Below, one piece after another: positions 1-64,000 of a stretch of DNA of 64,000 nucleotides. The DNA comes from Algoriphagus sp. NG3 (GTDB lineage: Bacteria > Bacteroidota > Bacteroidia > Cytophagales > Cyclobacteriaceae). The notes beneath the pieces are model-generated. The model ran no database searches and was not told the origin of the DNA. It worked only from the letters and a program-made list of their open reading frames with translations. Positions within the stretch are counted from its first letter, which is position 1. The number at the start of each line of letters is the position of its first letter. The position numbers were made by a program, and so were the translations under genes. The DNA lies in assembly GCF_034119865.1 (NCBI RefSeq), contig NZ_CP139421.1, positions 1,054,001 through 1,118,000 on the forward strand. Reading direction: 5' to 3'.

Positions 1-533
1 GACAGACAGTTGCAACGGATGCCATCGGCTACATAGTCCCTCGCAATGCTGAGTGTCATAGAAAGGGCTGCTCCTTTGGTCATGCTGTATGCAAAACGGT
101 CTGGAATGCCGATAGTAGCAGCCACAGATGCCATGTTCAAAATGGATCCGCCTCCGTTTTCCTTCAATTTTGGAAGTGCTGCCTTGGTGCAGTTGAACAT
201 GCCCTTCACGTTCACTTGGAAAACCCGGTCAAAATCCTCCGGACTTGTGTTTTCCACTTTTCCAATATGGGAAACTCCGGCATTGTTGATCAGTGTATCT
301 ATTTTTCCCGGAATTGAGTTGAATAAGGTTTGTGTTTCTACAGGATCTGCTACACTTCCGCACAGAAAAGTCACATCAAATCCTTTGTCCCGCTCTTCTT
401 GTGCCATTTTTTCACCCACTTCAGGATTGATATCAATGAAATATACCTTGGATTCTCTGGCCGCAAAAAGCTGAACCATAGCGAGTCCGATTCCGGAAGC
501 CCCGCCTGTGATTAGTACTGTTTTATTTTTCAT
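1..533 (-). CDS. SDR family oxidoreductase (3' end cut by window edge)
   Basis: NAD(P)-dependent short-chain dehydrogenase, cytoplasmic. About 177 residues are visible from the ATG at 533; the C-terminus lies beyond base 1. The classical SDR signature is present: a TGGASGIG cofactor loop near residues 9-16, NNAG near residue 90, and an S...YSMTK catalytic triad about 150 residues in. An acidic residue after beta-2 (FIDIN) suggests NAD preference. It lies 59 bp after the Gfo/Idh/MocA gene on the same strand and may share its transcript. Sugar or polyol oxidation is likely from the neighbour, but the substrate cannot be read from the sequence. Confidence 0.9.
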   Translation of the reverse strand, partial: MKNKTVLITGGASGIGLAMVQLFAARESKVYFIDINPEVGEKMAQEERDKGFDVTFLCGSVADPVETQTLFNSIPGKIDTLINNAGVSHIGKVENTSPEDFDRVFQVNVKGMFNCTKAALPKLKENGGGSILNMASVAATIGIPDRFAYSMTKGAALSMTLSIARDYVADGIRCNCL

Positions 534-592
534 AAGCTTTGCAAAGTGGAAAATAGGGTGTTTGACCTAGACTCCCAAAATAAATCCATCGA

Positions 593-1675
593 TTATAACT
601 TAACCGTTTCTCCGGTTTTCACTGATTCGTCACAGGCAAAAGCGATTTTCAGGCTATTAAGTGCATCTTCCAAATGACTTTCAAGGGCGATATTCTCTTG
701 GATTGCCTGAAGAAAGTGACGCTGCTCCCGGTTACACAATTCCTGATGGTCAGGTTCGTCTTTGAGATCTATCCACTCATCAGCTTTGGTGAATTTATTC
801 TCGGCATCTATTGTCGCATGGTGAATCCGGATGGATTCAGTTTTGGTATGGGAATCCACGTTGTCAGATTTCCCACTAGCCGATGCATTTTTTGCCGTAA
901 TTGAGACAGAACCCTTTGGCCCGAAAACATCTTTTATGAAAAAGGCCGTCTCACTCACCATAGGTCCCCAACCAGCCTCATACCAGCCAACTGAGCCATC
1001 TTCAAATCGGATTTGTAGTTGCCCGTAATTGTAATTATCAGTTGAAATGTCTTCCGTTAGTCTGGCGCCAATGGCAGAAACCGAAATAGGCGTTGACCGT
1101 GTCATCTGGCACATCACATCTATGTAATGCACCCCGCAATCCACAATCGGGCTGAGGCTTTTCATCAGGTTGCGGTGCACATCCCACATGTAGCCTTGGC
1201 TTTGCTGATTTAGGTTCATCCGCATTACCAGAGGTTTCCCCATCTTTTGGGCCTCTGAAATAAATCTGATCCAAGAAGGATGGTGCCTTAGAATATAACC
1301 TACCACCACCTTTTTTTCTGTTTCCCGAGCTTTGGCATTTATTCGCTCACACCCGGCTATGGTATCAGCCAAAGGCTTTTCAATAAAGACATGGCATCCA
1401 TTTTCCAATGCTTTAATCGCAAAATCCTCATGTGTATCCGGATAAGTAGATATACAGACAGCGTCTGGTTTGCTCTGTGTAAGTGCTTCATCAAAATCCG
1501 AAAACAGGGGGTAATCAGCTTGAAGTTCTTCGTTTAGTTTTCTTTTAGACTCTCCCCGGGAAACCAATCCGCAGATCTCGAATTCGGGAAAATTGTGATA
1601 TGCTGTGGCATGGGCAATGCCCATATTTCCGCAGCCTACCACAAGGATTTTAACAGGAGTATTGGTGTTAGACAT
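593..1675 (-). CDS. Gfo/Idh/MocA family oxidoreductase
   Basis: NAD(P)-dependent sugar or inositol dehydrogenase-like protein of 360 residues, cytoplasmic (no signal peptide). The N-terminal Rossmann fold has GCGNMG at residues 14-19, and the family's FIEKPLA motif (catalytic-site Lys) lies near residues 95-101. The C-terminal half fits the GFO_IDH_MocA_C fold (DCGVHYIDVM helix). The frame extends upstream to a TTG at 1708 that would overlap the cyclophilin stop. The ATG at 1675, 29 bp after that stop, starts exactly at the Rossmann strand and is preferred. Substrate unknown. Confidence 0.9.
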   Translation of the reverse strand: MSNTNTPVKILVVGCGNMGIAHATAYHNFPEFEICGLVSRGESKRKLNEELQADYPLFSDFDEALTQSKPDAVCISTYPDTHEDFAIKALENGCHVFIEKPLADTIAGCERINAKARETEKKVVVGYILRHHPSWIRFISEAQKMGKPLVMRMNLNQQSQGYMWDVHRNLMKSLSPIVDCGVHYIDVMCQMTRSTPISVSAIGARLTEDISTDNYNYGQLQIRFEDGSVGWYEAGWGPMVSETAFFIKDVFGPKGSVSITAKNASASGKSDNVDSHTKTESIRIHHATIDAENKFTKADEWIDLKDEPDHQELCNREQRHFLQAIQENIALESHLEDALNSLKIAFACDESVKTGETVKL

Positions 1676-1704
1676 TTTGGGTGAACTCTGATATTTCAAT
1701 TTGC

Positions 1705-2295
1705 TCAATTCTTTTTTTTCATTACGTCCTCCTTGGACAGGTAGATGATGTTGACATCCAAGGTGATTGGTTTAAGTGGTTCATCAGTGCTATCTCTTTT
1801 TACACGCACGATCTGCTCGATGACAGTCATTCCCTGGATCACCTGACCGAAGACTGTATAGTCTCCATCCAGTCTTTGCAACCCTTCGGGATTCTGCACT
1901 ATATAGAATTGACACCTTGCAGATAATTTCCCGGGATTATCATCTCTGCCTGCGCCTACAGCACCATAGACGTGCTTCAGCTCAGGTACAAATTCCGGTT
2001 CCAGCAGGTACTCTGAGTCAGTAAACCCGTCCTCCGTGTCAGGGCAGCCTCCTTGTGCGACGAAATTTGGGATGACACGGTTAAAAGTCAATGAGTCCCA
2101 ATATCCTGCTTCAGCCAATTCGATAAAGCTTTGCCGATGAGTTGGCGTTCGCTCATCCAGTTTGATCAAAATCTCACCATAAGGGGTTTTTATCTGTCCT
2201 ACAGGTATTGAGTCTCCTGCAGCCTGTGCAAAAACTAAGGAGTGGTACATCATGAGAAATAGTACCAAGCAGGGGTGGGGAAGTGGCCAATTCAT
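1705..2295 (-). CDS. Secreted cyclophilin-type peptidylprolyl isomerase
   Basis: Peptidyl-prolyl cis-trans isomerase of 196 residues. A hydrophobic N-terminus ending in FAQA (about 24 residues) is a signal peptide, so it acts in the periplasm. The cyclophilin core runs from about residue 31. FNRVIPNF carries the catalytic Arg, followed by QGG; the usual SQFFI reads CQFYIV, and TVFGQVIQGM is the C-terminal family motif. It is first of three minus-strand genes (PPIase, Gfo/Idh/MocA, SDR). The extra segment around CPDTEDG replaces the usual GDGTGTGG loop, as in many Bacteroidota periplasmic cyclophilins. Confidence 0.92.
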   Translation of the reverse strand: MNWPLPHPCLVLFLMMYHSLVFAQAAGDSIPVGQIKTPYGEILIKLDERTPTHRQSFIELAEAGYWDSLTFNRVIPNFVAQGGCPDTEDGFTDSEYLLEPEFVPELKHVYGAVGAGRDDNPGKLSARCQFYIVQNPEGLQRLDGDYTVFGQVIQGMTVIEQIVRVKRDSTDEPLKPITLDVNIIYLSKEDVMKKKN

Positions 2296-2405
2296 TTATT
2301 AGTGTCAGGATTTTGGAGGAAAAGATGTGAAAAAGATTCGTTCATTCTTTTGTATAGCAATAGGAATTGAGGATTTTTAGGCACCGGTGATTTAAAAGTA
2401 ATAAA

Positions 2406-3629
2406 ATGAATCAAATTTCTTCTTGGAACGAAAATGAATTGGATAGACTTTTGGCGCTAAGTAATCTTGGGATAGACTACTATGAGCCTAAGCAGGGATT
2501 GAATTTCTTGACCGAACTGGCTGCCAAGGTCTCCGGGACTGAGATTTCATTGATCAATCTCATAGATTCTTTTACGCAGTGGAGTGTTTCCACCTATGGT
2601 ATAGAAATCAACCAGATGCCCAGAGAGGATTCTGTGTGTCAATATACCATCCAAAGCAATGGCGGGTATGGGTTTGAGGTGGATGATCTGGCACAGGATA
2701 TCAGGTTCAAGGATAAGTTTTACGTGGCAGGAGCTCCCAATCTACGCTACTATATGGGGGTGCCGCTGACTTCTCCCGAAGGTTACAACCTGGGGGCACT
2801 CTGTGTGATGGATCCCAATCTGATGCAGCTTTCTGAAGGAGTTAAGGATATTCTCAGGTTGATTGCATTGCAGATTGTAGATCGCTTACGGGTGAACAAC
2901 CTGGTGGTAAACCTGAAGGCTAAATACTCTGCATCAGAACTGAATCAAAAAAAACTTGCCCATGATATCCGTGGTCCCATCGGTGGGATTTTAGGTTTGT
3001 CAAATTTGATTTTGGATGATGAGCAACCCCTCGAAAAAGGTGAAATGGAGGAGTATGTGGGGATGATCAAACAAAGTAGTCATTCACTTCTGGACCTATC
3101 TAATGACATTCTTGGCAAAGAGTTTCGGGGAGATGCCAGGAAGGTTCCGCAACCAGGAGAAGATGAGACCAACTTGGTAAAGCTGAGAGAAACCATAGTA
3201 CAGCTTCTGGCTCCACAGTTGAAGGTGAAAAAGATCAAATTTGAAGTGGTTCTGGAAGAGGAAAATAAGTATGAGGTATTCTCCAAACTATATGTACTGC
3301 AGATCCTGGGGAATCTGCTTTCCAATTCCATTAAATTCACCGAGACAGGGGGGAGCATAGTCCTCAATCTCAAATTGATCAGAGAGCAATTTGATTTAAT
3401 ACTGGCAATAGAAGTATGTGACACAGGATTGGGAATGGCCCAGGAGAAAGTAGGGGAGATCTTACGAGGTGAAATCCCCAGTATCCAAAAAGGTACCGGA
3501 GGGGAGCAAGGCTTCGGCCTTGGTTTGACTTTGGTAAGTCAGTTGGTGAAAGAAAGAAACGGAAACCTGCAGATCTATTCAGAACTCGGAAAAGGAACGA
3601 GCTTCAAGATAGAAATGCAGGTCAATTAA
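2406..3629 (+). CDS. GAF-domain sensor histidine kinase
   Basis: Soluble hybrid-less histidine kinase of 407 residues with no transmembrane segment. A GAF domain spans about residues 20-160, with typical INLIDS and LGALCVMD strands. The HisKA dimerisation helix carries the phospho-acceptor in AHDIRGP (His186). The ATPase domain has an N-box (LGNLLSNSIKFT, about 300-311), a G1 box (DTGLGMA) and a G2 box (GFGLGLTLV). No receiver domain and no adjacent response regulator are present, so its partner is elsewhere. It stands alone between two minus-strand genes; its stop is immediately next to the convergent acyltransferase stop (3629/3630). Confidence 0.93.
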   Translation: MNQISSWNENELDRLLALSNLGIDYYEPKQGLNFLTELAAKVSGTEISLINLIDSFTQWSVSTYGIEINQMPREDSVCQYTIQSNGGYGFEVDDLAQDIRFKDKFYVAGAPNLRYYMGVPLTSPEGYNLGALCVMDPNLMQLSEGVKDILRLIALQIVDRLRVNNLVVNLKAKYSASELNQKKLAHDIRGPIGGILGLSNLILDDEQPLEKGEMEEYVGMIKQSSHSLLDLSNDILGKEFRGDARKVPQPGEDETNLVKLRETIVQLLAPQLKVKKIKFEVVLEEENKYEVFSKLYVLQILGNLLSNSIKFTETGGSIVLNLKLIREQFDLILAIEVCDTGLGMAQEKVGEILRGEIPSIQKGTGGEQGFGLGLTLVSQLVKERNGNLQIYSELGKGTSFKIEMQVN

Positions 3630-4760
3630 TTATTGTTTGCTCTTTTCGTAATTATTGACTGGGTTGGCATACATCGCCAGAAAGCTCTTTGTGAGAAATT
3701 CATTGTGGGTTTCGATCTTTTGATGCATTCTTTGTAAAAAAGCATCTTTTTCAGCGCCAGTATAATGTTCAGCGTAAGTTGATGATTGGCTGAGTTGGTC
3801 ATGGGCAATGTAGTTGCTTGGCCATAGACGATATCCCTGCCAGATTTTTCTGTCAATTATTGAAGCGAGTTGCTCTAATTTATCACCTGTATTCAGTTCA
3901 CTGGCATTGATAGTTCTCACTTCTTCATCGAGTACGCCGTTGACTTGTAGATGAATGCGTTTTTTTGTGCCTATTATTCCCCGCAGCAAGTTCAGAAAAT
4001 CTTCATTTTCACTTTTGATATATTTTTCATCTTTGGATTTGGCCAGCAATTCCGGCATTTTCAGGACGTCCGTAGGATCATATTCATAGGAGATGGATAC
4101 AGGCACCAACTTGATTTTTTCGAAAAAATCGAAGGGGTTTTTGCCTTCTTCTGCCAAGGTGAGCATTTTCAATACCCCCCGCTGTGTAGCATCATTTCCG
4201 TCTTTTGTCCTGCCTTCACGCTGGGCGGTCCATACAGATCTGTTCTCAGAAAGTAGGGATTTTCGGATATATGCAGAGGCTAACTGGGAGCTTTCCAGCA
4301 AAGCCCTGCCTTGTAGGCCCCGCTTGATGGCGAAGTTTCTGTTTAGCCTGGACAGTGTATGTAAAAATGGTTTTTGGATCAAATTGTCTCCGATAGCGGA
4401 AGTGGTCAGCACCAGTCCGTTTTCATAAAGACAAGCATTCAGAAGGGAAGTATCCAGAATAATATCCCGGTGGTTGGAGATGAAAAGGTATGCGGTATTC
4501 GATTCCAAATGCTCAAAACCACCTGTGCTCAATCCATCAGAGCTTTTTTTCAAAACCATCTGAACCCCCGGATAGATGAAGTTTATCTGGAAATCCCTCA
4601 AGGAATGGGTGTGTACCATCAGATCTTTCCAATGCTCTTTAGTATCGGTAGGAAAGGTAAAACTCATCATAGCCTCTAGCATAGGATCATCTACGATCTT
4701 ACGTATGGCAGCATTTGCTTCTGCGTCATAAAAAGGCCTGATAGAATCGAACTGAGACAT
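3630..4760 (-). CDS. PlsC-like 1-acyl-glycerol-3-phosphate acyltransferase family protein
   Basis: Acyltransferase of 376 residues, probably peripheral membrane and acting in phospholipid or acyl-lipid synthesis. The catalytic NHRDIILD block (Asn96, His97, Asp103) is the NH-x4-D motif in the form seen in PlsB/PlsC relatives. An EGRTKDG block near residue 181 is the glycerol-phosphate-binding (EGTR-like) motif, and VPVSISYEYDP matches the fourth conserved block. It is longer than ordinary PlsC (about 240 residues). The extra N- and C-terminal helical parts resemble the Bacteroidota family annotated as 1-acyl-sn-glycerol-3-phosphate acyltransferase. Exact acceptor unknown. Confidence 0.85.
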   Translation of the reverse strand: MSQFDSIRPFYDAEANAAIRKIVDDPMLEAMMSFTFPTDTKEHWKDLMVHTHSLRDFQINFIYPGVQMVLKKSSDGLSTGGFEHLESNTAYLFISNHRDIILDTSLLNACLYENGLVLTTSAIGDNLIQKPFLHTLSRLNRNFAIKRGLQGRALLESSQLASAYIRKSLLSENRSVWTAQREGRTKDGNDATQRGVLKMLTLAEEGKNPFDFFEKIKLVPVSISYEYDPTDVLKMPELLAKSKDEKYIKSENEDFLNLLRGIIGTKKRIHLQVNGVLDEEVRTINASELNTGDKLEQLASIIDRKIWQGYRLWPSNYIAHDQLSQSSTYAEHYTGAEKDAFLQRMHQKIETHNEFLTKSFLAMYANPVNNYEKSKQ

Positions 4761-4849
4761 GAATAATTTTTTGGGTGATCTGCAAAAAGCAAAATTATGG
4801 GTAGAATTCTAAGTTAAATTATATGTAAGTAATATAAACCACTAATAAA

Positions 4850-5695
4850 TTACCTCTTGAGATGTTTGTCCACGAACAATAAATGAAAGGGAAGGGCATC
4901 TGTCCAGTACCCCCATGTGTGCCCGCCCGGGCGCTCGGTATAGTCATGGGGAGTCCCGTTTTCCAGCAATAATTGATGCATTTGCCTGTTGGTTTCCAGC
5001 AAGAAATCCTCAACGCCGCAGTCCATGTACAGGGCGATACCATTCTTCCTCATTTTGTCCACTAAGCCTACCGCTGTGTAGGTACTGAATGGGGCATCAT
5101 AAACCAGGTTGTCACCTAGCATTTCTTTTTGCTGTGATTGCCTCAACTGGCTGAAATCTTCCGGAACTTTCCACAAGCGGGTGTCTATGTTCATCACTCC
5201 GCTCATACTCGTGGCTGCTATGAACAGTTCGGGATGCTTAGCGCTTAGCACAATTGCTCCGTGACCACCCATTGAAAGCCCTGTGATGGCTCTGGATTCT
5301 TTCCTGTTTAGGGTCCGGTAGGTTTTATCTATATGAGGAATAAGTTCTGCAGTAAGGTAGGTTTCGTACTGTACTGAATCCATCAAAGGACTATCGTAAT
5401 AGTAGCTGGAAGGTCCTACTCCAGGGGTCACTATGATCAGGTTGTATTCTTCAGCCATACGATTCACTATTCCGGGCTCAGTTACTTTTTGGTGCCAATC
5501 GGAAAAAGCCCCACTTCCTCCATGCAAAAGGTAGAGCGTGGGCAATCCGGTGGTTTCATCATAAGTAGACGGGGTAATTACTGCAGCCTTAAGCGTTTTA
5601 TTCATGGCTTCGCTGAATACTTCTATGGTATCAACTTTAGCTTGGGCGAAAGCTATAGACGGAATAAGAAATGCGAGTACTAAGAATTTTTTCAT
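4850..5695 (-). CDS. Secreted esterase D/CE1-like alpha/beta hydrolase
   Basis: Serine esterase of 281 residues from the ATG at 5695; an upstream in-frame TTG at 5734 would add 13 residues before the signal peptide and is rejected. The signal peptide ends in IAFAQA (about 18 residues). The oxyanion region is LYLLHGGSG, the nucleophile elbow is GLSMGG (Ser141), an acidic residue lies in DCGVEDF, and the catalytic His is in GGHTWGYW near residue 262. The fold is the putative esterase (PF00756) family, which includes feruloyl and acetylxylan esterases. The N-terminal AMNKTLKAAVITP strand is typical. Carbohydrate ester substrate is an inference. Confidence 0.9.
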   Translation of the reverse strand: MKKFLVLAFLIPSIAFAQAKVDTIEVFSEAMNKTLKAAVITPSTYDETTGLPTLYLLHGGSGAFSDWHQKVTEPGIVNRMAEEYNLIIVTPGVGPSSYYYDSPLMDSVQYETYLTAELIPHIDKTYRTLNRKESRAITGLSMGGHGAIVLSAKHPELFIAATSMSGVMNIDTRLWKVPEDFSQLRQSQQKEMLGDNLVYDAPFSTYTAVGLVDKMRKNGIALYMDCGVEDFLLETNRQMHQLLLENGTPHDYTERPGGHTWGYWTDALPFHLLFVDKHLKR

Positions 5696-6056
5696 GGATT
5701 TAGAGGGTCGGATGTAATCGGTCTTGCGATACAAATGATTCTAAAGATAATGGAAGAGTCTGAAATCTGGGAATGTCCCAAAATTAATGAACTGATCAGA
5801 TAGGAGCCAAATCATCCCATTACGAAGGAACATATGGTAAAAGTCATTTCCTTATCTATCTGGCCATCTAGGTTGGTAAATTAAATCTGATGTCGTTCTG
5901 TATCCTGAGTATATTACGCATAGCCAATGTGAAAAGATTTTTCTCAGATTTTCATACAGGCAGATTTCTTTTTAGATTAGTTATTAAGACTCTAAAATGT
6001 ATCAAGGGCTAAAAGCATAATTTTTAATAGGACTTAAAAAAAATAATCTTTTGAAA
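5696..6056. other. Intergenic region, no gene seen
   Basis: About 360 bases between the divergent esterase and the SUKH gene. It becomes clearly AT-rich toward the right end, marking the left border of the accessory block. No RNA gene, integrase remnant or tRNA fragment was seen. Promoters for both flanking genes must lie here, but no convincing TTTG/TAnnTTTG pair could be picked out by eye. Confidence 0.5.
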
Positions 6057-7130
6057 ATGCACACCACTTCAATCCCATACAACAACCGCTTAAAGCAGCT
6101 ACAGCTTGCTGATATTCCATTCAACAGCATCACAATTGATGATGTTCCGGAGCCTTTCTATAAATATGAAGGAGCTCAATGGTATGACCACAAAGCCTTC
6201 AGGAATATATTGCTCGAAAAACTGACTTTACAACTGCATAGTAATGTGACAAAACTGCTGGTTTTTACACCCAAAGAAGGACATCCTTACGTTGCATTTG
6301 CCTATCTGTCCAAACAAGAAATTGTTGCGATGCAGCTTCCCAATTCCGGAAATTTTAGAAAATGGATGGATAATATTCTTGAAAAACAAGAAGATGCTTT
6401 TTCGGATAGTTTTTTCAAGAGCGAACCAGATCCAAATGAAAGGTATTTGATTGAATTGGGCAAAGGGAGCTTTTCCGTAAAAAGTGGCATAGGCGTTCTT
6501 TATGACGACAAACCAGGTGAAACCGGAGCTTATCTCCACAAAAAAGCACCTGCCGATTATAACAAGGTCGCATTGAACAACGAGAAAGACCAATTCATTC
6601 AGAATTACGCCAAGGCTAATGGAGAAATGGTTAATACTGAAGCCTTGATCCAATTGATTCAAGAGCTTATTAAGTCAAAAAATCTAATCCCAAATCCACC
6701 TGAAAACAATGAAAAGGTGTATAGTGAATTTGAAACGCTTGCAAAGTATAAATTCCCGGAAGCACTAAAAACCTTGCTCAGCCTTCATAACGGTATCGAA
6801 AAAACAGGCTTTCTATCCGCCCAAAAAATCCTGGCAGAATGGAAAATCTGGAAAGGAATTTATGATGACCCCAATTGGAAGCTGGAAGACCTTACCGGTA
6901 ACAATCAGGCAGACGGATACCAAACCCTTGGCGTCTATACCAACCCCTATTGGGTGCCGTTTTACAGCACAGGTGGCGGCAATTTTCTTGCGATAGATTA
7001 TGCTCCTGGTGTGCAAGGGAAGTCGGGGCAAATTATTTCTTTTGGTGCTGATGAAAGCAGGATCAGGTTAATAGCAGATGATATGGAGGCATTTTTACAA
7101 CTACTACTCTCTGGCAACTTAAATTTATAA
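6057..7130 (+). CDS. Two-domain SMI1/KNR4 (SUKH) family protein
   Basis: Cytoplasmic protein of 357 residues from the ATG at 6057 (an in-frame TTG six bases upstream is less likely). The C-terminal half, from about residue 225, is a SUKH domain: FPEALKTLLSLHNGI, then a central region ending in WVPFYSTGGGNFLAIDY and SGQIISFG, the family's most conserved strands. The first 190 residues form a separate domain that I do not recognise. SUKH proteins are commonly immunity proteins against secreted toxin domains, but some have other roles, and no toxin gene is adjacent. First gene of an AT-rich accessory block; a lipoprotein gene follows after 4 bases. Confidence 0.85.
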   Translation: MHTTSIPYNNRLKQLQLADIPFNSITIDDVPEPFYKYEGAQWYDHKAFRNILLEKLTLQLHSNVTKLLVFTPKEGHPYVAFAYLSKQEIVAMQLPNSGNFRKWMDNILEKQEDAFSDSFFKSEPDPNERYLIELGKGSFSVKSGIGVLYDDKPGETGAYLHKKAPADYNKVALNNEKDQFIQNYAKANGEMVNTEALIQLIQELIKSKNLIPNPPENNEKVYSEFETLAKYKFPEALKTLLSLHNGIEKTGFLSAQKILAEWKIWKGIYDDPNWKLEDLTGNNQADGYQTLGVYTNPYWVPFYSTGGGNFLAIDYAPGVQGKSGQIISFGADESRIRLIADDMEAFLQLLLSGNLNL

Positions 7131-7134
7131 AATC

Positions 7135-7725
7135 ATGGGTAAGTTTTTCTCAATATTACTAATAAGCATGCTGGCAGCAATTTGTTTCGGTTGTTCAGCA
7201 ACAAAGTCAAAAAAAACCACTTTTAATCAACAAAATCACTCAAGTATGATACGTTTTATCAAATCAATGGCAACGGGCTATGTGAAGTCCGGCAATTACG
7301 GCGGTTCTACCCAACACGAACAATTTCCGTCGGTTTACAATTACAGCTATTTCAATGGCGAAACTTCAAAAAAGAACAAGGAATTTCAATCTATTTTCAA
7401 CCGTTACCTGCAACATACAAGGGTAAACAACAGCGTAACACTGCAAGATTATCTCACACATTTGTTAAACAACAATACCGAAAAGCTTCAAGAAATCCAC
7501 AACCAAAACCAAGGAAAAAAAGAAATAGGAAATAGTCGTCAAGAACTCCCAACGCTGTTTTTTGTAGATGACGAAGCCGGTACCGTGCTACGCATTGATC
7601 CTTATTTGGCAACATTAAGCTGGAACCAACATTCGACCAATCTCAATCAATTTTTACAGAAAAATGCTACCCATTTTAGCAGCGAAATACCCGATGAATT
7701 TTTTACTAAATACTATGGAAAATGA
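7135..7725 (+). CDS. Uncharacterised lipoprotein (tandem paralogue 1)
   Basis: A 196-residue protein with a signal sequence ending in a lipobox (AICFGC, Cys20), so it is predicted to be anchored to a periplasmic face. No family is recognised. Residues about 84-170 (NNSVTLQDYL, LPTLFFVDD, LRIDPYL) resemble residues about 206-290 of the next protein, suggesting a shared domain and duplication. Its stop overlaps the next start (ATGA at 7722), so the two are translationally coupled. Placement directly behind a SUKH gene fits an immunity or defence-type cassette, which is an inference. Confidence 0.8.
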   Translation: MGKFFSILLISMLAAICFGCSATKSKKTTFNQQNHSSMIRFIKSMATGYVKSGNYGGSTQHEQFPSVYNYSYFNGETSKKNKEFQSIFNRYLQHTRVNNSVTLQDYLTHLLNNNTEKLQEIHNQNQGKKEIGNSRQELPTLFFVDDEAGTVLRIDPYLATLSWNQHSTNLNQFLQKNATHFSSEIPDEFFTKYYGK

Positions 7726-8687
7726 AGCACATATTCAGCACCCTAGTTGTCTTGACTTACGTTTTCATTGGTGCATTCGGCGGATGTGCGCAACAAACAG
7801 GAACAACTGAAATCGCAAAAATGGACTACAGAAAAGACCAAATAATTTTAGAAATAGCATTGACACCGGGCGGTCCGGAAAGCAATAGTTATGCCTACAC
7901 CGTTTATGCCGATGGACGTGTTTCCATTCCCGGACAAACTTATAACACAGCAAGTTATCAGCTTTCAAGCGAGCAATTGGAAGAATTGCATTCTAAATTA
8001 GTAAACATAAATTTTGTAAAACTAAGCGAAGAAAAAAATAGTGTTTCGGCAAAACCACAGGTTCACGACGGGCAAACAAAAATAGTAGGCTACTATCAGA
8101 ACGGGAAGTTCTATCGATTAAGTTATCAATTGGGAGACGAGCCTATTCCAATTGAAGTGAATGATTTTCATACTTATTTTTTAGAATTGGTAGCTACCCT
8201 TGATAGCCAAGATTTTGCTGAAAGTAGCCCATTACAAGCACTTCAAATTTCGCATATAGAATTAGAGCATACCAACCCCTCGATGGGGATTCACGAGAAA
8301 ATAATTACGATTCGACTTGCGAATAATGCTGACACAATGGGTGAAATCAATCAATTTTTATCTGAAGCTATCATAAACAATTCCATTCCTCTTTCGGAAT
8401 TTATAGGTGCTTATCGAACCAAAAATGAAGAAGAGTTAAAAAGGGTATTAACAAATTTCAAACCGGCTAAAGAGTTAAATGAAGGAGAACAAATTTCAAA
8501 CTTGACTTTCTACTTTTCCGACACTACAAGCTCACTGACATTCAGTGATGTATATCGAAATTATTCCATTGCTGGTTTCTATGGAAAATTCACACAATAT
8601 ATGGTTGACAATGGCAGCAGAACAGAAACGGGGACTTCCATTGAAAGTCTGAGACCAGTTGATACAGACGAAGATACTAAGGATTAA
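7722..8687 (+). CDS. Uncharacterised two-domain lipoprotein (tandem paralogue 2)
   Basis: A 321-residue lipoprotein with lipobox AFGGC (Cys22). The first domain (about 35-160) has the alternating strand pattern SYAYTVYADGRVSI followed by a helix LSSEQLEELHSKL, reminiscent of DUF6438-like lipoproteins. The second (about 206-290) resembles the preceding gene's product. It overlaps that gene by four bases. Six bases after its stop the first ACCACATAG-family repeat material begins. Function unknown; low GC and isolation from housekeeping genes suggest acquired DNA. Confidence 0.8.
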   Translation: MKHIFSTLVVLTYVFIGAFGGCAQQTGTTEIAKMDYRKDQIILEIALTPGGPESNSYAYTVYADGRVSIPGQTYNTASYQLSSEQLEELHSKLVNINFVKLSEEKNSVSAKPQVHDGQTKIVGYYQNGKFYRLSYQLGDEPIPIEVNDFHTYFLELVATLDSQDFAESSPLQALQISHIELEHTNPSMGIHEKIITIRLANNADTMGEINQFLSEAIINNSIPLSEFIGAYRTKNEEELKRVLTNFKPAKELNEGEQISNLTFYFSDTTSSLTFSDVYRNYSIAGFYGKFTQYMVDNGSRTETGTSIESLRPVDTDEDTKD

Positions 8688-8692
8688 AAATA

Positions 8693-8702
8693 ACTATGTG
8701 GT
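8693..8702. repeat. Partial ACCACATAG element (right end only)
   Basis: The bases CTATGTGGTG just after the lipoprotein stop match the right terminus of the full elements. They are followed by the A-rich spacer GAAAAATATA and then the first complete copy. This looks like the remains of an earlier unit of the array. Confidence 0.6.
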
Positions 8703-8714
8703 GGAAAAATATAA

Positions 8715-8784
8715 ACCACATAGTGACATAGAGAACATAGGGGCTATGTAAAAAAAACTATGTGCTACTATGTGTCTATGTGGT
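8715..8784. repeat. ACCACATAG inverted repeat, copy A
   Basis: A 70-bp imperfect palindrome starting ACCACATAG and ending CTATGTGGT. The arms repeat the pentamer CATAG three times on the left and CTATG three times on the right, at spacings of 3-5 bases, around an A-rich loop. Transcribed, it would fold into a long interrupted hairpin. It ends 18 bases before the GxxExxY start codon. Confidence 0.9.
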
Positions 8785-8802
8785 AGTAAAAGATATAGCG
8801 AA

Positions 8803-9213
8803 ATGACAAAGAAGTATTTAGATGAATTAACCTATAAAGTAATTGGATGCTGTATCACAGTGCACAATGCTTTAGGGCCAGGTTTATTAGAAAGCGTTTA
8901 CCATAGATGCTTGATGGAGGAATTTAAGTTTCAGGGAATACGCTTTAATTCTGAACTAATAGTGCCTGTAGAGTACCGAAATGTAAAACTAGACGCGTTA
9001 TTGAGAGCAGATTTTTATGTTGAAAATTGTTTGGTCATAGAATTAAAAGCTGTTGAAGCGGTTATGCCAATACACGAAGCACAGTTGATGACCTATTTGA
9101 AATTATTAGACGCCCCCAAAGGAATTTTAATCAATTTCAATTGCACCAACATCTTTCACAATGGACAAAAAACTTATGTAACAGAAAAATATAGAAGCTT
9201 GAATGAAAAATAA
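8803..9213 (+). CDS. GxxExxY family protein (PD-(D/E)xK-like)
   Basis: A 136-residue protein of the GxxExxY family (PF13366). The ATG at 8803 is chosen because the earlier in-frame ATG at 8770 lies inside the inverted repeat. Visible landmarks are the name-giving GLLESVY (27-33), Asp70 in RADFYV, ELK (80-82) and HEAQ (91-94). The D...ExK pattern is that of PD-(D/E)xK nuclease folds, though no biochemical role is established for the family to my knowledge. The gene is bracketed by complete ACCACATAG inverted repeats on both sides, with only short spacers. That arrangement suggests a mobile unit or a protein that recognises the repeat. Confidence 0.93.
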   Translation: MTKKYLDELTYKVIGCCITVHNALGPGLLESVYHRCLMEEFKFQGIRFNSELIVPVEYRNVKLDALLRADFYVENCLVIELKAVEAVMPIHEAQLMTYLKLLDAPKGILINFNCTNIFHNGQKTYVTEKYRSLNEK

Positions 9214-9219
9214 TTTACA

Positions 9220-9292
9220 ACCACATAGTAACATAGAAAACATAGCGACTATGTGATAAAAAATACTATGTGTAGCTATGTGTCTATGTGGT
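9220..9292. repeat. ACCACATAG inverted repeat, copy B
   Basis: A 73-bp copy beginning 6 bases after the GxxExxY stop. It has the same termini (ACCACATAG...CTATGTGGT) and the same CATAG/CTATG iteration, with an A-rich central loop. The next start codon lies 32 bases downstream. Confidence 0.9.
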
Positions 9293-9324
9293 AGAAAAAA
9301 ATAAAAGTAAAAAAAATCAATCCT

Positions 9325-9885
9325 ATGTCAGAACCAAATTCACTATTTGCAAAAATCAAAATAAGAAAAGAGCGTTTACATCATTTTCTTAAATCAAAAC
9401 CAACAAATCCACAACTGAATGAAAACTGGCTTGAATGGTGGAATTCAAAACAAATGTACGGAAAGAAAGAATTGACGCAAACGGACTTAAGATGTTATGA
9501 TTTTGCGACCAATGAAGCCATCATAACAGATTTTGTAAATGACCCGCGTACGTATTCATTTTCGGATTATGATGAAGAGAGCGAAACTTGGTATTTTGGA
9601 ATTATGCTTTTTACCGAAAATTATTTTGAAATGATACCGGGCCTAGCCTTAATTCAGAGCATTTCCAAATTTAAAGAGTTTGATAGTACTGATTTTGCCA
9701 TTATCTACAATTTTTTCTGGGAAGATGATATAATCGATGTCTTGATGATTTTTGAAAAAGATCATGCCATTTTCGATACAAGGATTAATGCAAAAGCAGA
9801 TTTAAATCCTGACATTCTCTTGCTTTGCAATACCTATTTGGAGAAAAAGTTGAATGAATTTGAGAATAATTCATCACCATCTTAA
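9325..9885 (+). CDS. Uncharacterised immunity-like cytoplasmic protein
   Basis: A 186-residue acidic protein without signal peptide or membrane segment. No family is recognised with confidence. The body has an amphipathic alpha/beta pattern with aromatic-rich strands (ETWYFGIMLF, DFAIIYNFFW) and an acidic DEESE stretch, a style common in small immunity proteins of polymorphic toxin systems. It lies between complete repeat copies B and C, and like its neighbours is AT-rich. No toxin partner is visible. Could equally be an unrelated accessory protein. Confidence 0.75.
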   Translation: MSEPNSLFAKIKIRKERLHHFLKSKPTNPQLNENWLEWWNSKQMYGKKELTQTDLRCYDFATNEAIITDFVNDPRTYSFSDYDEESETWYFGIMLFTENYFEMIPGLALIQSISKFKEFDSTDFAIIYNFFWEDDIIDVLMIFEKDHAIFDTRINAKADLNPDILLLCNTYLEKKLNEFENNSSPS

Positions 9886-9901
9886 GTGTATTTTTTAAAA
9901 A

Positions 9902-9930
9902 CTATGTGCATCTATTATGTCTATATGATA
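9902..9930. repeat. Partial ACCACATAG element (decayed right arm)
   Basis: The stretch from CTATGTGCATC to CTATATGAT matches the right arm of the full element with several changes and no left arm. It sits between the preceding stop and complete copy C, evidence of decay or of partial deletion of a unit. Confidence 0.65.
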
Positions 9931-9941
9931 GAAAAATTAGA

Positions 9942-10013
9942 ACCACATAGTAACATAGAAAACATAGCAACTAACTGGTAAAAAATCTATGTGCAGCTAC
10001 GTGTCTATGTGGT
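9942..10013. repeat. ACCACATAG inverted repeat, copy C
   Basis: A 72-bp copy with intact termini. One internal CTATG of the right arm reads CTACG, and the centre has CTAACTGG where other copies have CTATGTG. It is separated from copy D by only 14 bases (AGAGAAAGATTAAA), making a tandem pair. Confidence 0.9.
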
Positions 10014-10027
10014 AGAGAAAGATTAAA

Positions 10028-10098
10028 ACCACATAGTAAGATAGAAAACATAGCAGCTAAGTGGTAAAAAACTATGTGCAGCTATGTGTCTATGTGTT
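10028..10098. repeat. ACCACATAG inverted repeat, copy D
   Basis: A 71-bp copy with left end ACCACATAG and a mutated right end CTATGTGTT. It ends 16 bases before the next start codon. Together with copy C it forms a tandem pair upstream of the degenerate HExxH protein gene. Confidence 0.9.
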
Positions 10099-10114
10099 AG
10101 GAAAAACCAAAAAA

Positions 10115-10615
10115 ATGAATAAAGCAGAACAACTAGTAACCAAATACTTCCGCCAGCTCCAAGCAGTCTTCCCTGAATTTAACACACAGGATAAAAGGAT
10201 TTTTGAGTCCTCAGAAATAGATTTTCCTTTTTCTTGGAAAGACCCTTTGAAAGCCGCTGACAATGTGTTGAAGCTATTGGCAAGGCACATCGGCTTAAAT
10301 CCCAACAGGATTGAATTAATGTTTTACAGCGATTATCCCAAAGAAGACGTTGAAGACCCAAACTCAATTTATTTGAGGTTTAAGAACAATAGAAAACCAA
10401 CGCTCAAAGACTATCAAGGTAATATCAAACGATTTGCTTTCAATATAGATGCTACTGTTTTTGAATATGCCGATTGGGTTATCGCTGCCATTGCCCATGA
10501 ACTTTGTTATTTGAAACTTTTGGAAAACGGTAAATTTGATGTGAAAGATGAAAAACTGATTGACGTAGCTACGGCTTATTTTGGTTTTGGAAAGTTGGCT
10601 GCAAAAATAAGATAG
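10115..10615 (+). CDS. Uncharacterised protein with degenerate HExxH-like motif
   Basis: A 166-residue protein from the ATG at 10115; an upstream GTG at 10061 is inside the inverted repeat and is rejected. The C-terminal part reads AHELCYLKLL, then DEKLIDVATAYFGFG. This parallels a Bacteroidota family with HELxHxxLL followed by E-x3-D, a gluzincin-like zinc site. Here the second zinc His is Tyr132, so metal binding and peptidase activity are probably lost. His128, Glu129 and the downstream E146...D150 are kept. Last gene of the AT-rich block, followed by the tRNA-Leu gene in the opposite orientation. Confidence 0.75.
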   Translation: MNKAEQLVTKYFRQLQAVFPEFNTQDKRIFESSEIDFPFSWKDPLKAADNVLKLLARHIGLNPNRIELMFYSDYPKEDVEDPNSIYLRFKNNRKPTLKDYQGNIKRFAFNIDATVFEYADWVIAAIAHELCYLKLLENGKFDVKDEKLIDVATAYFGFGKLAAKIR

Positions 10616-10644
10616 GTCATATCCCAGGTAATGGCCAAGAGGCA

Positions 10645-10677
10645 TAAAAAAAGGCCTCTCTTGAATTGAGAAGCCTT
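10645..10677 (-). terminator. Rho-independent terminator of tRNA-Leu
   Basis: Read on the minus strand, AAGGCTTCTC and GAGAGGCCTT pair around AATTCAA and run into seven T residues. It lies just beyond the 3' end of the tRNA, and probably also limits transcription from the convergent accessory genes. Confidence 0.85.
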
Positions 10678-10679
10678 AG

Positions 10680-10761
10680 TGCGGATAGAGGGACTCGAAC
10701 CCCCATGCCTTACGGCGCTAGATCCTAAGTCTAGTGCGTCTACCAATTTCGCCACATCCGC
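10680..10761 (-). tRNA. tRNA-Leu (anticodon TAG)
   Basis: An 82-nt class II tRNA. Acceptor stem GCGGATG pairs with TATCCGC (one G-U), the discriminator base is A and no CCA is encoded. The anticodon stem CTAGA/TCTAG encloses loop CTTAGGA with anticodon TAG. A variable arm CGCCGTAAGGCATG and T-loop GGTTCGAGTCC are present. It decodes CUA, and by wobble other CUN codons. Its 3' end faces the AT-rich block, an orientation used by many integrating elements. Confidence 0.96.
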
Positions 10762-11062
10762 ATGTGCTGTAATTGGATGGCAAATGTAGGAAAACATTTT
10801 ATCTTTCCCCAGATATTGGCATGTTTTTCAATTCTAATCACATTATAAATAGTAAACTAATTCATTTTCAGTTAGTTTATTTTTTCCGACGATAAGGACT
10901 CCAGAATTATAAATCATTTTTAGAGTGGGAAGATACTTTACTGCGGTATCCACACTATGAAATCATTTTTTGTTGTCTTTTGGTACGGCCATGTATCATA
11001 TCGACCGCCTTTCCTGTTTTTTGACAATTTTTTCCGAAGGGGGAACTTAACCTGAATTTTTG
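10762..11062. other. Intergenic region between tRNA-Leu and the efflux operon
   Basis: About 300 bases. It contains an AT-only-stem hairpin at 10853-10879 (TAAACTAA / TTAGTTTA) followed by six T, a weak terminator candidate for rightward transcription. No gene was found. The promoter of tRNA-Leu and that of the efflux operon should both lie here. Confidence 0.5.
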
Positions 11063-11080
11063 TGATTGAACGTTCATTCA
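11063..11080. promoter_or_regulatory. Palindromic TetR operator candidate
   Basis: TGATTGAAC followed directly by GTTCATTCA: two 9-base half-sites matching at 8 of 9 positions, centred on AACGTT. It lies 8 bases before the ATG of the TetR gene, so a bound dimer would block transcription initiation or early elongation of the whole efflux operon. The inverted-repeat shape suits TetR/AcrR repressors; the assignment rests on position and symmetry. Confidence 0.7.
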
Positions 11081-11087
11081 GTTTACT

Positions 11088-11669
11088 ATGGAGATACCTC
11101 AAGAGAAGAAAAAGCTAATTATAGGAAGTGCGTTGGAGCTGATCAATTGTCATGGATTCCATGGCTGTCCGATGAGTCAAGTAGCCAAAAATGCAGGAGT
11201 AGCCGCCGGTACGATCTACACCTATTTTGAAAACAAGGAAGACATGATCTATGCTATACACGATGAGGTGATGGATCAGATATATGAACATGTGGCCTTA
11301 AAAGATGATCCTTTAAGACCTTTTGAAGAGCGGTTTTTTACCTTCTGGGACAATCTCCTCAGATTCTATGAGCAAAACCGGGCGGTGCAGAGTTTCATAG
11401 ACCAGTTTGCCAGTTCTCCATTTAACTCAGATGATTTCCAGAGTAAATCCAAAAAGTGGTTTTCCTGGACTAGTGAATTTTTTAAGTCTGGAATAGAAGA
11501 AGGAGCCATCAAGGATATGAATCCAGTGATTCTTAAGATTTTGGTAAATGAATCGGCAAATTCTCTAGCAAAAGTGAAAAAAAATTATGCCAAAAAACTT
11601 TCAAAAAACCACATAGACCTTTCTCCTATACCTTATATGATTTGGGATGGAATTAAGGCTGTCAATTAA
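11088..11669 (+). CDS. TetR/AcrR family transcriptional repressor
   Basis: A 193-residue one-component regulator. The N-terminal helix-turn-helix spans about residues 8-55, with the recognition segment AGVAAGTIYTYFENKEDM that is almost diagnostic of TetR proteins. The all-helical C-terminal ligand domain is unassigned. It is the first gene of a same-strand run with TolC, periplasmic adaptor and RND pump genes (35, 30 and 33-base gaps), so it most likely represses its own operon from the palindrome just upstream. The inducer is probably a pump substrate. Confidence 0.95.
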   Translation: MEIPQEKKKLIIGSALELINCHGFHGCPMSQVAKNAGVAAGTIYTYFENKEDMIYAIHDEVMDQIYEHVALKDDPLRPFEERFFTFWDNLLRFYEQNRAVQSFIDQFASSPFNSDDFQSKSKKWFSWTSEFFKSGIEEGAIKDMNPVILKILVNESANSLAKVKKNYAKKLSKNHIDLSPIPYMIWDGIKAVN

Positions 11670-11704
11670 TTTCTTTTATTAAACCAACTAATAATATTTT
11701 GACT

Positions 11705-13027
11705 ATGAGAACAATGAAACAGCGTCTGTTTGCTGGACTCAGTTTACTCTTTTTCGCTGTACCGGGCTTTGCCCAAGAGGAAGCGCCGATTCCAAAGAAT
11801 GTCCTGACTTTGGAGGAAGTGGTGGACTATGCACTAGTCCAGAGCCCGATCATTCGACAGGCACTTATTGATCAGGAGATAGGTGACAGGGACATCAAAG
11901 CAAATCTGGCAGACTGGTATCCCCAGATCACCGCTTCTGCCGCTGGGATCTATAATATCAAACTTCAGCAGCAGATTATTGGAGATCAGTTGATCACCTT
12001 TGGTCAGACATATAATTCCAATGCTTTGCTGGAGGTGGGACAGACACTCTTTAACCGGGACCAGCTATTTGCTTCCAAATCCGCAAAGTATTACCGCCAA
12101 CAATTGCAGCAGGTCACCGAGAATGCACGCATCAATACGGTAGTGGATGTAAGCAAGGCTTTTTATTCCATTCTTCTTTCTGAAGAACAATTGAAAATCC
12201 TTGATCAAAACCTGGACCGCCTGGATAAACAATACAAAGATGCGTACAGCAGATTTGAAGCAGGGTTGGTGGACAAGACGGACTACCAACGGGCTTCTAT
12301 CGCACTGACCAATGTAAAAAGTGACCGCAATCGGATGGCTAATTCTTTTGAGGCAAAATACGATTACCTCAAGCAATTGATGGGGTACCCGGATAGCTTG
12401 GATTTCACGATTGAATTTGATCTTCAGGCTGAGACCAATAAGGTGGTGGAGGATGTTGCTGATCCTCTGATCCTGGAGAACCGTGTGGAGTATCGTCTAT
12501 TGCAGACACAGCAAACACTGAACGAAGTGCAGACTGGCTATGAACGATGGAATTACCTGCCTCAGCTATCTGCTTATTACCGATATAACTGGAACTATTT
12601 CAACAACAGTTTTTCAGATTTATACAATACGGCTTATCCTGTTTCTTCAGTTGGGCTGAATCTAGCGATCCCTATTTTCCAGGGAGGCAAGCGGGTTCAC
12701 CGTGTAAAAGCTGCGGAACTGCAGGTTGACCGCGGTAGAGTTGAAATTGAAAATCTCAGCAATCAACTGCGTACGGAATATAGCGGTGCTCTGGCGGATT
12801 TCAACAGTAGTGTATATGAGTGGCAGTTGATCCGCGAGAATATGGAAATGGCCGAAGAGGTGTACAACATCATCAAGATGCAATACGACGAAGGTATCAA
12901 AGCTTACGTGGAACTGGTGGTGGCGGAGACTGACCTTCAGACAGCCCAGATCAACCATATCAATGCTTTTTATCAGGTACTTGAAGATAAGCTCGATCTA
13001 GAGCGTGCATTAGGAACAATTAATTAA
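11705..13027 (+). CDS. TolC family outer membrane efflux protein
   Basis: Outer membrane channel of a tripartite efflux pump, 440 residues from the ATG at 11705 (a TTG at 11699 and an ATG at 11714 are alternatives). The signal peptide ends in PGFAQE. Two OEP repeats of long coiled coils are visible, with family motifs LTLEEVVDYAL near the start and AIPIFQGGKRVHRVKAAELQ in the second repeat. A typical LDLERALGT-like end closes the protein. It acts with the two genes that follow. Confidence 0.93.
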   Translation: MRTMKQRLFAGLSLLFFAVPGFAQEEAPIPKNVLTLEEVVDYALVQSPIIRQALIDQEIGDRDIKANLADWYPQITASAAGIYNIKLQQQIIGDQLITFGQTYNSNALLEVGQTLFNRDQLFASKSAKYYRQQLQQVTENARINTVVDVSKAFYSILLSEEQLKILDQNLDRLDKQYKDAYSRFEAGLVDKTDYQRASIALTNVKSDRNRMANSFEAKYDYLKQLMGYPDSLDFTIEFDLQAETNKVVEDVADPLILENRVEYRLLQTQQTLNEVQTGYERWNYLPQLSAYYRYNWNYFNNSFSDLYNTAYPVSSVGLNLAIPIFQGGKRVHRVKAAELQVDRGRVEIENLSNQLRTEYSGALADFNSSVYEWQLIRENMEMAEEVYNIIKMQYDEGIKAYVELVVAETDLQTAQINHINAFYQVLEDKLDLERALGTIN

Positions 13028-13057
13028 TAAGAACCTCCCTTTCAAATTTTATATCAT

Positions 13058-14170
13058 ATGAACTTATCATACAAACTTATAGCTTTTTCGGCCTTGGTTT
13101 TAGCAGGGTTTTCATGCGGTCAAAAGCAGCAGGCAGCACAGCAGGCTCCGCCTCCCACCGCGGTCACGACCTACACGTTGGAGAAAAAATCAGTGACTGG
13201 GCTTGACCAATATCCGGCTACTTTGGTTCCCCTCAATGAGGTGGAAATCCGCCCTCAGATCGGAGGTTATATCACCAATATCTATGTGCAGGATGGACAG
13301 GAAGTGAAAAAAGGCCAGAAGCTCTATGAAATAGACCGCAGTAAATATGCAGCGTCTGTGCAGCAAGCAAAAGCGTTGGTGGAGACAGCTGAGGCAAATC
13401 TAGCCAGACTGGAGAAAGATTATGAACGGTACAAGAGACTGGATGAACAGGATGCGATCGCTAAGCAGACCCTGGATCATGCTGAGACAGAGGTATTGAG
13501 TGGAAAGGCTCAGCTAAGCTCAGCCAAAGCACAGTTTGAATCAGCATCGACTGACTTCAACTATTCTGTTTTGGTGGCTCCTTTTGACGGCACAGTGGGG
13601 ATCTCACAAGTGAGACTAGGCACCCAGGTTTCACCGGGCCAGCCGCTTTTGAATACGCTTTCTTCCAATGATCCTATGTCTTTGAACTTTGTGGTCAACG
13701 AGCGGGAGATTCCCCGATTCAATAAACTGTTGAAAGCAGAAGAGAAGCCTGATTCACTGTTTAGAATCAGATTTAGCGATGGAAGTATCTATCCCTACAA
13801 TGGCAAGTTTACGACGATAGACAGAGCTGTAGGAAGACAGTCAGGTACCATTAATCTTCGTGTTCAGTTTCCTAACCCGGATCGTGATCTGATTGCTGGA
13901 ATGACGGTGAATCTACAAGTCCTCAATGATGATATAGGTGAGCAGCTGGTAATTCCTTACAAAGCTGTGACAGAACAGATGGGGGAATATTTTGTATATG
14001 TGGTGCAGCCTGATAATACGGTGAAGCAGCAAAATGTGCTCTTAGGTACTCAGATAGGAGGAGGTATAGTGGTGCGAAGCGGATTGCAGGAGGGAGCTAA
14101 AATTGTGGTGACAGGTATCCAAAAACTTCGTGAAGGCGCACAGATCACAGAGCAGACCGCTGCCCAATAA
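13058..14170 (+). CDS. RND efflux periplasmic adaptor (membrane fusion protein)
   Basis: HlyD/AcrA-type adaptor of 370 residues. It has a lipobox (LAGFSC) near residue 20, so it is anchored as a lipoprotein. The biotinyl-lipoyl half-motif EIRPQIGGYITNIYVQDGQEVKKGQKLYEID is followed by an alpha-hairpin with alternating charged residues (about 100-160). The second lipoyl half is VLVAPFDGTVG, then beta-barrel and membrane-proximal domains. It links the TolC channel and the RND transporter encoded on either side. Confidence 0.94.
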   Translation: MNLSYKLIAFSALVLAGFSCGQKQQAAQQAPPPTAVTTYTLEKKSVTGLDQYPATLVPLNEVEIRPQIGGYITNIYVQDGQEVKKGQKLYEIDRSKYAASVQQAKALVETAEANLARLEKDYERYKRLDEQDAIAKQTLDHAETEVLSGKAQLSSAKAQFESASTDFNYSVLVAPFDGTVGISQVRLGTQVSPGQPLLNTLSSNDPMSLNFVVNEREIPRFNKLLKAEEKPDSLFRIRFSDGSIYPYNGKFTTIDRAVGRQSGTINLRVQFPNPDRDLIAGMTVNLQVLNDDIGEQLVIPYKAVTEQMGEYFVYVVQPDNTVKQQNVLLGTQIGGGIVVRSGLQEGAKIVVTGIQKLREGAQITEQTAAQ

Positions 14171-14203
14171 ATTGTTTTTTCAATAAGACTTGATCAATTA
14201 CTC

Positions 14204-17200
14204 ATGATATCAGACGTATTTATAAAACGGCCAGTAACAGCCATGGTGATCTCGATCGTCATCGTGCTGGTCGGTGTTTTAGCAATTTTGAACCTCCCCG
14301 TCACGCAGTATCCTGACATCACTCCACCTGTTGTTTCGGTGTCAGCGAATTACACGGGAGCAGATGCACAGACGGTGGAGCAGACTGTGGCTACGCCAAT
14401 AGAAACCCAGGTAAACGGTACTCCGGGGATGGCTTATATTTCTTCGAACAATACGAGTACTGGACAGATGCAGATGAACGTCACCTTCGAAGTAGGGACG
14501 GACATAGATATAGCCACTTTGGATGTGCAAAATAGGGTTTCCATTGCCGAGCCTTCTCTTCCAGAGGCTGTCCGTCGGTTGGGTGTAACGGTAAGAAAGA
14601 GAAATCCATCCATTATGATGGTGTTGAGTATCACCTCTCCTGAGGGAACTCATGATAGTAAATTCCTTTCCAACTATGCCAATATTTTCATCAAGGATGC
14701 CTTACTCCGTGTCAATGGTGTAGGGGATATTACTGCGATCGGACAGGATTTCAGTATGCGGGTTTGGCTCAAGCCGGATAAACTGGCCCAATACGGAATT
14801 ACCTCAAGAGAAGTAACAGCTGCCATTCAAGAGCAAAATCTTCAGGTAGCAGCAGGGACAGTAGGAAGCATGCCACAGTATGATACGCAGGCATTTGAAT
14901 ACCCGATCACTGTAAACGGACGACTGGAAAGAGCGGAGGAATTTGACGATATCGTGTTGCGGACAAATCCAGAAGATGGCTCACTTGTGTATCTGAAAGA
15001 CGTAGCTCGAATCGAATTAGGACAATTTGATTACGGTAGATATTCTACTTTAGATGGAGAGGAAGCTGCCATTTTGCTGATTTACCAGGCACCTGGAAGT
15101 AATGCCCTGGAAACCGCCGAAGGCGTATATGCTGCCTTAGACGAGTTAAAGAAAAGTTTCCCTACGGATATGGATTATACGGTACCATTTGAGTCAGTAT
15201 CTGTGGTTGAGGTATCAATCAATGAGGTGATGCACACTTTTGTGGAGGCGTTGATCCTCGTGATTATAGTGGTGTTCTTGTTCCTTCAAAGCTGGAGGGC
15301 GACCTTGGTGCCTGTATTGGCCATCCCAGTTTCAATTATAGGTACGTTTATCTTCTTCCCACTTCTGGGTTTTACGATCAATACCCTTACGCTATTTGGT
15401 TTTGTTTTGGCGATAGGTATTGTGGTGGATGATGCGATTGTGGTGGTGGAAGCAGTGCAGCATTATATAGATTCCAGGAAAATATCCGCAAAAGAAGCTA
15501 CACGTTTAGCCATGAAAGATATCACTGCTCCAGTAATTGCAATTGCATTGATTCTGGCTGCGGTATTTATTCCGGTTGGGTTTATTCCGGGTATAGTCGG
15601 GAGAATGTACCAGCAGTTTGCGATCACGATTGCGATCTCGGTATTGATCTCTGCATTTGTGGCGTTGAGTTTGACTCCGGCATTGTGTACGTTACTTCTG
15701 AAACCTTCTGAGGTAAACGCACAGGGAAAAGGGCTCAATAAGTTCTTCTACAAGTTTAACCTATGGTTTGAACGGACTACCAAGAGCTATACCAATGGCG
15801 TGAGAACTAGTATCAAAAGAGCTCCGCTTGTATTGATTTTGCTCATTTGTATTTTCGCTGGCACATTTGGATTATTCCAGACCAAACCGACAGGATTCTT
15901 GCCTACTGAGGATGAGGGGAGACTTTTTGTGACCCTTCAATTGCCTGAAGGCTCAGCTAGTAATAGGACTCAGGCTGTAATGCAGCAGATGAACAAGATC
16001 CTGGAAGAGACGGAAGGGATTCACTATGTAACCGGTATAGGTGGCTTGAATGTGATTAACTTCTCATTCAAGCCGAATGCCGCGACTTTCTTCGTATCCA
16101 TGGATCCATGGGATGAGCGAAAAGACCCTTCTCTTCAGCTTGGAGGGATGTTGGCTACGCTAAATCAAAAATTTGCAGCTATCACAGAAGGAAGTATCGT
16201 GGTGGTGCCCCCACCGGCAATTCCTGGTCTGGGAAGTACAGGTGGTTTCAGCTTTATGCTGGAGCAGCGATCGGCTACAGGTGATATCAAGGAGTTCGAA
16301 GGAGCACTGGGGCAATTCCTCGCTGCCGCCAATCAGCGTCCTGAGATTGCTATGGCCTATAGTTTCTTTACAGCTAAAACTCCGGGATATCATGTGACTG
16401 TGGATAGGGAAAAAGCCAAAAAATTAGGAGTCCCTCTTACTGAGATCTTTACTACCATGTCAAATTACATGGGTAGCTCCTACATCAATGACTTCACCCG
16501 ATACGGCAGAAATTTCCGGGTAGTGGCTCAGGCAGATACAGCTTACCGTGCAGGGATCAATAATCTGCAGCAATATTATGTGAAAAGCAGCGGGGGAGAA
16601 TCCGTCCCTTTAAGTGCATTGGTAAGTTACGAGGTAGTGGAAAATGCTCCGGTTATTTCTCACTATAACCTATTCCGCTCTGCGGAAATCAATGGTAATG
16701 CGGCTCCGGGATATAGTTCTGGTCAGGCGCTGGCTGCATTGGAGGAAGTGGCGGCAGAAACATTGCCCGCAGGATATGGCTATGATTTCTCAGGTTTGAG
16801 TAGGGAAGAGCTTTCTTCTGGGAATGCCACTATTCTGATATTTACACTTGCCATTGTGTTAGTTTCCCTGCTTTTGGCAGCATTGTATGAAAGCTGGTCA
16901 GTACCATTTTCAGTTTTGCTGGCCTTGCCTTTGGGAGCTTTTGGGGCGATCATCGCACTTCATTTCTTGCCCAAATTGGATAATAACATCTACGCCCAGA
17001 TCGGTCTGATTACGCTGATTGGTTTGGCCGCAAAAAATGCCATTCTGATCGTGGAATTCGCCAAAGAGCGGGTGGATGTAGGAATGCCGCTGATTCAGGC
17101 AACGCTAGAAGCTGTGAAATTGAGGCTCCGCCCGATTATCATGACTTCGCTAGCATTTATTCTAGGTGTGGTTCCTTTGGCTATTTCCAATGGTGCCGGA

Positions 17201-17377
17201 GCTGTAGCCAGACAGACTATCGGATTTACAGTAATCGGAGGGATGCTTGCTGCGACCTTCTTGGCGATTTTCTTTGTGCCGGTGCTGTATGTGGTGATTA
17301 CTAAGATAGCTTATGGTAAAAAGGGCTTGGCAGAACTGGAAGCCAATTACGACCCGAGTAAGCATGAGAATCACTGA
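14204..17377 (+). CDS. RND efflux transporter, HAE1 family
   Basis: Proton-driven inner membrane drug exporter of 1057 residues, the usual AcrB length. The N-terminus FIKRPVTAMVISIVIVLVG is the first transmembrane helix. The proton-relay motif GIVVDDAIVVVEAV is in TM4, and the repeat GLAAKNAILIVEFAKE is in the second half. Two large periplasmic loops (about 35-330 and 560-870) carry the porter and docking domains. A strong terminator follows 30 bases downstream, closing the TetR-TolC-MFP-RND operon. Substrates cannot be told from the sequence. Confidence 0.97.
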   Translation: MISDVFIKRPVTAMVISIVIVLVGVLAILNLPVTQYPDITPPVVSVSANYTGADAQTVEQTVATPIETQVNGTPGMAYISSNNTSTGQMQMNVTFEVGTDIDIATLDVQNRVSIAEPSLPEAVRRLGVTVRKRNPSIMMVLSITSPEGTHDSKFLSNYANIFIKDALLRVNGVGDITAIGQDFSMRVWLKPDKLAQYGITSREVTAAIQEQNLQVAAGTVGSMPQYDTQAFEYPITVNGRLERAEEFDDIVLRTNPEDGSLVYLKDVARIELGQFDYGRYSTLDGEEAAILLIYQAPGSNALETAEGVYAALDELKKSFPTDMDYTVPFESVSVVEVSINEVMHTFVEALILVIIVVFLFLQSWRATLVPVLAIPVSIIGTFIFFPLLGFTINTLTLFGFVLAIGIVVDDAIVVVEAVQHYIDSRKISAKEATRLAMKDITAPVIAIALILAAVFIPVGFIPGIVGRMYQQFAITIAISVLISAFVALSLTPALCTLLLKPSEVNAQGKGLNKFFYKFNLWFERTTKSYTNGVRTSIKRAPLVLILLICIFAGTFGLFQTKPTGFLPTEDEGRLFVTLQLPEGSASNRTQAVMQQMNKILEETEGIHYVTGIGGLNVINFSFKPNAATFFVSMDPWDERKDPSLQLGGMLATLNQKFAAITEGSIVVVPPPAIPGLGSTGGFSFMLEQRSATGDIKEFEGALGQFLAAANQRPEIAMAYSFFTAKTPGYHVTVDREKAKKLGVPLTEIFTTMSNYMGSSYINDFTRYGRNFRVVAQADTAYRAGINNLQQYYVKSSGGESVPLSALVSYEVVENAPVISHYNLFRSAEINGNAAPGYSSGQALAALEEVAAETLPAGYGYDFSGLSREELSSGNATILIFTLAIVLVSLLLAALYESWSVPFSVLLALPLGAFGAIIALHFLPKLDNNIYAQIGLITLIGLAAKNAILIVEFAKERVDVGMPLIQATLEAVKLRLRPIIMTSLAFILGVVPLAISNGAGAVARQTIGFTVIGGMLAATFLAIFFVPVLYVVITKIAYGKKGLAELEANYDPSKHENH

Positions 17378-17407
17378 TTAGAATATAAAAATAAGGTATA
17401 ATTAAAA

Positions 17408-17448
17408 TGCCCCCGGAAAGTGAAGAGCTTGACGGGGGTGTTTTTTTT
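17408..17448 (+). terminator. Rho-independent terminator of the efflux operon
   Basis: CCCCCG (17410-17415) and CGGGGG (17433-17438) pair around a 17-base A/G-rich loop, and the stem is followed by TG and eight T. It lies 30 bases after the RND stop. Confidence 0.88.
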
Positions 17449-17456
17449 GCCATTTT

Positions 17457-17497
17457 AACCGCGGAGGGCACGGAGGGTAACGCAGAGGGCGCAAACT
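17457..17497. repeat. GC-rich iterated repeat of the GCGGAGGGCACGGAGG type
   Basis: A 41-base stretch of near-tandem units (GCGGAGG, CGGAGG, CGCAGAGG) right after the efflux terminator. It belongs to a class of dispersed iterated repeats common in Bacteroidota intergenic DNA, often beside GxxExxY genes. Only one arm is present here and no inverted partner was seen. Confidence 0.6.
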
Positions 17498-17560
17498 AGA
17501 GTTAGCCTGCTTCTCCAGAAGCTGGATAGGTGGAGTTTAACTTGGCTACTATTATGTTTT

Positions 17561-18400
17561 TTATTTGGGGTCATTGATTATAATATTCTTGGACACATTA
17601 TCCATGTTTTTATTTAAGTCAGAATAAACAGAGTTAAACATTTCAATAACTTCCAAATAAGATGTATAAGGTGTGTTTCTAAATGTGGTTAATTCGATTC
17701 CTTTTAAATTCGGTTCTATTAATAAGAATTCATGAATTCGTTGCCTTGCTTCACCCATAGTCAACGTGTTATTGTCAATTTTGAGTTTACTATCCTTATC
17801 TAGCTCAACTTTAATTGTTTGAATATTTGAAGCAGTAGTTTTACCAAATTCCGGTAACCCAAAGTTCAATGATGTCATTGGAGATGCAATACGGTAAAAA
17901 GCCAAAAGTGATGACACTTTGTAAAACTCTAGATCAAAATCACTTGCATCGAGATTATTAATGATTTTTTGAGCGACTATTCCCGGAGTAATATTACTAT
18001 CATTACCTTCTGCTATCTTCACCGCAGCTTCTAAGTGTTTAGAATTCAATTGGGATAGTTGTTCAGAAGTTAAAACTTTATAAAAGCAAGTTGTATATTC
18101 TTGAAATTCAAGAGTTTCTAACAACTCGAAAGATGTGTCAATTTCAAAATGAAGGTCATTTTCTTTGGCTATTTTCTCATATACAGCGTAGTAACTGATC
18201 CCGGATTTATCAGCTAAAAGACCTTTTCTCACAAAATAATTTTCAAGTTCGTTTAACTCTTTTCGAAGTAGAATTGCTTTATCCTCTGTGAAATTCGAAT
18301 TACAAAAGTCAATTCTTTCTTTGAGAAAAACTGGGAGTTCCTGAGCAAACAGAAGCTGACTTGTAATGAGTAGAATGCTAAGGGTGAAAATTTTCTTCAT
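17561..18400 (-). CDS. Secreted protein with possible ExbD/TolR-like C-terminal domain
   Basis: A 279-residue protein with a clear signal peptide (cleaved after LLFAQ). The middle is helical and unrecognised. Residues about 193-260 follow the ExbD periplasmic pattern: IKVELDKDSKLKIDNNTL, a helix GEARQRIHEFL, then a strand LKGIELTTFRNTPY and a final helix YLEVIEMFNSVYSDL. Genuine ExbD has one N-terminal anchor helix with a functional Asp, and that is absent. The gene stands alone, AT-rich relative to the pump operon beside it. The ExbD assignment is tentative; otherwise it is a hypothetical secreted protein. Confidence 0.7.
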   Translation of the reverse strand: MKKIFTLSILLITSQLLFAQELPVFLKERIDFCNSNFTEDKAILLRKELNELENYFVRKGLLADKSGISYYAVYEKIAKENDLHFEIDTSFELLETLEFQEYTTCFYKVLTSEQLSQLNSKHLEAAVKIAEGNDSNITPGIVAQKIINNLDASDFDLEFYKVSSLLAFYRIASPMTSLNFGLPEFGKTTASNIQTIKVELDKDSKLKIDNNTLTMGEARQRIHEFLLIEPNLKGIELTTFRNTPYTSYLEVIEMFNSVYSDLNKNMDNVSKNIIINDPK

Positions 18401-18558
18401 TTATCAATGAACAACAAATTATTTACTTACACTTAATAGCTGTTGTATCCATTTCTCTGGACTTCACTGCTCCTAAATTAAGGATTTCGTCAAGACCATC
18501 TAGCTATGCGTAGAATAAATTTCTTGAAGTCTTCAGTTCGTCGGAATCTCCACTCCAG

Positions 18559-19287
18559 CTAGTCAATTGACTTTCTATTAGTAAGCATCTTTTTTTCTAA
18601 AGTGGCTATAAAATCCTCTCTATAGGAAACCCCGATCGGAATGGAATTGATACTACCTTTTAACCACACTAGATTTCCATCAATTTGCTCTATGGCTTTG
18701 ATCGAGACAATAAAGGATTTATGGATACGGGCAAAATTGCTAGTGGGAAGGCGAATCTCCAGATCTTTCAAATTAAGAAGAGCTATTACACGAGTTCCGT
18801 CAATTGTATGAAAACCTACATAGTTTTTAAGTCCTTCTACATACAGGATATCGTTAAAATTAATTTTTAACAATTTTCCCTTAGATTCAGTCTTTACCAT
18901 TATAAAATCATCTTCTGCCTGCTCAGAAGCAGGCTTGAATAAGGCCAGGGCACGTTGAGCCGCTCTCATAAATCTCGGAAAAGCAATGGGTTTGAGCAGG
19001 TAGTCCACGACAGCATGGTCAAAACCTTCTATGGCATAGCTATTATATGCCGTTGTCAGTATCACTTTATTTCTATTCTGAATGGTCTCCAAAAACTCAA
19101 TGCCACTCATCCCCGGTAGTTGCACATCCAAAAATATGAGATCTACCTGCTCCTCATGCAGAAATTCCAATGCCGCCACCGGGTTTAAAAATGTACCTTT
19201 TAACCCAAGAAAAGGCACTTGATTGATATGAAGTTTGAGCAAGTCTATGGCATGCTGTTCATCATCTATGATTATACAGGTTATCAT
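18559..19287 (-). CDS. LytTR family response regulator
   Basis: A 242-residue LytR/AlgR-type regulator. The receiver domain (about 1-120) has IIDDEQ at its start, the phospho-acceptor Asp in LIFLDVQLPG (near residue 54) and Lys in YLLKPI. A LytTR DNA-binding domain fills residues about 140-235, with typical ILYVEGLKNYVGFHT and FARIHKSFIVS segments. It starts 5 bases after the histidine kinase stop, so the two are one transcript and a cognate pair. Confidence 0.96.
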   Translation of the reverse strand: MITCIIIDDEQHAIDLLKLHINQVPFLGLKGTFLNPVAALEFLHEEQVDLIFLDVQLPGMSGIEFLETIQNRNKVILTTAYNSYAIEGFDHAVVDYLLKPIAFPRFMRAAQRALALFKPASEQAEDDFIMVKTESKGKLLKINFNDILYVEGLKNYVGFHTIDGTRVIALLNLKDLEIRLPTSNFARIHKSFIVSIKAIEQIDGNLVWLKGSINSIPIGVSYREDFIATLEKKMLTNRKSID

Positions 19288-19292
19288 GGTCT

Positions 19293-20420
19293 TTACAGGT
19301 CAATCGTTAGATCAGTAATATAAAAGTTTTCATCTTCTTTGATTTGAAACTGATGTCTAATGCCATAAACCAATTCCAGTCGCTTACGGACATTATCAAG
19401 CCCTATTCCATTTGATATTTCTTTTGAGCCTCTTTTCTTTTTATTGCACATGTACCAATGCAATTTTATTGAATCTATTTCTATTTGGATCGTTAACGGA
19501 TGGTTTGGATCATCCAATTCTCCATGTTTAAATCCATTTTCAACAAGTGTGATCAGTACCAATGGTGGAATACGGGCATTCGGATTATTTATTTTTTCAA
19601 GGTATCGGATGTTGAGTTGGTTGTTAAACCGCATCTGGTTTATTTTGATTACATTTTTAGTATGGATTATTTCCTGCATCACATCTACCTTCCCATATTT
19701 ATCCTCATTCCGATTCAAAGCATACCTCATAATATCCGATAACAATAGAACCGCTGGTGCTACCTCATCGTTGTTCGAAATCGCTTTACTATAAATAAAA
19801 CTCAGGGAGTTGAACAAAAAGTGGGGGTTAATCTGATGCTTTATTGCTGATAACTCCGCCTCGTTTTTCTGCTTTTCGAGTTCTTTTTCCTTTTTGCCCT
19901 TGGCGTTCCATTCTATGATAATCGCTACGGAAAACCCAATAAATAGGATCGCAATATTGACCAATACATGCCAAACTAGAAAATCTTCAAATGTCATCCC
20001 GTATTTTACTGCTGGTGAACCCACATGGAAATTCAGAAGATATTCGTAGGCAAATAGCAAGGTGAAAAAAATGCAGGTTTGAAATACAAACCTCTTGAAG
20101 TTTTTGGATTTAAGTAGGGGTAGGGCAAAATGAAAAATCACAAGATAGTATATCAAGGTTACTTCAAAGATGCTGTGGATTCCCAATATCAACCAAAGGT
20201 CAGGTGTTCCATAGATACTTACCAAATTTTCGTATCCCTGCCTGTAAGTCAGGAGCATTAGCAAAAGATAGATGGGTGTATAGATCATCATGATCAGTAC
20301 GACTTTTTTACCATCTTTTTGCAGCCATGTTCGCGTGGCTGTCAAAAGCATTGTTGGCTTTAGCATATAATCACCCCATTTATCCTTCCCGGAATCCTTC
20401 ATTGTCTTTATCAATCCCAT
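19293..20420 (-). CDS. LytS-type sensor histidine kinase
   Basis: A 375-residue membrane kinase. The first 170 residues contain about four hydrophobic segments. A coiled-coil linker rich in K and E leads into the His_kinase domain with HQINPHFLFNSLSFIYSKA, the LytS-family phospho-acceptor block. The ATPase domain has ENGFKHGE (N-box) and GIGLDNVRKRLELVYG (G-box). No extracytoplasmic sensor domain of size is present. The gene lies 18 bases after the WD40-Omp85 gene and 5 bases before its response regulator, forming a three-gene operon. Confidence 0.95.
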   Translation of the reverse strand: MGLIKTMKDSGKDKWGDYMLKPTMLLTATRTWLQKDGKKVVLIMMIYTPIYLLLMLLTYRQGYENLVSIYGTPDLWLILGIHSIFEVTLIYYLVIFHFALPLLKSKNFKRFVFQTCIFFTLLFAYEYLLNFHVGSPAVKYGMTFEDFLVWHVLVNIAILFIGFSVAIIIEWNAKGKKEKELEKQKNEAELSAIKHQINPHFLFNSLSFIYSKAISNNDEVAPAVLLLSDIMRYALNRNEDKYGKVDVMQEIIHTKNVIKINQMRFNNQLNIRYLEKINNPNARIPPLVLITLVENGFKHGELDDPNHPLTIQIEIDSIKLHWYMCNKKKRGSKEISNGIGLDNVRKRLELVYGIRHQFQIKEDENFYITDLTIDL

Positions 20421-20438
20421 TTTTTCGCTTTACTCTAA

Positions 20439-22475
20439 TCAAAACGCCACACCTACTCCTCCGAATACCCCAAAGTCACCCTCATTGCTGATGGCAAAAT
20501 CTATCCGAAAGTCCAGGCGTAGTTTGGGTACTAATTGCTGACGGTAACCTGCCCCATACACGAGCTTAATATCAGGTTGCCAGTCTTTCAGAAAACTATC
20601 AGCAACATCTCCCGCCCCTAAAAAGAGCACATACCCAAATCGAGTATCACTAGGAGAGAAATAAGACCTGTATTCTGTTTGAACATAAGCCGATTGTCTA
20701 TCGATATACAGGTTTCGCCACATCCCACGAAGCAGTCTGTCAGATGTTATGTGGGGAAGTTGATAGAACGGCACGTCCCGCCCAAATGTAAGATGGCTAT
20801 AAGCCTGGAAAGCCAAAACCTTGGGGATCTTACCCACTCGAATTGGCACATATTTTCTATAATCAAGCAATGCTTCCTTGTATTGAAAATTACTGCCCAA
20901 AGATTTATTGTAGAAATATAACCGGGTGTCCAAGAAGCTTCCCTTAGTAGGGAAGACGAAATCATCCCTAAAATCAATCTGTACCACTGGCCCCCCGCCT
21001 ACCAACCAGCCGCCTGCTTTGCCTGGCTCTGAAATTGCTTCATTTTCTTCGAATTCTAATGGACTGTCATGCCGGATAGTGTAGCCCAGCCCCACTTTCA
21101 ATGCCCTGTTCAGATGTTTGATGACATCACCTTTAAGTGAAAAGACCGTATTGGAATAGCGTACTCTGTCATCTCTTCTAGCAAGGTTTCCGATTCCAAA
21201 ATAGAAGTTTCTTGCCCTGATATTATACTTCAACTTATTGTTGAAATTCCAACCATTAGCAGAATAAACCTCAGATTCTATAGAAGTGAAAATCTGCTTT
21301 CCATCTGGTCCATAGGTGATTTTCGGCACGATCGAAGATGGCAATAGCGCTGGAGGGTATTTCCTTAATGACTTGGGGAAAAAGGAAAAAGAAGTGCTTA
21401 AACCAAATTGGATTCCTGTTTCTGGCCTCCAGTCTACAAGCGGTTGTGGAAAAAAAACAAATCCCGGTAGCTCATTTTCCAAAGGAAAGAGGGAAGAATT
21501 GCCGCTGTCCAATTGAACACTGTTTGTTAACTCTGATAGACCCTGTGTGACAAGTTCAGTTCCTTCCCGCCAGTGAATTGATTCGGATCCATCAAATACA
21601 AGATTTCCTTCCACGTTTTTTCTATATAAGGCTTCTTTTTCATTTGAAATATCCCAAACAGATAAGTTGTATTTCTCATCTTGGATGAAAATGAATTCCC
21701 CCGTTGGATCAAACTGAAGCGTGTTGATAGCCTCGCCATGAGCTTTTATTTCAGCCAACAAGGCATCTTGTTGCAAGTCTCTAATTTGGATAGTTCCATC
21801 AGGTGTGGCACTGGCTACTTGCATGGGTTTTACCGGACTAAACACCACATGCATTTGTTTCTTTTCTTCCCAAAACACTTTTGCTGTCTTAAGATTTGTT
21901 GCATCCATTAGCTTAATCAATGATCCTGACGAAATACCTACCAGTGAATCATTACTATTCAGGGTAAGAGCATTTGCTCGTGAAGAAACTTTTCTGGATG
22001 AAACAGGAAGCCCTGTTTGGGTTTCGTAAGAAGTAAGGGATATGTCCCGCCAGGTTTTGGAATGCAATAAAAACAGCTGATCTCCAGATTGGCTGAAGGT
22101 TGCATATTCAGTTTTGACAGGAATGGAGGCAATAAGAGTACATGAATTTTTATCCAAATTGTACAGCTGTGTTTCCGAACTGGGGCCGAAAAGCACAACG
22201 GTTTTCTGATCTATACTCACTACTGCCTTCTGATCTGAACTATCTGGAGTAAGTTCATAGATTGTTTGCGTAGTGTTATCCTTTAATAAAAGATGTCCAT
22301 CTGAATTTATTTCGTGTCCAACCGGGTTGATCCAATCGCAGGGTAATCCAGTCTCCTGAGCGACAAGAGGATGAAAAGCTTTGAAGAAAGAGAGGAAACA
22401 TGCAAAGAGGGTATGCCTAGGTAATAGTGTTCTACTTCTCCGATGCTTAAATAAAAACTTGGATTTTACTGACAT
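20439..22475 (-). CDS. WD40-like propeller fused to Omp85/BamA-type beta-barrel
   Basis: A 678-residue protein from the ATG at 22475; an ATG at 22544 would add 23 residues before the signal peptide. The export signal ends at HPLVAQ. Residues about 50-310 carry WD40-style blades (ASATPDGTIQIRDL; AINTLQFDPTGEFIFI; YNLSVWDI). From about 345 to the end the strand pattern is an Omp85 surface-antigen barrel (PF01103): RLLRGMWRNLYID matches the conserved L6 loop (VRGF/LRGM), and the chain ends in Phe. POTRA repeats are not seen; the propeller occupies their place. The gene heads a transcript continuing into a LytS/LytR pair. Confidence 0.82.
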   Translation of the reverse strand: MSVKSKFLFKHRRSRTLLPRHTLFACFLSFFKAFHPLVAQETGLPCDWINPVGHEINSDGHLLLKDNTTQTIYELTPDSSDQKAVVSIDQKTVVLFGPSSETQLYNLDKNSCTLIASIPVKTEYATFSQSGDQLFLLHSKTWRDISLTSYETQTGLPVSSRKVSSRANALTLNSNDSLVGISSGSLIKLMDATNLKTAKVFWEEKKQMHVVFSPVKPMQVASATPDGTIQIRDLQQDALLAEIKAHGEAINTLQFDPTGEFIFIQDEKYNLSVWDISNEKEALYRKNVEGNLVFDGSESIHWREGTELVTQGLSELTNSVQLDSGNSSLFPLENELPGFVFFPQPLVDWRPETGIQFGLSTSFSFFPKSLRKYPPALLPSSIVPKITYGPDGKQIFTSIESEVYSANGWNFNNKLKYNIRARNFYFGIGNLARRDDRVRYSNTVFSLKGDVIKHLNRALKVGLGYTIRHDSPLEFEENEAISEPGKAGGWLVGGGPVVQIDFRDDFVFPTKGSFLDTRLYFYNKSLGSNFQYKEALLDYRKYVPIRVGKIPKVLAFQAYSHLTFGRDVPFYQLPHITSDRLLRGMWRNLYIDRQSAYVQTEYRSYFSPSDTRFGYVLFLGAGDVADSFLKDWQPDIKLVYGAGYRQQLVPKLRLDFRIDFAISNEGDFGVFGGVGVAF

Positions 22476-22757
22476 ATATGCAGACAAGGTTGCCCATGCA
22501 GTAGTGAACCTAATGCTAGTCTGGTAGTTGTTAATTCCCTCCATAAATTTTTTTTAATGCAAAAGAATGCTGGAAACTAAAGGATGTCAAATAGAATACA
22601 CCAATTGTCTTTTTGTCTATATGAATTGTACATGTAAATTTTCGATTCGAGTGATTTTTAGACCTAATTTAATGACATACGGAGCTAGGCAGGAATGAAA
22701 TCCTGGGTAAAAGCTTCGAGATTGCAAATCTCGAAGAACGGACTAAGTAGTGAAGAT

Positions 22758-23201
22758 TTACTTTTTTATCCCGAATCCAGCAGGGGCTTTTAATATACCA
22801 GAGTCATACATGTTTATGTAAATGGATACGGAATCTTTAGAATTCTCCCAGGTAACTCTATAATTGTCTAATAAGGCTGTTCCCATTAGACCATTTTCAC
22901 TTTTGACAGGACAGCAACTGCCCTGTCGATAATAGTAAATTCTTTCTCCATTTGGGCCTGTCAATGCATTTAAGAATCTTCTCTCATTCAGGGGGCCTTC
23001 AGAGTCTTTAACTCCACCCACTTCAACAGGGTTTTTTGGAGTAAGTCCATAGGATTTATCAGTTGAAATTTCTCTTACTAGAAATGTATCCTTACCCTTA
23101 AGTTCTTGCTTTACGATCTTAGTGACTTGTTGAGTGGAGGAACAAGAGACTAAAAAAAAAAATATGGCGCCGATTAGAGTCAGAATATGTATATTTTTGA
23201 C
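22758..23201 (-). pseudogene. Small lipoprotein with NERRFLNALTGPNGE/GSCC motifs; start codon missing
   Basis: An open frame of about 147 codons encoding a lipoprotein: KNIHILTLIGAIFFFLVSC, then a 120-residue body with GPLNERRFLNALTGPNGE, RQGSCCPVK and YINMYDSGILKAPAGFG. I recognise the body as a Bacteroidota lipoprotein family often mislabelled as a KDO-8-phosphate synthase. The reading frame is open to an in-frame TAA at 23214, but no ATG, GTG or TTG precedes the signal peptide. The codon where Met is expected is GTC (23199-23201). Either the gene lost its start, uses a rare start (ATT or CTG occur a few codons on), or the T11 tract hides a sequencing error. The GTG at 23021 would delete the signal peptide. 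Confidence 0.6.
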
Positions 23202-23259
23202 TGTAACCGAAAATTAACATGTAAATTCTCGATTAGAGTGATTTCCAGCCTATTTACCC

Positions 23260-24018
23260 CTAAATCCCATTTCTTTCCGTCAAAATAACCGGAGCATCAT
23301 CTGTAATCAAAATTGTATGCTCATGCTGGGTGACATATCCTCCTTTATTTCCTACCAGTGTCCATCCATCATTCCGCTCAACTGCTATGGTAGAATGGGT
23401 GGAGATAAAAGTTTCTATAGCGACTGTGGTATTTTTCTTAAACCGTTCCCGGTTGGATTTCACTCTATAATTCAGAATATCTGATGGCTCCTCGTGCAAG
23501 CTTCTGCCTACGCCATGACCTGCCAGGTTTTTAATTACTCTATAGCCTGATTTTCTGGCTTCAGTTTCTATCAGATGACCGATGTCAGCGATTTTCACTC
23601 CCCCTTTAATCGCATTGATCGCTTTATAAAGGATGTTTTTGGAAGCATCAACCAGCGGTTGATGGTTGTGTATATCTCTTCCCAAGACAAAAGATCCTCC
23701 ATTGTCCGACCAAAACCCATTGAGTTCTGCCGATACGTCGATGTTGACTAAATCTCCTTCTTTCAAAATCACCTTTTCTGAAGGGATCCCGTGTGCGGCC
23801 ACCTCGTTCACACTGATGCAGGAATAGCCTGGAAAGCCATAGGTTTCATATGGTGCGGACTTAGCTCCATAACTCTTTAAAATACCAGCTCCGTATTCAT
23901 CCAGCTCCTTGGTGGACATCCCCACTTGGGCAAATTCTCTCATCAGTTTCAGGGTGGTTCCTACCACTTCACTGATGCGCTTCATTCCGATAAGTTCTGA
24001 TTCTTTGGTGATGGACAT
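23260..24018 (-). CDS. map: Type I methionine aminopeptidase
   Basis: Removes the initiator methionine from nascent proteins; 252 residues, the bacterial type I length. Metal ligands sit in the expected places: NIDVSAELNGFWSDNGGSF supplies two Asp, GHGVGRSLHEEP the His, and VAIETFIST plus the C-terminal QHEHTILIT region the Glu ligands. His in AHGIPSE is the substrate-binding residue. It starts 21 bases after the small lipoprotein gene on the same strand. Away from the usual ribosomal-protein operon context, so it may be a second copy in the genome. Confidence 0.95.
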   Translation of the reverse strand: MSITKESELIGMKRISEVVGTTLKLMREFAQVGMSTKELDEYGAGILKSYGAKSAPYETYGFPGYSCISVNEVAAHGIPSEKVILKEGDLVNIDVSAELNGFWSDNGGSFVLGRDIHNHQPLVDASKNILYKAINAIKGGVKIADIGHLIETEARKSGYRVIKNLAGHGVGRSLHEEPSDILNYRVKSNRERFKKNTTVAIETFISTHSTIAVERNDGWTLVGNKGGYVTQHEHTILITDDAPVILTERNGI

Positions 24019-24039
24019 ATTTTCTGATTCTAAGGATCT

Positions 24040-24333
24040 TTATTCTATTTTCTTAAGTTCGATTACCTGGCAATTGATCCCATACGAACAGTTTTTGTTT
24101 CTGTCTAGTTCTTTGTATTTGATAGTCACTCTATCGCCTCCCACAAAGTTCATCACATCCCGAAGCTCTACGATTAAAGTATCTCCATTATCAAGGTGTA
24201 TTTGTTCTGCGCAGTAATACAATCCTCCGCTACGCCAAATCTCGCCATCTTTGGATTTGACTATATCCTCATCATCATTTGTACATGAAAGTAGCAATAG
24301 AGGTATGCAAAAGAAAATCATATTTTTTCCCAT
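24040..24333 (-). CDS. Small uncharacterised lipoprotein
   Basis: A 97-residue lipoprotein with lipobox LLLSC (Cys17) followed by an acidic TNDDED linker. The rest is a small beta-rich domain with two Cys (NCSYGINC) and the strand GGDRVTIKYKELD. An alternative start at the internal ATG four codons in is possible. Located 21 bases upstream of map, so probably co-transcribed. No function recognised. Confidence 0.75.
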   Translation of the reverse strand: MGKNMIFFCIPLLLLSCTNDDEDIVKSKDGEIWRSGGLYYCAEQIHLDNGDTLIVELRDVMNFVGGDRVTIKYKELDRNKNCSYGINCQVIELKKIE

Positions 24334-24370
24334 GAAGTCTGGTCTTTATTCACTTCTTTGTTTTAAGCGA

Positions 24371-25465
24371 TCATTCGGATGTCTGCTTCCTCCACTCCGG
24401 ATATTTTTTCAGCACTTTTGAAGGTGCGTTGGTGTACCAGCTATAGCCGTTTCTACGTTCATGGCCTATTTCTGCCAGTGAATTCTTTTTGATCCCGTCC
24501 CGGTCAGAGAAGATTGGTTTTTCGGTTTCCAGATCATAAAAGCGTGCCCAGAGAGGAGAGGCAGGGGGATCAGAAACTACCACTCTGTTCTTGTTTCCAT
24601 CTTCGTCGATTTCTGTTTCTAGTTTGATCCCCTCGATTTTGTGGGTTTCAAACCAGTGGACAGCACCATCTACGGAGGCTATGACTTCCTCCGAAGGATC
24701 TTCCAGCTCCATCAGCAACTGGACTATATTCACAGACTCCGCTCCACTAAAAGATGCAAGTTCATAAGAGCGGGCTTTGGCAGGAGCAAGTGTCTTCTCA
24801 TCATGTTGGGCACACCAGACAGTGGGGGAGCCATCCACGATGATTTGCGTTTTGAGGATACAGGCTATCCCGTCATCAAATGATTGTTTGGCTTTTGTTT
24901 TAAGTTCCGTAGACAGATTCAAAGCTGAAAAAGCTTTGTCTTCTGAAAAAATCTCTCTCAGAAACTTCATGGTGTTCACCATAGCGTTATCATTGTAGGT
25001 GATGTGGGCAGAGTAGGATACAGATCCTGTGCGTGGGGGATAGAATTGGGGCCATCCGCCATTCTCGTACTGGGAGATGAAAATGTAATCCAAGCCTTTC
25101 TCAAAAGCCCTTTTGTAGCGGATATCCGGGATCTGTTCATATACTTTGGCCAAAAATCTCAATTCAGTGATAGTGGCATCATTGTCAAAAGTTGCCCCAT
25201 ATTCTGATTTTGCGGCTATGATTTTTGCTTTTTCTACTTCGGAATAAGGCTGATGGTAAGGCTTGTTTTTCTCCCATCCTCCAATATCCCTTTGAGCTAG
25301 CAAGACATTCTCAGCCACTGCCTTTGCTTCTCCTGAGCCGTACCAGTTTTCGGGCATTTTGGTCGATACATCCTTCCAACTCATGCTGAGGTACCCGGTT
25401 TCTTGGGCTAGAGCGGTTGAGAGGGTGAGTAATAAAAATAGTGGAATAAAAAGGGTTGGTTTCAT
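24371..25465 (-). CDS. Polysaccharide lyase family 10 pectate lyase
   Basis: Cleaves polygalacturonate by Ca2+-dependent beta-elimination; 364 residues from the ATG at 25465. Signal peptide MKPTLFIPLFLLLTLSTALAQ. PL10 landmarks: a WYGSGEA start, DIGGWEKN, the calcium-binding TFDNDATITELRFLA, QYENGGWPQFYP, and ITYNDNAMVNTM in the alpha-toroid. A VWCAQHDE motif lies at the active site. The C-terminal FYDLETEKPIFSDRDGI and RRNGYSWY segments are typical of the PelA group. No other pectin gene is adjacent, so it is an isolated enzyme here. Confidence 0.95.
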   Translation of the reverse strand: MKPTLFIPLFLLLTLSTALAQETGYLSMSWKDVSTKMPENWYGSGEAKAVAENVLLAQRDIGGWEKNKPYHQPYSEVEKAKIIAAKSEYGATFDNDATITELRFLAKVYEQIPDIRYKRAFEKGLDYIFISQYENGGWPQFYPPRTGSVSYSAHITYNDNAMVNTMKFLREIFSEDKAFSALNLSTELKTKAKQSFDDGIACILKTQIIVDGSPTVWCAQHDEKTLAPAKARSYELASFSGAESVNIVQLLMELEDPSEEVIASVDGAVHWFETHKIEGIKLETEIDEDGNKNRVVVSDPPASPLWARFYDLETEKPIFSDRDGIKKNSLAEIGHERRNGYSWYTNAPSKVLKKYPEWRKQTSE

Positions 25466-26098
25466 GGGGTTAGTCAATTGTAAAAGATTCTGTTTGGCTA
25501 AGATGGCAATTTACCAGGGCTCAGAAAAATCCTTCTACTATAAATTAGGGAATTCAAAAGTCATACGCTTCTTTTCATTGCTAAAGCGTGTTAGTATTCC
25601 GCTCTTTCAGAGGTTTATGTAATTTTCTCCGACACCGTTCGTGTCACACGAAAGGTCTTATTTGGATCCGATTGATCCTGGGTTCCAAACCTAGATAAAT
25701 TGGATTTCGCTCTTTAAAAGCTTTACGTGAGTTTCTCCTATTTTTTGCCCCAGCCCTGATGGACTGGGCTGGCGTATGACAGGCTTACACGCTTTTAATA
25801 CCAACATTTAAATTAAAGAGGTTATATAATTGGTGTCCTTTGCGTAAATCTTTATGGCTAAAATAGTTTGCGGACAAAGACCTATTGTCATCAAAAAGCC
25901 TGCACTTGCTGGAAAACAGCTCGCATAAAAAATGGGCTAATCATTCAAAATCATGGCTTTTAATCTATGATTGTTGCTTTTCAGCATGCCCCTAGATAGA
26001 GAAGCCCCGGCTTTTGGAGAAGCAGGACAACTCAATGCTATGTACACTGCGAAATTCTCCGTGAGCTCCACCGTTAAAACAAAGCCGCTCTATTTTAC
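25466..26098. other. Long intergenic region without recognisable genes
   Basis: About 630 bases between the pectate lyase start and the symporter stop. It holds a GC-rich hairpin at 25750-25772 (CCAGCCC / GGGCTGG) without an adjacent T-tract. Short frames in it have no recognisable protein features. The right-hand part may contain remnants of a decayed gene, but nothing could be named. Confidence 0.5.
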
Positions 26099-27520
26099 TC
26101 ATTTCCAGAAGTCGGCATTTTCTATTCCTGCATCCTTGGCCACAAAGACTGGGTCCTTGCCTTGCTTCTTCTGCTTTTTATAATCTGCCAAAGCTTTGAA
26201 TGCCGGTTTGCGGAGCAGGATGATAGCTATGATATTCAGCCATGCCATAAGGCCTACGCCTATATCACCCATGGTCCAGGCCATCTCTGCGGTTTTGATG
26301 GTGCCATAGAAAGTGGCTATCAAGATAGCAATTCTCAGAACCCATATTCCCCATCGGTTATTTGTCTTTCGGATCAAATAACTCAGGTTGGTCTCTGCGA
26401 TATAGTAGTAAGCCATGATCGTGGTAAATGCAAAAAACAGTAAAGCCACAGCCACAAAACCAGCCCCTAGAGAAGGGAATTGTGAGGCTATTGCATACTG
26501 GGTGTATTCTGGCCCGAATGCAACACCGGGAAGGTTTTCGACCAGAAAACCTCCTTCAGGATCGATTACATTAAACTGACCGGTGAATAAAATCATCAAT
26601 GCAGTTGAGGTACAGACAAAAAGCGTATCCACATACACTGAAAAGGACTGTACCAAGCCCTGCTTCACAGGGTGGCTTACTTCAGCTGCCGCAGCTGCAT
26701 GCGGCGCTGTTCCCTGTCCTGCTTCATTGGAGTAAATGCCTCTTTTAACACCCCAGGCTATAGCCATACCGAATACTCCGCTAAAGGCAGCTTCCATATT
26801 GAAGGCTGATCTGAAGATTAGTGCAAAAACGGCAGGTACTTCGGTGATATTGATTGTAATAATGATCACGGCCATCAGGATATAAGCTCCGGCCATAAAG
26901 GGAATGACTACTTCGGCTACTTTACTGATTCTTTTTACTCCTCCTAGAATAATCAAGGCTAAAAGTGAAGTGACTAGAATGCCTGTCCAAACTACGGGAA
27001 TGTCAAAAGCGTTTGCAACACTCAAAGCAATACTGTTACTCTGCACACCCGGCATAAAGATAGCTGTGGCCAAGATTGTGGCAAAAGCAAAAAGCATCGC
27101 ATACCATTTCTTGCCTATTCCCTTCTCAATGTAGTAGGCAGGCCCTCCGCGATATTCTCCATCATTTACCTCCTTATAAATTTGTCCTAAGGTGGATTCT
27201 ACAAATGCTGATGAAGCTCCCAAAAAAGCAATCACCCACATCCAGAAAATAGCCCCAGGGCCTCCCATGGCAATAGCTGTGGCTACTCCGGCAATATTTC
27301 CCGTTCCCACTCTTCCTGAGATGGCGATGGCAAACGCCTGGAAAGAGGTAACTCCTTCTTTGGATGATTCACCTTTAAACAGGAGTTGCACCATTTCTTT
27401 AAGGTAAGTGACCTGAAGAAATTTGGTGGCAAAAGAGAAATATACCCCGGCTGCCAGGCAAAGAAAAATCAGGGCATTGCTCCAGACAACCGCGTTTATA
27501 GCTTCTACTATTTCTTTCAT
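26099..27520 (-). CDS. Sodium:alanine symporter family (AGCS) transporter
   Basis: Inner membrane Na+-coupled importer of alanine or glycine, 473 residues with about 10-11 hydrophobic helices. Family signatures are the N-terminal [44 protein letters not shown]-type block (here [17 protein letters not shown]) and [25 protein letters not shown]. GAP-x-WM and the [18 protein letters not shown] segment are also present. The C-terminal tail is basic. Alanine dehydrogenase is encoded 6 kb away, so alanine uptake and deamination may be linked physiologically, though not in one operon. Confidence 0.95.
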   Translation of the reverse strand: [473 protein letters not shown]

Positions 27521-27820
27521 CTGTTTATAATTGTTTTTCTAACAGTCGCACTTGCCTGCCTGCGGGCAGGTGAAATCCCCGCCTGTCCGATAGTCAGGCT
27601 CGATTTCTTTCATTGATTTTAAAACTCAGGATTTCAGGAAGAATTGATCTGTTAGGTTTAAAATTGACCCGAAGAAAGTAAAAATTCAGGGATTATAGCA
27701 GAATATTCATTTAAAATGAATGTATTTTCTTACCAGTGGCATTCGAAAATTGGGCAATCTTGAAAAATGCTTACTTATTATTGAGATTGTCAAACTCTTG
27801 ATTTCCCATATCTCCGGATT
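27521..27820. other. Intergenic region with dispersed palindromic repeats
   Basis: About 300 bases upstream of the symporter. Positions 27550-27603 contain CCTGCCTGCGGGCAGGT and CCTGTCCGATAGTCAGG, two short GC-rich palindromes of the type scattered in Bacteroidota genomes. No gene is apparent. Confidence 0.55.
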
Positions 27821-28180
27821 TTATTGGGTAAATTCTATCAATTCAAATCTATTGCCCCAAGGATCTCTGAAAAAACAGCGCTTTCGGCCTTCGATCAAAG
27901 ATGAGTAACTGATTTCGATGTTGCTACTTTGCAGAAAAGCTATCACAGCTTCCAAATCCTTCACCACAAAAGCAGGGTGCCGGGCAGAGTTATTTTGATG
28001 TGCATCTTCCTCACGAATATGAAGTTCTATATCTCCCATCTGAATCCAAATCGCTCCATTGGGATGATTGCCCGGGATTTCTTCCAGTAAAAGCTCTTTA
28101 GTATAGAAGTCTTTCGCTTCTTCCCGTGTGTTGAGAGGAATTGTGATAAGTACATGATCCAAGCGGCTGATATCAAGCAT
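27821..28180 (-). CDS. VOC family (glyoxalase/bleomycin-resistance-like) protein
   Basis: A 119-residue single vicinal-oxygen-chelate domain pair. The start LDHVLITIP has the first metal His, IELHIREED supplies another ligand, and the end reads CFFRDPWGNRFELIEF with the terminal Glu. The beta-alpha-beta-beta-beta repeat is visible twice. Cytoplasmic, substrate unknown. It is a single gene with its own upstream gap. Confidence 0.93.
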   Translation of the reverse strand: MLDISRLDHVLITIPLNTREEAKDFYTKELLLEEIPGNHPNGAIWIQMGDIELHIREEDAHQNNSARHPAFVVKDLEAVIAFLQSSNIEISYSSLIEGRKRCFFRDPWGNRFELIEFTQ

Positions 28181-28433
28181 AGTGGTTTATTATTGAGAAA
28201 TTGAGTAATTGAATCCCAGGTAAAATATACTAAAAGTGCTAAATTAAGTTATCTCCTGCCTGTTATTTCCCAATCTGCCTCCTCAGATTGTGTAATTTTT
28301 GACTCTTATATTGATACTCTTCAGGTTTTCAACCCTCGTTTTTTGCAAATAAAGAGGCTTTTTTAGTTTGGTAGATTTTTTGGTCACACAATGAAAAATG
28401 CAAAGCTTTTAACCATCTTAACGTTGTACACCA

Positions 28434-29144
28434 ATGAAACTTAACCCTCTCCCAGAAAATGCCACCACATCTCAGGATAATTTGATTACAGAGAAAATTT
28501 TATGGCTTCCTATAAGAAACAAAAAACAGGTAAATATTGAAATTGATAAGCTTAAAGCTGCTGGGATAAGTAAATTAAAAGTAGGTGTTGATTGTATTGA
28601 GTTTAATACCAAAAAAGGAATTAAAGGATATGATTGGCTGATACCCGTGTTGGCTGAGAATTTTGATTTAGAACTTTGCTTCGACAATTTCCCGAAGAAA
28701 ACCATACGGGGAAGAGTCCCTAAATGCATGCTGCCGGAAATAGTGGAACACTTCATATTCTGCCACGGAGCGCATTTTGATAGTATTCAATTATGCCGCC
28801 AATCCCTGGATAGGGTTCAGCACACAGAGGAGGAAAATATATTTGCCGAAGCCATAGTTTTTGCAGCAACATGGGCTAAATACCTTGGCAAAAAGGTTTG
28901 TTTGGGTAAAATCCAGGCAGCAGATTTTGAATGGATTTCTAAGTTGGTGTCAACCCGCTTTTTTTCTCACATAGATTATATAGAAATTGACAAAGAAGTA
29001 GGGGGAGCAAAGAGTAGCAATACCAAATTTTATGAACGTGCATTAAGAAGTCTCTTTCAGGCAAAAGGGGTTGATACGGAAATCCGTTATTCCCAACTTA
29101 CTTCCAACAATTTAGAGCTATCTCCCCGAGGGATTGCCTGTTGA
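28434..29144 (+). CDS. Divergent glycosidase-like TIM-barrel protein, probably inactive
   Basis: A 236-residue cytoplasmic protein. The order of strands and motifs (GYDWLIPVLAENFDLELCFDNFP; HFIFCHGAHFDSIQL; AATWAKYLGKKVCLGKIQAADFEWISKL; HIDYIEI) parallels a bacterial clan A glycoside hydrolase-like family in which I expect YDWLIP, a W-x-E-x-WNEPN acid/base strand and a KKTVLGG strand. Here the acid/base strand reads FDSIQLCRQSLD, without the NEP motif. The chain is shorter than a full (beta/alpha)8 barrel. So it is either an inactive relative or my alignment by eye is wrong. Isolated gene. Confidence 0.6.
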   Translation: MKLNPLPENATTSQDNLITEKILWLPIRNKKQVNIEIDKLKAAGISKLKVGVDCIEFNTKKGIKGYDWLIPVLAENFDLELCFDNFPKKTIRGRVPKCMLPEIVEHFIFCHGAHFDSIQLCRQSLDRVQHTEEENIFAEAIVFAATWAKYLGKKVCLGKIQAADFEWISKLVSTRFFSHIDYIEIDKEVGGAKSSNTKFYERALRSLFQAKGVDTEIRYSQLTSNNLELSPRGIAC

Positions 29145-29202
29145 TTGTAGAGTTACTGAATTTGCTTTAACTTGATATACATTAATTTAAAAAAATAAGG
29201 AT

Positions 29203-29415
29203 ATGAACCATGAAAAGCACGATAAGATATCAGGACTTAGAAAAGTGGCAGATTTCTCTGAAGGTCTTACATCACTCATTGCCGGGTCTTATGTTTTGAC
29301 GCTAGCGGTGACTAAACGAAATATAGCCCTTAGAATAGCTTTAGGTATCACAGCGGGATATCTGATCCTCAGGAGTGGAGGGAAATTGCACTCAGGTTCT
29401 ATGGAGGAAGAATAA
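29203..29415 (+). CDS. Small two-helix membrane protein (DUF2892-like)
   Basis: A 70-residue protein with two predicted membrane segments, SLIAGSYVLTLAVT and IALRIALGITAGYLILRSG. They follow a short basic-acidic head and precede an acidic tail. Size and helix layout resemble YgaP-type DUF2892 inner membrane proteins, but the match is loose. An A-rich stretch precedes the ATG. Function unknown. Confidence 0.65.
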   Translation: MNHEKHDKISGLRKVADFSEGLTSLIAGSYVLTLAVTKRNIALRIALGITAGYLILRSGGKLHSGSMEEE

Positions 29416-29509
29416 AATTAACCAAAACTGTCAAACCAAAGCGCGGGATTAGATTATGCGCTAGGTTTGATAGCTAATAGCTGAATTACAACTTTTTGTA
29501 AGATTAAAT

Positions 29510-29551
29510 CGAGCTTGCCCGGGGCAGGTAAACTTTTTTGCCGCAGGCAGG
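29510..29551. repeat. Dispersed GC-rich repeat
   Basis: GCCCGGGGCAGG and GCCGCAGGCAGG flank a TAAACTTTTTT spacer, resembling the GCAGG-containing palindromes at 27550-27603. It lies between two small membrane protein genes. Confidence 0.5.
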
Positions 29552-29607
29552 ATGCACTGAAATGATTATATCCGTTTGGAGAAGATTAATATCCTAACCG
29601 GTGGATT

Positions 29608-29754
29608 CTACCTTCCACCGATCAATCTGAAAATAATGGCAACTAATGCAAGAACCAAAAGTATGTGGATCAGACCTGTGACGCTGTAGACGAATACTCC
29701 GACTAGCCAGCCGATTAAAAGAATTACAGCAATAATGTACAATAGTGAACTCAT
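29608..29754 (-). CDS. lmo0937 family small membrane protein
   Basis: A 48-residue protein from the ATG at 29754. Two closely spaced hydrophobic helices (LLYIIAVILLIGWLVGVFVY and IHILLVLALVAIIFRLI) end in GGR, the recognisable layout of the lmo0937 family. An upstream in-frame start at 29835 would add 27 polar residues and is unlikely. Such proteins are often stress-induced; the role is unknown. Confidence 0.88.
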   Translation of the reverse strand: MSSLLYIIAVILLIGWLVGVFVYSVTGLIHILLVLALVAIIFRLIGGR

Positions 29755-30412
29755 AATTATAGGATTTATATTTTTTGTATTTCCCTCAAAATCCAATTCT
29801 AGTGCCATCGGAAGAAAACCCCCGAAATGCAGCATGGGTAAGCATTGTTAGAATTGGATGCTTTTGGTTGGGAAATATTAATCCCATAATGGGGCATTGG
29901 TTAGCTTTTGCACGAGTTTAATCATCAATTTATCCACAACCCTCATAGCTTCCCCCTGATGATCATAATAAGTGCTTAGACTGATATGGGATGATATTGC
30001 CATGAATACGATGGTCTGATGAGAGGATCAGCACATTTTGGAATCAACCTTAAAAGTTGAGGGATTTTCACAAACGTTACTACGGAACGAGAATGAATCA
30101 AAGACTCATGCCTCCATCGATCACACGTTCCTATGGAACGAATTGATATTGCTTGATAGGAACCGAATAAAGCAAAGCAAATTTTAGGTCCTTAGAAAAT
30201 GCATAAAACTCACCCAGTGCAAAGGCATGGTAGGCATGTCCGTTCTTAACTTATTTAAAACATGAGCACAAATACATCAGCAGAATCATTCAATGCAACA
30301 AGGAAGGCATTTAGGGCTCAGTTTAGAGGAGTTACTAACATTGAATTCTTCCTATTTAGACTATCAAATATTTATGCATAAAGTAACCAGTACCCCAGTT
30401 ATTCCGACTGGT
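29755..30412. other. Long intergenic region without recognisable genes
   Basis: About 660 bases. It contains the short palindrome CGTTCCTATGGAACG near 30128-30142 and a related CGTTACTACGGAACG some 50 bases earlier, both of dispersed-repeat style. No coding frame has recognisable features and no structural RNA was identified. Confidence 0.5.
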
Positions 30413-31081
30413 CTAATTTCTTCCTCCAAAAATCGCTGAGCCAATCCTTACCATCGTACTTCCTTCTTCCTGAGCGATCAGGTAGTCTCCGCTCATGCCC
30501 ATGGAGATATCCTCCATTTGCACAAATTCAGGAAGATGACGGTTTTTGATTTCGTCAAAAAGATTTTTTAAAGTCTTGAATTCTCTCCTTACCTGTTCTG
30601 AGTTGTCGGTAAAAGTAGCCATTCCCATCAGCCCCTGAATTCGGACATGGCTCAGCTGGAGAAAATCAGGATCGGCAAACATCCCGTCCAGTTCATTTTT
30701 ATCAAACCCAAATTTGGTTTCCTCCTGGGCTATGTGGACCTGGAGTAAAACAGAAAGTACCCGACCGGCTTTTTTGCCCTGCTTATTGATTTCCCGGAGT
30801 AATTTGAAGGAATCTACCCCGTGGATCAGATGGACAAACGGAGCTATGTATTTGACCTTATTGCTTTGCAAATGCCCTATCATGTGCCAGCGGACATCGT
30901 CAGGCATTTCAGGATGCTTAGTCTGGAGCTCCTGTACCTTATTCTCACCAAAATCCCGGATACCTGCAGCATAAGCCTCTTTCAAATCTGAAAGTGGCTT
31001 TGTTTTACTGACGGCGATTAGTTGGCAATGTGGATTTGTGAACGTTTTTTTTATCGCTTCTAGGTTGGCTTTGATATCCAT
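30413..31081 (-). CDS. YggS/PROSC family PLP-binding protein
   Basis: Pyridoxal 5'-phosphate homeostasis protein of 222 residues, alanine-racemase-like TIM barrel without the second domain. The PLP lysine is in IAVSKTKP near residue 27. Family blocks FGENKVQE, WHMIGHLQSNKVKYI, GLMGMATF and the C-terminal SMGMSGDYLIAQEEGSTMVRIGSAIFG are all present. Cytoplasmic, balances free PLP and amino or keto acid pools. It is divergent from the GH3-like gene. Confidence 0.96.
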   Translation of the reverse strand: MDIKANLEAIKKTFTNPHCQLIAVSKTKPLSDLKEAYAAGIRDFGENKVQELQTKHPEMPDDVRWHMIGHLQSNKVKYIAPFVHLIHGVDSFKLLREINKQGKKAGRVLSVLLQVHIAQEETKFGFDKNELDGMFADPDFLQLSHVRIQGLMGMATFTDNSEQVRREFKTLKNLFDEIKNRHLPEFVQMEDISMGMSGDYLIAQEEGSTMVRIGSAIFGGRN

Positions 31082-31129
31082 TTTCTATTTTTATGCTTTA
31101 CTTTTTTTTAAAAGGCCCAAAACAAAGAT

Positions 31130-32680
31130 ATGGCGATCATTAGTACTTTGCTAAAAAAAGGCATACGCCTGAGAGAGAGTTTAGAGCAGGAGTATTCACG
31201 TCCATTGGAGCTTCAGCGACAGGAATTGAAGAAATTACTGATTTATGCAGCCGAAACTGAAATAGGCAGAAAGTATGATTTTCCGAAAATTCTAAATGGC
31301 TTTCGCTGGGGGGAGAGTGAGTTTTATGAACGCTTCAAATCCCAAGTGCCTATATATGACTACAATCGTATCCACGACGAATGGTGGTATAAATTACTTG
31401 AAGGAAAATCCAACGTCACCTGGCCTGGGCCAGTACGTCATTTCGCCCTTAGCAGTGGTACTTCTGGAGCTACTTCAAAGTTTATCCCCATTACCAAGGA
31501 TATGGTCAAAGCCATCCGAAGAACTGGAGTGCGGCAGATCCTTTCCTTATCAAAATATGATTTGCCTGCTTCCTTATTGACCAAAGGGATTCTGATGTTG
31601 GGCGGGAGTACTGATCTTGAGTTTAACGGCACCTATTTCTCTGGTGACCTCAGCGGGATTACCACAGGTAGGTTGCCTATTTGGTTTCAGCGATTTTACA
31701 AACCCGGGAAAAAAATATCCCGGAGCAAAAACTGGGGAGATAAACTGGATCAGATTGTGGAAAAGGCCAGATCATGGGATATAGGCATTATTGTGGGTGT
31801 GCCCGCATGGCTACAGATCTTGATCGAGAAAATCATCGAGCGATATCAGGTTGACACTATCCATGACATATGGCCCAACCTGCAGATTTTTGTCCATGGG
31901 GGAGTGTCTTTTGAACCTTATAAGAAGGGCTTTGAGAAACTGTTGGGCAAACCTCTTCTTTATTTAGAGACCTATTTAGCCTCTGAGGGTTTTCTGGCCT
32001 TCCAGGCTTTGCCAAACCGGAAATCCATGCGCCTCGTGCTGAACAATGGGATTTTTCATGAATTCGTACCTTTTGATGAGCAGAATTTTGATGAGGAAGG
32101 AAATATCCGACAGGATGCCTTGACACTGAAAATAGATGAGGTAGAGGAAGGAAAAGATTACGCCCTACTGATCAGTACCTGTGCAGGGGCATGGCGTTAC
32201 CTGATCGGTGATGTGGTGAAGTTTGTGTCTAAGGAGGAATCCGAGATTATAATCACGGGAAGGACCAAAAGTTTTCTGAGCCTTTGTGGAGAGCACCTTT
32301 CCGTGGACAACATGAACAAGGCTATAGAGTTGACCGCTGAAGAGCTGGACATGAACATACGGGAGTTTACCGTTTTGGGTGTGCCGCATGGGAGCTTATT
32401 TGCCCATCACTGGTTTATAGGCAGTGCGACGGAAGTTTCTTCCAGGAAGCTACGGAAAACACTGGATCTACATCTCAAAGCCCTTAATGATGATTATGCT
32501 GTAGAAAGAAACCATGCTTTAAAGCAAGTAAAGGTGACGGTATTACCATCGCCACTTTTCTATGAATGGATGAAGGAGCAGGGCAAAGAAGGAGGCCAAC
32601 ACAAATTTCCCAGAGTACTGAAAGGTGACAAAGCAGCAAAATGGTTGGATTTTCTGGTGAAAAAAGAAGTGACGTTGTGA
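31130..32680 (+). CDS. GH3 auxin-responsive promoter family acyl-adenylating enzyme
   Basis: A 516-residue member of the GH3 superfamily (PF03321), relatives of plant acyl-acid amido synthetases in the ANL adenylating fold. The N-terminus has ELKKLLIYAAETEIGRKYDF. The nucleotide-binding motif is FALSSGTSGATSKFIPIT near residue 105. Later motifs are LYLETYLASEGFLAFQ, YALLISTCAGAWRYLIGDVVKF and ITGRTKSFLSLCGEHLS. Cytoplasmic; it presumably activates a carboxylic acid and may conjugate it to an amine. Bacterial substrates are unknown. It overlaps the exporter gene, hinting that its product or a related amino compound is exported. Confidence 0.94.
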   Translation: MAIISTLLKKGIRLRESLEQEYSRPLELQRQELKKLLIYAAETEIGRKYDFPKILNGFRWGESEFYERFKSQVPIYDYNRIHDEWWYKLLEGKSNVTWPGPVRHFALSSGTSGATSKFIPITKDMVKAIRRTGVRQILSLSKYDLPASLLTKGILMLGGSTDLEFNGTYFSGDLSGITTGRLPIWFQRFYKPGKKISRSKNWGDKLDQIVEKARSWDIGIIVGVPAWLQILIEKIIERYQVDTIHDIWPNLQIFVHGGVSFEPYKKGFEKLLGKPLLYLETYLASEGFLAFQALPNRKSMRLVLNNGIFHEFVPFDEQNFDEEGNIRQDALTLKIDEVEEGKDYALLISTCAGAWRYLIGDVVKFVSKEESEIIITGRTKSFLSLCGEHLSVDNMNKAIELTAEELDMNIREFTVLGVPHGSLFAHHWFIGSATEVSSRKLRKTLDLHLKALNDDYAVERNHALKQVKVTVLPSPLFYEWMKEQGKEGGQHKFPRVLKGDKAAKWLDFLVKKEVTL

Positions 32681-33297
32681 GTGAGGCACTTGTGGAAGGT
32701 GTGAGTATGGGACTTTTATTGTCCGCCATGATCGGTCCTGTGTTTTTCACACTTATCCAAAGTAGTCTGGAAAAGGGCTTTCGTTACGCTGCAGTAGTAG
32801 CTTTAGGGATTTTGAGCAGTGATGCCATTTATGTGTTGTTGACTTTTTTTGGAATAAAATTCCTGGCTGAAGCCACTTACTTTGAAGAGGTATTGGGGTA
32901 TGTAGGAGGGGCTATTTTGATTGGTTTTGGCATCAGTTATTTGCTTAAGAGGAAGTTGGATAAGCCTATTGACATCCAAGACAAAAAGAGCAGGCCAAAA
33001 AAAAGGAGTGCATTTCTCAAAGGGTTCAGTATCAATGGTATTAATCCTTTTGTGTTGCTGTTCTGGATCTCTATTGCCAGCTTGGTCCATCTCAAGACGG
33101 GTTTCGGGAGGGCGGATTTTTGGCTTTATTATTCAAGCATCCTACTAACCGTATTCAGCATAGATCTTTTCAAAGCATATATAGCCAAGCAACTTAAGGG
33201 CTTTGTAACAGTTCATTTTATGTTTTGGCTAAATAAGGCAGTGGGGATTGCCATGATCGGATTTGGACTTCGTCTTCTTTGGTTTGCAATGGGATAG
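32677..33297 (+). CDS. LysE family amino-acid/metabolite exporter
   Basis: Inner membrane exporter of about 206 residues with six hydrophobic helices. SEALVEGVSMGLLLSAMIGPVFFTLIQSSLEKGFRYA matches the LysE start and first loop. GTG at 32677 is preferred because it overlaps the preceding TGA (GTGA) and places the start where family members begin. The ATG at 32641 would add 12 polar residues overlapping the GH3 coding end. Tight coupling to the GH3-like enzyme suggests export of a conjugated amino compound, an inference from context. Confidence 0.88.
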   Translation: MSEALVEGVSMGLLLSAMIGPVFFTLIQSSLEKGFRYAAVVALGILSSDAIYVLLTFFGIKFLAEATYFEEVLGYVGGAILIGFGISYLLKRKLDKPIDIQDKKSRPKKRSAFLKGFSINGINPFVLLFWISIASLVHLKTGFGRADFWLYYSSILLTVFSIDLFKAYIAKQLKGFVTVHFMFWLNKAVGIAMIGFGLRLLWFAMG

Positions 33298-33440
33298 AAT
33301 AGCTTTGTGCCTAAGCATGAACAAATCAGGTATTTACAAAGTTTAGAAGTGCTTCAATGCTTTAAAACCGTGAAGTATCTTTCCCCAATCGCCATTGGTA
33401 TAGCAGCCAGTTCTGTGGAAAAGCATGAAAGACCTTTCAT

Positions 33441-33479
33441 AAAAAAGACCCTCAGAAAATGAATGCTGAAGGTCTTTTT
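33441..33479. terminator. Bidirectional terminator between lysE-like and ald
   Basis: AAAAAGACC...CTCAG pairs with CTGAAGGTCTTTTT around an AATGAATG loop. A-run on the left and T-run on the right let it serve the convergent exporter and alanine dehydrogenase genes. Confidence 0.85.
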
Positions 33480-33522
33480 GCATATTGGCCACATCCACAT
33501 AATGCAGATGCGTATAAGCTGA

Positions 33523-34641
33523 TTAGTCAGCCAGGTATTTTATGACAGGCGTATAGTCCATGTTAAATGCTTCTGCTACTGCTTGATAAACAATGTCACC
33601 GTTGATAATATTCAGACCAGGAACTAGGTCAGGATTTTCCTGTGCTGCTTTTTTCCAGCCCTTATCTGCCAATTGGATAGCATAAGGAAGTGTGGCATTT
33701 GTCAGTGCCAACGTGGAAGTATAAGGTACAGCACCAGGCATATTGGCTACACAATAGTGTACCACGTCATCGATGATGTAAGTAGGGTCTTGGTGGGTGG
33801 TAGGTTTACAAGTCTCAATACATCCCCCTTGATCTACAGCCACGTCCACCAACACAGTTCCCGGTTGCATTTCTTTTAGCATATCACGGGTGATCAGGTG
33901 AGGTGCCTTGGCTCCTGGGATCAATACCGCTCCGATAATCAGATCATGGTTAGTGATCATTTTACGTACATTGAACTCGTTGGACATCATCGTCTTCACA
34001 TTGGCAGGCATTACATCTGCTAGGTATCTCATGCGGGGTAGAGATACATCCATGATCGTCACGTCTGCTCCAAGTCCGGCGGCCATCCAGGCTGCCTGGG
34101 TGCCTACTATACCACCGCCAAGAATCAGGACTTTGGCAGGAAGTACACCCGGTACACCTCCAAGAAGAATCCCTCTTCCTTTCAGTGGTTTCTCCAAATA
34201 ATTAGCCCCTTTTTGCACTGCCATTCTCCCGGCCACTTCAGACATGGGCACCAATAATGGGAGACTTCTGTCCGGTTTTTCTACCGTCTCGTAAGCAAGA
34301 CAGATTGAATTGCTGGCAACCATTGCTTTAGTCAATGGCTCATAAGAAGCAAAGTGAAAATAGGTGAACAGCAGCTGGTTTTCCTTGATCAGTTTGTATT
34401 CCTGCTCTATCGGTTCCTTTACTTTCATAATCATTTCAGCGATTTCGTAAGTCGCCTCAATAGTAGGAAGAATGGTGGCGCCGGCCTCTACGTAAGTTTC
34501 ATCCGGAAATCCGCTCCCTTCACCAGCAGTGTGCTGCACGTAAACGGAATGTCCTCTTTTTACCAATTCTTTTGCACCGGCAGGAGTAAGAGCTACACGG
34601 TTTTCGTTGTTTTTGATTTCCTTCGGAACACCTATAATCAT
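33523..34641 (-). CDS. ald: Alanine dehydrogenase
   Basis: NAD-dependent L-alanine dehydrogenase, 372 residues, the family's usual length. N-terminus MIIGVPKEIKNNENRVALTP is diagnostic, with catalytic Lys near residue 75 (MKVKEP) and His in FTYFHFAS. The NAD-binding GGGIVGTQAAWMAAGLGADVTIMD is near residues 176-198, and DVAVDQGGC and MPGAVPYTSTLALTNATLPY complete the match. It reversibly converts alanine to pyruvate and ammonia. Divergent from the branched-chain E1 gene across a 430-base AT-rich region with two Lrp-like palindromes. Confidence 0.97.
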   Translation of the reverse strand: MIIGVPKEIKNNENRVALTPAGAKELVKRGHSVYVQHTAGEGSGFPDETYVEAGATILPTIEATYEIAEMIMKVKEPIEQEYKLIKENQLLFTYFHFASYEPLTKAMVASNSICLAYETVEKPDRSLPLLVPMSEVAGRMAVQKGANYLEKPLKGRGILLGGVPGVLPAKVLILGGGIVGTQAAWMAAGLGADVTIMDVSLPRMRYLADVMPANVKTMMSNEFNVRKMITNHDLIIGAVLIPGAKAPHLITRDMLKEMQPGTVLVDVAVDQGGCIETCKPTTHQDPTYIIDDVVHYCVANMPGAVPYTSTLALTNATLPYAIQLADKGWKKAAQENPDLVPGLNIINGDIVYQAVAEAFNMDYTPVIKYLAD

Positions 34642-34750
34642 GACTTGTATATGGGTTTAGTAAACTTGCGGACAAATATAGCATGTGAGAGGGTATCGAT
34701 TAGCAAAATAGAGAATAGTATTTGGTATGCTTTGGAAAAAACCTATAATT

Positions 34751-34765
34751 CAAAATTTAATTTTG
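34751..34765. promoter_or_regulatory. Lrp-like palindrome 1
   Basis: CAAAATTTAATTTTG, a perfect odd palindrome 110 bases upstream of the ald start. It agrees with the E. coli Lrp consensus (YAGHAWATTWTDCTR) at 11 of 15 positions by my count. Confidence 0.5.
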
Positions 34766-34911
34766 TATAAAAAATTTGATATGTTTAAAATTTTAAAATA
34801 TGAATTTTAAGCACTGATAATTTTGGCCAGGTGTTTTCATTTAATTATCGGTTAAAATCTGTGATATTTTTAGGTAATCCAGCCTTAAATTTTTTTAATT
34901 AATTTATATTC

Positions 34912-34926
34912 AGAATTTAATTCTGT
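34912..34926. promoter_or_regulatory. Lrp-like palindrome 2
   Basis: CAGAATTTAATTCTG, a perfect odd palindrome 146 bases upstream of the branched-chain E1 start. It agrees with the E. coli Lrp consensus at 13 of 15 positions by my count, including the CAG/CTG ends. Confidence 0.55.
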
Positions 34927-35072
34927 TTAATGTGTTTGATGATGGGTTTTTCGAAATTTTTGATCGGTAAATAATAATGCTGAAATTTGTATAGAAATTG
35001 GATTTGGCTATTTTTGAATGATTCAAAAAATCATCAAAACAAAACCCAGATAACTTTAGTAAATTAACCTTT

Positions 35073-37487
35073 ATGTCAGAAGTTCAATCAGTACCTAAAA
35101 CCCTGAATATACCAGACCTTTCTAAAGAAGCAGTGCTTGAAGACTTTCGGGTCGCCATGATCAGCAGGCATGCTTCTCTTGTGGGAAGGAAGGAGGTTTT
35201 TATGGGTAAGGCCAAATTCGGGATTTTTGGAGACGGGAAGGAAATCGCTCAGATAGCCATGGCAAGGGCTTTCCAACTGGGGGATTTTCGCTCAGGATAT
35301 TACAGGGATCAGACATTTATGTTTGCCATTGGGGAATTGACCGTACAGCAGTATTTTTCCCAACTCTACGCTCATACAAATGTGGAAGCGGAGCCTGCAA
35401 GTGCAGGACGCCTGATGAATGGACACTTTGCCACACGGTCTCTCCATGAGGATGGGAGCTGGAAGGATCTGACTAAAATGTATAATTCCGCAGCGGATAT
35501 ATCGCCTACCGCAGCCCAGGTGCCAAAGCTTCTGGGACTGGCGTATGCCTCTAAGCTTTTTAGGGAGAACAAAGGGCTGAAGGATTTGACCAAATTTTCA
35601 GTAAATGGGAATGAAGTCGCCTGGGGCACCATCGGAAATGCCTCTACTTCAGAGGGGATGTTTTTTGAAACCATAAATGCGGCCGGAGTGATGCAGGTGC
35701 CTATGGTGATCTCAGTTTGGGATGATGGCTACGGGATTTCTGTGCCCAATGAGTTTCACACCACAAAGAGCAGTATTTCTGAAGTATTGGCCGGTTTCAA
35801 AAGGACTGATACTGAAAAAGGGATAGAGATTATCCGTGTGAATGGCTGGGATTATGAAGCCTTGATGCACGCTTATGTAGAAGCTGGAGATCTGGCCAGG
35901 ACATCGCATGTACCGGTATTGATCCATGTCCTTGAAATGACACAACCCCAGGGACACTCTACTTCCGGGTCTCATGAGCGATATAAGGACGCCAAGCGTC
36001 TTCAGTGGGAGAAAGAATGGGATTGCCTATCCAAGTTCAGAGAATATATATTAAGTAATGAACTGGCCAATGCCGATACGCTGGATAAAATAGAAGCAGA
36101 GGCCAAGGCTCAGGTGAGGAAAGAGAAAGAAGCTGCCTGGTCTATGTTTTCAAGTGATATCAAAAAGGAACTGAATGAAGCAGTGGCACTTTTGAGAGAC
36201 GCCGCACAACATAGTACCAGAAAGGTAATCATCAACCAGCTTGCGGAAGAACTGTCCAAGACTATAAATCCAATTAGGAAAGATGTGGTTCTCGCTGTAC
36301 GAAAGGCACTTTTGCTATTGAGATTGGACTCTGCTAAGGTAAAAGAAGGCTTGAAAGCATGGTACGATAAACAGTCAGACCTGAATGTGGACAGATATAA
36401 CAGCCATCTCTACAGCCACTCACAGTGGAGTGTGTTGAATGTGCAGGAGGTGCCGGCAGTCTATACTGAAAAATCACCTCTGGTAGATGGAAGGGAGATT
36501 TTGCAATCTTATTTTGATTATACACTTGCCAATGATCCGCGGTTCTTCACCTTCGGTGAGGATGTGGGGAAAATAGGCGATGTGAATCAGGCTTTTGCTG
36601 GACTGCAGGCAAAACATGGTGAGCTGCGGGTAAGCGATACAGGAATCAGAGAATGTACTATTATTGGTCAGGGGATAGGCACAGCACTGCGAGGACTGAG
36701 ACCTCTGGCTGAGATACAATACCTTGATTATTTGTTGTATGGTTTGCAGATGCTTTCGGATGACCTGGCTTGTCTTCACTACCGTACCAAAGGGGGGCAG
36801 AAAGCGCCATTGATTGTGCGCACTCGGGGCCATCGCTTGGAAGGGGTGTGGCACTCCGGTTCTCCTATGGGAATGATCCTCTCAAGTCTTCGGGGCATGG
36901 TAGTATGTGTGCCTAGGGATATGACCCAAGCTGCGGGGATGTATAATGCTTTATTGAAGTCTGATGAACCTGCCATTGTCATCGAATGTCTGAACGGCTA
37001 TAGGTTGAAGGAAAAAATGCCGGAAAATCTAGGGCAATATACTGTGGAGCTGGGTAAGCCTGAAATTCTTAGAGAGGGGAAAGACCTGACCATAGTTACT
37101 TATGGATCCATGTGCAAAATAGTGATGGAATCAGCCAAAGAACTTGCTGAAATCGGCATCGAAATAGAAGTGCTGGACGTGCAGACGCTGTTGCCTTTTG
37201 ATGTACACGGGATCATAGGGCAGTCCATCAAAAAGACCAACCGGGTGATTTTTGCGGATGAAGATGTGCCTGGAGCTGGTTCCGCATTTATGATGCAGCA
37301 AGTGATAGAAGGTCAGGATATGTTCAGGTATCTGGATTCAGAACCACAGACTATAGCTGCCAAAGCCCACAGACCAGCGTATTCCTCTGATGGGGACTAT
37401 TTTTCCAAACCTAGTGTGGAAGATGTGGTGGAGAAAGTTTATGCCATAATGAGTGAGGTAAATCCTAAAAAATATCCGGTTTTATAA
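35073..37487 (+). CDS. Fused alpha/beta 2-oxoacid dehydrogenase E1 (branched-chain type)
   Basis: Thiamine-diphosphate-dependent E1 of 804 residues, alpha and beta subunits in one chain. The alpha part (about 1-390) has GDFRSGYYRDQTFMFA, PASAGRLMNGHFATRS and the ThDP segment GTIGNASTSEGMFFETINAAG, where the classical GDG reads IGN; WDDGYGIS follows. A helical linker (about 390-470) leads into the beta part (about 470-804): FTFGEDVGKIGDVNQ, DTGIRECTIIGQGIGTALRGLRP, and VIFADEDVPGAGSAFMMQQ near the end. It decarboxylates branched-chain 2-oxoacids to feed branched fatty acids and acyl-CoAs; E2 and E3 are not in the window. Confidence 0.93.
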   Translation: MSEVQSVPKTLNIPDLSKEAVLEDFRVAMISRHASLVGRKEVFMGKAKFGIFGDGKEIAQIAMARAFQLGDFRSGYYRDQTFMFAIGELTVQQYFSQLYAHTNVEAEPASAGRLMNGHFATRSLHEDGSWKDLTKMYNSAADISPTAAQVPKLLGLAYASKLFRENKGLKDLTKFSVNGNEVAWGTIGNASTSEGMFFETINAAGVMQVPMVISVWDDGYGISVPNEFHTTKSSISEVLAGFKRTDTEKGIEIIRVNGWDYEALMHAYVEAGDLARTSHVPVLIHVLEMTQPQGHSTSGSHERYKDAKRLQWEKEWDCLSKFREYILSNELANADTLDKIEAEAKAQVRKEKEAAWSMFSSDIKKELNEAVALLRDAAQHSTRKVIINQLAEELSKTINPIRKDVVLAVRKALLLLRLDSAKVKEGLKAWYDKQSDLNVDRYNSHLYSHSQWSVLNVQEVPAVYTEKSPLVDGREILQSYFDYTLANDPRFFTFGEDVGKIGDVNQAFAGLQAKHGELRVSDTGIRECTIIGQGIGTALRGLRPLAEIQYLDYLLYGLQMLSDDLACLHYRTKGGQKAPLIVRTRGHRLEGVWHSGSPMGMILSSLRGMVVCVPRDMTQAAGMYNALLKSDEPAIVIECLNGYRLKEKMPENLGQYTVELGKPEILREGKDLTIVTYGSMCKIVMESAKELAEIGIEIEVLDVQTLLPFDVHGIIGQSIKKTNRVIFADEDVPGAGSAFMMQQVIEGQDMFRYLDSEPQTIAAKAHRPAYSSDGDYFSKPSVEDVVEKVYAIMSEVNPKKYPVL

Positions 37488-37510
37488 AAAATGCGGAAAA
37501 TCATAACAGT

Positions 37511-37540
37511 AAAAAGCCCTCAGATGCAGGGCTTTTTTTA
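37511..37540 (+). terminator. Terminator after the E1 gene
   Basis: AAGCCCT and AGGGCTT pair around CAGATGC, followed by a run of T and preceded by a run of A, about 25 bases after the stop. It could work in both directions. Confidence 0.85.
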
Positions 37541-37616
37541 ATGGTTGTTCATTTCGAGACTTAACATTTGGTCGCCAACCGCACAAAATCGGAATGACAT
37601 TGTAATGTTATCTCGA

Positions 37617-37630
37617 TCCGCCGCGGCGGA
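37617..37630. repeat. Dispersed palindrome TCCGCCGCGGCGGA
   Basis: A perfect 14-bp palindrome within TCTCGATC...GAGAGATC, in the style of dispersed repeats found between Bacteroidota genes. It lies 26 bases beyond the 3' end of a minus-strand lipoprotein gene. Confidence 0.6.
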
Positions 37631-37655
37631 GAGATCTAAAGCAATACTACAAAAT

Positions 37656-38327
37656 TCACCTTCTAGTTATTTGAGAGAGCGTTACTTCCGGGCTTGATAC
37701 CTCATTACTCCGATTGAGCGCCCTATCCTGAACAGCCACATCAATTCTTAAGGTATCGTTTCTGAAAATAGCTTCCCAGCCTGTGGATAGCATGGCATAC
37801 CTAATATTTCCTTCAACTGCCTGTTCCACATCCGAAGTCAGCATTCGTGGAAAACGTCCATTAAATGTGGTGTAATATGGAGGGTCCTGCCATCTGAACT
37901 CGGTAAATTGTCCGTTTCTCTTGATAAAAAACTTTATGAAAATATTGTATTGGTTAGGGTTAGGAACTACCCAGATGGTATCATTTACAGTAGTGTTTCC
38001 TATCAGCGGTCTTACCACCCAATCGATTGGGTTGTAAGATGGTGCTTCCGCAGGTCTATTGGCATAGGTGATGAGATTACCGTTGGCGTCACGCTGGTAG
38101 TCCACTTCATGAAAAGGGGGGGCATTATCTGTACCGGACAAACCTAGGTCTCCTTCAGCATCCTGGAAATCAACACCGATAATCAGGGAATCTGAACCTG
38201 TGGTAGGGACATATTCTATGGATTCGAAGGTGATTTTAGGTACGGAGGGGTAATTGTCCGGTGGACTGATACAGGCAGCGGCGAGTACCAGCAAAAAGAA
38301 TATTCCAAAATAGCTTTTTAAACGCAT
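37656..38327 (-). CDS. Uncharacterised lipoprotein with DxEGDxG motif
   Basis: A 223-residue lipoprotein (lipobox LAAAC, Cys19). An immunoglobulin-like start is followed by VDFQDAEGDLGLSGTDN, a calcium-loop-like acidic motif common in Bacteroidota cell-surface lipoproteins. The C-terminal strand LRIDVAVQDRALNRSNEVSSPEVTL suggests a second Ig-like sheet. No enzyme motif. Probably an outer-membrane surface protein; function unknown. Confidence 0.82.
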   Translation of the reverse strand: MRLKSYFGIFFLLVLAAACISPPDNYPSVPKITFESIEYVPTTGSDSLIIGVDFQDAEGDLGLSGTDNAPPFHEVDYQRDANGNLITYANRPAEAPSYNPIDWVVRPLIGNTTVNDTIWVVPNPNQYNIFIKFFIKRNGQFTEFRWQDPPYYTTFNGRFPRMLTSDVEQAVEGNIRYAMLSTGWEAIFRNDTLRIDVAVQDRALNRSNEVSSPEVTLSQITRR

Positions 38328-38394
38328 AGGGTGAAGGTAAATTTACCACCAAATTATACCAAATCTTTGGTTGCTTGATGCAAAATATAAAACG

Positions 38395-39390
38395 ATGCAG
38401 GATTTTAAAAGTTTTTCAGTTAGGTTAAGAAATTTGAAGCCGGAAGAATTCGAACCTCTTGCACTGGAACTTTTTCAATTCCAATCCCAAGCCAATCCAA
38501 TTTACGGAAAATATCTTCAGGCTAGGTCAATAGATACGCAAGCTGTAAAATCTTTGGATCAGATTCCTTTTTTGCCGATCCGATTCTTCAAAGACCACGA
38601 AGTCATTTCAGGAAAGAAAGCTGATTTTCCTGGGTACTTCTCTAGCAGCGGTACCACAGGCATGATTACCAGCAGGCATTATTTCTGGTCTGAGGAATGG
38701 TATCTGGAACATGCGCAGCAGCTTTTTGAAGAAAAATATGGGGCTTTAAAAGAGTATCATGTACTGGCACTTTTGCCTGCTTATCTTGAAAGAAAAGGAA
38801 GTAGCCTGGTAAGCATGGCTAATCATTTCATAAAGGAAAGTGAGTCCGTGCATTCAGGTTTTTACCTGTACAATCAGGACGAGTTGCTTGAAAAGATGGA
38901 GCTTCTTGCTGGAGATAATCGTAAAATTCTTCTATTGGGTGTCACGTTTGCTTTGCTGGATTTGGCCGAATCAGGTAAAAAATTTTCGCCTCCTTCCAAT
39001 CTGTTGGTAATGGAGACCGGCGGGATGAAGGGGAGGAGGAAGGAAATGATAAGAGAGGAAGTACACGAGGTACTGAAGCCCTTTTTTGGTGTGGACACCA
39101 TCCATTCCGAATATGGTATGACAGAACTTATGTCCCAGGCCTATTCCAAAGGTGAGGGGAAATATGTCTTACCTAAAGCGATGCGCGTTGTACTTAGGGA
39201 CGTGAATGATCCGCTCTCTTTCTCCAGCCGGTCACAAGGGGGGATCAACGTGATTGATCTGGCAAATTTCCATTCTTGTGCTTTTATAGAAACCCAAGAT
39301 CTGGGACGGTTTGATGAATCAGGAAGGTTGGAGGTGCTAGGAAGGTTCGACAACAGTGAGATCCGAGGCTGTAACCTCTTGGTTCAATAA
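38395..39390 (+). CDS. LuxE-like acyl-protein synthetase / acyltransferase
   Basis: A 331-residue protein from the ATG at 38395 (an upstream TTG at 38371 is less likely). It fits the LuxE/PaaK-like part of the adenylating superfamily: IPFLPIRFFKDHEV, the phosphate-loop FSSSGTTGMITSRHYF near residue 85, and LLVMETGGMKGRRKEM. HSEYGMTELMSQAYS is the adenine-binding motif, and IETQDLGRFDESGRLEVLGRFDNSEIRGCNLL the C-terminal part. LuxE activates fatty acids in bioluminescence, but there are no lux genes here, so the role is a different acyl activation. Confidence 0.88.
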   Translation: MQDFKSFSVRLRNLKPEEFEPLALELFQFQSQANPIYGKYLQARSIDTQAVKSLDQIPFLPIRFFKDHEVISGKKADFPGYFSSSGTTGMITSRHYFWSEEWYLEHAQQLFEEKYGALKEYHVLALLPAYLERKGSSLVSMANHFIKESESVHSGFYLYNQDELLEKMELLAGDNRKILLLGVTFALLDLAESGKKFSPPSNLLVMETGGMKGRRKEMIREEVHEVLKPFFGVDTIHSEYGMTELMSQAYSKGEGKYVLPKAMRVVLRDVNDPLSFSSRSQGGINVIDLANFHSCAFIETQDLGRFDESGRLEVLGRFDNSEIRGCNLLVQ

Positions 39391-39441
39391 TTGCTATCTA
39401 ATTATTAATTGAACATATTTGAAGGGAATAAATCAAAACAT

Positions 39442-39561
39442 ATGAAAAAATTAGCCACTGCAGCATTATTGATCGGTATATTAGCCTTGGGAGCATGTGC
39501 TTCCAGTAAGCCTTGTCCCGCATACGCCAAGGCTCCTTCTTCCCAGGACGCCAACAGCTAA
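39442..39561 (+). CDS. 39-residue lipoprotein
   Basis: A very small gene: MKKLATAALLIGILALGAC, then ASSKPCPAYAKAPSSQDANS and stop. It has a textbook lipoprotein signal with lipobox LGAC (Cys19), leaving a mature peptide of only about 21 residues with the CPAY motif. Similar CPAY-containing mini-lipoproteins occur in Bacteroidota. The stop codon abuts a strong hairpin. Function unknown; possibly an envelope mini-protein. Confidence 0.82.
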   Translation: MKKLATAALLIGILALGACASSKPCPAYAKAPSSQDANS

Positions 39562-39597
39562 AAAATACGCTGACTTAATAGTCAGCGTATTTTTTTA
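39562..39597. terminator. Bidirectional terminator overlapping the end of the sigma-54 activator gene
   Basis: AAATACGCTGACT and AGTCAGCGTATTT form a 13-bp perfect stem around TAAT, with A- and T-runs outside. It begins one base after the mini-lipoprotein stop. Its right arm encodes the last residues (KKYAD) of the convergent activator, so one hairpin serves both genes and is part of a coding sequence. Confidence 0.85.
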
Positions 39598-40732
39598 TAT
39601 CTTCCAGACTGATTTCAGTCTCTCCCAGAATCACCAGTCTTTCTACTACGTTTCTAAGTTCACGTATATTCCCTGTCCAAGGGTACTCCTGTAATTTTGC
39701 CAAGGCAGCCTTGCTTATGGTTTTTTTAGCGCCGCCATTTTCCTGGGCTATGTCATCCAGAAACTTATTGACCAAGAGCGGTATATCGTCTTTCCGGTCT
39801 TTCAGGGCCGGCACTTGGATGAGTATTACACTCAGTCGGTGATATAAATCCTCCCTGAATCTGTTTTCTTCAATTTCTTTTTTCAGATCCTTATTGGTAG
39901 CGGCCAATACCCGTACATCTACTTTGATGTCCTTGTCTGAACCCACTCTGTTGATCAGGTTTTCCTGGAGGGCACGGAGCACTTTTGATTGGGCAGAAAG
40001 AGACATGTCGCCGATTTCATCCAGAAACAAGGTGCCTCCCTGTGCCTGTTCAAATTTCCCCTGACGCTGTTTATGGGCTGATGTGAAAGCACCTTTTTCA
40101 TGTCCAAAAAGCTCACTTTCTATGAGTTCGGAAGGAATAGCTGCACAATTCACTGCGACAAAAGGCTCTGAGGATCTATTGCTTTTGGCATGTACCCAAT
40201 GGGCTACCAATTCTTTTCCTGTGCCGTTTGGCCCGGTGATCAGCACCCTTGCATCCGTAGGGGCTACCTTCTCAATCGTATCTTTTACCTGATGTATGGC
40301 TGCTGATTCTCCTACCATATCCAGTTTTTTGGAGAGTTTCTTTTTCAGCACCTTGGTCTCTGTGACGAGTTCCTTTTTCTCTAAGGCATTCCTTACAGTC
40401 AGCAAGAGGCGGTTAAGATCGGGTGGTTTAGGAATAAAATCGAAAGCTCCCTTTTTGGTAGCTTCTACGGCTGTTTCTATGCTGCCATGGGCAGAGATCA
40501 TAATAAACTGAGGGGATTTCTCCAGTGCTTTAGCTTTTTCCAATACTTCTATGCCATCCATTTTGGGCATTTTGACATCGCAGAGCACTAAGTCGTAATC
40601 TTCTTCCAGCAATTTTGCAAAGCCCTCCTCTCCATCCTGGGCTTCAGTTACAATGTATTTCTCGTACTCTAAAATTTCCCGCAATGTTGCGCGGATGACT
40701 TTCTCGTCATCAATGATCAGTATTTTCGACAT
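39575..40732 (-). CDS. Sigma-54-dependent response regulator lacking the DNA-binding domain
   Basis: A 385-residue NtrC/AtoC-type regulator from the ATG at 40732. Receiver domain (1-120): ILIIDDE, Asp in LVLCDVKMP (about 53), Lys in FIPKPP. AAA+ domain (about 140-370): Walker A GPNGTGKE, the sigma-54 loop GAFTSA in place of GAFTGA, Walker B GGTLFLDEIGD, and arginine finger region FREDLYHRL. The chain stops at SLEDIKKYADY, where a Fis-type helix-turn-helix would normally follow, so it must act without its own DNA binding. It lies directly downstream of the RNase P RNA gene; frame upstream of 40732 is not coding. Confidence 0.93.
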   Translation of the reverse strand: MSKILIIDDEKVIRATLREILEYEKYIVTEAQDGEEGFAKLLEEDYDLVLCDVKMPKMDGIEVLEKAKALEKSPQFIMISAHGSIETAVEATKKGAFDFIPKPPDLNRLLLTVRNALEKKELVTETKVLKKKLSKKLDMVGESAAIHQVKDTIEKVAPTDARVLITGPNGTGKELVAHWVHAKSNRSSEPFVAVNCAAIPSELIESELFGHEKGAFTSAHKQRQGKFEQAQGGTLFLDEIGDMSLSAQSKVLRALQENLINRVGSDKDIKVDVRVLAATNKDLKKEIEENRFREDLYHRLSVILIQVPALKDRKDDIPLLVNKFLDDIAQENGGAKKTISKAALAKLQEYPWTGNIRELRNVVERLVILGETEISLEDIKKYADY

Positions 40733-40753
40733 AGTTTCAATATAAATAAAAAA

Positions 40754-41173
40754 GTGCAAGTCTATAAGCCGGGTTCTGTTTCCGCTTCTTTTTTCAGAAT
40801 TGGTTTCTTGCCATTTATCTAGCCCCGACTTCACAATCGGGATCCATCGATCTACCCATTCCGCATAAAAGCGAGCAACTTTTCCCGGAACTGAATCCGG
40901 CGCGGAACCTATTTGATCTTTCAACCCATAAGGTTTGCCTTGCTCCCGATGTCACCATCGGGACGGTGGGCTCTTACCCCACCTTTTCACCCTTACCCTT
41001 CGACAGGCTCAGGGCAGGCCCCGAAGCCGAAGGGCGGTATTTTTTCTGTGGCACTAGCTGTGAACTGACCGTCACCAGTCAGCCCCCTTCCCGTTAGGAA
41101 GTATGGAGCTCTATGTTGCCCGGACTTTCCTCCCTCCCGATAGCTATCGGAAGAGCGACAAGACGACTTGCAC
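40754..41173 (-). ncRNA. rnpB: RNase P RNA
   Basis: The catalytic RNA of RNase P, class A, about 420 nt. The ends pair as P1 (GTGCAAGTC at the 5' end, GACTTGCAC at the 3' end). Conserved core segments are GAGGAAAGTCCGGGC near the 5' end and ACAGAACCCGGCTTATAGA near the 3' end, with GGGTAAGAGCCCACC between. Several peripheral stems are made of palindromes of dispersed-repeat style. The 3' end runs into six T residues, 22 bases before the sigma-54 regulator start. Confidence 0.95.
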
Positions 41174-41293
41174 GCTGCAAAGTACGGTAAAATCTTGCTA
41201 TCGGTTTTGATAAATATCCTTAAAGCTAAAGAAGCTCGCTATATGATTCTATAAGTGGTTCGTTTTCTGCATCTTTTGGATTATCTTTTTCCG

Positions 41294-41773
41294 ATGGATA
41301 AGAAGCAGAACAGAAAGTTTAAAAGACTCATACGGTTTATTAATTGGTATCCGCCATTTCTGTTTTCAGGAATCAGGGTTGTTGATTATGCGGAAGATTT
41401 TTCCCGCTTTCGTACTCGCCTAAAACTCACCTGGTATAACCGGAATTTGGTAGGAGCGGCTTTCGGTGGGTCTCTATATTCCATGTGCGATCCGTTTTTC
41501 ATGTTTATTATTCTGATTCAGTTGGGAGAGGAATACATCGTCTGGGATAAGCATGCGTGTATAGAATTTGTAAAGCCGGGAAAAGGAACCGTTTATGCGG
41601 AGTTTCAGCTTTCTCCTGAGCAGATTGCTGATGTGAAAATGACAGTGGATAAAGAAGGGAAGGCTGTGTTTGAGTTTGCCTGTGAAGTGGTGGATGCAGA
41701 TAAGAATATAGTAGCCAAAGTAAGTAAAGGTGTGTACGTACGAAGAAAAGACTTTGTGAAGCCGAATGGCTAG
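41294..41773 (+). CDS. DUF4442 domain hotdog-fold protein
   Basis: A 159-residue protein from the ATG at 41294; the GTG at 41255 is an alternative. It fits DUF4442, a hotdog-fold thioesterase-like family: WYPPFLFSGIRVVDYAEDF, LKLTWYNRNLVGAAFGGSLYSMCDPFFM (the central helix) and IEFVKPGKGTVYAEFQLS. Probably acts on acyl-CoA or acyl-ACP thioesters in the cytoplasm; activity is not established. Neighbour of a DUF3109 gene 39 bases downstream on the same strand. Confidence 0.9.
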   Translation: MDKKQNRKFKRLIRFINWYPPFLFSGIRVVDYAEDFSRFRTRLKLTWYNRNLVGAAFGGSLYSMCDPFFMFIILIQLGEEYIVWDKHACIEFVKPGKGTVYAEFQLSPEQIADVKMTVDKEGKAVFEFACEVVDADKNIVAKVSKGVYVRRKDFVKPNG

Positions 41774-41812
41774 CTTTAGTTTTCTTAACTTTGCCACCAA
41801 ACAAGCAATAAC

Positions 41813-42376
41813 ATGATTATAGTAGGGGATACCGTGCTTTCGGATGACATTAAGGAGAATTTTTTTGTATGTGACCTAGAAGCATGCAAGGGGGCTTGCT
41901 GCGTGGAGGGTGATGCAGGTGCTCCACTGGAGGATGATGAGACTAAAATCATTGAAGAAATTTACCCTATAGTCAAAGACTACATCACTGAAGAAGGAAG
42001 ACAGGCTATAGCCAGACAAGGAACCTGGGTAATAGACAAGGATGGAGACAAAGGTACTCCGACCATAGGAGATAACCGTGAGTGCGCCTACGCGCTGTAT
42101 GATGACAGGGGTATATTGAAGTGCGGAATAGAACAAGCTTATCTGGATGGGAAGATTTCCTGGAAAAAACCCATTAGTTGCCATATGTATCCTATCAGGG
42201 TGACTAAATATGATCAGTTTGATGCATTAAATTATGACCGCTGGCATATATGCGATCCAGCCTGCCAGCTTGGTTCCAGTCTGAAAGTGCCCATCTACAA
42301 ATTCCTCAAGGATGCTTTGATTAGGAAGTATGGTGAGGCTTGGTACACAGAACTGGTTAATGAAATTGAGGGCTGA
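41813..42376 (+). CDS. DUF3109 family cysteine-rich protein
   Basis: A 187-residue cytoplasmic protein of the DUF3109 family. It carries conserved cysteines in [38 protein letters not shown] and HICDPAC, a pattern suitable for an iron-sulfur or zinc site (related to the CxxxCxxCC YkgJ-like proteins). The family is widespread in Bacteroidota and has no assigned activity that I know. Probably co-transcribed with the DUF4442 gene. Confidence 0.93.
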
Positions 42377-42783
42377 TATTTCCTTATATTTTTTAGTACC
42401 ACTGATAGTGGCATTTTCACCTTTGATCAAACCATCCACACTTTTTACGTCGTATGTGTTTATTTCAGACATTATTCAAAATACCAGGCATTCGGCGCAA
42501 GTGAAAAGAGGTTAAAGTAGTCTGATATCCTCGATGTAAAGTTTCTGAGGAAATTAGTTGGTACGGAGTTGGCTTGATCCATACTATAGGCCATCAGATA
42601 AGCGTTTATTTAAAGTTATCGCCCCTTACCTAGTCCCTAGGAAAATAAATCCAGCTCTTATTGTTTTCTTGTATTCGAGCAAGAAGTGAGATGCTGAATA
42701 GTTCGCAAATATTAGTTTATCAGTATGAAATGCATGCATTTGGCATTTTCGGTGAAACTATTGTCTATAAATCCAAATAGAAA
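42377..42783. other. Intergenic region with palindrome AAATGCATGCATTT
   Basis: About 407 bases upstream of the FAD oxidoreductase. The only clear structure is a perfect 14-bp palindrome at 42728-42741, 42 bases before the start codon, a candidate operator for the flavoprotein pair. No gene was found. Confidence 0.5.
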
Positions 42784-44157
42784 ATGAAGAGAAGAGATGT
42801 ATTATCTACTATAGGAGCACTATCTGTTGGTCTTACTGCCAGCGGACTTGCAAAGGGAGAGGTACTACAAACTCCCTACAAAACAGTGGATAGAAAACTC
42901 GAAACAGAGATACTGATAATCGGTGGAGGCACAGCTGGTTCTATTGCGGCCATTCAGGCAGGCAGGACAGGGCATGAGGTGATTTTGGTGGAGTGCCAAA
43001 GTCAACTGGGCGGCACGGTTACCACTGCCGGTGTCGCTTACCCCGGTTTATTTTTCGCTTGGGGCAAACAGGTCATCAGTGGAGTAGGATGGGAGTTGAT
43101 CCAAAATACAGTGGAATTAAATGGAGATTCCATGCCGAACTTCTCCATACCCCATGGTAGAGAGCATTGGAAGCACCAAATCAGGATAAATCCTGCTTTG
43201 TATGCAATCCTATTGGAGGAAAAATGTCTGGAAGCCGGAGTGAATCTGCGGTATTACGAGACTCCAACTTCTATGGAATTCAAGGATAACCACTGGTATG
43301 TAGAGACAGTGGGAAAAGGGATCCGGACACAGATCAAATGTAAGCAGGTGATAGACTCTTCCGGAAATGCCCTGGCGGCTTCTATAGCTGGGTTTGATTT
43401 ATTTAAAGAAAAAGTAACTCAGCCTGGGACACTTATGTTTACCTTGGGCGGATATAAGTTTGAAGATCTTGACTTAGAGAGGCTTAAGGTTTCATATGAA
43501 ATGGCGATTGATAGAGGGGAATTGATCCGGGGGGAATTTCGGGGGAATATTATTGCGCTACTTAAGGAGAAAGGGGACAACGTGCAGCATATACTCGGAG
43601 CTGATTCCACCACATCTGAGACTCATACTGTAGCAAATATCAAGGGAAGGGAATCCTTGCTGAAGCATTTAAGGTTTTTGAAAAAGCAGCCTGGACTGGG
43701 CAACATAAGGATCGAAGAAATGCGCACCGAAACAGGTGTCCGCGAAACCTATAGGATAGATGGCTTGTATAGAATAAGTTATGAGGATTATATTACTGGA
43801 AAAACTTATCCTGATGCGATAGCATATTCCTATTATCCGGTAGATTTACATACCCATGAAGGAGTAGTGCCAGAGCAATTGGAAGAAGGAATAGTTCCTA
43901 CGATCCCTTTAAGGGCGATGATACCAAAGCGAAGCAGGAATTTCATGATTGCCGGAAGAAGTATCTGTAGTGACCAGTTGGCTAATTCGGGGCTTCGAGT
44001 TCAGGCTTCATGTATGGCGATGGGACAGGCTGCAGGAGCTGCAGCGGCCCTGGCGATCGAGAGGGGTGTCACTCCTGCAGATTTGGACATGAGTGAATTA
44101 AAAAGGCTAATTGAAACGCACGGAGGAATAGTTCCTCGTGGAGGAAAAATCAGTTAA
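42784..44157 (+). CDS. Exported FAD-dependent oxidoreductase
   Basis: A 457-residue flavoprotein of the FAD_oxidored (PF12831) type. The N-terminus MKRRDVLSTIGALSVGLTASGLA resembles a Tat-like export signal with a single RR pair. FAD-binding starts with EILIIGGGTAGSIAAIQAG (about 39-57), followed by LVECQSQLGGTVTTAG. The C-terminal FAD site is NFMIAGRSICSDQLANSGLRVQASCMAMGQAAGAAAALA. Substrate unknown. A protein with a covalent-flavin-like motif is encoded 17 bases downstream, suggesting an electron-transfer pair outside the cytoplasm. Confidence 0.9.
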   Translation: MKRRDVLSTIGALSVGLTASGLAKGEVLQTPYKTVDRKLETEILIIGGGTAGSIAAIQAGRTGHEVILVECQSQLGGTVTTAGVAYPGLFFAWGKQVISGVGWELIQNTVELNGDSMPNFSIPHGREHWKHQIRINPALYAILLEEKCLEAGVNLRYYETPTSMEFKDNHWYVETVGKGIRTQIKCKQVIDSSGNALAASIAGFDLFKEKVTQPGTLMFTLGGYKFEDLDLERLKVSYEMAIDRGELIRGEFRGNIIALLKEKGDNVQHILGADSTTSETHTVANIKGRESLLKHLRFLKKQPGLGNIRIEEMRTETGVRETYRIDGLYRISYEDYITGKTYPDAIAYSYYPVDLHTHEGVVPEQLEEGIVPTIPLRAMIPKRSRNFMIAGRSICSDQLANSGLRVQASCMAMGQAAGAAAALAIERGVTPADLDMSELKRLIETHGGIVPRGGKIS

Positions 44158-44174
44158 GGTTAAACCATACTCAA

Positions 44175-45281
44175 ATGATTAAGCTATTCTTATATGCTTC
44201 TTTATTTTTAATCCTGCCTGGAGGGTTAGAAAGTATCTTTTGGTATGAGGTAAAGGATACTAGTATAAAATACCAGAATGAATTGACCTTGGATTTTCCT
44301 GTGGCAAAAATCAACAATAAGGTGATCTATGACGAAGTAGAAAAACGGAATGTAACCTTGTACCAATACATTTCGAAAGATGGTTTTCCGGTGTACTATT
44401 CTAGAAATGTAGATACAGGAGTATGCTATGACGACCAGTGTAAGACACTGAATATTACACTTTATTGGAATCCTACCGGTAGATATCTCGGGTTTGAGTT
44501 GCCAGAAAATGAGTTTTTGAGCAAAGATGACCATGTGCCCTTCACTGAAGAAGAATACATCAGGCTGAATAACCTGCTTTCTGATCCTGACCTTCCCCTT
44601 GGGGAATTTACCTACAATCAGATCGCCGCAAAAAGTAAAGCTGCGCTATACAAAGTGGATGGAGTAAGTGGAGCCACGGCCAAAGATGTACTGGAATACG
44701 TAATAAAAGGATCGGCTTATACCACCTACACGATATATGAATTGGTCTATGGTAGTAGTCAGGCGGAAGTGGAAGCCTGGACAGATGACGCCATGGACGA
44801 TGAGTATGTGGAAGATATACTGACAAAGGCTCCCTATCATGATAAGATTTGGGCGATAGATAGGGTATATGGCCGTCTTTCCGAACTCCCAAAATCCAAG
44901 GATATTTTAATGGATTTGATGGGGACTGAGGATTTCGGGATCGCAGCACGTTGTCTCAACAGCTTAGTGTCGGAAGATTTGCTTGATGAAGAGTTACAGA
45001 CACAATTGATAGATAATTTTCATGCTTTTGATTTTGGGATGAAAAGTAAAACACTGGTGTTGCTTAAAGATGCAAAATTCCTATCGCCAGAACTTGTGAG
45101 GAAACTAAACAAAAACTTAGCTGAATACGAGGTTCCCATCATCGCCGGGATTTTGGATATTTATAAAGCCAAAGGAATAAATGACCGGGAAACCATTGCC
45201 TCCGTCCAGCAAATTGTCTCATCTGAGAATAAATATTTGGCTAAAAAAGCTGAGGAATATATGAGCAATACCGGTCAATAA
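44175..45281 (+). CDS. Exported protein with FMN-binding/flavinylation-like motif and helical repeats
   Basis: A 368-residue protein with an N-terminal signal segment (FLYASLFLILPGG). The centre holds VDGVSGATAKDV (Asp162 to Thr168), which fits the Dxx(S)GAT flavinylation motif that ApbE modifies in NqrC, RnfG and FMN-binding domains. The following ITYTIYELVYG-like strand fits the same domain. CYDDQC (Cys84, Cys89) is an extra redox or metal candidate. Residues about 200-365 are helical with a HEAT-like rhythm. It is encoded 17 bases after an exported FAD oxidoreductase. Functional coupling of the two is inferred. Confidence 0.72.
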   Translation: MIKLFLYASLFLILPGGLESIFWYEVKDTSIKYQNELTLDFPVAKINNKVIYDEVEKRNVTLYQYISKDGFPVYYSRNVDTGVCYDDQCKTLNITLYWNPTGRYLGFELPENEFLSKDDHVPFTEEEYIRLNNLLSDPDLPLGEFTYNQIAAKSKAALYKVDGVSGATAKDVLEYVIKGSAYTTYTIYELVYGSSQAEVEAWTDDAMDDEYVEDILTKAPYHDKIWAIDRVYGRLSELPKSKDILMDLMGTEDFGIAARCLNSLVSEDLLDEELQTQLIDNFHAFDFGMKSKTLVLLKDAKFLSPELVRKLNKNLAEYEVPIIAGILDIYKAKGINDRETIASVQQIVSSENKYLAKKAEEYMSNTGQ

Positions 45282-45305
45282 ACTGAAAGAATGTCCTGGT
45301 TTTGG

Positions 45306-46478
45306 TTATTCCTGCACAAGTTTGTAGATTTTTCCGTCAAATCCGCAGATATATAATTCCTGATTTTGATCAATCCCAAATGATGAAATAGGGAAATCAG
45401 TGTCCAAAAGTTCAGTGTTGACAGGAGATCCAGGATTTATAACGTCCAAACTCCAGACTCTTCCCGAAACATAATCTGCATATATGTATTTACCTACAAT
45501 TCCCGGGATAGCAGAACCTCGATAGACAAACCCTCCTGTGACCGAAATATCTCCCTGTGAGCGGTCATATTCCCAAATAGGCATTTCCATCCCTTCCGTA
45601 TTACAATCAGACGAATTGTAGCAGTGGAAGCCCTCCATGGTATTCCATCCGTAGTTGCCTCCTTTTTTGATGATATCGATCTCCTCGTATTTATTCTGTC
45701 CCACATCGCCTGTCCATAGGTCGCCATTTGACGAATCAAAGCTAAATCTCCACGGGTTTCGTAGACCATAGGCGTAAATTTCCTCACGATACCCTTCTGT
45801 ATTATTAGCAAAAGGATTGTCTTCCGGAATTGAATAATTCTTCGTACCATCTTGTTTATTTACATCTATTCGCAAGATACTGCCTAATAGCGTATTTCTG
45901 TTTTGGCCATTTCCCTGTGGATCACCCCCACTTCCACCATCACCCACTGCTATATAAAGATATCCATCAGGGCCGAATGAAATTTGACCGCCGTTATGGT
46001 TGGAATAGGGCTGGTCAAACTCCAGAAGTATCAGCTCACTGGAAGCATCTGCCTGTTCGGGGTCAGTGGAAGAGACGCTAAACCGTGAAATTACTGTTCT
46101 GTCCGGATTGGAAGCTGTAAAGTTGACGTAGAAATATCCGTTGCTTTCATATTCTGGGTGGAAAGCGAGTCCCAATAGTCCTTCCTCATTTCCAGAATCA
46201 TCGACTTTACTTTCGAGGTTAAGGAATTCAGTCCTTTCACCCGCTTCCTCATCATTTTGAAAAACAGAAATCACTCCACGCTGCTCCACTACAAACAGAC
46301 GGTCAGAGTTATCACTGGCATGCTGAAAATCCACTGGTCGTGTGAAAGATAACTCGGGAAACGCCTCTTTTACTGTGATGTTGCCATCGGGTGTTGGATC
46401 ATCGGGGTGGCTATTCTGTGAACAAGCTACTTGGCTACCTAAAATTATAAATAGTAAAGTGTTGAAGTAGGTCTTCAT
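45306..46478 (-). CDS. PQQ-dependent sugar dehydrogenase-like lipoprotein (GSDH family)
   Basis: A 390-residue six-bladed propeller protein from the ATG at 46478; an earlier in-frame start at 46556 precedes the signal peptide and is unlikely. Lipobox QVACS (Cys19). Family blocks (PF07995): FTRPVDFQHA, LFVVEQRGVI, EEGLLGLAFHPEY, HNGGQISFGPDGYLYIAVGDGG, AYGLRNPWRFSFD, GGNYGWNTMEG and VTGGFVYRG. His in the HNGG block is the likely catalytic base. It oxidises sugars or sugar acids in the periplasm if PQQ is available. Convergent with the flavoprotein pair. Confidence 0.93.
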   Translation of the reverse strand: MKTYFNTLLFIILGSQVACSQNSHPDDPTPDGNITVKEAFPELSFTRPVDFQHASDNSDRLFVVEQRGVISVFQNDEEAGERTEFLNLESKVDDSGNEEGLLGLAFHPEYESNGYFYVNFTASNPDRTVISRFSVSSTDPEQADASSELILLEFDQPYSNHNGGQISFGPDGYLYIAVGDGGSGGDPQGNGQNRNTLLGSILRIDVNKQDGTKNYSIPEDNPFANNTEGYREEIYAYGLRNPWRFSFDSSNGDLWTGDVGQNKYEEIDIIKKGGNYGWNTMEGFHCYNSSDCNTEGMEMPIWEYDRSQGDISVTGGFVYRGSAIPGIVGKYIYADYVSGRVWSLDVINPGSPVNTELLDTDFPISSFGIDQNQELYICGFDGKIYKLVQE

Positions 46479-46836
46479 GATGTGGTAAGGTTTGTGGTTG
46501 CTGGTGAAATAACTTTTAGTGCAGTTGTCCATTTTCAGGTTATTAGTCATGATCACTGCCTATACTAATTACGGAATAGGAAGGATTGGGTATGGATTAT
46601 TAGGTTATTTCTTCATGAGTTGAAAAGTGAGCACGCATATATGCTTATATAAAAAATAATCCTACCAAATAATAAACCTGTGTGCTACTTTTAGAGGAGG
46701 TGTGAAATTTACTTTGGCTATCTGATGGTTTTAGGGCTATTAATAATTTCAATTTGTCCGCATGTGTAATTTTATAGGGTTTTGCCTAATTTTTCAATAA
46801 ATTGAGTTTCAATTACAACCCTAATAATCATAGACA
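46479..46836. other. Divergent intergenic region, no gene seen
   Basis: About 358 AT-rich bases between the PQQ-type dehydrogenase and the Tat-exported oxidoreductase. It should hold two divergent promoters. No palindrome or structured RNA stood out. Confidence 0.45.
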
Positions 46837-48180
46837 ATGAGTAAAGAATCATCTAGAAGGACTTTTCTGAAAAAGACGGCAGTTGCCAGTTCGGCAGCCA
46901 TGGTGTTGCCGACATTCATACCAGCTTCTGCATTTGGTGCCAATGACCGGATCAATGCAGCGGTATTAGGCATCAACGGTAGAGGCAAAAACCATATTCA
47001 AAGCCTTATGGCTCAAAAGGATGTACAGGTAACTACACTCTGTGACCCTGATATGGTGCTGCTGAGGGAAGGTCAGAAGGCATTTAAAGACAAATACAGC
47101 AAAGACGTAGCTTTGGAGCAAGATCTCCGAAAGGTGATGGACGACAAGGATATAGACGTAATAAGCCTTGCTACCCCAAATCACTGGCATGCGCTGGCTA
47201 CTATTTGGGCATGTCAGGCGGGCAAGGATGTCTATGTGGAGAAGCCCGGTTCACACAATTTAGCTGAAGGCCGTAAGATGATCCAGGCGGCTGAAAAGTA
47301 TGACAGGATCGTTCAGCACGGTGTTCAGCTACGTAGCTCTCCAGCGGTGCAAGAGGCAATAGAATTAATGCGAGATGGGTATATCGGCAGAGTATATATG
47401 GCCAGAGGGTTGGTCTTTAGAATGCGCGGAGATATAGGCGTTAAGGGAGTTTCCCCGGTGCCGGAGGGATTGGATTATGATCTTTGGACCGGGCCTGCAC
47501 CCAAAGTGCCATTTACCCGTGACCTTGTGCATTACAACTGGCACTGGCACTGGGACTATGGCAACGGTGACGTAGGTAATCAAGGGATTCACGAGACAGA
47601 CCTTTGCATGTGGGGACTTGATGTAGGATTCCCTACCAAAATCACTTCCATGGGAGGCAAATACCTATGGAATGACAGCAAGCAAGTGCCAGAGGTATTG
47701 ACATCCATATATAACTATCCAGAGGAGAACAAGATTATCCAGTTTGAAGTACGTCCTTGGTACACCAATGCTGAGGATGGAGCGACAGTAGGAAATATCT
47801 TCTATGGAGATAAGGGCTACCTGGTAGTAGATGGATATGATAAGTATAAGACCTTCTTGGGCAATGATCGTACTCCTGGCAAATCTGGTGATGACGGGGG
47901 AGAAGCAGCTTCAGGTATGGACAGAGGAGCTGGAGGTACTGACGGACATTTTGCCAATTTCATTGAGGCAGTTCGAAAGCATGATAAAACCTTGCTGAAC
48001 GGCCCAGTGGAAACGGCACATCTTTCTTCCGGATTGGCACATTTAGGAAATATTGCGTATAGACTTGGGCGTGTATTGGACTTTGATCCAAAGTCTGAAA
48101 AATTTGTCAATGACACAGAAGCAGACGCCATGTTGACACGGGAATATAGGCCTGGATTTGAGATGCCTGATTTAATGTGA
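46837..48180 (+). CDS. Tat-exported Gfo/Idh/MocA family oxidoreductase
   Basis: A 447-residue NAD(P)-binding oxidoreductase with an N-terminal Tat signal (SSRRTFLKKTAVASSAAMVLPTF), implying export already folded with cofactor. The Rossmann motif is AVLGINGRGKNH (about 42-53), and the EKP motif is in DVYVEKPGSHN near residue 135. Conserved HWHWDYGNGDVGNQGIHETD is typical of Bacteroidota exported members, some of which act as GH109-like glycosidases or 3-keto-sugar-forming enzymes. A terminator follows at once, so it is monocistronic. Confidence 0.94.
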   Translation: MSKESSRRTFLKKTAVASSAAMVLPTFIPASAFGANDRINAAVLGINGRGKNHIQSLMAQKDVQVTTLCDPDMVLLREGQKAFKDKYSKDVALEQDLRKVMDDKDIDVISLATPNHWHALATIWACQAGKDVYVEKPGSHNLAEGRKMIQAAEKYDRIVQHGVQLRSSPAVQEAIELMRDGYIGRVYMARGLVFRMRGDIGVKGVSPVPEGLDYDLWTGPAPKVPFTRDLVHYNWHWHWDYGNGDVGNQGIHETDLCMWGLDVGFPTKITSMGGKYLWNDSKQVPEVLTSIYNYPEENKIIQFEVRPWYTNAEDGATVGNIFYGDKGYLVVDGYDKYKTFLGNDRTPGKSGDDGGEAASGMDRGAGGTDGHFANFIEAVRKHDKTLLNGPVETAHLSSGLAHLGNIAYRLGRVLDFDPKSEKFVNDTEADAMLTREYRPGFEMPDLM

Positions 48181-48198
48181 TTCTTCAAAAAAACATAA

Positions 48199-48233
48199 AA
48201 GCCTGTCAGAAATCAACCTCGACAGGTTTTTTT
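48199..48233 (+). terminator. Terminator after the Tat-exported oxidoreductase
   Basis: CCTGTC and GACAGG pair around an AGAAATCAACCTC loop, with seven T after the stem and four A before it. It can also end transcription of the convergent LacI gene. Confidence 0.82.
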
Positions 48234-48261
48234 GTCCCTTTACTTTTTTTGTAACCATTAT

Positions 48262-49296
48262 TTAGCTTCTTACTGAAGAGGGGGCTTTCGAGCTTGAGAT
48301 ACAGGACCCTCTTATTATCAGTTTTGTATCTAAGGTCTTAATCTCCAATTCGGTTTCGGGATTGTTGATTTTATTTAGTAAATAGTTCGCCCCAGTGGCA
48401 CCCATTTCGAATGGCTGCTGATTGACAGTACTTAAAGTAGGATTAACATACATGGAAATGGGCTCATCCGCATAGCCAATCACTGATAGTTGTTGAGGAA
48501 TTCTGATCTGTAATTCGCTTGCAATTTTATAGACCTCAAAAGCCAGATAGTCGCTGTAAGCGAAAGCTCCATCCACTTGGTGATTTAAGAGGCAACTTCT
48601 GATTTTTTCCTGCAGATTTTCATCACTGCTTTCCAGGATCAATTCTTCTTTAAGTCCGATTCCATGCTTTTTAAGAGCTTCTTTGTATCCCATAAACCGA
48701 TTGAAGGTGGTTGAGAGATTTTCCGGACCTTTGATGTGGATTATATTCTTACAGCCGCTTTGGGATAAGTGATCCACTGCAGAAAACGCCCCTTGAAAAT
48801 CGTCTGAGATTACATAAGGGGTTTCTATTTCCTCTGAAAACCGATCAACCAACACCAATGGGGTGCCGCTATCCATCACTTCCTGTAGGTGGGCAAACTT
48901 GTCATTCATCTTGGAGATGGTCGCAAGAATGCCATCCACTCGTGCGTCTAAGAGGGTTTGGGTAGATTTGATTTCTTGCTTTTGCTTTTCATTGGAAGTA
49001 CAGATTAGTAATTGGTATCCTGCCTGGGAAGTGACACTTTCTATCCCTGCGAGCATGCGGCTGTAAAAGTGATGGGTAAATTCTGGAATAATGAGCCCAA
49101 TGGTATGGGTGCGGTTTTCCAGCAAGCTCTTGGCAATTGGATTGGGTCTGTAGCCAAGTTTTTTGGCCAGGGAAACGATCTCAAGCCGTTTTTTTTCACT
49201 GACTTTTCCACCTCCGTTCAGCGCCCTGGAAACGGTGGAGGGAGTCACATGGAGTGCAGTGGCTATATCGGTGATACTGATTCTTTTCTTTTTCAT
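48262..49296 (-). CDS. LacI family transcriptional repressor
   Basis: A 344-residue regulator. The N-terminal HTH (ITDIATALHVTPSTVSRALNG) and hinge helix (RPNPIAKSLLENRT) are textbook LacI/GalR. The sugar-binding domain follows (IGLIIPEFTHHFYSRMLAGIE; VDGILATISK; SVIGYADEPISMYVNPTLSTVNQQP). It is divergent from an aldo/keto reductase-alcohol dehydrogenase-GH95 run. A perfect 20-bp palindrome with the central CG step typical of LacI operators lies between them. It most likely represses that run until a sugar, perhaps fucose or an oxidised product, appears. Confidence 0.96.
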   Translation of the reverse strand: MKKKRISITDIATALHVTPSTVSRALNGGGKVSEKKRLEIVSLAKKLGYRPNPIAKSLLENRTHTIGLIIPEFTHHFYSRMLAGIESVTSQAGYQLLICTSNEKQKQEIKSTQTLLDARVDGILATISKMNDKFAHLQEVMDSGTPLVLVDRFSEEIETPYVISDDFQGAFSAVDHLSQSGCKNIIHIKGPENLSTTFNRFMGYKEALKKHGIGLKEELILESSDENLQEKIRSCLLNHQVDGAFAYSDYLAFEVYKIASELQIRIPQQLSVIGYADEPISMYVNPTLSTVNQQPFEMGATGANYLLNKINNPETELEIKTLDTKLIIRGSCISSSKAPSSVRS

Positions 49297-49370
49297 TTTT
49301 GGGCGCTTGTCAGGACTAATTTAGAATAATTGGATGAAAGACCTTGGGTTTTCTGACCAGACTTACACTG

Positions 49371-49401
49371 TTTGGTCAAACGTTTGACCAATATACTTTT
49401 A
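49371..49401 (+). promoter_or_regulatory. Promoter and LacI operator of the fucose-type catabolic run
   Basis: Perfect palindrome TTGGTCAAAC-GTTTGACCAA at 49372-49391. TTTG at 49371-49374 and TACTTTTA at 49394-49401 are separated by 19 bases. That equals the Bacteroidota -33/-7 promoter (TTTG, TAnnTTTG) with one mismatch at the last base. The operator fills the spacer exactly, so a bound repressor would exclude RNA polymerase. The start codon of the AKR gene lies about 95 bases downstream. Confidence 0.75.
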
Positions 49402-49495
49402 GACAGATTTATGATATTGGTTGATTGTTTTGGAAAAGTGGGTTTGTGCCCTATAAAATCCTGAAACAACAAATTGCTTCAAGTATTCTTATAAA

Positions 49496-50542
49496 ATGGA
49501 ATTAGGACAAACCGGCATTTCAGTACCAGCTATGATTATAGGGACAAGCTCTCTTGGAAATCTCTACGAAGCTACTCCCTATGGCCAAAAGCTGGAGTTA
49601 ATAATGGCGACAGTGGAAAGCTACCCCCAGGGAGTGGTATACGATTCAGCTGGGAAATATGGTGCTGGTTTAGCATTGGAGGCATTAGGACAGGCTTTAT
49701 ACGATTTGCAGGTGCCAAAAGACAAGATCCTGATCAGTAATAAACTGGGTTGGAAACGTGCTCCTTTACTGGAAGCTGGGCCTACTTTTGAAAGAGATGT
49801 TTGGAAAGAGCTTACACATGACGCCGTTCAGGATATAAGTTATCAGGGGATTTTGAATTGCTTTGAGGAGGGAAATGATTTACTCAAAGGCTATGATGCG
49901 CAGCTAGTATCCATTCATGATCCTGATGAGTACCTCGATCAGGCTGCAACGTCTAAAGATTATGATAAGAGGTTCGCGGATATACTGGAGGGCTATGCAG
50001 CTTTGGATGAACTGAAAAAAGCGGGTAAAGTAAAAGCCATCGGTGTAGGGTCCAAAAACTGGAAAATTATCCGGAAAATCTATCAACATTATCCACTGGA
50101 CTGGGTGATGATAGCCAATAGTATGACGATTTACGATCATCCAGAGGAGCTTTTTTCCTTTATGGGACTATTGGAAAAAGAAGGGGTAGGTATAGTGAAT
50201 TCGGCAGTTTTTCACTCAGGATTCTTGGTAGGAGGAGAATACTTTGACTACCAAAAGATGAATAAGGATGATCCGGAAACTCGAAAAAGATTCAAATGGA
50301 GAGAGCGATTCTTTGGCCTTTGCGAATCCCATGCAATAAATCCTGCACATGCTTGTATCCAGTTTGCGCTTCAGTTACCTGGAGTTAATTCTTTGGCTCT
50401 CAACTCTACCTCAACCCGAAGAATCCAGGCTAATGCAGTGTATTGTGAAAACACCATTCAGGATTCATTTTGGAATGCCTGTAAGGAACAGGGCTTGATC
50501 CGGGACTATTTATCAGAATTTAAATTGAATAAAACAGAATGA
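49496..50542 (+). CDS. Aldo/keto reductase, L-fucose dehydrogenase-like
   Basis: A 348-residue NAD(P)-dependent AKR. (beta/alpha)8 landmarks are GTSSLGNLYEA, catalytic Asp and Tyr in YDSAGKYGAG, Lys in ILISNKLGWKR, and His in LVSIHDPDEY. It resembles the D-threo-aldose/L-fucose 1-dehydrogenase group, which oxidises L-fucose to the lactone. Its position beside a GH95 fucosidase supports fucose as substrate, an inference. First gene under the LacI palindrome. Its stop overlaps the next start (ATGA at 50539). Confidence 0.87.
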   Translation: MELGQTGISVPAMIIGTSSLGNLYEATPYGQKLELIMATVESYPQGVVYDSAGKYGAGLALEALGQALYDLQVPKDKILISNKLGWKRAPLLEAGPTFERDVWKELTHDAVQDISYQGILNCFEEGNDLLKGYDAQLVSIHDPDEYLDQAATSKDYDKRFADILEGYAALDELKKAGKVKAIGVGSKNWKIIRKIYQHYPLDWVMIANSMTIYDHPEELFSFMGLLEKEGVGIVNSAVFHSGFLVGGEYFDYQKMNKDDPETRKRFKWRERFFGLCESHAINPAHACIQFALQLPGVNSLALNSTSTRRIQANAVYCENTIQDSFWNACKEQGLIRDYLSEFKLNKTE

Positions 50543-51549
50543 AGATTTTAAGCTGCACCTCACCTGGGGAATTTGACTATCTGGAAGAGGATAATCCTAT
50601 GCTTACCGAGGGACGGGCTATTGTCAAAATCAAAAAAGTAGGTGTCTGCGGTACTGATCTGCATGCATTTGAAGGAACCCAACCCTTTTTCTCCTACCCA
50701 AGAATCTTGGGGCACGAGCTCGCCGGAGAAGTGGTGGAAATAGGAGAAAGTAAAGATATTTCCAAAGGTGACTGGATTACCGTGATTCCCTATTTCAGTT
50801 GTGGAATTTGTGTGGCGTGTAGAAACGGAAAACCCAATTGCTGTCAGAAAATCAGTGTGTTTGGGGTTCACGAGGACGGAGGTATGCGGGAGTATGTCTC
50901 TTTGCCTGTTTCTTCTTTAGTAAAACGGAAAGGACTCAGCCTGGAGCAACTTGCAGTGGCTGAGCCATTTGCCATAGGTGCCCATGGAGTGCGAAGGGCA
51001 GGGGTGAAGCCGGGTCAGTTCGTGCTGGTAATTGGTGCCGGGCCAATTGGCCTGGGAGTGATGGAGTTTGCGCGTATAGCTGGAGCACAGGTGATCGCAA
51101 TGGATATCAACGAGAAGCGACTGGAGTTTTGTCGGGATGTCTGGAATATTCCACATGTGGTGAAAGCCGGAAAATCTGCTTATGACATGATTCAGGAAAT
51201 CACCAATGGAGACTTTTGCGACGCAGTGATTGATGCGACTGGAAGTTTGGCTGCGATCAACCAAGGATTCCAATACATTGCTCATGGTGGGGCTTATGTG
51301 CTTGTAGGCCTTCAAAAAGGAGAAATTGCTTTCTCCCATCCCGAATTTCATAAGAGGGAAGCGACCTTGATGAGTAGCAGAAATGCCACCAGAGAAGACT
51401 TTGATCAAGTGTTGGATGCTATGGCTTCCGGACAATTGTCAGTGGAAAATTACATCACTCATAAAGTGAAATTTGATCAGGTGAAAGATGATTTTCAGTC
51501 CTGGCTCAATCCAGAGACCGGGGTGATTAAAGCTTTGGTGGAAGTGTGA
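50539..51549 (+). CDS. Zinc-dependent alcohol (sugar/polyol) dehydrogenase
   Basis: A 336-residue MDR-family dehydrogenase. Catalytic zinc ligands are in GVCGTDLHAFEG and GHELAGEVVEIG. The structural zinc site has four cysteines in CGICVACRNGKPNCC. The NAD site is LVIGAGPIGLGVMEFARIAGA with an acidic residue after the next strand (AMDIN). It probably acts on a downstream intermediate of the sugar oxidised by the preceding AKR, for example a keto-deoxy-sugar acid or the sugar itself. Four-base overlap with the AKR gene shows translational coupling. Confidence 0.93.
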   Translation: MKILSCTSPGEFDYLEEDNPMLTEGRAIVKIKKVGVCGTDLHAFEGTQPFFSYPRILGHELAGEVVEIGESKDISKGDWITVIPYFSCGICVACRNGKPNCCQKISVFGVHEDGGMREYVSLPVSSLVKRKGLSLEQLAVAEPFAIGAHGVRRAGVKPGQFVLVIGAGPIGLGVMEFARIAGAQVIAMDINEKRLEFCRDVWNIPHVVKAGKSAYDMIQEITNGDFCDAVIDATGSLAAINQGFQYIAHGGAYVLVGLQKGEIAFSHPEFHKREATLMSSRNATREDFDQVLDAMASGQLSVENYITHKVKFDQVKDDFQSWLNPETGVIKALVEV

Positions 51550-51658
51550 GGAAGACCGAAGACAGGAGACGGAAGCAGTCTAAATGTTAGAGTTAATGAA
51601 AGCCTTTATTGTTTTTGTCTCTTTACTGATAGAAAAGAGGATATACCTAAAAATAGAA

Positions 51659-54166
51659 ATGAAAAATAGTAACAAACCCAAAATGTCTGATTATCACTAT
51701 TATTTAAAAAGCTTACTTGTTGTACTTTTCGTCGCTTTTTCCTTCCAGGTAAATGCTCAGGAAAACTCACCCTTGACACTTTGGTATAAGCAGCCAGCTG
51801 CCGATGTATGGACGGATGCCTTGCCGATCGGCAATGGTAAACTGGGAGCCATGATCTACGGGAATGTGGAAAATGAACTGATCCAGCTCAACGAGCATAC
51901 GGTTTGGTCTGGTGGACCCAATAGAAATGATAATCCGGATGCCTTGGCAGCCTTGCCCGAAATCCGACGATTGGTTTTCGATGGAAAGCAAAAAGAAGCG
52001 GAGGAACTGGCTGCCAAAACCATCCAAAGCAAGAAGTCTCATGGGCAGAAGTTTCAGCCTGTGGGCGATTTGAATATTGCCTTTGACGGACACGATGAGT
52101 TTTCTGATTATCGCAGGGAACTGGATATTGAGCGGGCAATTTCCAAAGTCAGCTATACCGTAGATGGCGTGACATATACCCGTGAAGCCATTTCTTCATT
52201 TGCTGATAATGTGATTGCGATTCACTTAAGAGCTAGCAAACCTGGGATGATTTCATTCACGGCATCTATGGCTACTCCTCAACCGAATGCTACGATTGGC
52301 CTCAATTCAGAAAAGGAATTGACAATCTCCGGCACCACCACAGATCATGAAGGGGTAAGGGGGCAAGTAGAATTCAAAAGCATCACTAAAGTCAAAAACC
52401 AAGGAGGAACGCTTACTGCTACAGGTACCTCAATCAAGGTAGAAGATGCCGACGAAGTGGCGGTTTATATTGCAATGGCTACCAATTTCAACAACTACCT
52501 AGATCTATCTGGAGATGAAAATGCCAGAGCAGCCGCATTTATGGCAGAAGCTGCTACAAAATCTTTTGATGAGCTGCTGAAGAGAAATGTGTTGGATTAT
52601 CAAAACTATTTCAATCGTGTAAGTCTGGATTTGGGTGACACGGAATCATCAAAACTCCCGACAGATGAGCGTCTAAAGAGCTTTAGGACAGGAGATGATC
52701 CTCAGCTGGTAACCCTTTATTATCAGTATGGACGGTATTTGTTGATTTCTTCTTCCCAGCCTGGAGGACAGCCGGCAAACTTGCAAGGAATATGGAACAA
52801 AGAGATGTCACCACCTTGGGACAGCAAGTACACGATCAATATCAATGCGCAGATGAATTACTGGCCGGCGGAGAAAGCCAATCTGGCCGAGCTTCATGAG
52901 CCTTTCCTGAAAATGGTGACTGAGATGTCCGAGGCTGGGGAAGAAACGGCCCGCGTCATGTATGGTGCGAGAGGTTGGATGGCTCATCATAACACGGATA
53001 TTTGGAGGATTACGGGGCCGGTAGATGCAATTTTCTGGGGTATCTGGAGCGGGGGTGGAGCCTGGACCAGCCAGCATCTTTGGGATCATTTCCAATACAG
53101 CGGTGACATGGAATACCTCAAGTCTATCTATCCGATTCTAAAAGGCGCAGCAATGTTCTATGTGGATTTTCTGGTGGAGCATCCAGACAAACCATGGCTC
53201 GTAGTCAATCCCGGAACATCACCTGAAAATGCACCAGCTGCACATGATGGTTCCTCTTTGGATGCGGGTACTACCATGGACAATCAATTGGTTTTTGATG
53301 CCTTCAGTGCGGTGATTCAGGCTTCGGAGATGCTCGGAAATGATCAGTCTTTTGCGGATTCGCTAAGAGTCCTAAGAGATCAATTGCCTCCAATGCAGAT
53401 CGGGAAACATGGACAGCTGCAGGAATGGTTGGATGATATTGACGACCCCAATGACCATCACCGTCATATTTCACATTTGTATGGACTTTTCCCTTCCAAT
53501 CAGATTTCTCCTTTGCGCACGCCAGAATTGTATTCTGCTTCCAAAAATACCTTGATCCAGCGTGGAGATGTATCCACAGGCTGGAGCATGGGTTGGAAAG
53601 TCAACTGGTGGGCAAGAATGCTGGATGGTAACCATGCCTATAAACTGATACAAAATCAGCTTTCCCCTGTGGGCACCAACCAAGGTGGCGGAGGTTCTTA
53701 TAACAATCTTTTTGATGCGCATCCACCGTTCCAGATTGACGGCAACTTCGGCTGTACTTCTGGGATCACCGAGATGCTGGTTCAGAGTGCCAATGGAGAG
53801 ATTCATCTATTACCAGCTTTACCAGACGTTTGGCAGCATGGAAGCATTGCTGGAATCCGTGCAAAAGGAGGTTTTGAAGTAGTGGAACTGAAGTGGAAAG
53901 ACGGGAAGGTCGAAAAGGTGGTGATAAAATCGACAATCGGAGGAAATCTTCGATTAAGAGTCCCTAATACATTGGGTCTGGAAAATGGTAATGGACTGAA
54001 GAATGCCAATGGAGCTAATTCTAATCCTTTCTACCAGGTGCCAGTCACTGCTGCCCCAATCGTGTCGTCAGCTGCTGAGATTATACCTGTAGATCTAAGC
54101 GATATGGAGCTATATGATGTGCAAACTACTGCAGGAGAGGTAATCACATTGGTGGCAGGGAAATGA
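51659..54166 (+). CDS. Glycoside hydrolase family 95 (alpha-L-fucosidase/galactosidase)
   Basis: Inverting exo-glycosidase of 835 residues from the ATG at 51659; ATGs at 51584 and 51683 are alternatives, the latter also giving a signal peptide (cleaved after QVNAQ). The N-terminal beta-sandwich starts [26 protein letters not shown], the GH95 hallmark. The (alpha/alpha)6 barrel carries the catalytic set: [11 protein letters not shown] (the two Asn), [10 protein letters not shown] (general acid Glu) and FQIDGNFG (Asp). Exported to periplasm or surface. It removes alpha-1,2-linked L-fucose or L-galactose from plant or algal glycans. Confidence 0.96.
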
Positions 54167-54250
54167 GTTTGGCTGAAAACAGGTTCTTTATAGATAGTTG
54201 ATTTCAGTTGTAAATAGCGTATAAACGAAAACTAGTATTACTGATCAAAA

Positions 54251-56120
<1,870 letters not shown>

Positions 56121-56140
56121 TTTAAATGCTTCTAACCTGA

Positions 56141-57067
<927 letters not shown>

Positions 57068-57287
57068 AATGGCTCCTTTCAGCTCATTGCATTTGGAAGA
57101 ATTATGTTTAGAAAAATTGAAGCATAATATGTCCGCTTTCTTGACACTTAGCAAATAATATAAGGTTTGAAGTCAAAATTTACGTGCAGTGGACTGTCGA
57201 TAATTGTCCGCGGTTGAAAGGTTTCATTTAACCTAAAGGCAAAGTAGCGGATAATCATAACCAATAATTAACAAAACCCATAATACC

Positions 57288-58211
57288 ATGAACCTATTAA
57301 AAACCTCAATTCTGGCTTCATGCCTCTTAATTGCCTCCTCTGCAATAGCTCAGGACGGCACTATTTATCCACTGGAAAGACCAGATGAACCTAATGCAAT
57401 TTTGCTGGGAACAGGTGGAGTTGAGAACCAACCGGCTAGCGAAACTTGGTTCAAGCAATGGGGTGATCCAATGGCACGAAATATTACAACTGCTACACTT
57501 ACTCCATTTTTACCTGAACCTGGCAAAGCAACAGGAGCAGCCGTACTTGTCGCCCCAGGTGGCGGTTTTAGATGGCTGTCTTTAAAGAATGAAGGATGGG
57601 AAGTGGCACAGGCCCTTGCCGATCAGGGGATAGCGGCATTTGTGCTCAAATACCGTCTGCGACCCACTCCTGAATCTCTGGATGATTTTAAGGAGACAAT
57701 GAACCAAACCTTTGCGGCTGCTACTCCGCCTGCAGATTCCCAAGCTGCATCACGACCAGCTCCCGCTCCTTTTACTCTTTCGGATCAACTGCAAGATGCG
57801 GAAGCTGCCTACGCCATGATCATGGATCGGGCTGAGGAGTGGGGTGTGGATACCAATCGTCTGGGAATGATAGGGTTTTCGGCTGGTGCTGGTTTGACCA
57901 TGCATTGTACGCTTAATTCCAAAACCATGAAGCTGGCCTTTATCGGCCCGATCTACGGTGGCATGGGGTCTGTTGAAGTACCGAAGGACGCTCCTCCTAT
58001 GTTTAATGTTATCGCAACAGATGATTTTCTTTTTAGAGGACAGTTTGGTGTAGTCGATTCATGGTATAAAGCGGGCATACCGGTGGAGTTTCACCTTTAC
58101 CAAAACGGAGGACATGGTTTCGGTTTAGGAAATCCAGACCGAACCAGTAACCGTTGGTTTGATGCTTTTATGTATTGGCTTGAGGTCAATGATTTTTTGG
58201 CGGCTTACTAA
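57288..58211 (+). CDS. Secreted alpha/beta hydrolase (acetylesterase-like)
   Basis: A 307-residue hydrolase with signal peptide ending AIAQD. Layout of the BD-FAE/HSL-like esterases: AVLVAPGGGFRWLS oxyanion motif, nucleophile in GFSAGAG, Asp in ATDDFLF, His in NGGHGFGLG. A Pro/Ala-rich insert (ATPPADSQAASRPAPAP) interrupts the cap region. Such enzymes deacetylate xylan and related glycans. Separated by 220 bases from the previous gene, so it may have its own promoter. Confidence 0.93.
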   Translation: MNLLKTSILASCLLIASSAIAQDGTIYPLERPDEPNAILLGTGGVENQPASETWFKQWGDPMARNITTATLTPFLPEPGKATGAAVLVAPGGGFRWLSLKNEGWEVAQALADQGIAAFVLKYRLRPTPESLDDFKETMNQTFAAATPPADSQAASRPAPAPFTLSDQLQDAEAAYAMIMDRAEEWGVDTNRLGMIGFSAGAGLTMHCTLNSKTMKLAFIGPIYGGMGSVEVPKDAPPMFNVIATDDFLFRGQFGVVDSWYKAGIPVEFHLYQNGGHGFGLGNPDRTSNRWFDAFMYWLEVNDFLAAY

Positions 58212-58328
58212 GGGGAAACCTTAATCCTATTCTTTTGGCATAGAAAGACAGAGCTAGTAACTCTAGTCTATGGGAGAGTTGTGTTCAGAATTTTATTCTG
58301 TTCCAATAATCTATTGTCTAGTAAGTGA

Positions 58329-58357
58329 TTGAAAAACATGCTTTTCAAAGTTTTTTT
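58329..58357 (+). terminator. Possible terminator before the sigma factor gene
   Basis: TTGAAAA and TTTTCAA pair around ACATGC, followed by AG and seven T. The stem is short and AT-only, so this is a weak candidate. It would separate the enzyme run from the sigma/FecR/SusCD unit. Confidence 0.45.
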
Positions 58358-58421
58358 GATGTGATTATTAAAATAATTTGAAATCATGAGGTTGTTTGAT
58401 TCCAAGAACTACTCTTTATAA

Positions 58422-59105
58422 ATGAAGAGTGGAGATACCTTCCTGTTCAAAATGAAAAAAACCCAGAATAAACCTATTGAAACCACTAAAGCGCCAGCTA
58501 TGCTGTACATGCAGCATAGTCAAGTAATGGTAGTATATACAGAAAAGTCTGATCGTGAGGTCTGGACTTCCTTTAAGAATGGAGATGAGGCAGCATTTAA
58601 TTACATCTACAGAAAATACGTTGCGGATCTCTACAATTATGGAATGCAGATCTGTAAGCAGGAAGATTTGATACGGGATTGCCTGCAGAAGATGTTTGTG
58701 GATTTGCGTAAGAACCAAGCCAAGCTAGGGGATGTACAGCGGATTAAAGGCTATTTGTTTACAGTGTTCCACCGGGAGCTGGTCAGATTTTTAAAGAAAG
58801 AGAAGAAGTATCATTCAGCTCTCATATCCATAGAATCTGAGGAAGATAGTTTTTTTATAGAAACCTCCCATGAGACCAAGCTCATAGATGAAGAATTTGC
58901 TTTGGAGCAGAAAGTGGAAATCTCCAAAGCACTGAACCAACTTTCTCCAAGACAGCGGCAAGCTATAATCATGCTCTATCAGGAAGAATTGTCTTATAAG
59001 GAGATCGCCGATATCATGAATTTCAACGAAGTGAAAACAGCAAGAACCTTGGTCTATCGCGCCATGGAGAAGCTCAAAGAAATATTTGAAGTCAAGAAAG
59101 CCTAA
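58422..59105 (+). CDS. ECF-type RNA polymerase sigma factor
   Basis: A sigma-70 family factor of up to 227 residues. Region 2 starts around DREVWTSFKNGDEAAFNYIYRKYVADLYNYG, and region 4 is LSPRQRQAIIMLYQEELSYKEIADIMN. The first 40 residues are poorly structured and contain five possible ATG starts, so the true start may be as late as 58527. It pairs with the FecR gene 23 bases downstream, the usual switch for a SusC with an STN domain. Cytoplasmic; released by FecR upon substrate import. Confidence 0.92.
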   Translation: MKSGDTFLFKMKKTQNKPIETTKAPAMLYMQHSQVMVVYTEKSDREVWTSFKNGDEAAFNYIYRKYVADLYNYGMQICKQEDLIRDCLQKMFVDLRKNQAKLGDVQRIKGYLFTVFHRELVRFLKKEKKYHSALISIESEEDSFFIETSHETKLIDEEFALEQKVEISKALNQLSPRQRQAIIMLYQEELSYKEIADIMNFNEVKTARTLVYRAMEKLKEIFEVKKA

Positions 59106-59128
59106 CCAGCATACTTTCTCCCACTACC

Positions 59129-60157
59129 ATGGATGAAAAAAATAAATATATAGATTTTGAGATCGAGGATTTTTTGAATGATGAGTTTTTTATTCAATGG
59201 GTCAAAAATCCTGGAGAGGAAACAAACCACTTCTGGCTCAAATGGATAGAAAACCATCCGGACAGAAGGCCGGTGGTCCAGAAAGCCCGCGAAATCATTG
59301 TTATGGTCGACTACAAAGAAAGGTTTGTCCTTTCTGACCATGCTTACATGGATCTATACGAGGATATTGTAGAAAAGAGCCACCAGACCATAGCTGATGG
59401 GAAACATTTCCTGTGGAGTGGCTGGCATAAAACAGCCGCTATCTTATTCCTGGTTTTTTCTACGATTTATGGTATTGATTTTTTGAATAAAGGAAAATTG
59501 GCAGAACAAGAAATACAACAGGTGACTCCTTGGATTACAGTGGATAATCCTGCAGGTCAAAAGTATCGCTTTAAACTTCCAGATGGGACACTGGTACACC
59601 TGAATGCAGCAAGTAAAATCGAGTACCCCCAGTCCTTTGGTTCCGATGTCAGAACAGTACGGATGGCAGGTGAAGCCTATTTTGATGTAACACACGATTC
59701 AAGCCGTCCTTTTGTCATTGAGATCGACAACAGCCAGGTGAAGGTACTTGGCACCTCCTTTAATCTCAAGAACGGTGAGGATTTTGAGCTGGCACTGGTA
59801 GAGGGCAAAGTGGAAGTGGCAGATTCTATTGGAGGAGTTATTACCCTGCTGCCCAATGAAATGCTTGTTAAGCGAAAGAATGGGGAAGTGTCCAAAACGG
59901 GATTTGATCCTCTTGAAATTCTAGGTTGGAAAGACCAACATCTCATCTTTAAAGACAATACATATCCGGAGGTCATAGAGAAACTCGAAATTTGGTTCGG
60001 GATCACTATCCACAGCACACTCAAAGTGGAAAAGGGATGGTCCTACTCCGGACGGTATCATAATAAGTCCTTAGACCATGTGCTGGAGGGTATCAGTATT
60101 TCCTCTGACTTCAAATATTCAATAGACAATAAATCAGTAACAATTTCAAACCCATAA
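59129..60157 (+). CDS. FecR-type anti-sigma factor
   Basis: A 342-residue membrane anti-sigma factor. The cytoplasmic N-terminal part (about 1-95) contains FFIQWVKNPGEETNHFWLKWIENHP. One transmembrane helix follows (AAILFLVFSTIYGIDFL). The periplasmic FecR domain has VDNPAGQKYRFKLPDGTLVHLNAASKIEYP and GEAYFDVTHDSSRPF. The C-terminal STN-contact domain reads LIFKDNTYPEVIEKLEIWFG. It holds the sigma factor until the STN domain of the following SusC signals. Confidence 0.96.
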   Translation: MDEKNKYIDFEIEDFLNDEFFIQWVKNPGEETNHFWLKWIENHPDRRPVVQKAREIIVMVDYKERFVLSDHAYMDLYEDIVEKSHQTIADGKHFLWSGWHKTAAILFLVFSTIYGIDFLNKGKLAEQEIQQVTPWITVDNPAGQKYRFKLPDGTLVHLNAASKIEYPQSFGSDVRTVRMAGEAYFDVTHDSSRPFVIEIDNSQVKVLGTSFNLKNGEDFELALVEGKVEVADSIGGVITLLPNEMLVKRKNGEVSKTGFDPLEILGWKDQHLIFKDNTYPEVIEKLEIWFGITIHSTLKVEKGWSYSGRYHNKSLDHVLEGISISSDFKYSIDNKSVTISNP

Positions 60158-60204
60158 CCTACTAATCATGGAACACATTTATCCCAACACCAGCTGAAGG
60201 AAAA

Positions 60205-60272
60205 ATAGGCAGAATTGCGAATGCTCCTCTGCCTATAGCCTTTGCCTCAATCGTCAAATTAATCAAAGGCTA
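60205..60272 (+). promoter_or_regulatory. Twin adjacent hairpins in the susC leader
   Basis: ATAGGCAGA (60205-60213) pairs perfectly with TCTGCCTAT (60228-60236) around 14 bases. Directly after it AGCCTTTG (60237-60244) pairs with CAAAGGCT (60264-60271) around 19 bases. Both lie in the 154-base gap between fecR and susC. No T-tract follows, so they are not ordinary terminators. An RNA processing, stability or regulatory element is likely. Confidence 0.65.
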
Positions 60273-60311
60273 AACTTCAAGTAATACACACTTAAAATCA
60301 TAAACAAAAGT

Positions 60312-63300
60312 ATGGAAAAATCAATACTTAGGAAAATCATTATGCTTTCCAAATATTTTATGTGTGCGTTCCTCTTTCAGCTGTTTTTTACAGCTGTGCT
60401 GATGGCAAATACCGGCAATGCCCAACTGAAGGGCCTGGCCGAGGTAAAAGTCACCGTAAATTTCAAGGAAAGCACACTAAATAAAGTCATCGCTGAGCTG
60501 GAATCCCAAAGTGGATTTCAATTCACCTACAACAAGGCATTGGTAGCCGTAGATGAACTCAGGGTAAGCATGTCAACGAGAAATACCCCGCTATCGGAAG
60601 TATTACTCGAGATTTCCAGCCAGACCAATCTGAAGTTTGTACAACTGGATGATAATATCCATATCACAAAAGGGCCTAAGAAGTCTACCCCTAAAGCGGT
60701 GGAGCCCATTGCTGTGGTGGAGGTAAGAGGGCAGGTGCTGGATCCTACAGGGCTCGCGCTTCCCGGCGTTACAGTAAGGATCAAGAATACCACCAGGGGC
60801 ACCACTACCAATCTTGACGGAGAATTTACCCTCCAAGTCAACGAGGGTGAGACCCTGGTTTTTAGTTTTATAGGCTTTGTGGAAAAAGAAGTCGTAGTTC
60901 AGAATCAGACCGTGATCAATATTGTGTTGGAGGAAGACCTCCAAAGTCTCGATGAGGTGATCGTAGTCGGGTATGCTGAGCAAAAGAAAGAAACGATTGT
61001 GGGGGCGGTAGCTCAGACAAGTGGGGAGGTTCTCAAGCGTACAGGTGGGGTATCCAATGTGGGAGCCGCTCTTACAGGTAATCTTCCAGGGGTAATCACA
61101 ACTGCAAGTACAGGTGTACCGGGCGGAGAAAATCCCCAGATAGTAATCCGGGGCCAAAACAGCTGGAATGGAAATTCCCCATTAATCCTGGTGGATGGAG
61201 TGGAGCGGCCAGAATTTTTCAACACCATGGATATCGCCTCTGTGGAGAGTATTTCTGTGTTGAAAGATGCCTCGGCTACTGCGGTTTTTGGATCCAGGGG
61301 TGCAAATGGAGTAATCATCGTCACTACCAAAAGAGGCCGGGAAGGAAAAGCCCAGATCACCGCCAACGTAAGCTCCACCATGAAGGTGGTATCCAAGTTA
61401 CCGGGTAAGTTTGATGCCTACGATGCTATCGGAATCCGTAACCGGGCAATAGAAAATGAACTTTCGGCAAATCCTGACGGATGGGCGGATTACATCCCTT
61501 ACGAGACACGGAACAAGTATAGATTTCCCTCAAGTCTTGAAGAGTCTGAGCGATACCCAAATATTGATTGGCAGGAAACACTCTTCAAAGATTACGCAAT
61601 GGCGTATAATGCCAATGTAGGAATCAGAGGCGGGACTAAGTTTACCCAATATTTTGCCAGCATTGATTTCCAGAATGAAGGGGATCTTTTTAGAAGTTTT
61701 GATAACAATCGTGGATATGAGCCTGGGTACAATTATAACCGTCTGAATTTCAGGAGTAACCTGGATTTTCAGCTGACTTCCAGCACGCAGCTTCAGGTGA
61801 ATCTGGGCGGATCCTATGGCACTAGAAAAACCCCCTGGGGTGGGGGCAATTCCAGTAGCTTCTGGAGTGCGGCCTATGCAAATCCACCAGATGCGTTTAT
61901 GCCTGTCTATTCAGATGGGGCCTGGGGTGTATATGCACCGGATGATGTGGCGGCCGAGAATTCTGTAAGAATACTTGCTGTCAGTGGTATTCAGTATATC
62001 ACAAAAACACAGCTTTCCACAAATTTTGTCCTTAATCAAGATCTGGGAATGATCCTCAAGGGACTGAACTTCCGGGGAACTTTGGCTGTAGATAATTCTT
62101 TCACCGAATCCAATAGAGGTGTAAATGACCTTTACAATACGCCATTTCAGAAGTGGATTGATCCAGTGACAGGTGCTCATCTATACGATGATATAGTGGA
62201 TGCGAACAGCCGGTTTGACTTTAGGGAAGCTGTGACTTGGGGGATTTCAAATGGGCAAATGGTAACGAATGGACCGGATGCTGCCCAAAGAAGATTGTAT
62301 TACCAGTTTCAGCTGAACTACACCGGAAGCATAGCAGAACGTCACAATTATTCACTGATGGGTTTGATGAGCCGGCAACAGGATGCCACAGGTAATATGA
62401 TCCCTTCATATCGGGAAGATTGGGTTTTCCGAGCTAATTATAATTATAAGAACAAGTACTTGCTGGACTATAGCGGTGCTTACAATGGATCTGAGAAGTT
62501 TGCTCCAGAGTATAGATTTGCATTCTTTTCATCCGGAGGTATAGGATGGGTACTGTCAGAAGAAGGGTTTATGAAGTCCTTTTCATTTTTGGATTTCCTT
62601 AAAGTCAGAGCGAGCTATGGAGAGGTAGGAGATGACAATATAGGCGGCAGGTTTTTATTCATGGATCAGTGGGCCTATGGTGAAAGCTCCCAGCTCGGAA
62701 TCATAGGAGTGGACGGGGAATACAGTCCTTATACCTGGTACAGACAGTCATCGGTAGGCAACCCCGAGGTACATTGGGAGACAGTATATAAGACTAATAT
62801 CGGAGTGGAATTCGATATGTTCAATGGTCTGATCAACGGTAATTTCGAGTATTTCAAGGATGATAGAAAGGATATCTTGATGTCTGATGACCGTTCTATT
62901 CCCAGCTATTACGGCACTACTGCCCCAGCGGCAAATTTAGGACGTGTTGTGACGAAAGGATTTGAGTTTACCCTAGGTGCAAGCCATACTTTTGGAAATC
63001 AAGTCCGTGTATGGGGGGACTTTTCTATGACTCATGCGGAGAATGTGGTGATTGAGAGAGATGATCCCGAGCTACAGGTTGATTATCAGAAAGCTAAAAA
63101 CTATCAGCTCGGTCAGTACCGTACGCATATCAGCAATGGCTATTATAGCTCATGGGATGAGGTGTACGGCAGTACACCGCACAATGCAAACGATCAGTTT
63201 AAGCTACCGGGGGGGATGCAAATCCTTGATTTCAACGGCGACGGGGTGATTGACTCCTTTGATGCTGCTCCATTTGGCTTTTCAGGAGTACCGGAGAATA

Positions 63301-63758
63301 CCTACAGTACCAATATTGGGGTAGAATGGAAAGGGCTGAGTGTCTATGTTCAATTCTATGGTGTAAACAATGTGACCAGAGACGTGCCACTAGGAAGTTT
63401 GAACAACCGTCTCAACAGAGTATATGAAGAAGGAAGCTATTGGTCTGAGGACAATATGGATCCGGATGCACCTATGCCTAGATGGGGGGCGCTGCTACAG
63501 GGGTATAGCAATGGACAGCGTTACCTGTATGACGGGTCTTATCTCCGTCTCAAAAATGCTGAAATCGCCTATCTGTTCAATGGAGATTGGGTGAGAAGAA
63601 TAGGAGTAGAGACCTTAAGGGTCTATGTGAACGGCAACAACTTGCTTCTATGGACGGATATGCCGGATGATAGGGAGTCCAATTTCTCCTCAGCAGGCTT
63701 TGCCGGTGCTTATCCTACGGTAAGAAGGATCAATCTTGGCCTAAATGTTTCATTCTAA
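60312..63758 (+). CDS. SusC/RagA TonB-dependent transporter with STN domain
   Basis: Outer membrane glycan importer of 1148 residues. After a signal segment ending GNAQ (about 38) comes an STN domain (about 45-120: VTVNFKESTLNKVIAELE, FTYNKALV). A carboxypeptidase-like domain (about 138-208: VRGQVLDPTGLALPGVTVRIKNT) and LDEVIVVGYAEQKKE (TonB box region) follow. The plug runs to about 345 (LVDGVERPEFF; SVLKDASATAVFGSRGANGVIIVTTK). The rest is a beta-barrel ending in LGLNVSF with terminal Phe. The STN domain is the contact for FecR. SusD starts 13 bases after its stop. Confidence 0.97.
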   Translation: MEKSILRKIIMLSKYFMCAFLFQLFFTAVLMANTGNAQLKGLAEVKVTVNFKESTLNKVIAELESQSGFQFTYNKALVAVDELRVSMSTRNTPLSEVLLEISSQTNLKFVQLDDNIHITKGPKKSTPKAVEPIAVVEVRGQVLDPTGLALPGVTVRIKNTTRGTTTNLDGEFTLQVNEGETLVFSFIGFVEKEVVVQNQTVINIVLEEDLQSLDEVIVVGYAEQKKETIVGAVAQTSGEVLKRTGGVSNVGAALTGNLPGVITTASTGVPGGENPQIVIRGQNSWNGNSPLILVDGVERPEFFNTMDIASVESISVLKDASATAVFGSRGANGVIIVTTKRGREGKAQITANVSSTMKVVSKLPGKFDAYDAIGIRNRAIENELSANPDGWADYIPYETRNKYRFPSSLEESERYPNIDWQETLFKDYAMAYNANVGIRGGTKFTQYFASIDFQNEGDLFRSFDNNRGYEPGYNYNRLNFRSNLDFQLTSSTQLQVNLGGSYGTRKTPWGGGNSSSFWSAAYANPPDAFMPVYSDGAWGVYAPDDVAAENSVRILAVSGIQYITKTQLSTNFVLNQDLGMILKGLNFRGTLAVDNSFTESNRGVNDLYNTPFQKWIDPVTGAHLYDDIVDANSRFDFREAVTWGISNGQMVTNGPDAAQRRLYYQFQLNYTGSIAERHNYSLMGLMSRQQDATGNMIPSYREDWVFRANYNYKNKYLLDYSGAYNGSEKFAPEYRFAFFSSGGIGWVLSEEGFMKSFSFLDFLKVRASYGEVGDDNIGGRFLFMDQWAYGESSQLGIIGVDGEYSPYTWYRQSSVGNPEVHWETVYKTNIGVEFDMFNGLINGNFEYFKDDRKDILMSDDRSIPSYYGTTAPAANLGRVVTKGFEFTLGASHTFGNQVRVWGDFSMTHAENVVIERDDPELQVDYQKAKNYQLGQYRTHISNGYYSSWDEVYGSTPHNANDQFKLPGGMQILDFNGDGVIDSFDAAPFGFSGVPENTYSTNIGVEWKGLSVYVQFYGVNNVTRDVPLGSLNNRLNRVYEEGSYWSEDNMDPDAPMPRWGALLQGYSNGQRYLYDGSYLRLKNAEIAYLFNGDWVRRIGVETLRVYVNGNNLLLWTDMPDDRESNFSSAGFAGAYPTVRRINLGLNVSF

Positions 63759-63771
63759 CCTAGCATTCCAC

Positions 63772-64000
63772 ATGAACAATTCTATAAAAAATATAATTAA
63801 GTGCGGATTTCTGACAGTACTTATCCTGTCTGCCACTTCCTGTGAGGATTACCTGGAAAGATCTCCGGATTCCATCATTTCGGAAGAAACCGCCTTTCAA
63901 AACTTCACTAATTTCCAGGGATTCACCGAAGAGCTCTACCATTGTATTCCAAATTTCACATTGGCCTATTGGGTGAGTGCCTGGAATTTTGGGGAAGACG
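63772..64000 (+). CDS. SusD/RagB family glycan-binding lipoprotein (5' part)
   Basis: The first 76 codons of a SusD homologue, cut by the window end. Signal peptide with lipobox ATSC (Cys24), then EDYLERSPDSIISEETAFQNFTNFQGFTEELY, the classic SusD N-terminus. It lids the SusC barrel and binds the glycan outside the cell. Immediately behind susC, confirming a canonical SusC/D pair. Confidence 0.93.
   Translation, partial: MNNSIKNIIKCGFLTVLILSATSCEDYLERSPDSIISEETAFQNFTNFQGFTEELYHCIPNFTLAYWVSAWNFGED

Follow-up and report, generated by a model that had tools for sequence, protein, structure and literature searches.

Among described systems, the closest parallel to the locus analyzed here is that of REP/REPIN repeats and their RAYT transposases (TnpA-REP, 'REPtrons'), in which a small chromosomal gene likewise lies between inverted palindromes, the repeats are likewise family-specific, and solo repeats are found elsewhere, intergenic and patchy. 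MITEs and TIR IS elements also have short inverted ends around one gene and solo derivatives without it, and Cas4 proteins, which carry four conserved cysteines for an Fe-S cluster, come closest in the enzyme. A REP is defined in PMC3733652 as a palindrome of 20-40 bp with a GTAG tag at one foot, and PMC4990558 describes the 23S rRNA IVS as selfish and as carrying an ORF for an S23 protein. The GxxExxY gene and its repeats differ from each of these: the enzyme is of the PD-(D/E)xK type, whereas RAYT belongs to the HUH tyrosine transposases; in the window, each repeat is a stem of 70-73 bp built from iterated units, unlike the shorter, GTAG-tagged REPs; and, unlike MITEs and TIR IS elements, the ends are iterated arrays and the protein matches no transposase family. 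Neither the enzyme nor the repeat is like that of any system in the comparison, and the package of gene and arrays appears to be gained, lost and flipped among bacterial genomes, suggestive of a mobile element of a kind not yet described. Our main reading, to which we give a probability of roughly 60%, is that a single small selfish element is made up of the GxxExxY gene together with its surrounding inverted, iterated arrays, and that it works in the manner of REP/RAYT through an unrelated enzyme.

The window (the whole stretch of DNA analyzed, 64,000 nucleotides of the Algoriphagus sp. NG3 genome, which is one contig of 5.89 Mb) contains four complete palindromes of 70-73 bp with iterated CATAG/CTATG, all listed on the + strand. 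Copy 1 (8715..8784) lies upstream of the GxxExxY gene (8803..9213, + strand), copy 2 (9220..9292) starts 6 bp past its stop codon, and copies 3 (9942..10013) and 4 (10028..10098, weaker) follow further on. Two + strand fragments accompany them, namely the right tip of a palindrome copy, ACTATGTGGT, at about 8693..8702, and a degenerate right arm of a copy at about 9897..9931. The coordinates bear out the original prediction that four complete and two partial copies lie within 1.4 kb and that copies 1 and 2 bracket the gene. Each arm has ~3 CATAG/CACATAG units, and one end of the copies reads GTGGTAG in three of the four and GTGTTAG in the remaining one. With at most one mismatch, the window contains 25 occurrences of ACCACATAG, where 10.6 would be expected, and 0/100 shuffles reach 25. 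As single-stranded DNA, the palindromes fold into short helices with small internal loops between them, and on the + strand copies 1-3 clearly exceed shuffles in stability (z -6.3, -5.9 and -3.2), with copy 4 weaker (z -1.7 on the + strand and -2.9 on the - strand). When copy 2 was searched against the whole genome, the four complete copies proved local to the window, two partial 29-bp matches were found at 0.66 Mb, 0.4 Mb away, and no further repeat of the window type appeared at E <= 0.001.

The gene and repeats are part of an accessory island of 4871 bp (5775..10645), which is replaced by 4 bp in a congener (G019), in agreement with the prediction that the genes between the copies are accessory. 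Besides the GxxExxY gene and the repeats, the island holds a SUKH gene (by Pfam), two lipoprotein-like genes (by eye) and two + strand ORFs, one of 186 amino acids between copies 2 and 3 (9325..9885) and one of 166 amino acids after copy 4 (10115..10615, ATG at 10115). Neither ORF has a Pfam or NCBIfam family at E <= 0.1, and a search of the protein collection with the 186-amino-acid ORF gave 12 matches at E <= 0.001, the top one being 99% identical. A tRNA-Leu gene (10679..10761, - strand) faces the island with its 3' end.

The GxxExxY protein, of 136 amino acids, matches PF13366 (2.8e-39; 134.5 bits, cut-off 22) and TIGR04256 (5e-40; 136.5 bits, cut-off 35), and its motif residues are G27, E30 and Y33 (GxxExxY), D70, E80-x-K82 and Q94-xxx-Y98. 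The first six of these (G27, E30, Y33, D70, E80 and K82) are kept in 99-100% of 186 relatives, and the structure model (pLDDT 94) is a PD-(D/E)xK fold whose best PDB match is SSO0001, a Cas4. The PD-(D/E)xK-like pattern first read from the letters (Asp70, ELK at 80-82) is thus conserved and fits the modeled fold, and profiles, conserved residues and model together point to the predicted fold and intact active-site residues of a minimal Cas4/RecB-like nuclease. The likeness to Cas4/RecB nucleases extends to D...ExK, QxxxY and weak profile matches, which stay below the Cas4 cut-offs (NCBIfam cas4 16.1 bits vs 65; Pfam Cas_Cas4 17 vs 22.7). Unlike Cas4, GxxExxY proteins are tied to inverted arrays and have no conserved cysteine at the positions kept in at least 93% of the 186 proteins, so no Fe-S cluster is expected. 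In PMC8934634, a GxxExxY domain is reported at a place that a different program had annotated as cas4. A role in defence was considered and set aside, as PADLOC yielded just weak Cas4 and RT-nuclease matches. In the portions of open-licence PMC text that were searched, GxxExxY and PF13366 are mentioned in passing, with no role found for the family; the unit 15-mers are absent from that text, the matches listed for the unit 10-mers are all unrelated by title, and its titles and abstract beginnings gave no description of a GxxExxY-array element.

The window genome holds six GxxExxY loci, and TIGR04256 is matched in 101 of the 198 Bacteroidota genomes sampled. Matches are patchy, ranging from 0 to 12 per genome, with interrupted genes and fragments among them, and relatives are also found in Planctomycetes, Chloroflexi, Cyanobacteria, Proteobacteria and methanogens (taxa as given in the record titles). 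We compared three sets of loci: the relatives set (91 loci, from the window genome and genomes related to it), the named set (80 loci, from genomes with a name) and the phylum sample (28 loci); the named set comprises the best 80 of at least 585 loci, chosen by likeness to one query and hence non-random. Locus L011, for which a neighbor gene had been picked, and the duplicates L024, L031, L042 and L044 were dropped before counting, and 191 loci (88, 75 and 28, respectively) could be parsed on both flanks. One viral contig also carries a GxxExxY gene (L188); it lies outside these three sets and inside the 200 loci used for word counts, co-variation and CACATAG tests.

A strict array was defined as two or more CRCRRAG units that face the gene at a mutual distance of 7-14 bp and lie within 300 bp of it. 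Such inward arrays occur on at least one side of 38/88 loci of the relatives set, 57/75 named loci and 22/28 loci of the phylum sample, consistent with the earlier remark that GxxExxY genes often stand beside iterated repeats; the loci without one (50/88, 18/75 and 6/28) are explained in part by the strict unit missing CATAG, and the window's own unit is itself not counted. Within 0-300 bp, and in the same order of sets, inward arrays were found upstream at 27/90, 44/77 and 19/28 loci and downstream at 29/89, 47/78 and 14/28, and outward arrays upstream at 2/90, 13/77 and 2/28 and downstream at 2/89, 12/78 and 3/28. The raised outward counts of the named set are expected if whole hairpins sit there. 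Far windows (600-900 and 1000-1300 bp) gave 0-2 inward and 0-3 outward arrays per class, and inside the genes of the named set there were 6/80 inward and 5/80 outward.

Word counts, which assume no unit, covered either strand of 392 near and 378 far windows at the 200 loci. CGCAAAG was present in 103/392 near windows inward, 33/392 outward and 13/378 far windows; the corresponding figures were 97/392, 26/392 and 16/378 for CACAGAG, 79/392, 22/392 and 13/378 for CGCAGAG, and 51/392, 9/392 and 7/378 for the tip TAACCGC. The look-alike CGCAGAT, found in hairpins at the L009 site, is at most weakly raised near GxxExxY (13/392 near inward, 8 outward and 12/378 far) and was set apart as a different family. 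The enriched outer tip across loci is TTAACCR, and the general form of an array is ACC-RCRRAG-n-CRCRRAG-n-CRCRRAG with its mirror image downstream, that is, about three 7-nt units, which in the window clade are CACATAG. By eye, the five other GxxExxY loci of the window genome also adjoin iterated units, each with its own: CAAAG (downstream only), CGCAGAG, CACAGAG, CACAGAG/CACGGAG (at an interrupted gene) and CACAAAG/CGCAAAG. Outside the Bacteroidota (taxa per record titles), 25/28 loci have two or more copies of a looser unit within 60 bp of the gene, on one side or both, the exceptions being L135, L146 and L153; triple arrays are found in 21 of the 28 genomes concerned, and the reversed pattern in 0.

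The 198 genomes of the phylum were scanned for both TIGR04256 and a triple CRCRRAG array, which was found in 36 of them (reversed pattern, 0). GxxExxY is present in 35 of these 36 genomes vs 66 of the 162 others (p 4.5e-11, not corrected for kinship; odds ratio 51), and, by genus, in 24/24 with arrays vs 36/78 without (p 4e-7), an association that arises partly because the arrays adjoin the genes. A repeat widespread without the gene, the outcome contrary to the original prediction, is therefore not what the scan returned, as only one of the 36 triple-array genomes lacks a GxxExxY match. Y1_Tnp is matched in 145/198 genomes, among them 35/36 with arrays vs 110/162 others (p 1e-4, odds ratio 16.5), which, together with REPs being likewise intergenic palindromes, is what one would see if the arrays were REPs spread by RAYT (Y1 HUH) transposases and GxxExxY were merely among them. 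We consider this very improbable, as the odds ratio is larger for GxxExxY, none of 40 Y1_Tnp (RAYT) loci from these genomes has a CRCRRAG array, none of the 40 has two or more CACATAG within 350 bp, and the words enriched beside them are different ones (GGGCTTT/AAAGCCC and CCTACGG). The window copies, at 70-73 bp, also miss the REP definition; three of the four do end in GTGGTAG on one side, but the tip enriched across loci is TTAACCR. The window GxxExxY protein has no PF01797 match at E <= 0.1. The resemblance to REP/RAYT that had been pointed out at the start holds for the architecture of gene and inverted repeats; it fails for the Y1 enzyme, the GTAG-tagged repeats and arrays at RAYT loci.

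Solo arrays also exist, five triple arrays of the window genome lying at least 55 kb from its six GxxExxY genes. The idea that these are cognate products of a resident gene is not supported, since they are one-armed with spacing (2,4), vs (2,3), read by eye, at L012, the CAAAG-type gene of that genome. Genome G239, with 27 arrays and a single GxxExxY match, was likewise discarded as a clean case of one gene and many arrays, there being no array in the stretch examined around that match. The match itself scores 140.5 bits and reads, by eye, GTGFQEVIY where others have GPGLLESVY. Nor was the high array number of an archaeon (G289) accepted as proof of mobilization, as the 14 CGCAGAG-type copies aligned sit in a MITE with ~15-bp inverted ends and apparent 8-bp duplications in 3/8 rows (by eye).

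Array and protein clade co-vary. For unit sequence, 114 of the 200 loci had at least three units (the 86 with fewer were omitted), and pairs without matching outer flanks were compared. Unit similarity rises with protein identity (Mantel rho 0.18, with 0/999 permutations as high), an effect of modest size, and, of 22 loci open to this test, 19 have a unit more like that of their closest protein from a different genome than like those of the latter's genome-mates, with the opposite in 3. Unit spacing is equal on both sides of the gene at 15/16 readable loci (shuffle mean 4.5, maximum 11) and is common to a locus and its nearest protein in another genome at 25/53 (shuffle mean 8.4, maximum 21); in the 15 equal-spacing loci, the two arms agree at 110/135 variable unit positions and 35/65 spacer positions. 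Two or more inward CACATAG flank 7/8 proteins that are at least 50% identical to the window protein (itself included), 1/33 at 45-50% identity and 0/159 below. Those eight occupy three unrelated sites: the window, the L014 site (L008, L037 and L038, with OmpA- and TolC-like neighbors by eye) and a third one (L032, L043, L051 and L055). The unit is not fixed, because CATAG arrays in three species and CAAAG arrays in two alternate beside related genes at the L014 site. Some co-variation is expected from physical linkage and shared ancestry alone, the loci being phylogenetically non-independent. That each clade has its own hairpin, an expectation of the original prediction, is reflected in unit sequence and spacing alike, and we regard the association of GxxExxY genes with arrays and its clade specificity as practically certain.

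Other small genes use some of the same places. In the same slots elsewhere there are RelE-like or MntA-like gene pairs or four-helix-bundle genes, and two other ORFs lie among the window hairpins, as might be expected if the arrays were pre-existing palindromic hot spots for any small gene in which GxxExxY has no role. Among these occupants is TIGR02436, the four-helix-bundle family that includes the S23-protein ORF of the IVS, present in 153/198 genomes. In Bacteroidota, TIGR02436 genes share certain intergenic slots with GxxExxY and lie between iterated inverted arrays of their own, seen by eye at 6 or more of 10 loci inspected, three of which appear to share a site. Their units (CTAAG/CTGAG, GGACTAGGGAT and others) are unlike CRCRRAG by eye, and CRCRRAG arrays occur at only 1/25 of their loci (5/30 unparsed). 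The flanks of a locus match each other inversely beyond 95% of swapped pairs at 13/25 four-helix-bundle loci, 26/39 RAYT loci and 49/88, 36/76 and 13/28 loci of the GxxExxY sets, and in far windows at 2/25, 1/37 and 0/84, 0/69 and 0/28, respectively. Short-period iteration near and far is 4.7 and 2.7 for four-helix-bundle genes, 2.6 and 2.3 for RAYT, and 4.1 and 2.3, 4.5 and 2.4, and 3.6 and 3.2 for the GxxExxY sets. Four-helix-bundle loci thus have other arrays, with an inverse match of own flanks that exceeds swapped ones in 13/25, and unit and spacing track the GxxExxY clade across unrelated sites, which is unexpected for a shared hot spot; we judge that explanation unlikely, though it is the strongest of the competitors. 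The 23S rRNA IVS resembles the GxxExxY element as a tiny selfish gene and differs in that its protein is unrelated (no TIGR02436 match in the window GxxExxY protein at E <= 0.1), the array units vary by locus, and a classical IVS lies inside an rRNA gene.

Relatives with and without the gene were compared at four sites other than the window. For the L009 site, 72 genomes were searched and 30 loci fetched, of which 22 were anchored and 8 were not anchored on both sides. Gene and arrays are present in 5/22 anchored loci with a gap of 567-572 bp; three have a gap of 63-93 bp and no array; one (75 bp) has just a degenerate unit; L245 and L240 (208-210 bp) retain parts of the array, though their gap could not accommodate the gene; and the remainder have a different hairpin or other genes. 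The L014 site measures 612 bp vs 35 bp in G009, with a decayed gene in another relative (1/11 loci unanchored). The L011 site is empty in G285 (73 bp) and has only a hairpin in G275 (164 bp), and the L010 site is empty in G269 and G255 (50 and 65 bp), each of the two sites holding a gene in other genomes; five genomes carry a four-helix-bundle gene at the L010 site instead (three by profile, two by eye). Empty sites, which the original prediction led one to expect, are therefore found at four other sites as well as at the window's own island. The variable segment at the four sites is ~550-640 bp, gene plus arrays, vs 35-93 bp in relatives without it, and no other inverted ends were seen there by eye. 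Target-site duplications or exact junctions were not readable at the lone elements, where relatives have diverged and anchors are ~68-90% identical. We consider it likely that gene and arrays are gained and lost as a unit.

This segment size bears on whether the gene is carried passively by larger islands or by conventional MITEs or IS, with arrays as their remnants. The window copy does lie within the 4.87-kb tRNA-Leu island, and the hairpins of one archaeon ride in a MITE, but the other four sites vary by gene and arrays only, and GxxExxY was found in 0 of 50,697 phage and 8 of 72,556 plasmid records (with one query). We consider passive carriage very improbable.

Loci that share a site also differ in orientation, 196 pairs having the same orientation, 25 being inverted and 11 fitting neither; both flanks are conserved in 149 same-orientation and 15 inverted pairs. 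Inverted pairs occur at 5 of 25 shared sites, four of them with both flanks conserved and the fifth with a single flank, and some are between nearest relatives. In one case, among the loci compared, no relative is closer to the unflipped L069, L071 and L080 than the flipped L077, which points to in-place inversion between the arms, and another clade (L066 and L107) is also present there, which points to re-insertion. An alternative would make the arrays regulatory, either bidirectional terminators or hairpins for processing, by which a repair nuclease of the host would be insulated or controlled; the hairpins adjoin start and stop codons, and some genes are found at the same position across many species (12 loci at one such position). 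However, the patchy 0-12 matches per genome, interrupted genes and fragments, together with a gene-less hairpin, empty sites and in-place inversions, are the behavior of an element, and a terminator requires neither unit iteration nor clade-specific spacing. We find a regulatory role unlikely, a little more so than a shared hot spot.

Returning to a selfish element made of gene and arrays, we propose that the GxxExxY protein would recognize its own array, probably as an extruded hairpin or cruciform at replication forks, that it may cut at or near the array foot (the AACC/GGTT end), and that repair of the break may move, copy or flip the segment between arrays. The window element would be an amplified form, with four hairpins, in a tRNA-Leu island among other accessory genes. 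Judged from sequence comparisons, the protein probably acts on its arrays, and cut-and-repair at the hairpin foot is a tentative and rather doubtful step. The earlier reading of a GxxExxY-repeat pairing is supported, and the pairing appears broader than was proposed. In the widest form of this proposal, for which the odds seem slightly worse than even, a pan-prokaryotic class of mobile elements with iterated inverted array ends would have GxxExxY proteins as its dedicated nucleases, each clade reading its own unit and spacing; the elements would transpose, be inverted where they stand and leave behind solo hairpins. Four-helix-bundle genes would then be a parallel second class of the same architecture, and a single principle, that of a tiny gene between iterated palindromes private to it, would explain much intergenic repeat DNA in Bacteroidota and beyond.

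In conclusion, clade-specific arrays give the GxxExxY family a testable function and, for each clade, a cognate DNA substrate, and the link to arrays offers a reason for the patchy spread of the family. If our reading is true, there would be a class of mobile elements that uses a Cas4/RecB-like nuclease and not a known transposase, and the intergenic CRCRRAG repeats would have an origin.

Some sites that carry a GxxExxY element (the nuclease-like gene with its flanking inverted iterated arrays) in one species have other occupants elsewhere. Solo hairpins of a CGCAGAT unit (CCCGCAGAT...ATCTGCGGG; L222, L223 and L229), which represent a different hairpin family, lie at a site that is occupied by a GxxExxY element in other species, and the intergenic slot of the GxxExxY element L009 is taken, in other species, by gene pairs of RelE-like and MntA-like type (weak profile matches for L226 and L227, calls by eye for L230 and L235). 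Slots are also common to GxxExxY elements and four-helix-bundle (TIGR02436) genes (L417-L446, L338, L339, L340, L341 and L342). The latter are enclosed by inverted iterated arrays with units of their own, read by eye as CTAAG/CTGAG, GGACTAGGGAT, AAGGTGAAAGG and others. In the window, the accessory island with the GxxExxY gene also encodes a SUKH-1 (SMI1/KNR4) protein (6051-7130), a family whose members are often immunity proteins.

Beside RAYT (Y1_Tnp) genes of Bacteroidota (L377-L416), we found enrichment of GGGCTTT/AAAGCCC- and CCTACGG-type words, which are possibly the RAYTs' own REPs. In the archaeal genome G289, CRCRRAG hairpins are passengers of a MITE of ~250 bp (L477-L490) whose ends resemble GTAACTACTCAGGTA/TACCTGAGTAGTTAC; by eye, three rows show apparent 8-bp duplications.

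Locus L013 has a direct duplication of ~550 bp (about 1260-1980) containing two compound hairpins, each with CATAG as the left arm and CTCTGCG/CTCCGTG as the right arm. At one orthologous site (L014, L352, L355, L357 and L360), two species have CAAAG units in the downstream hairpin and three have CATAG units, a concerted unit switch.
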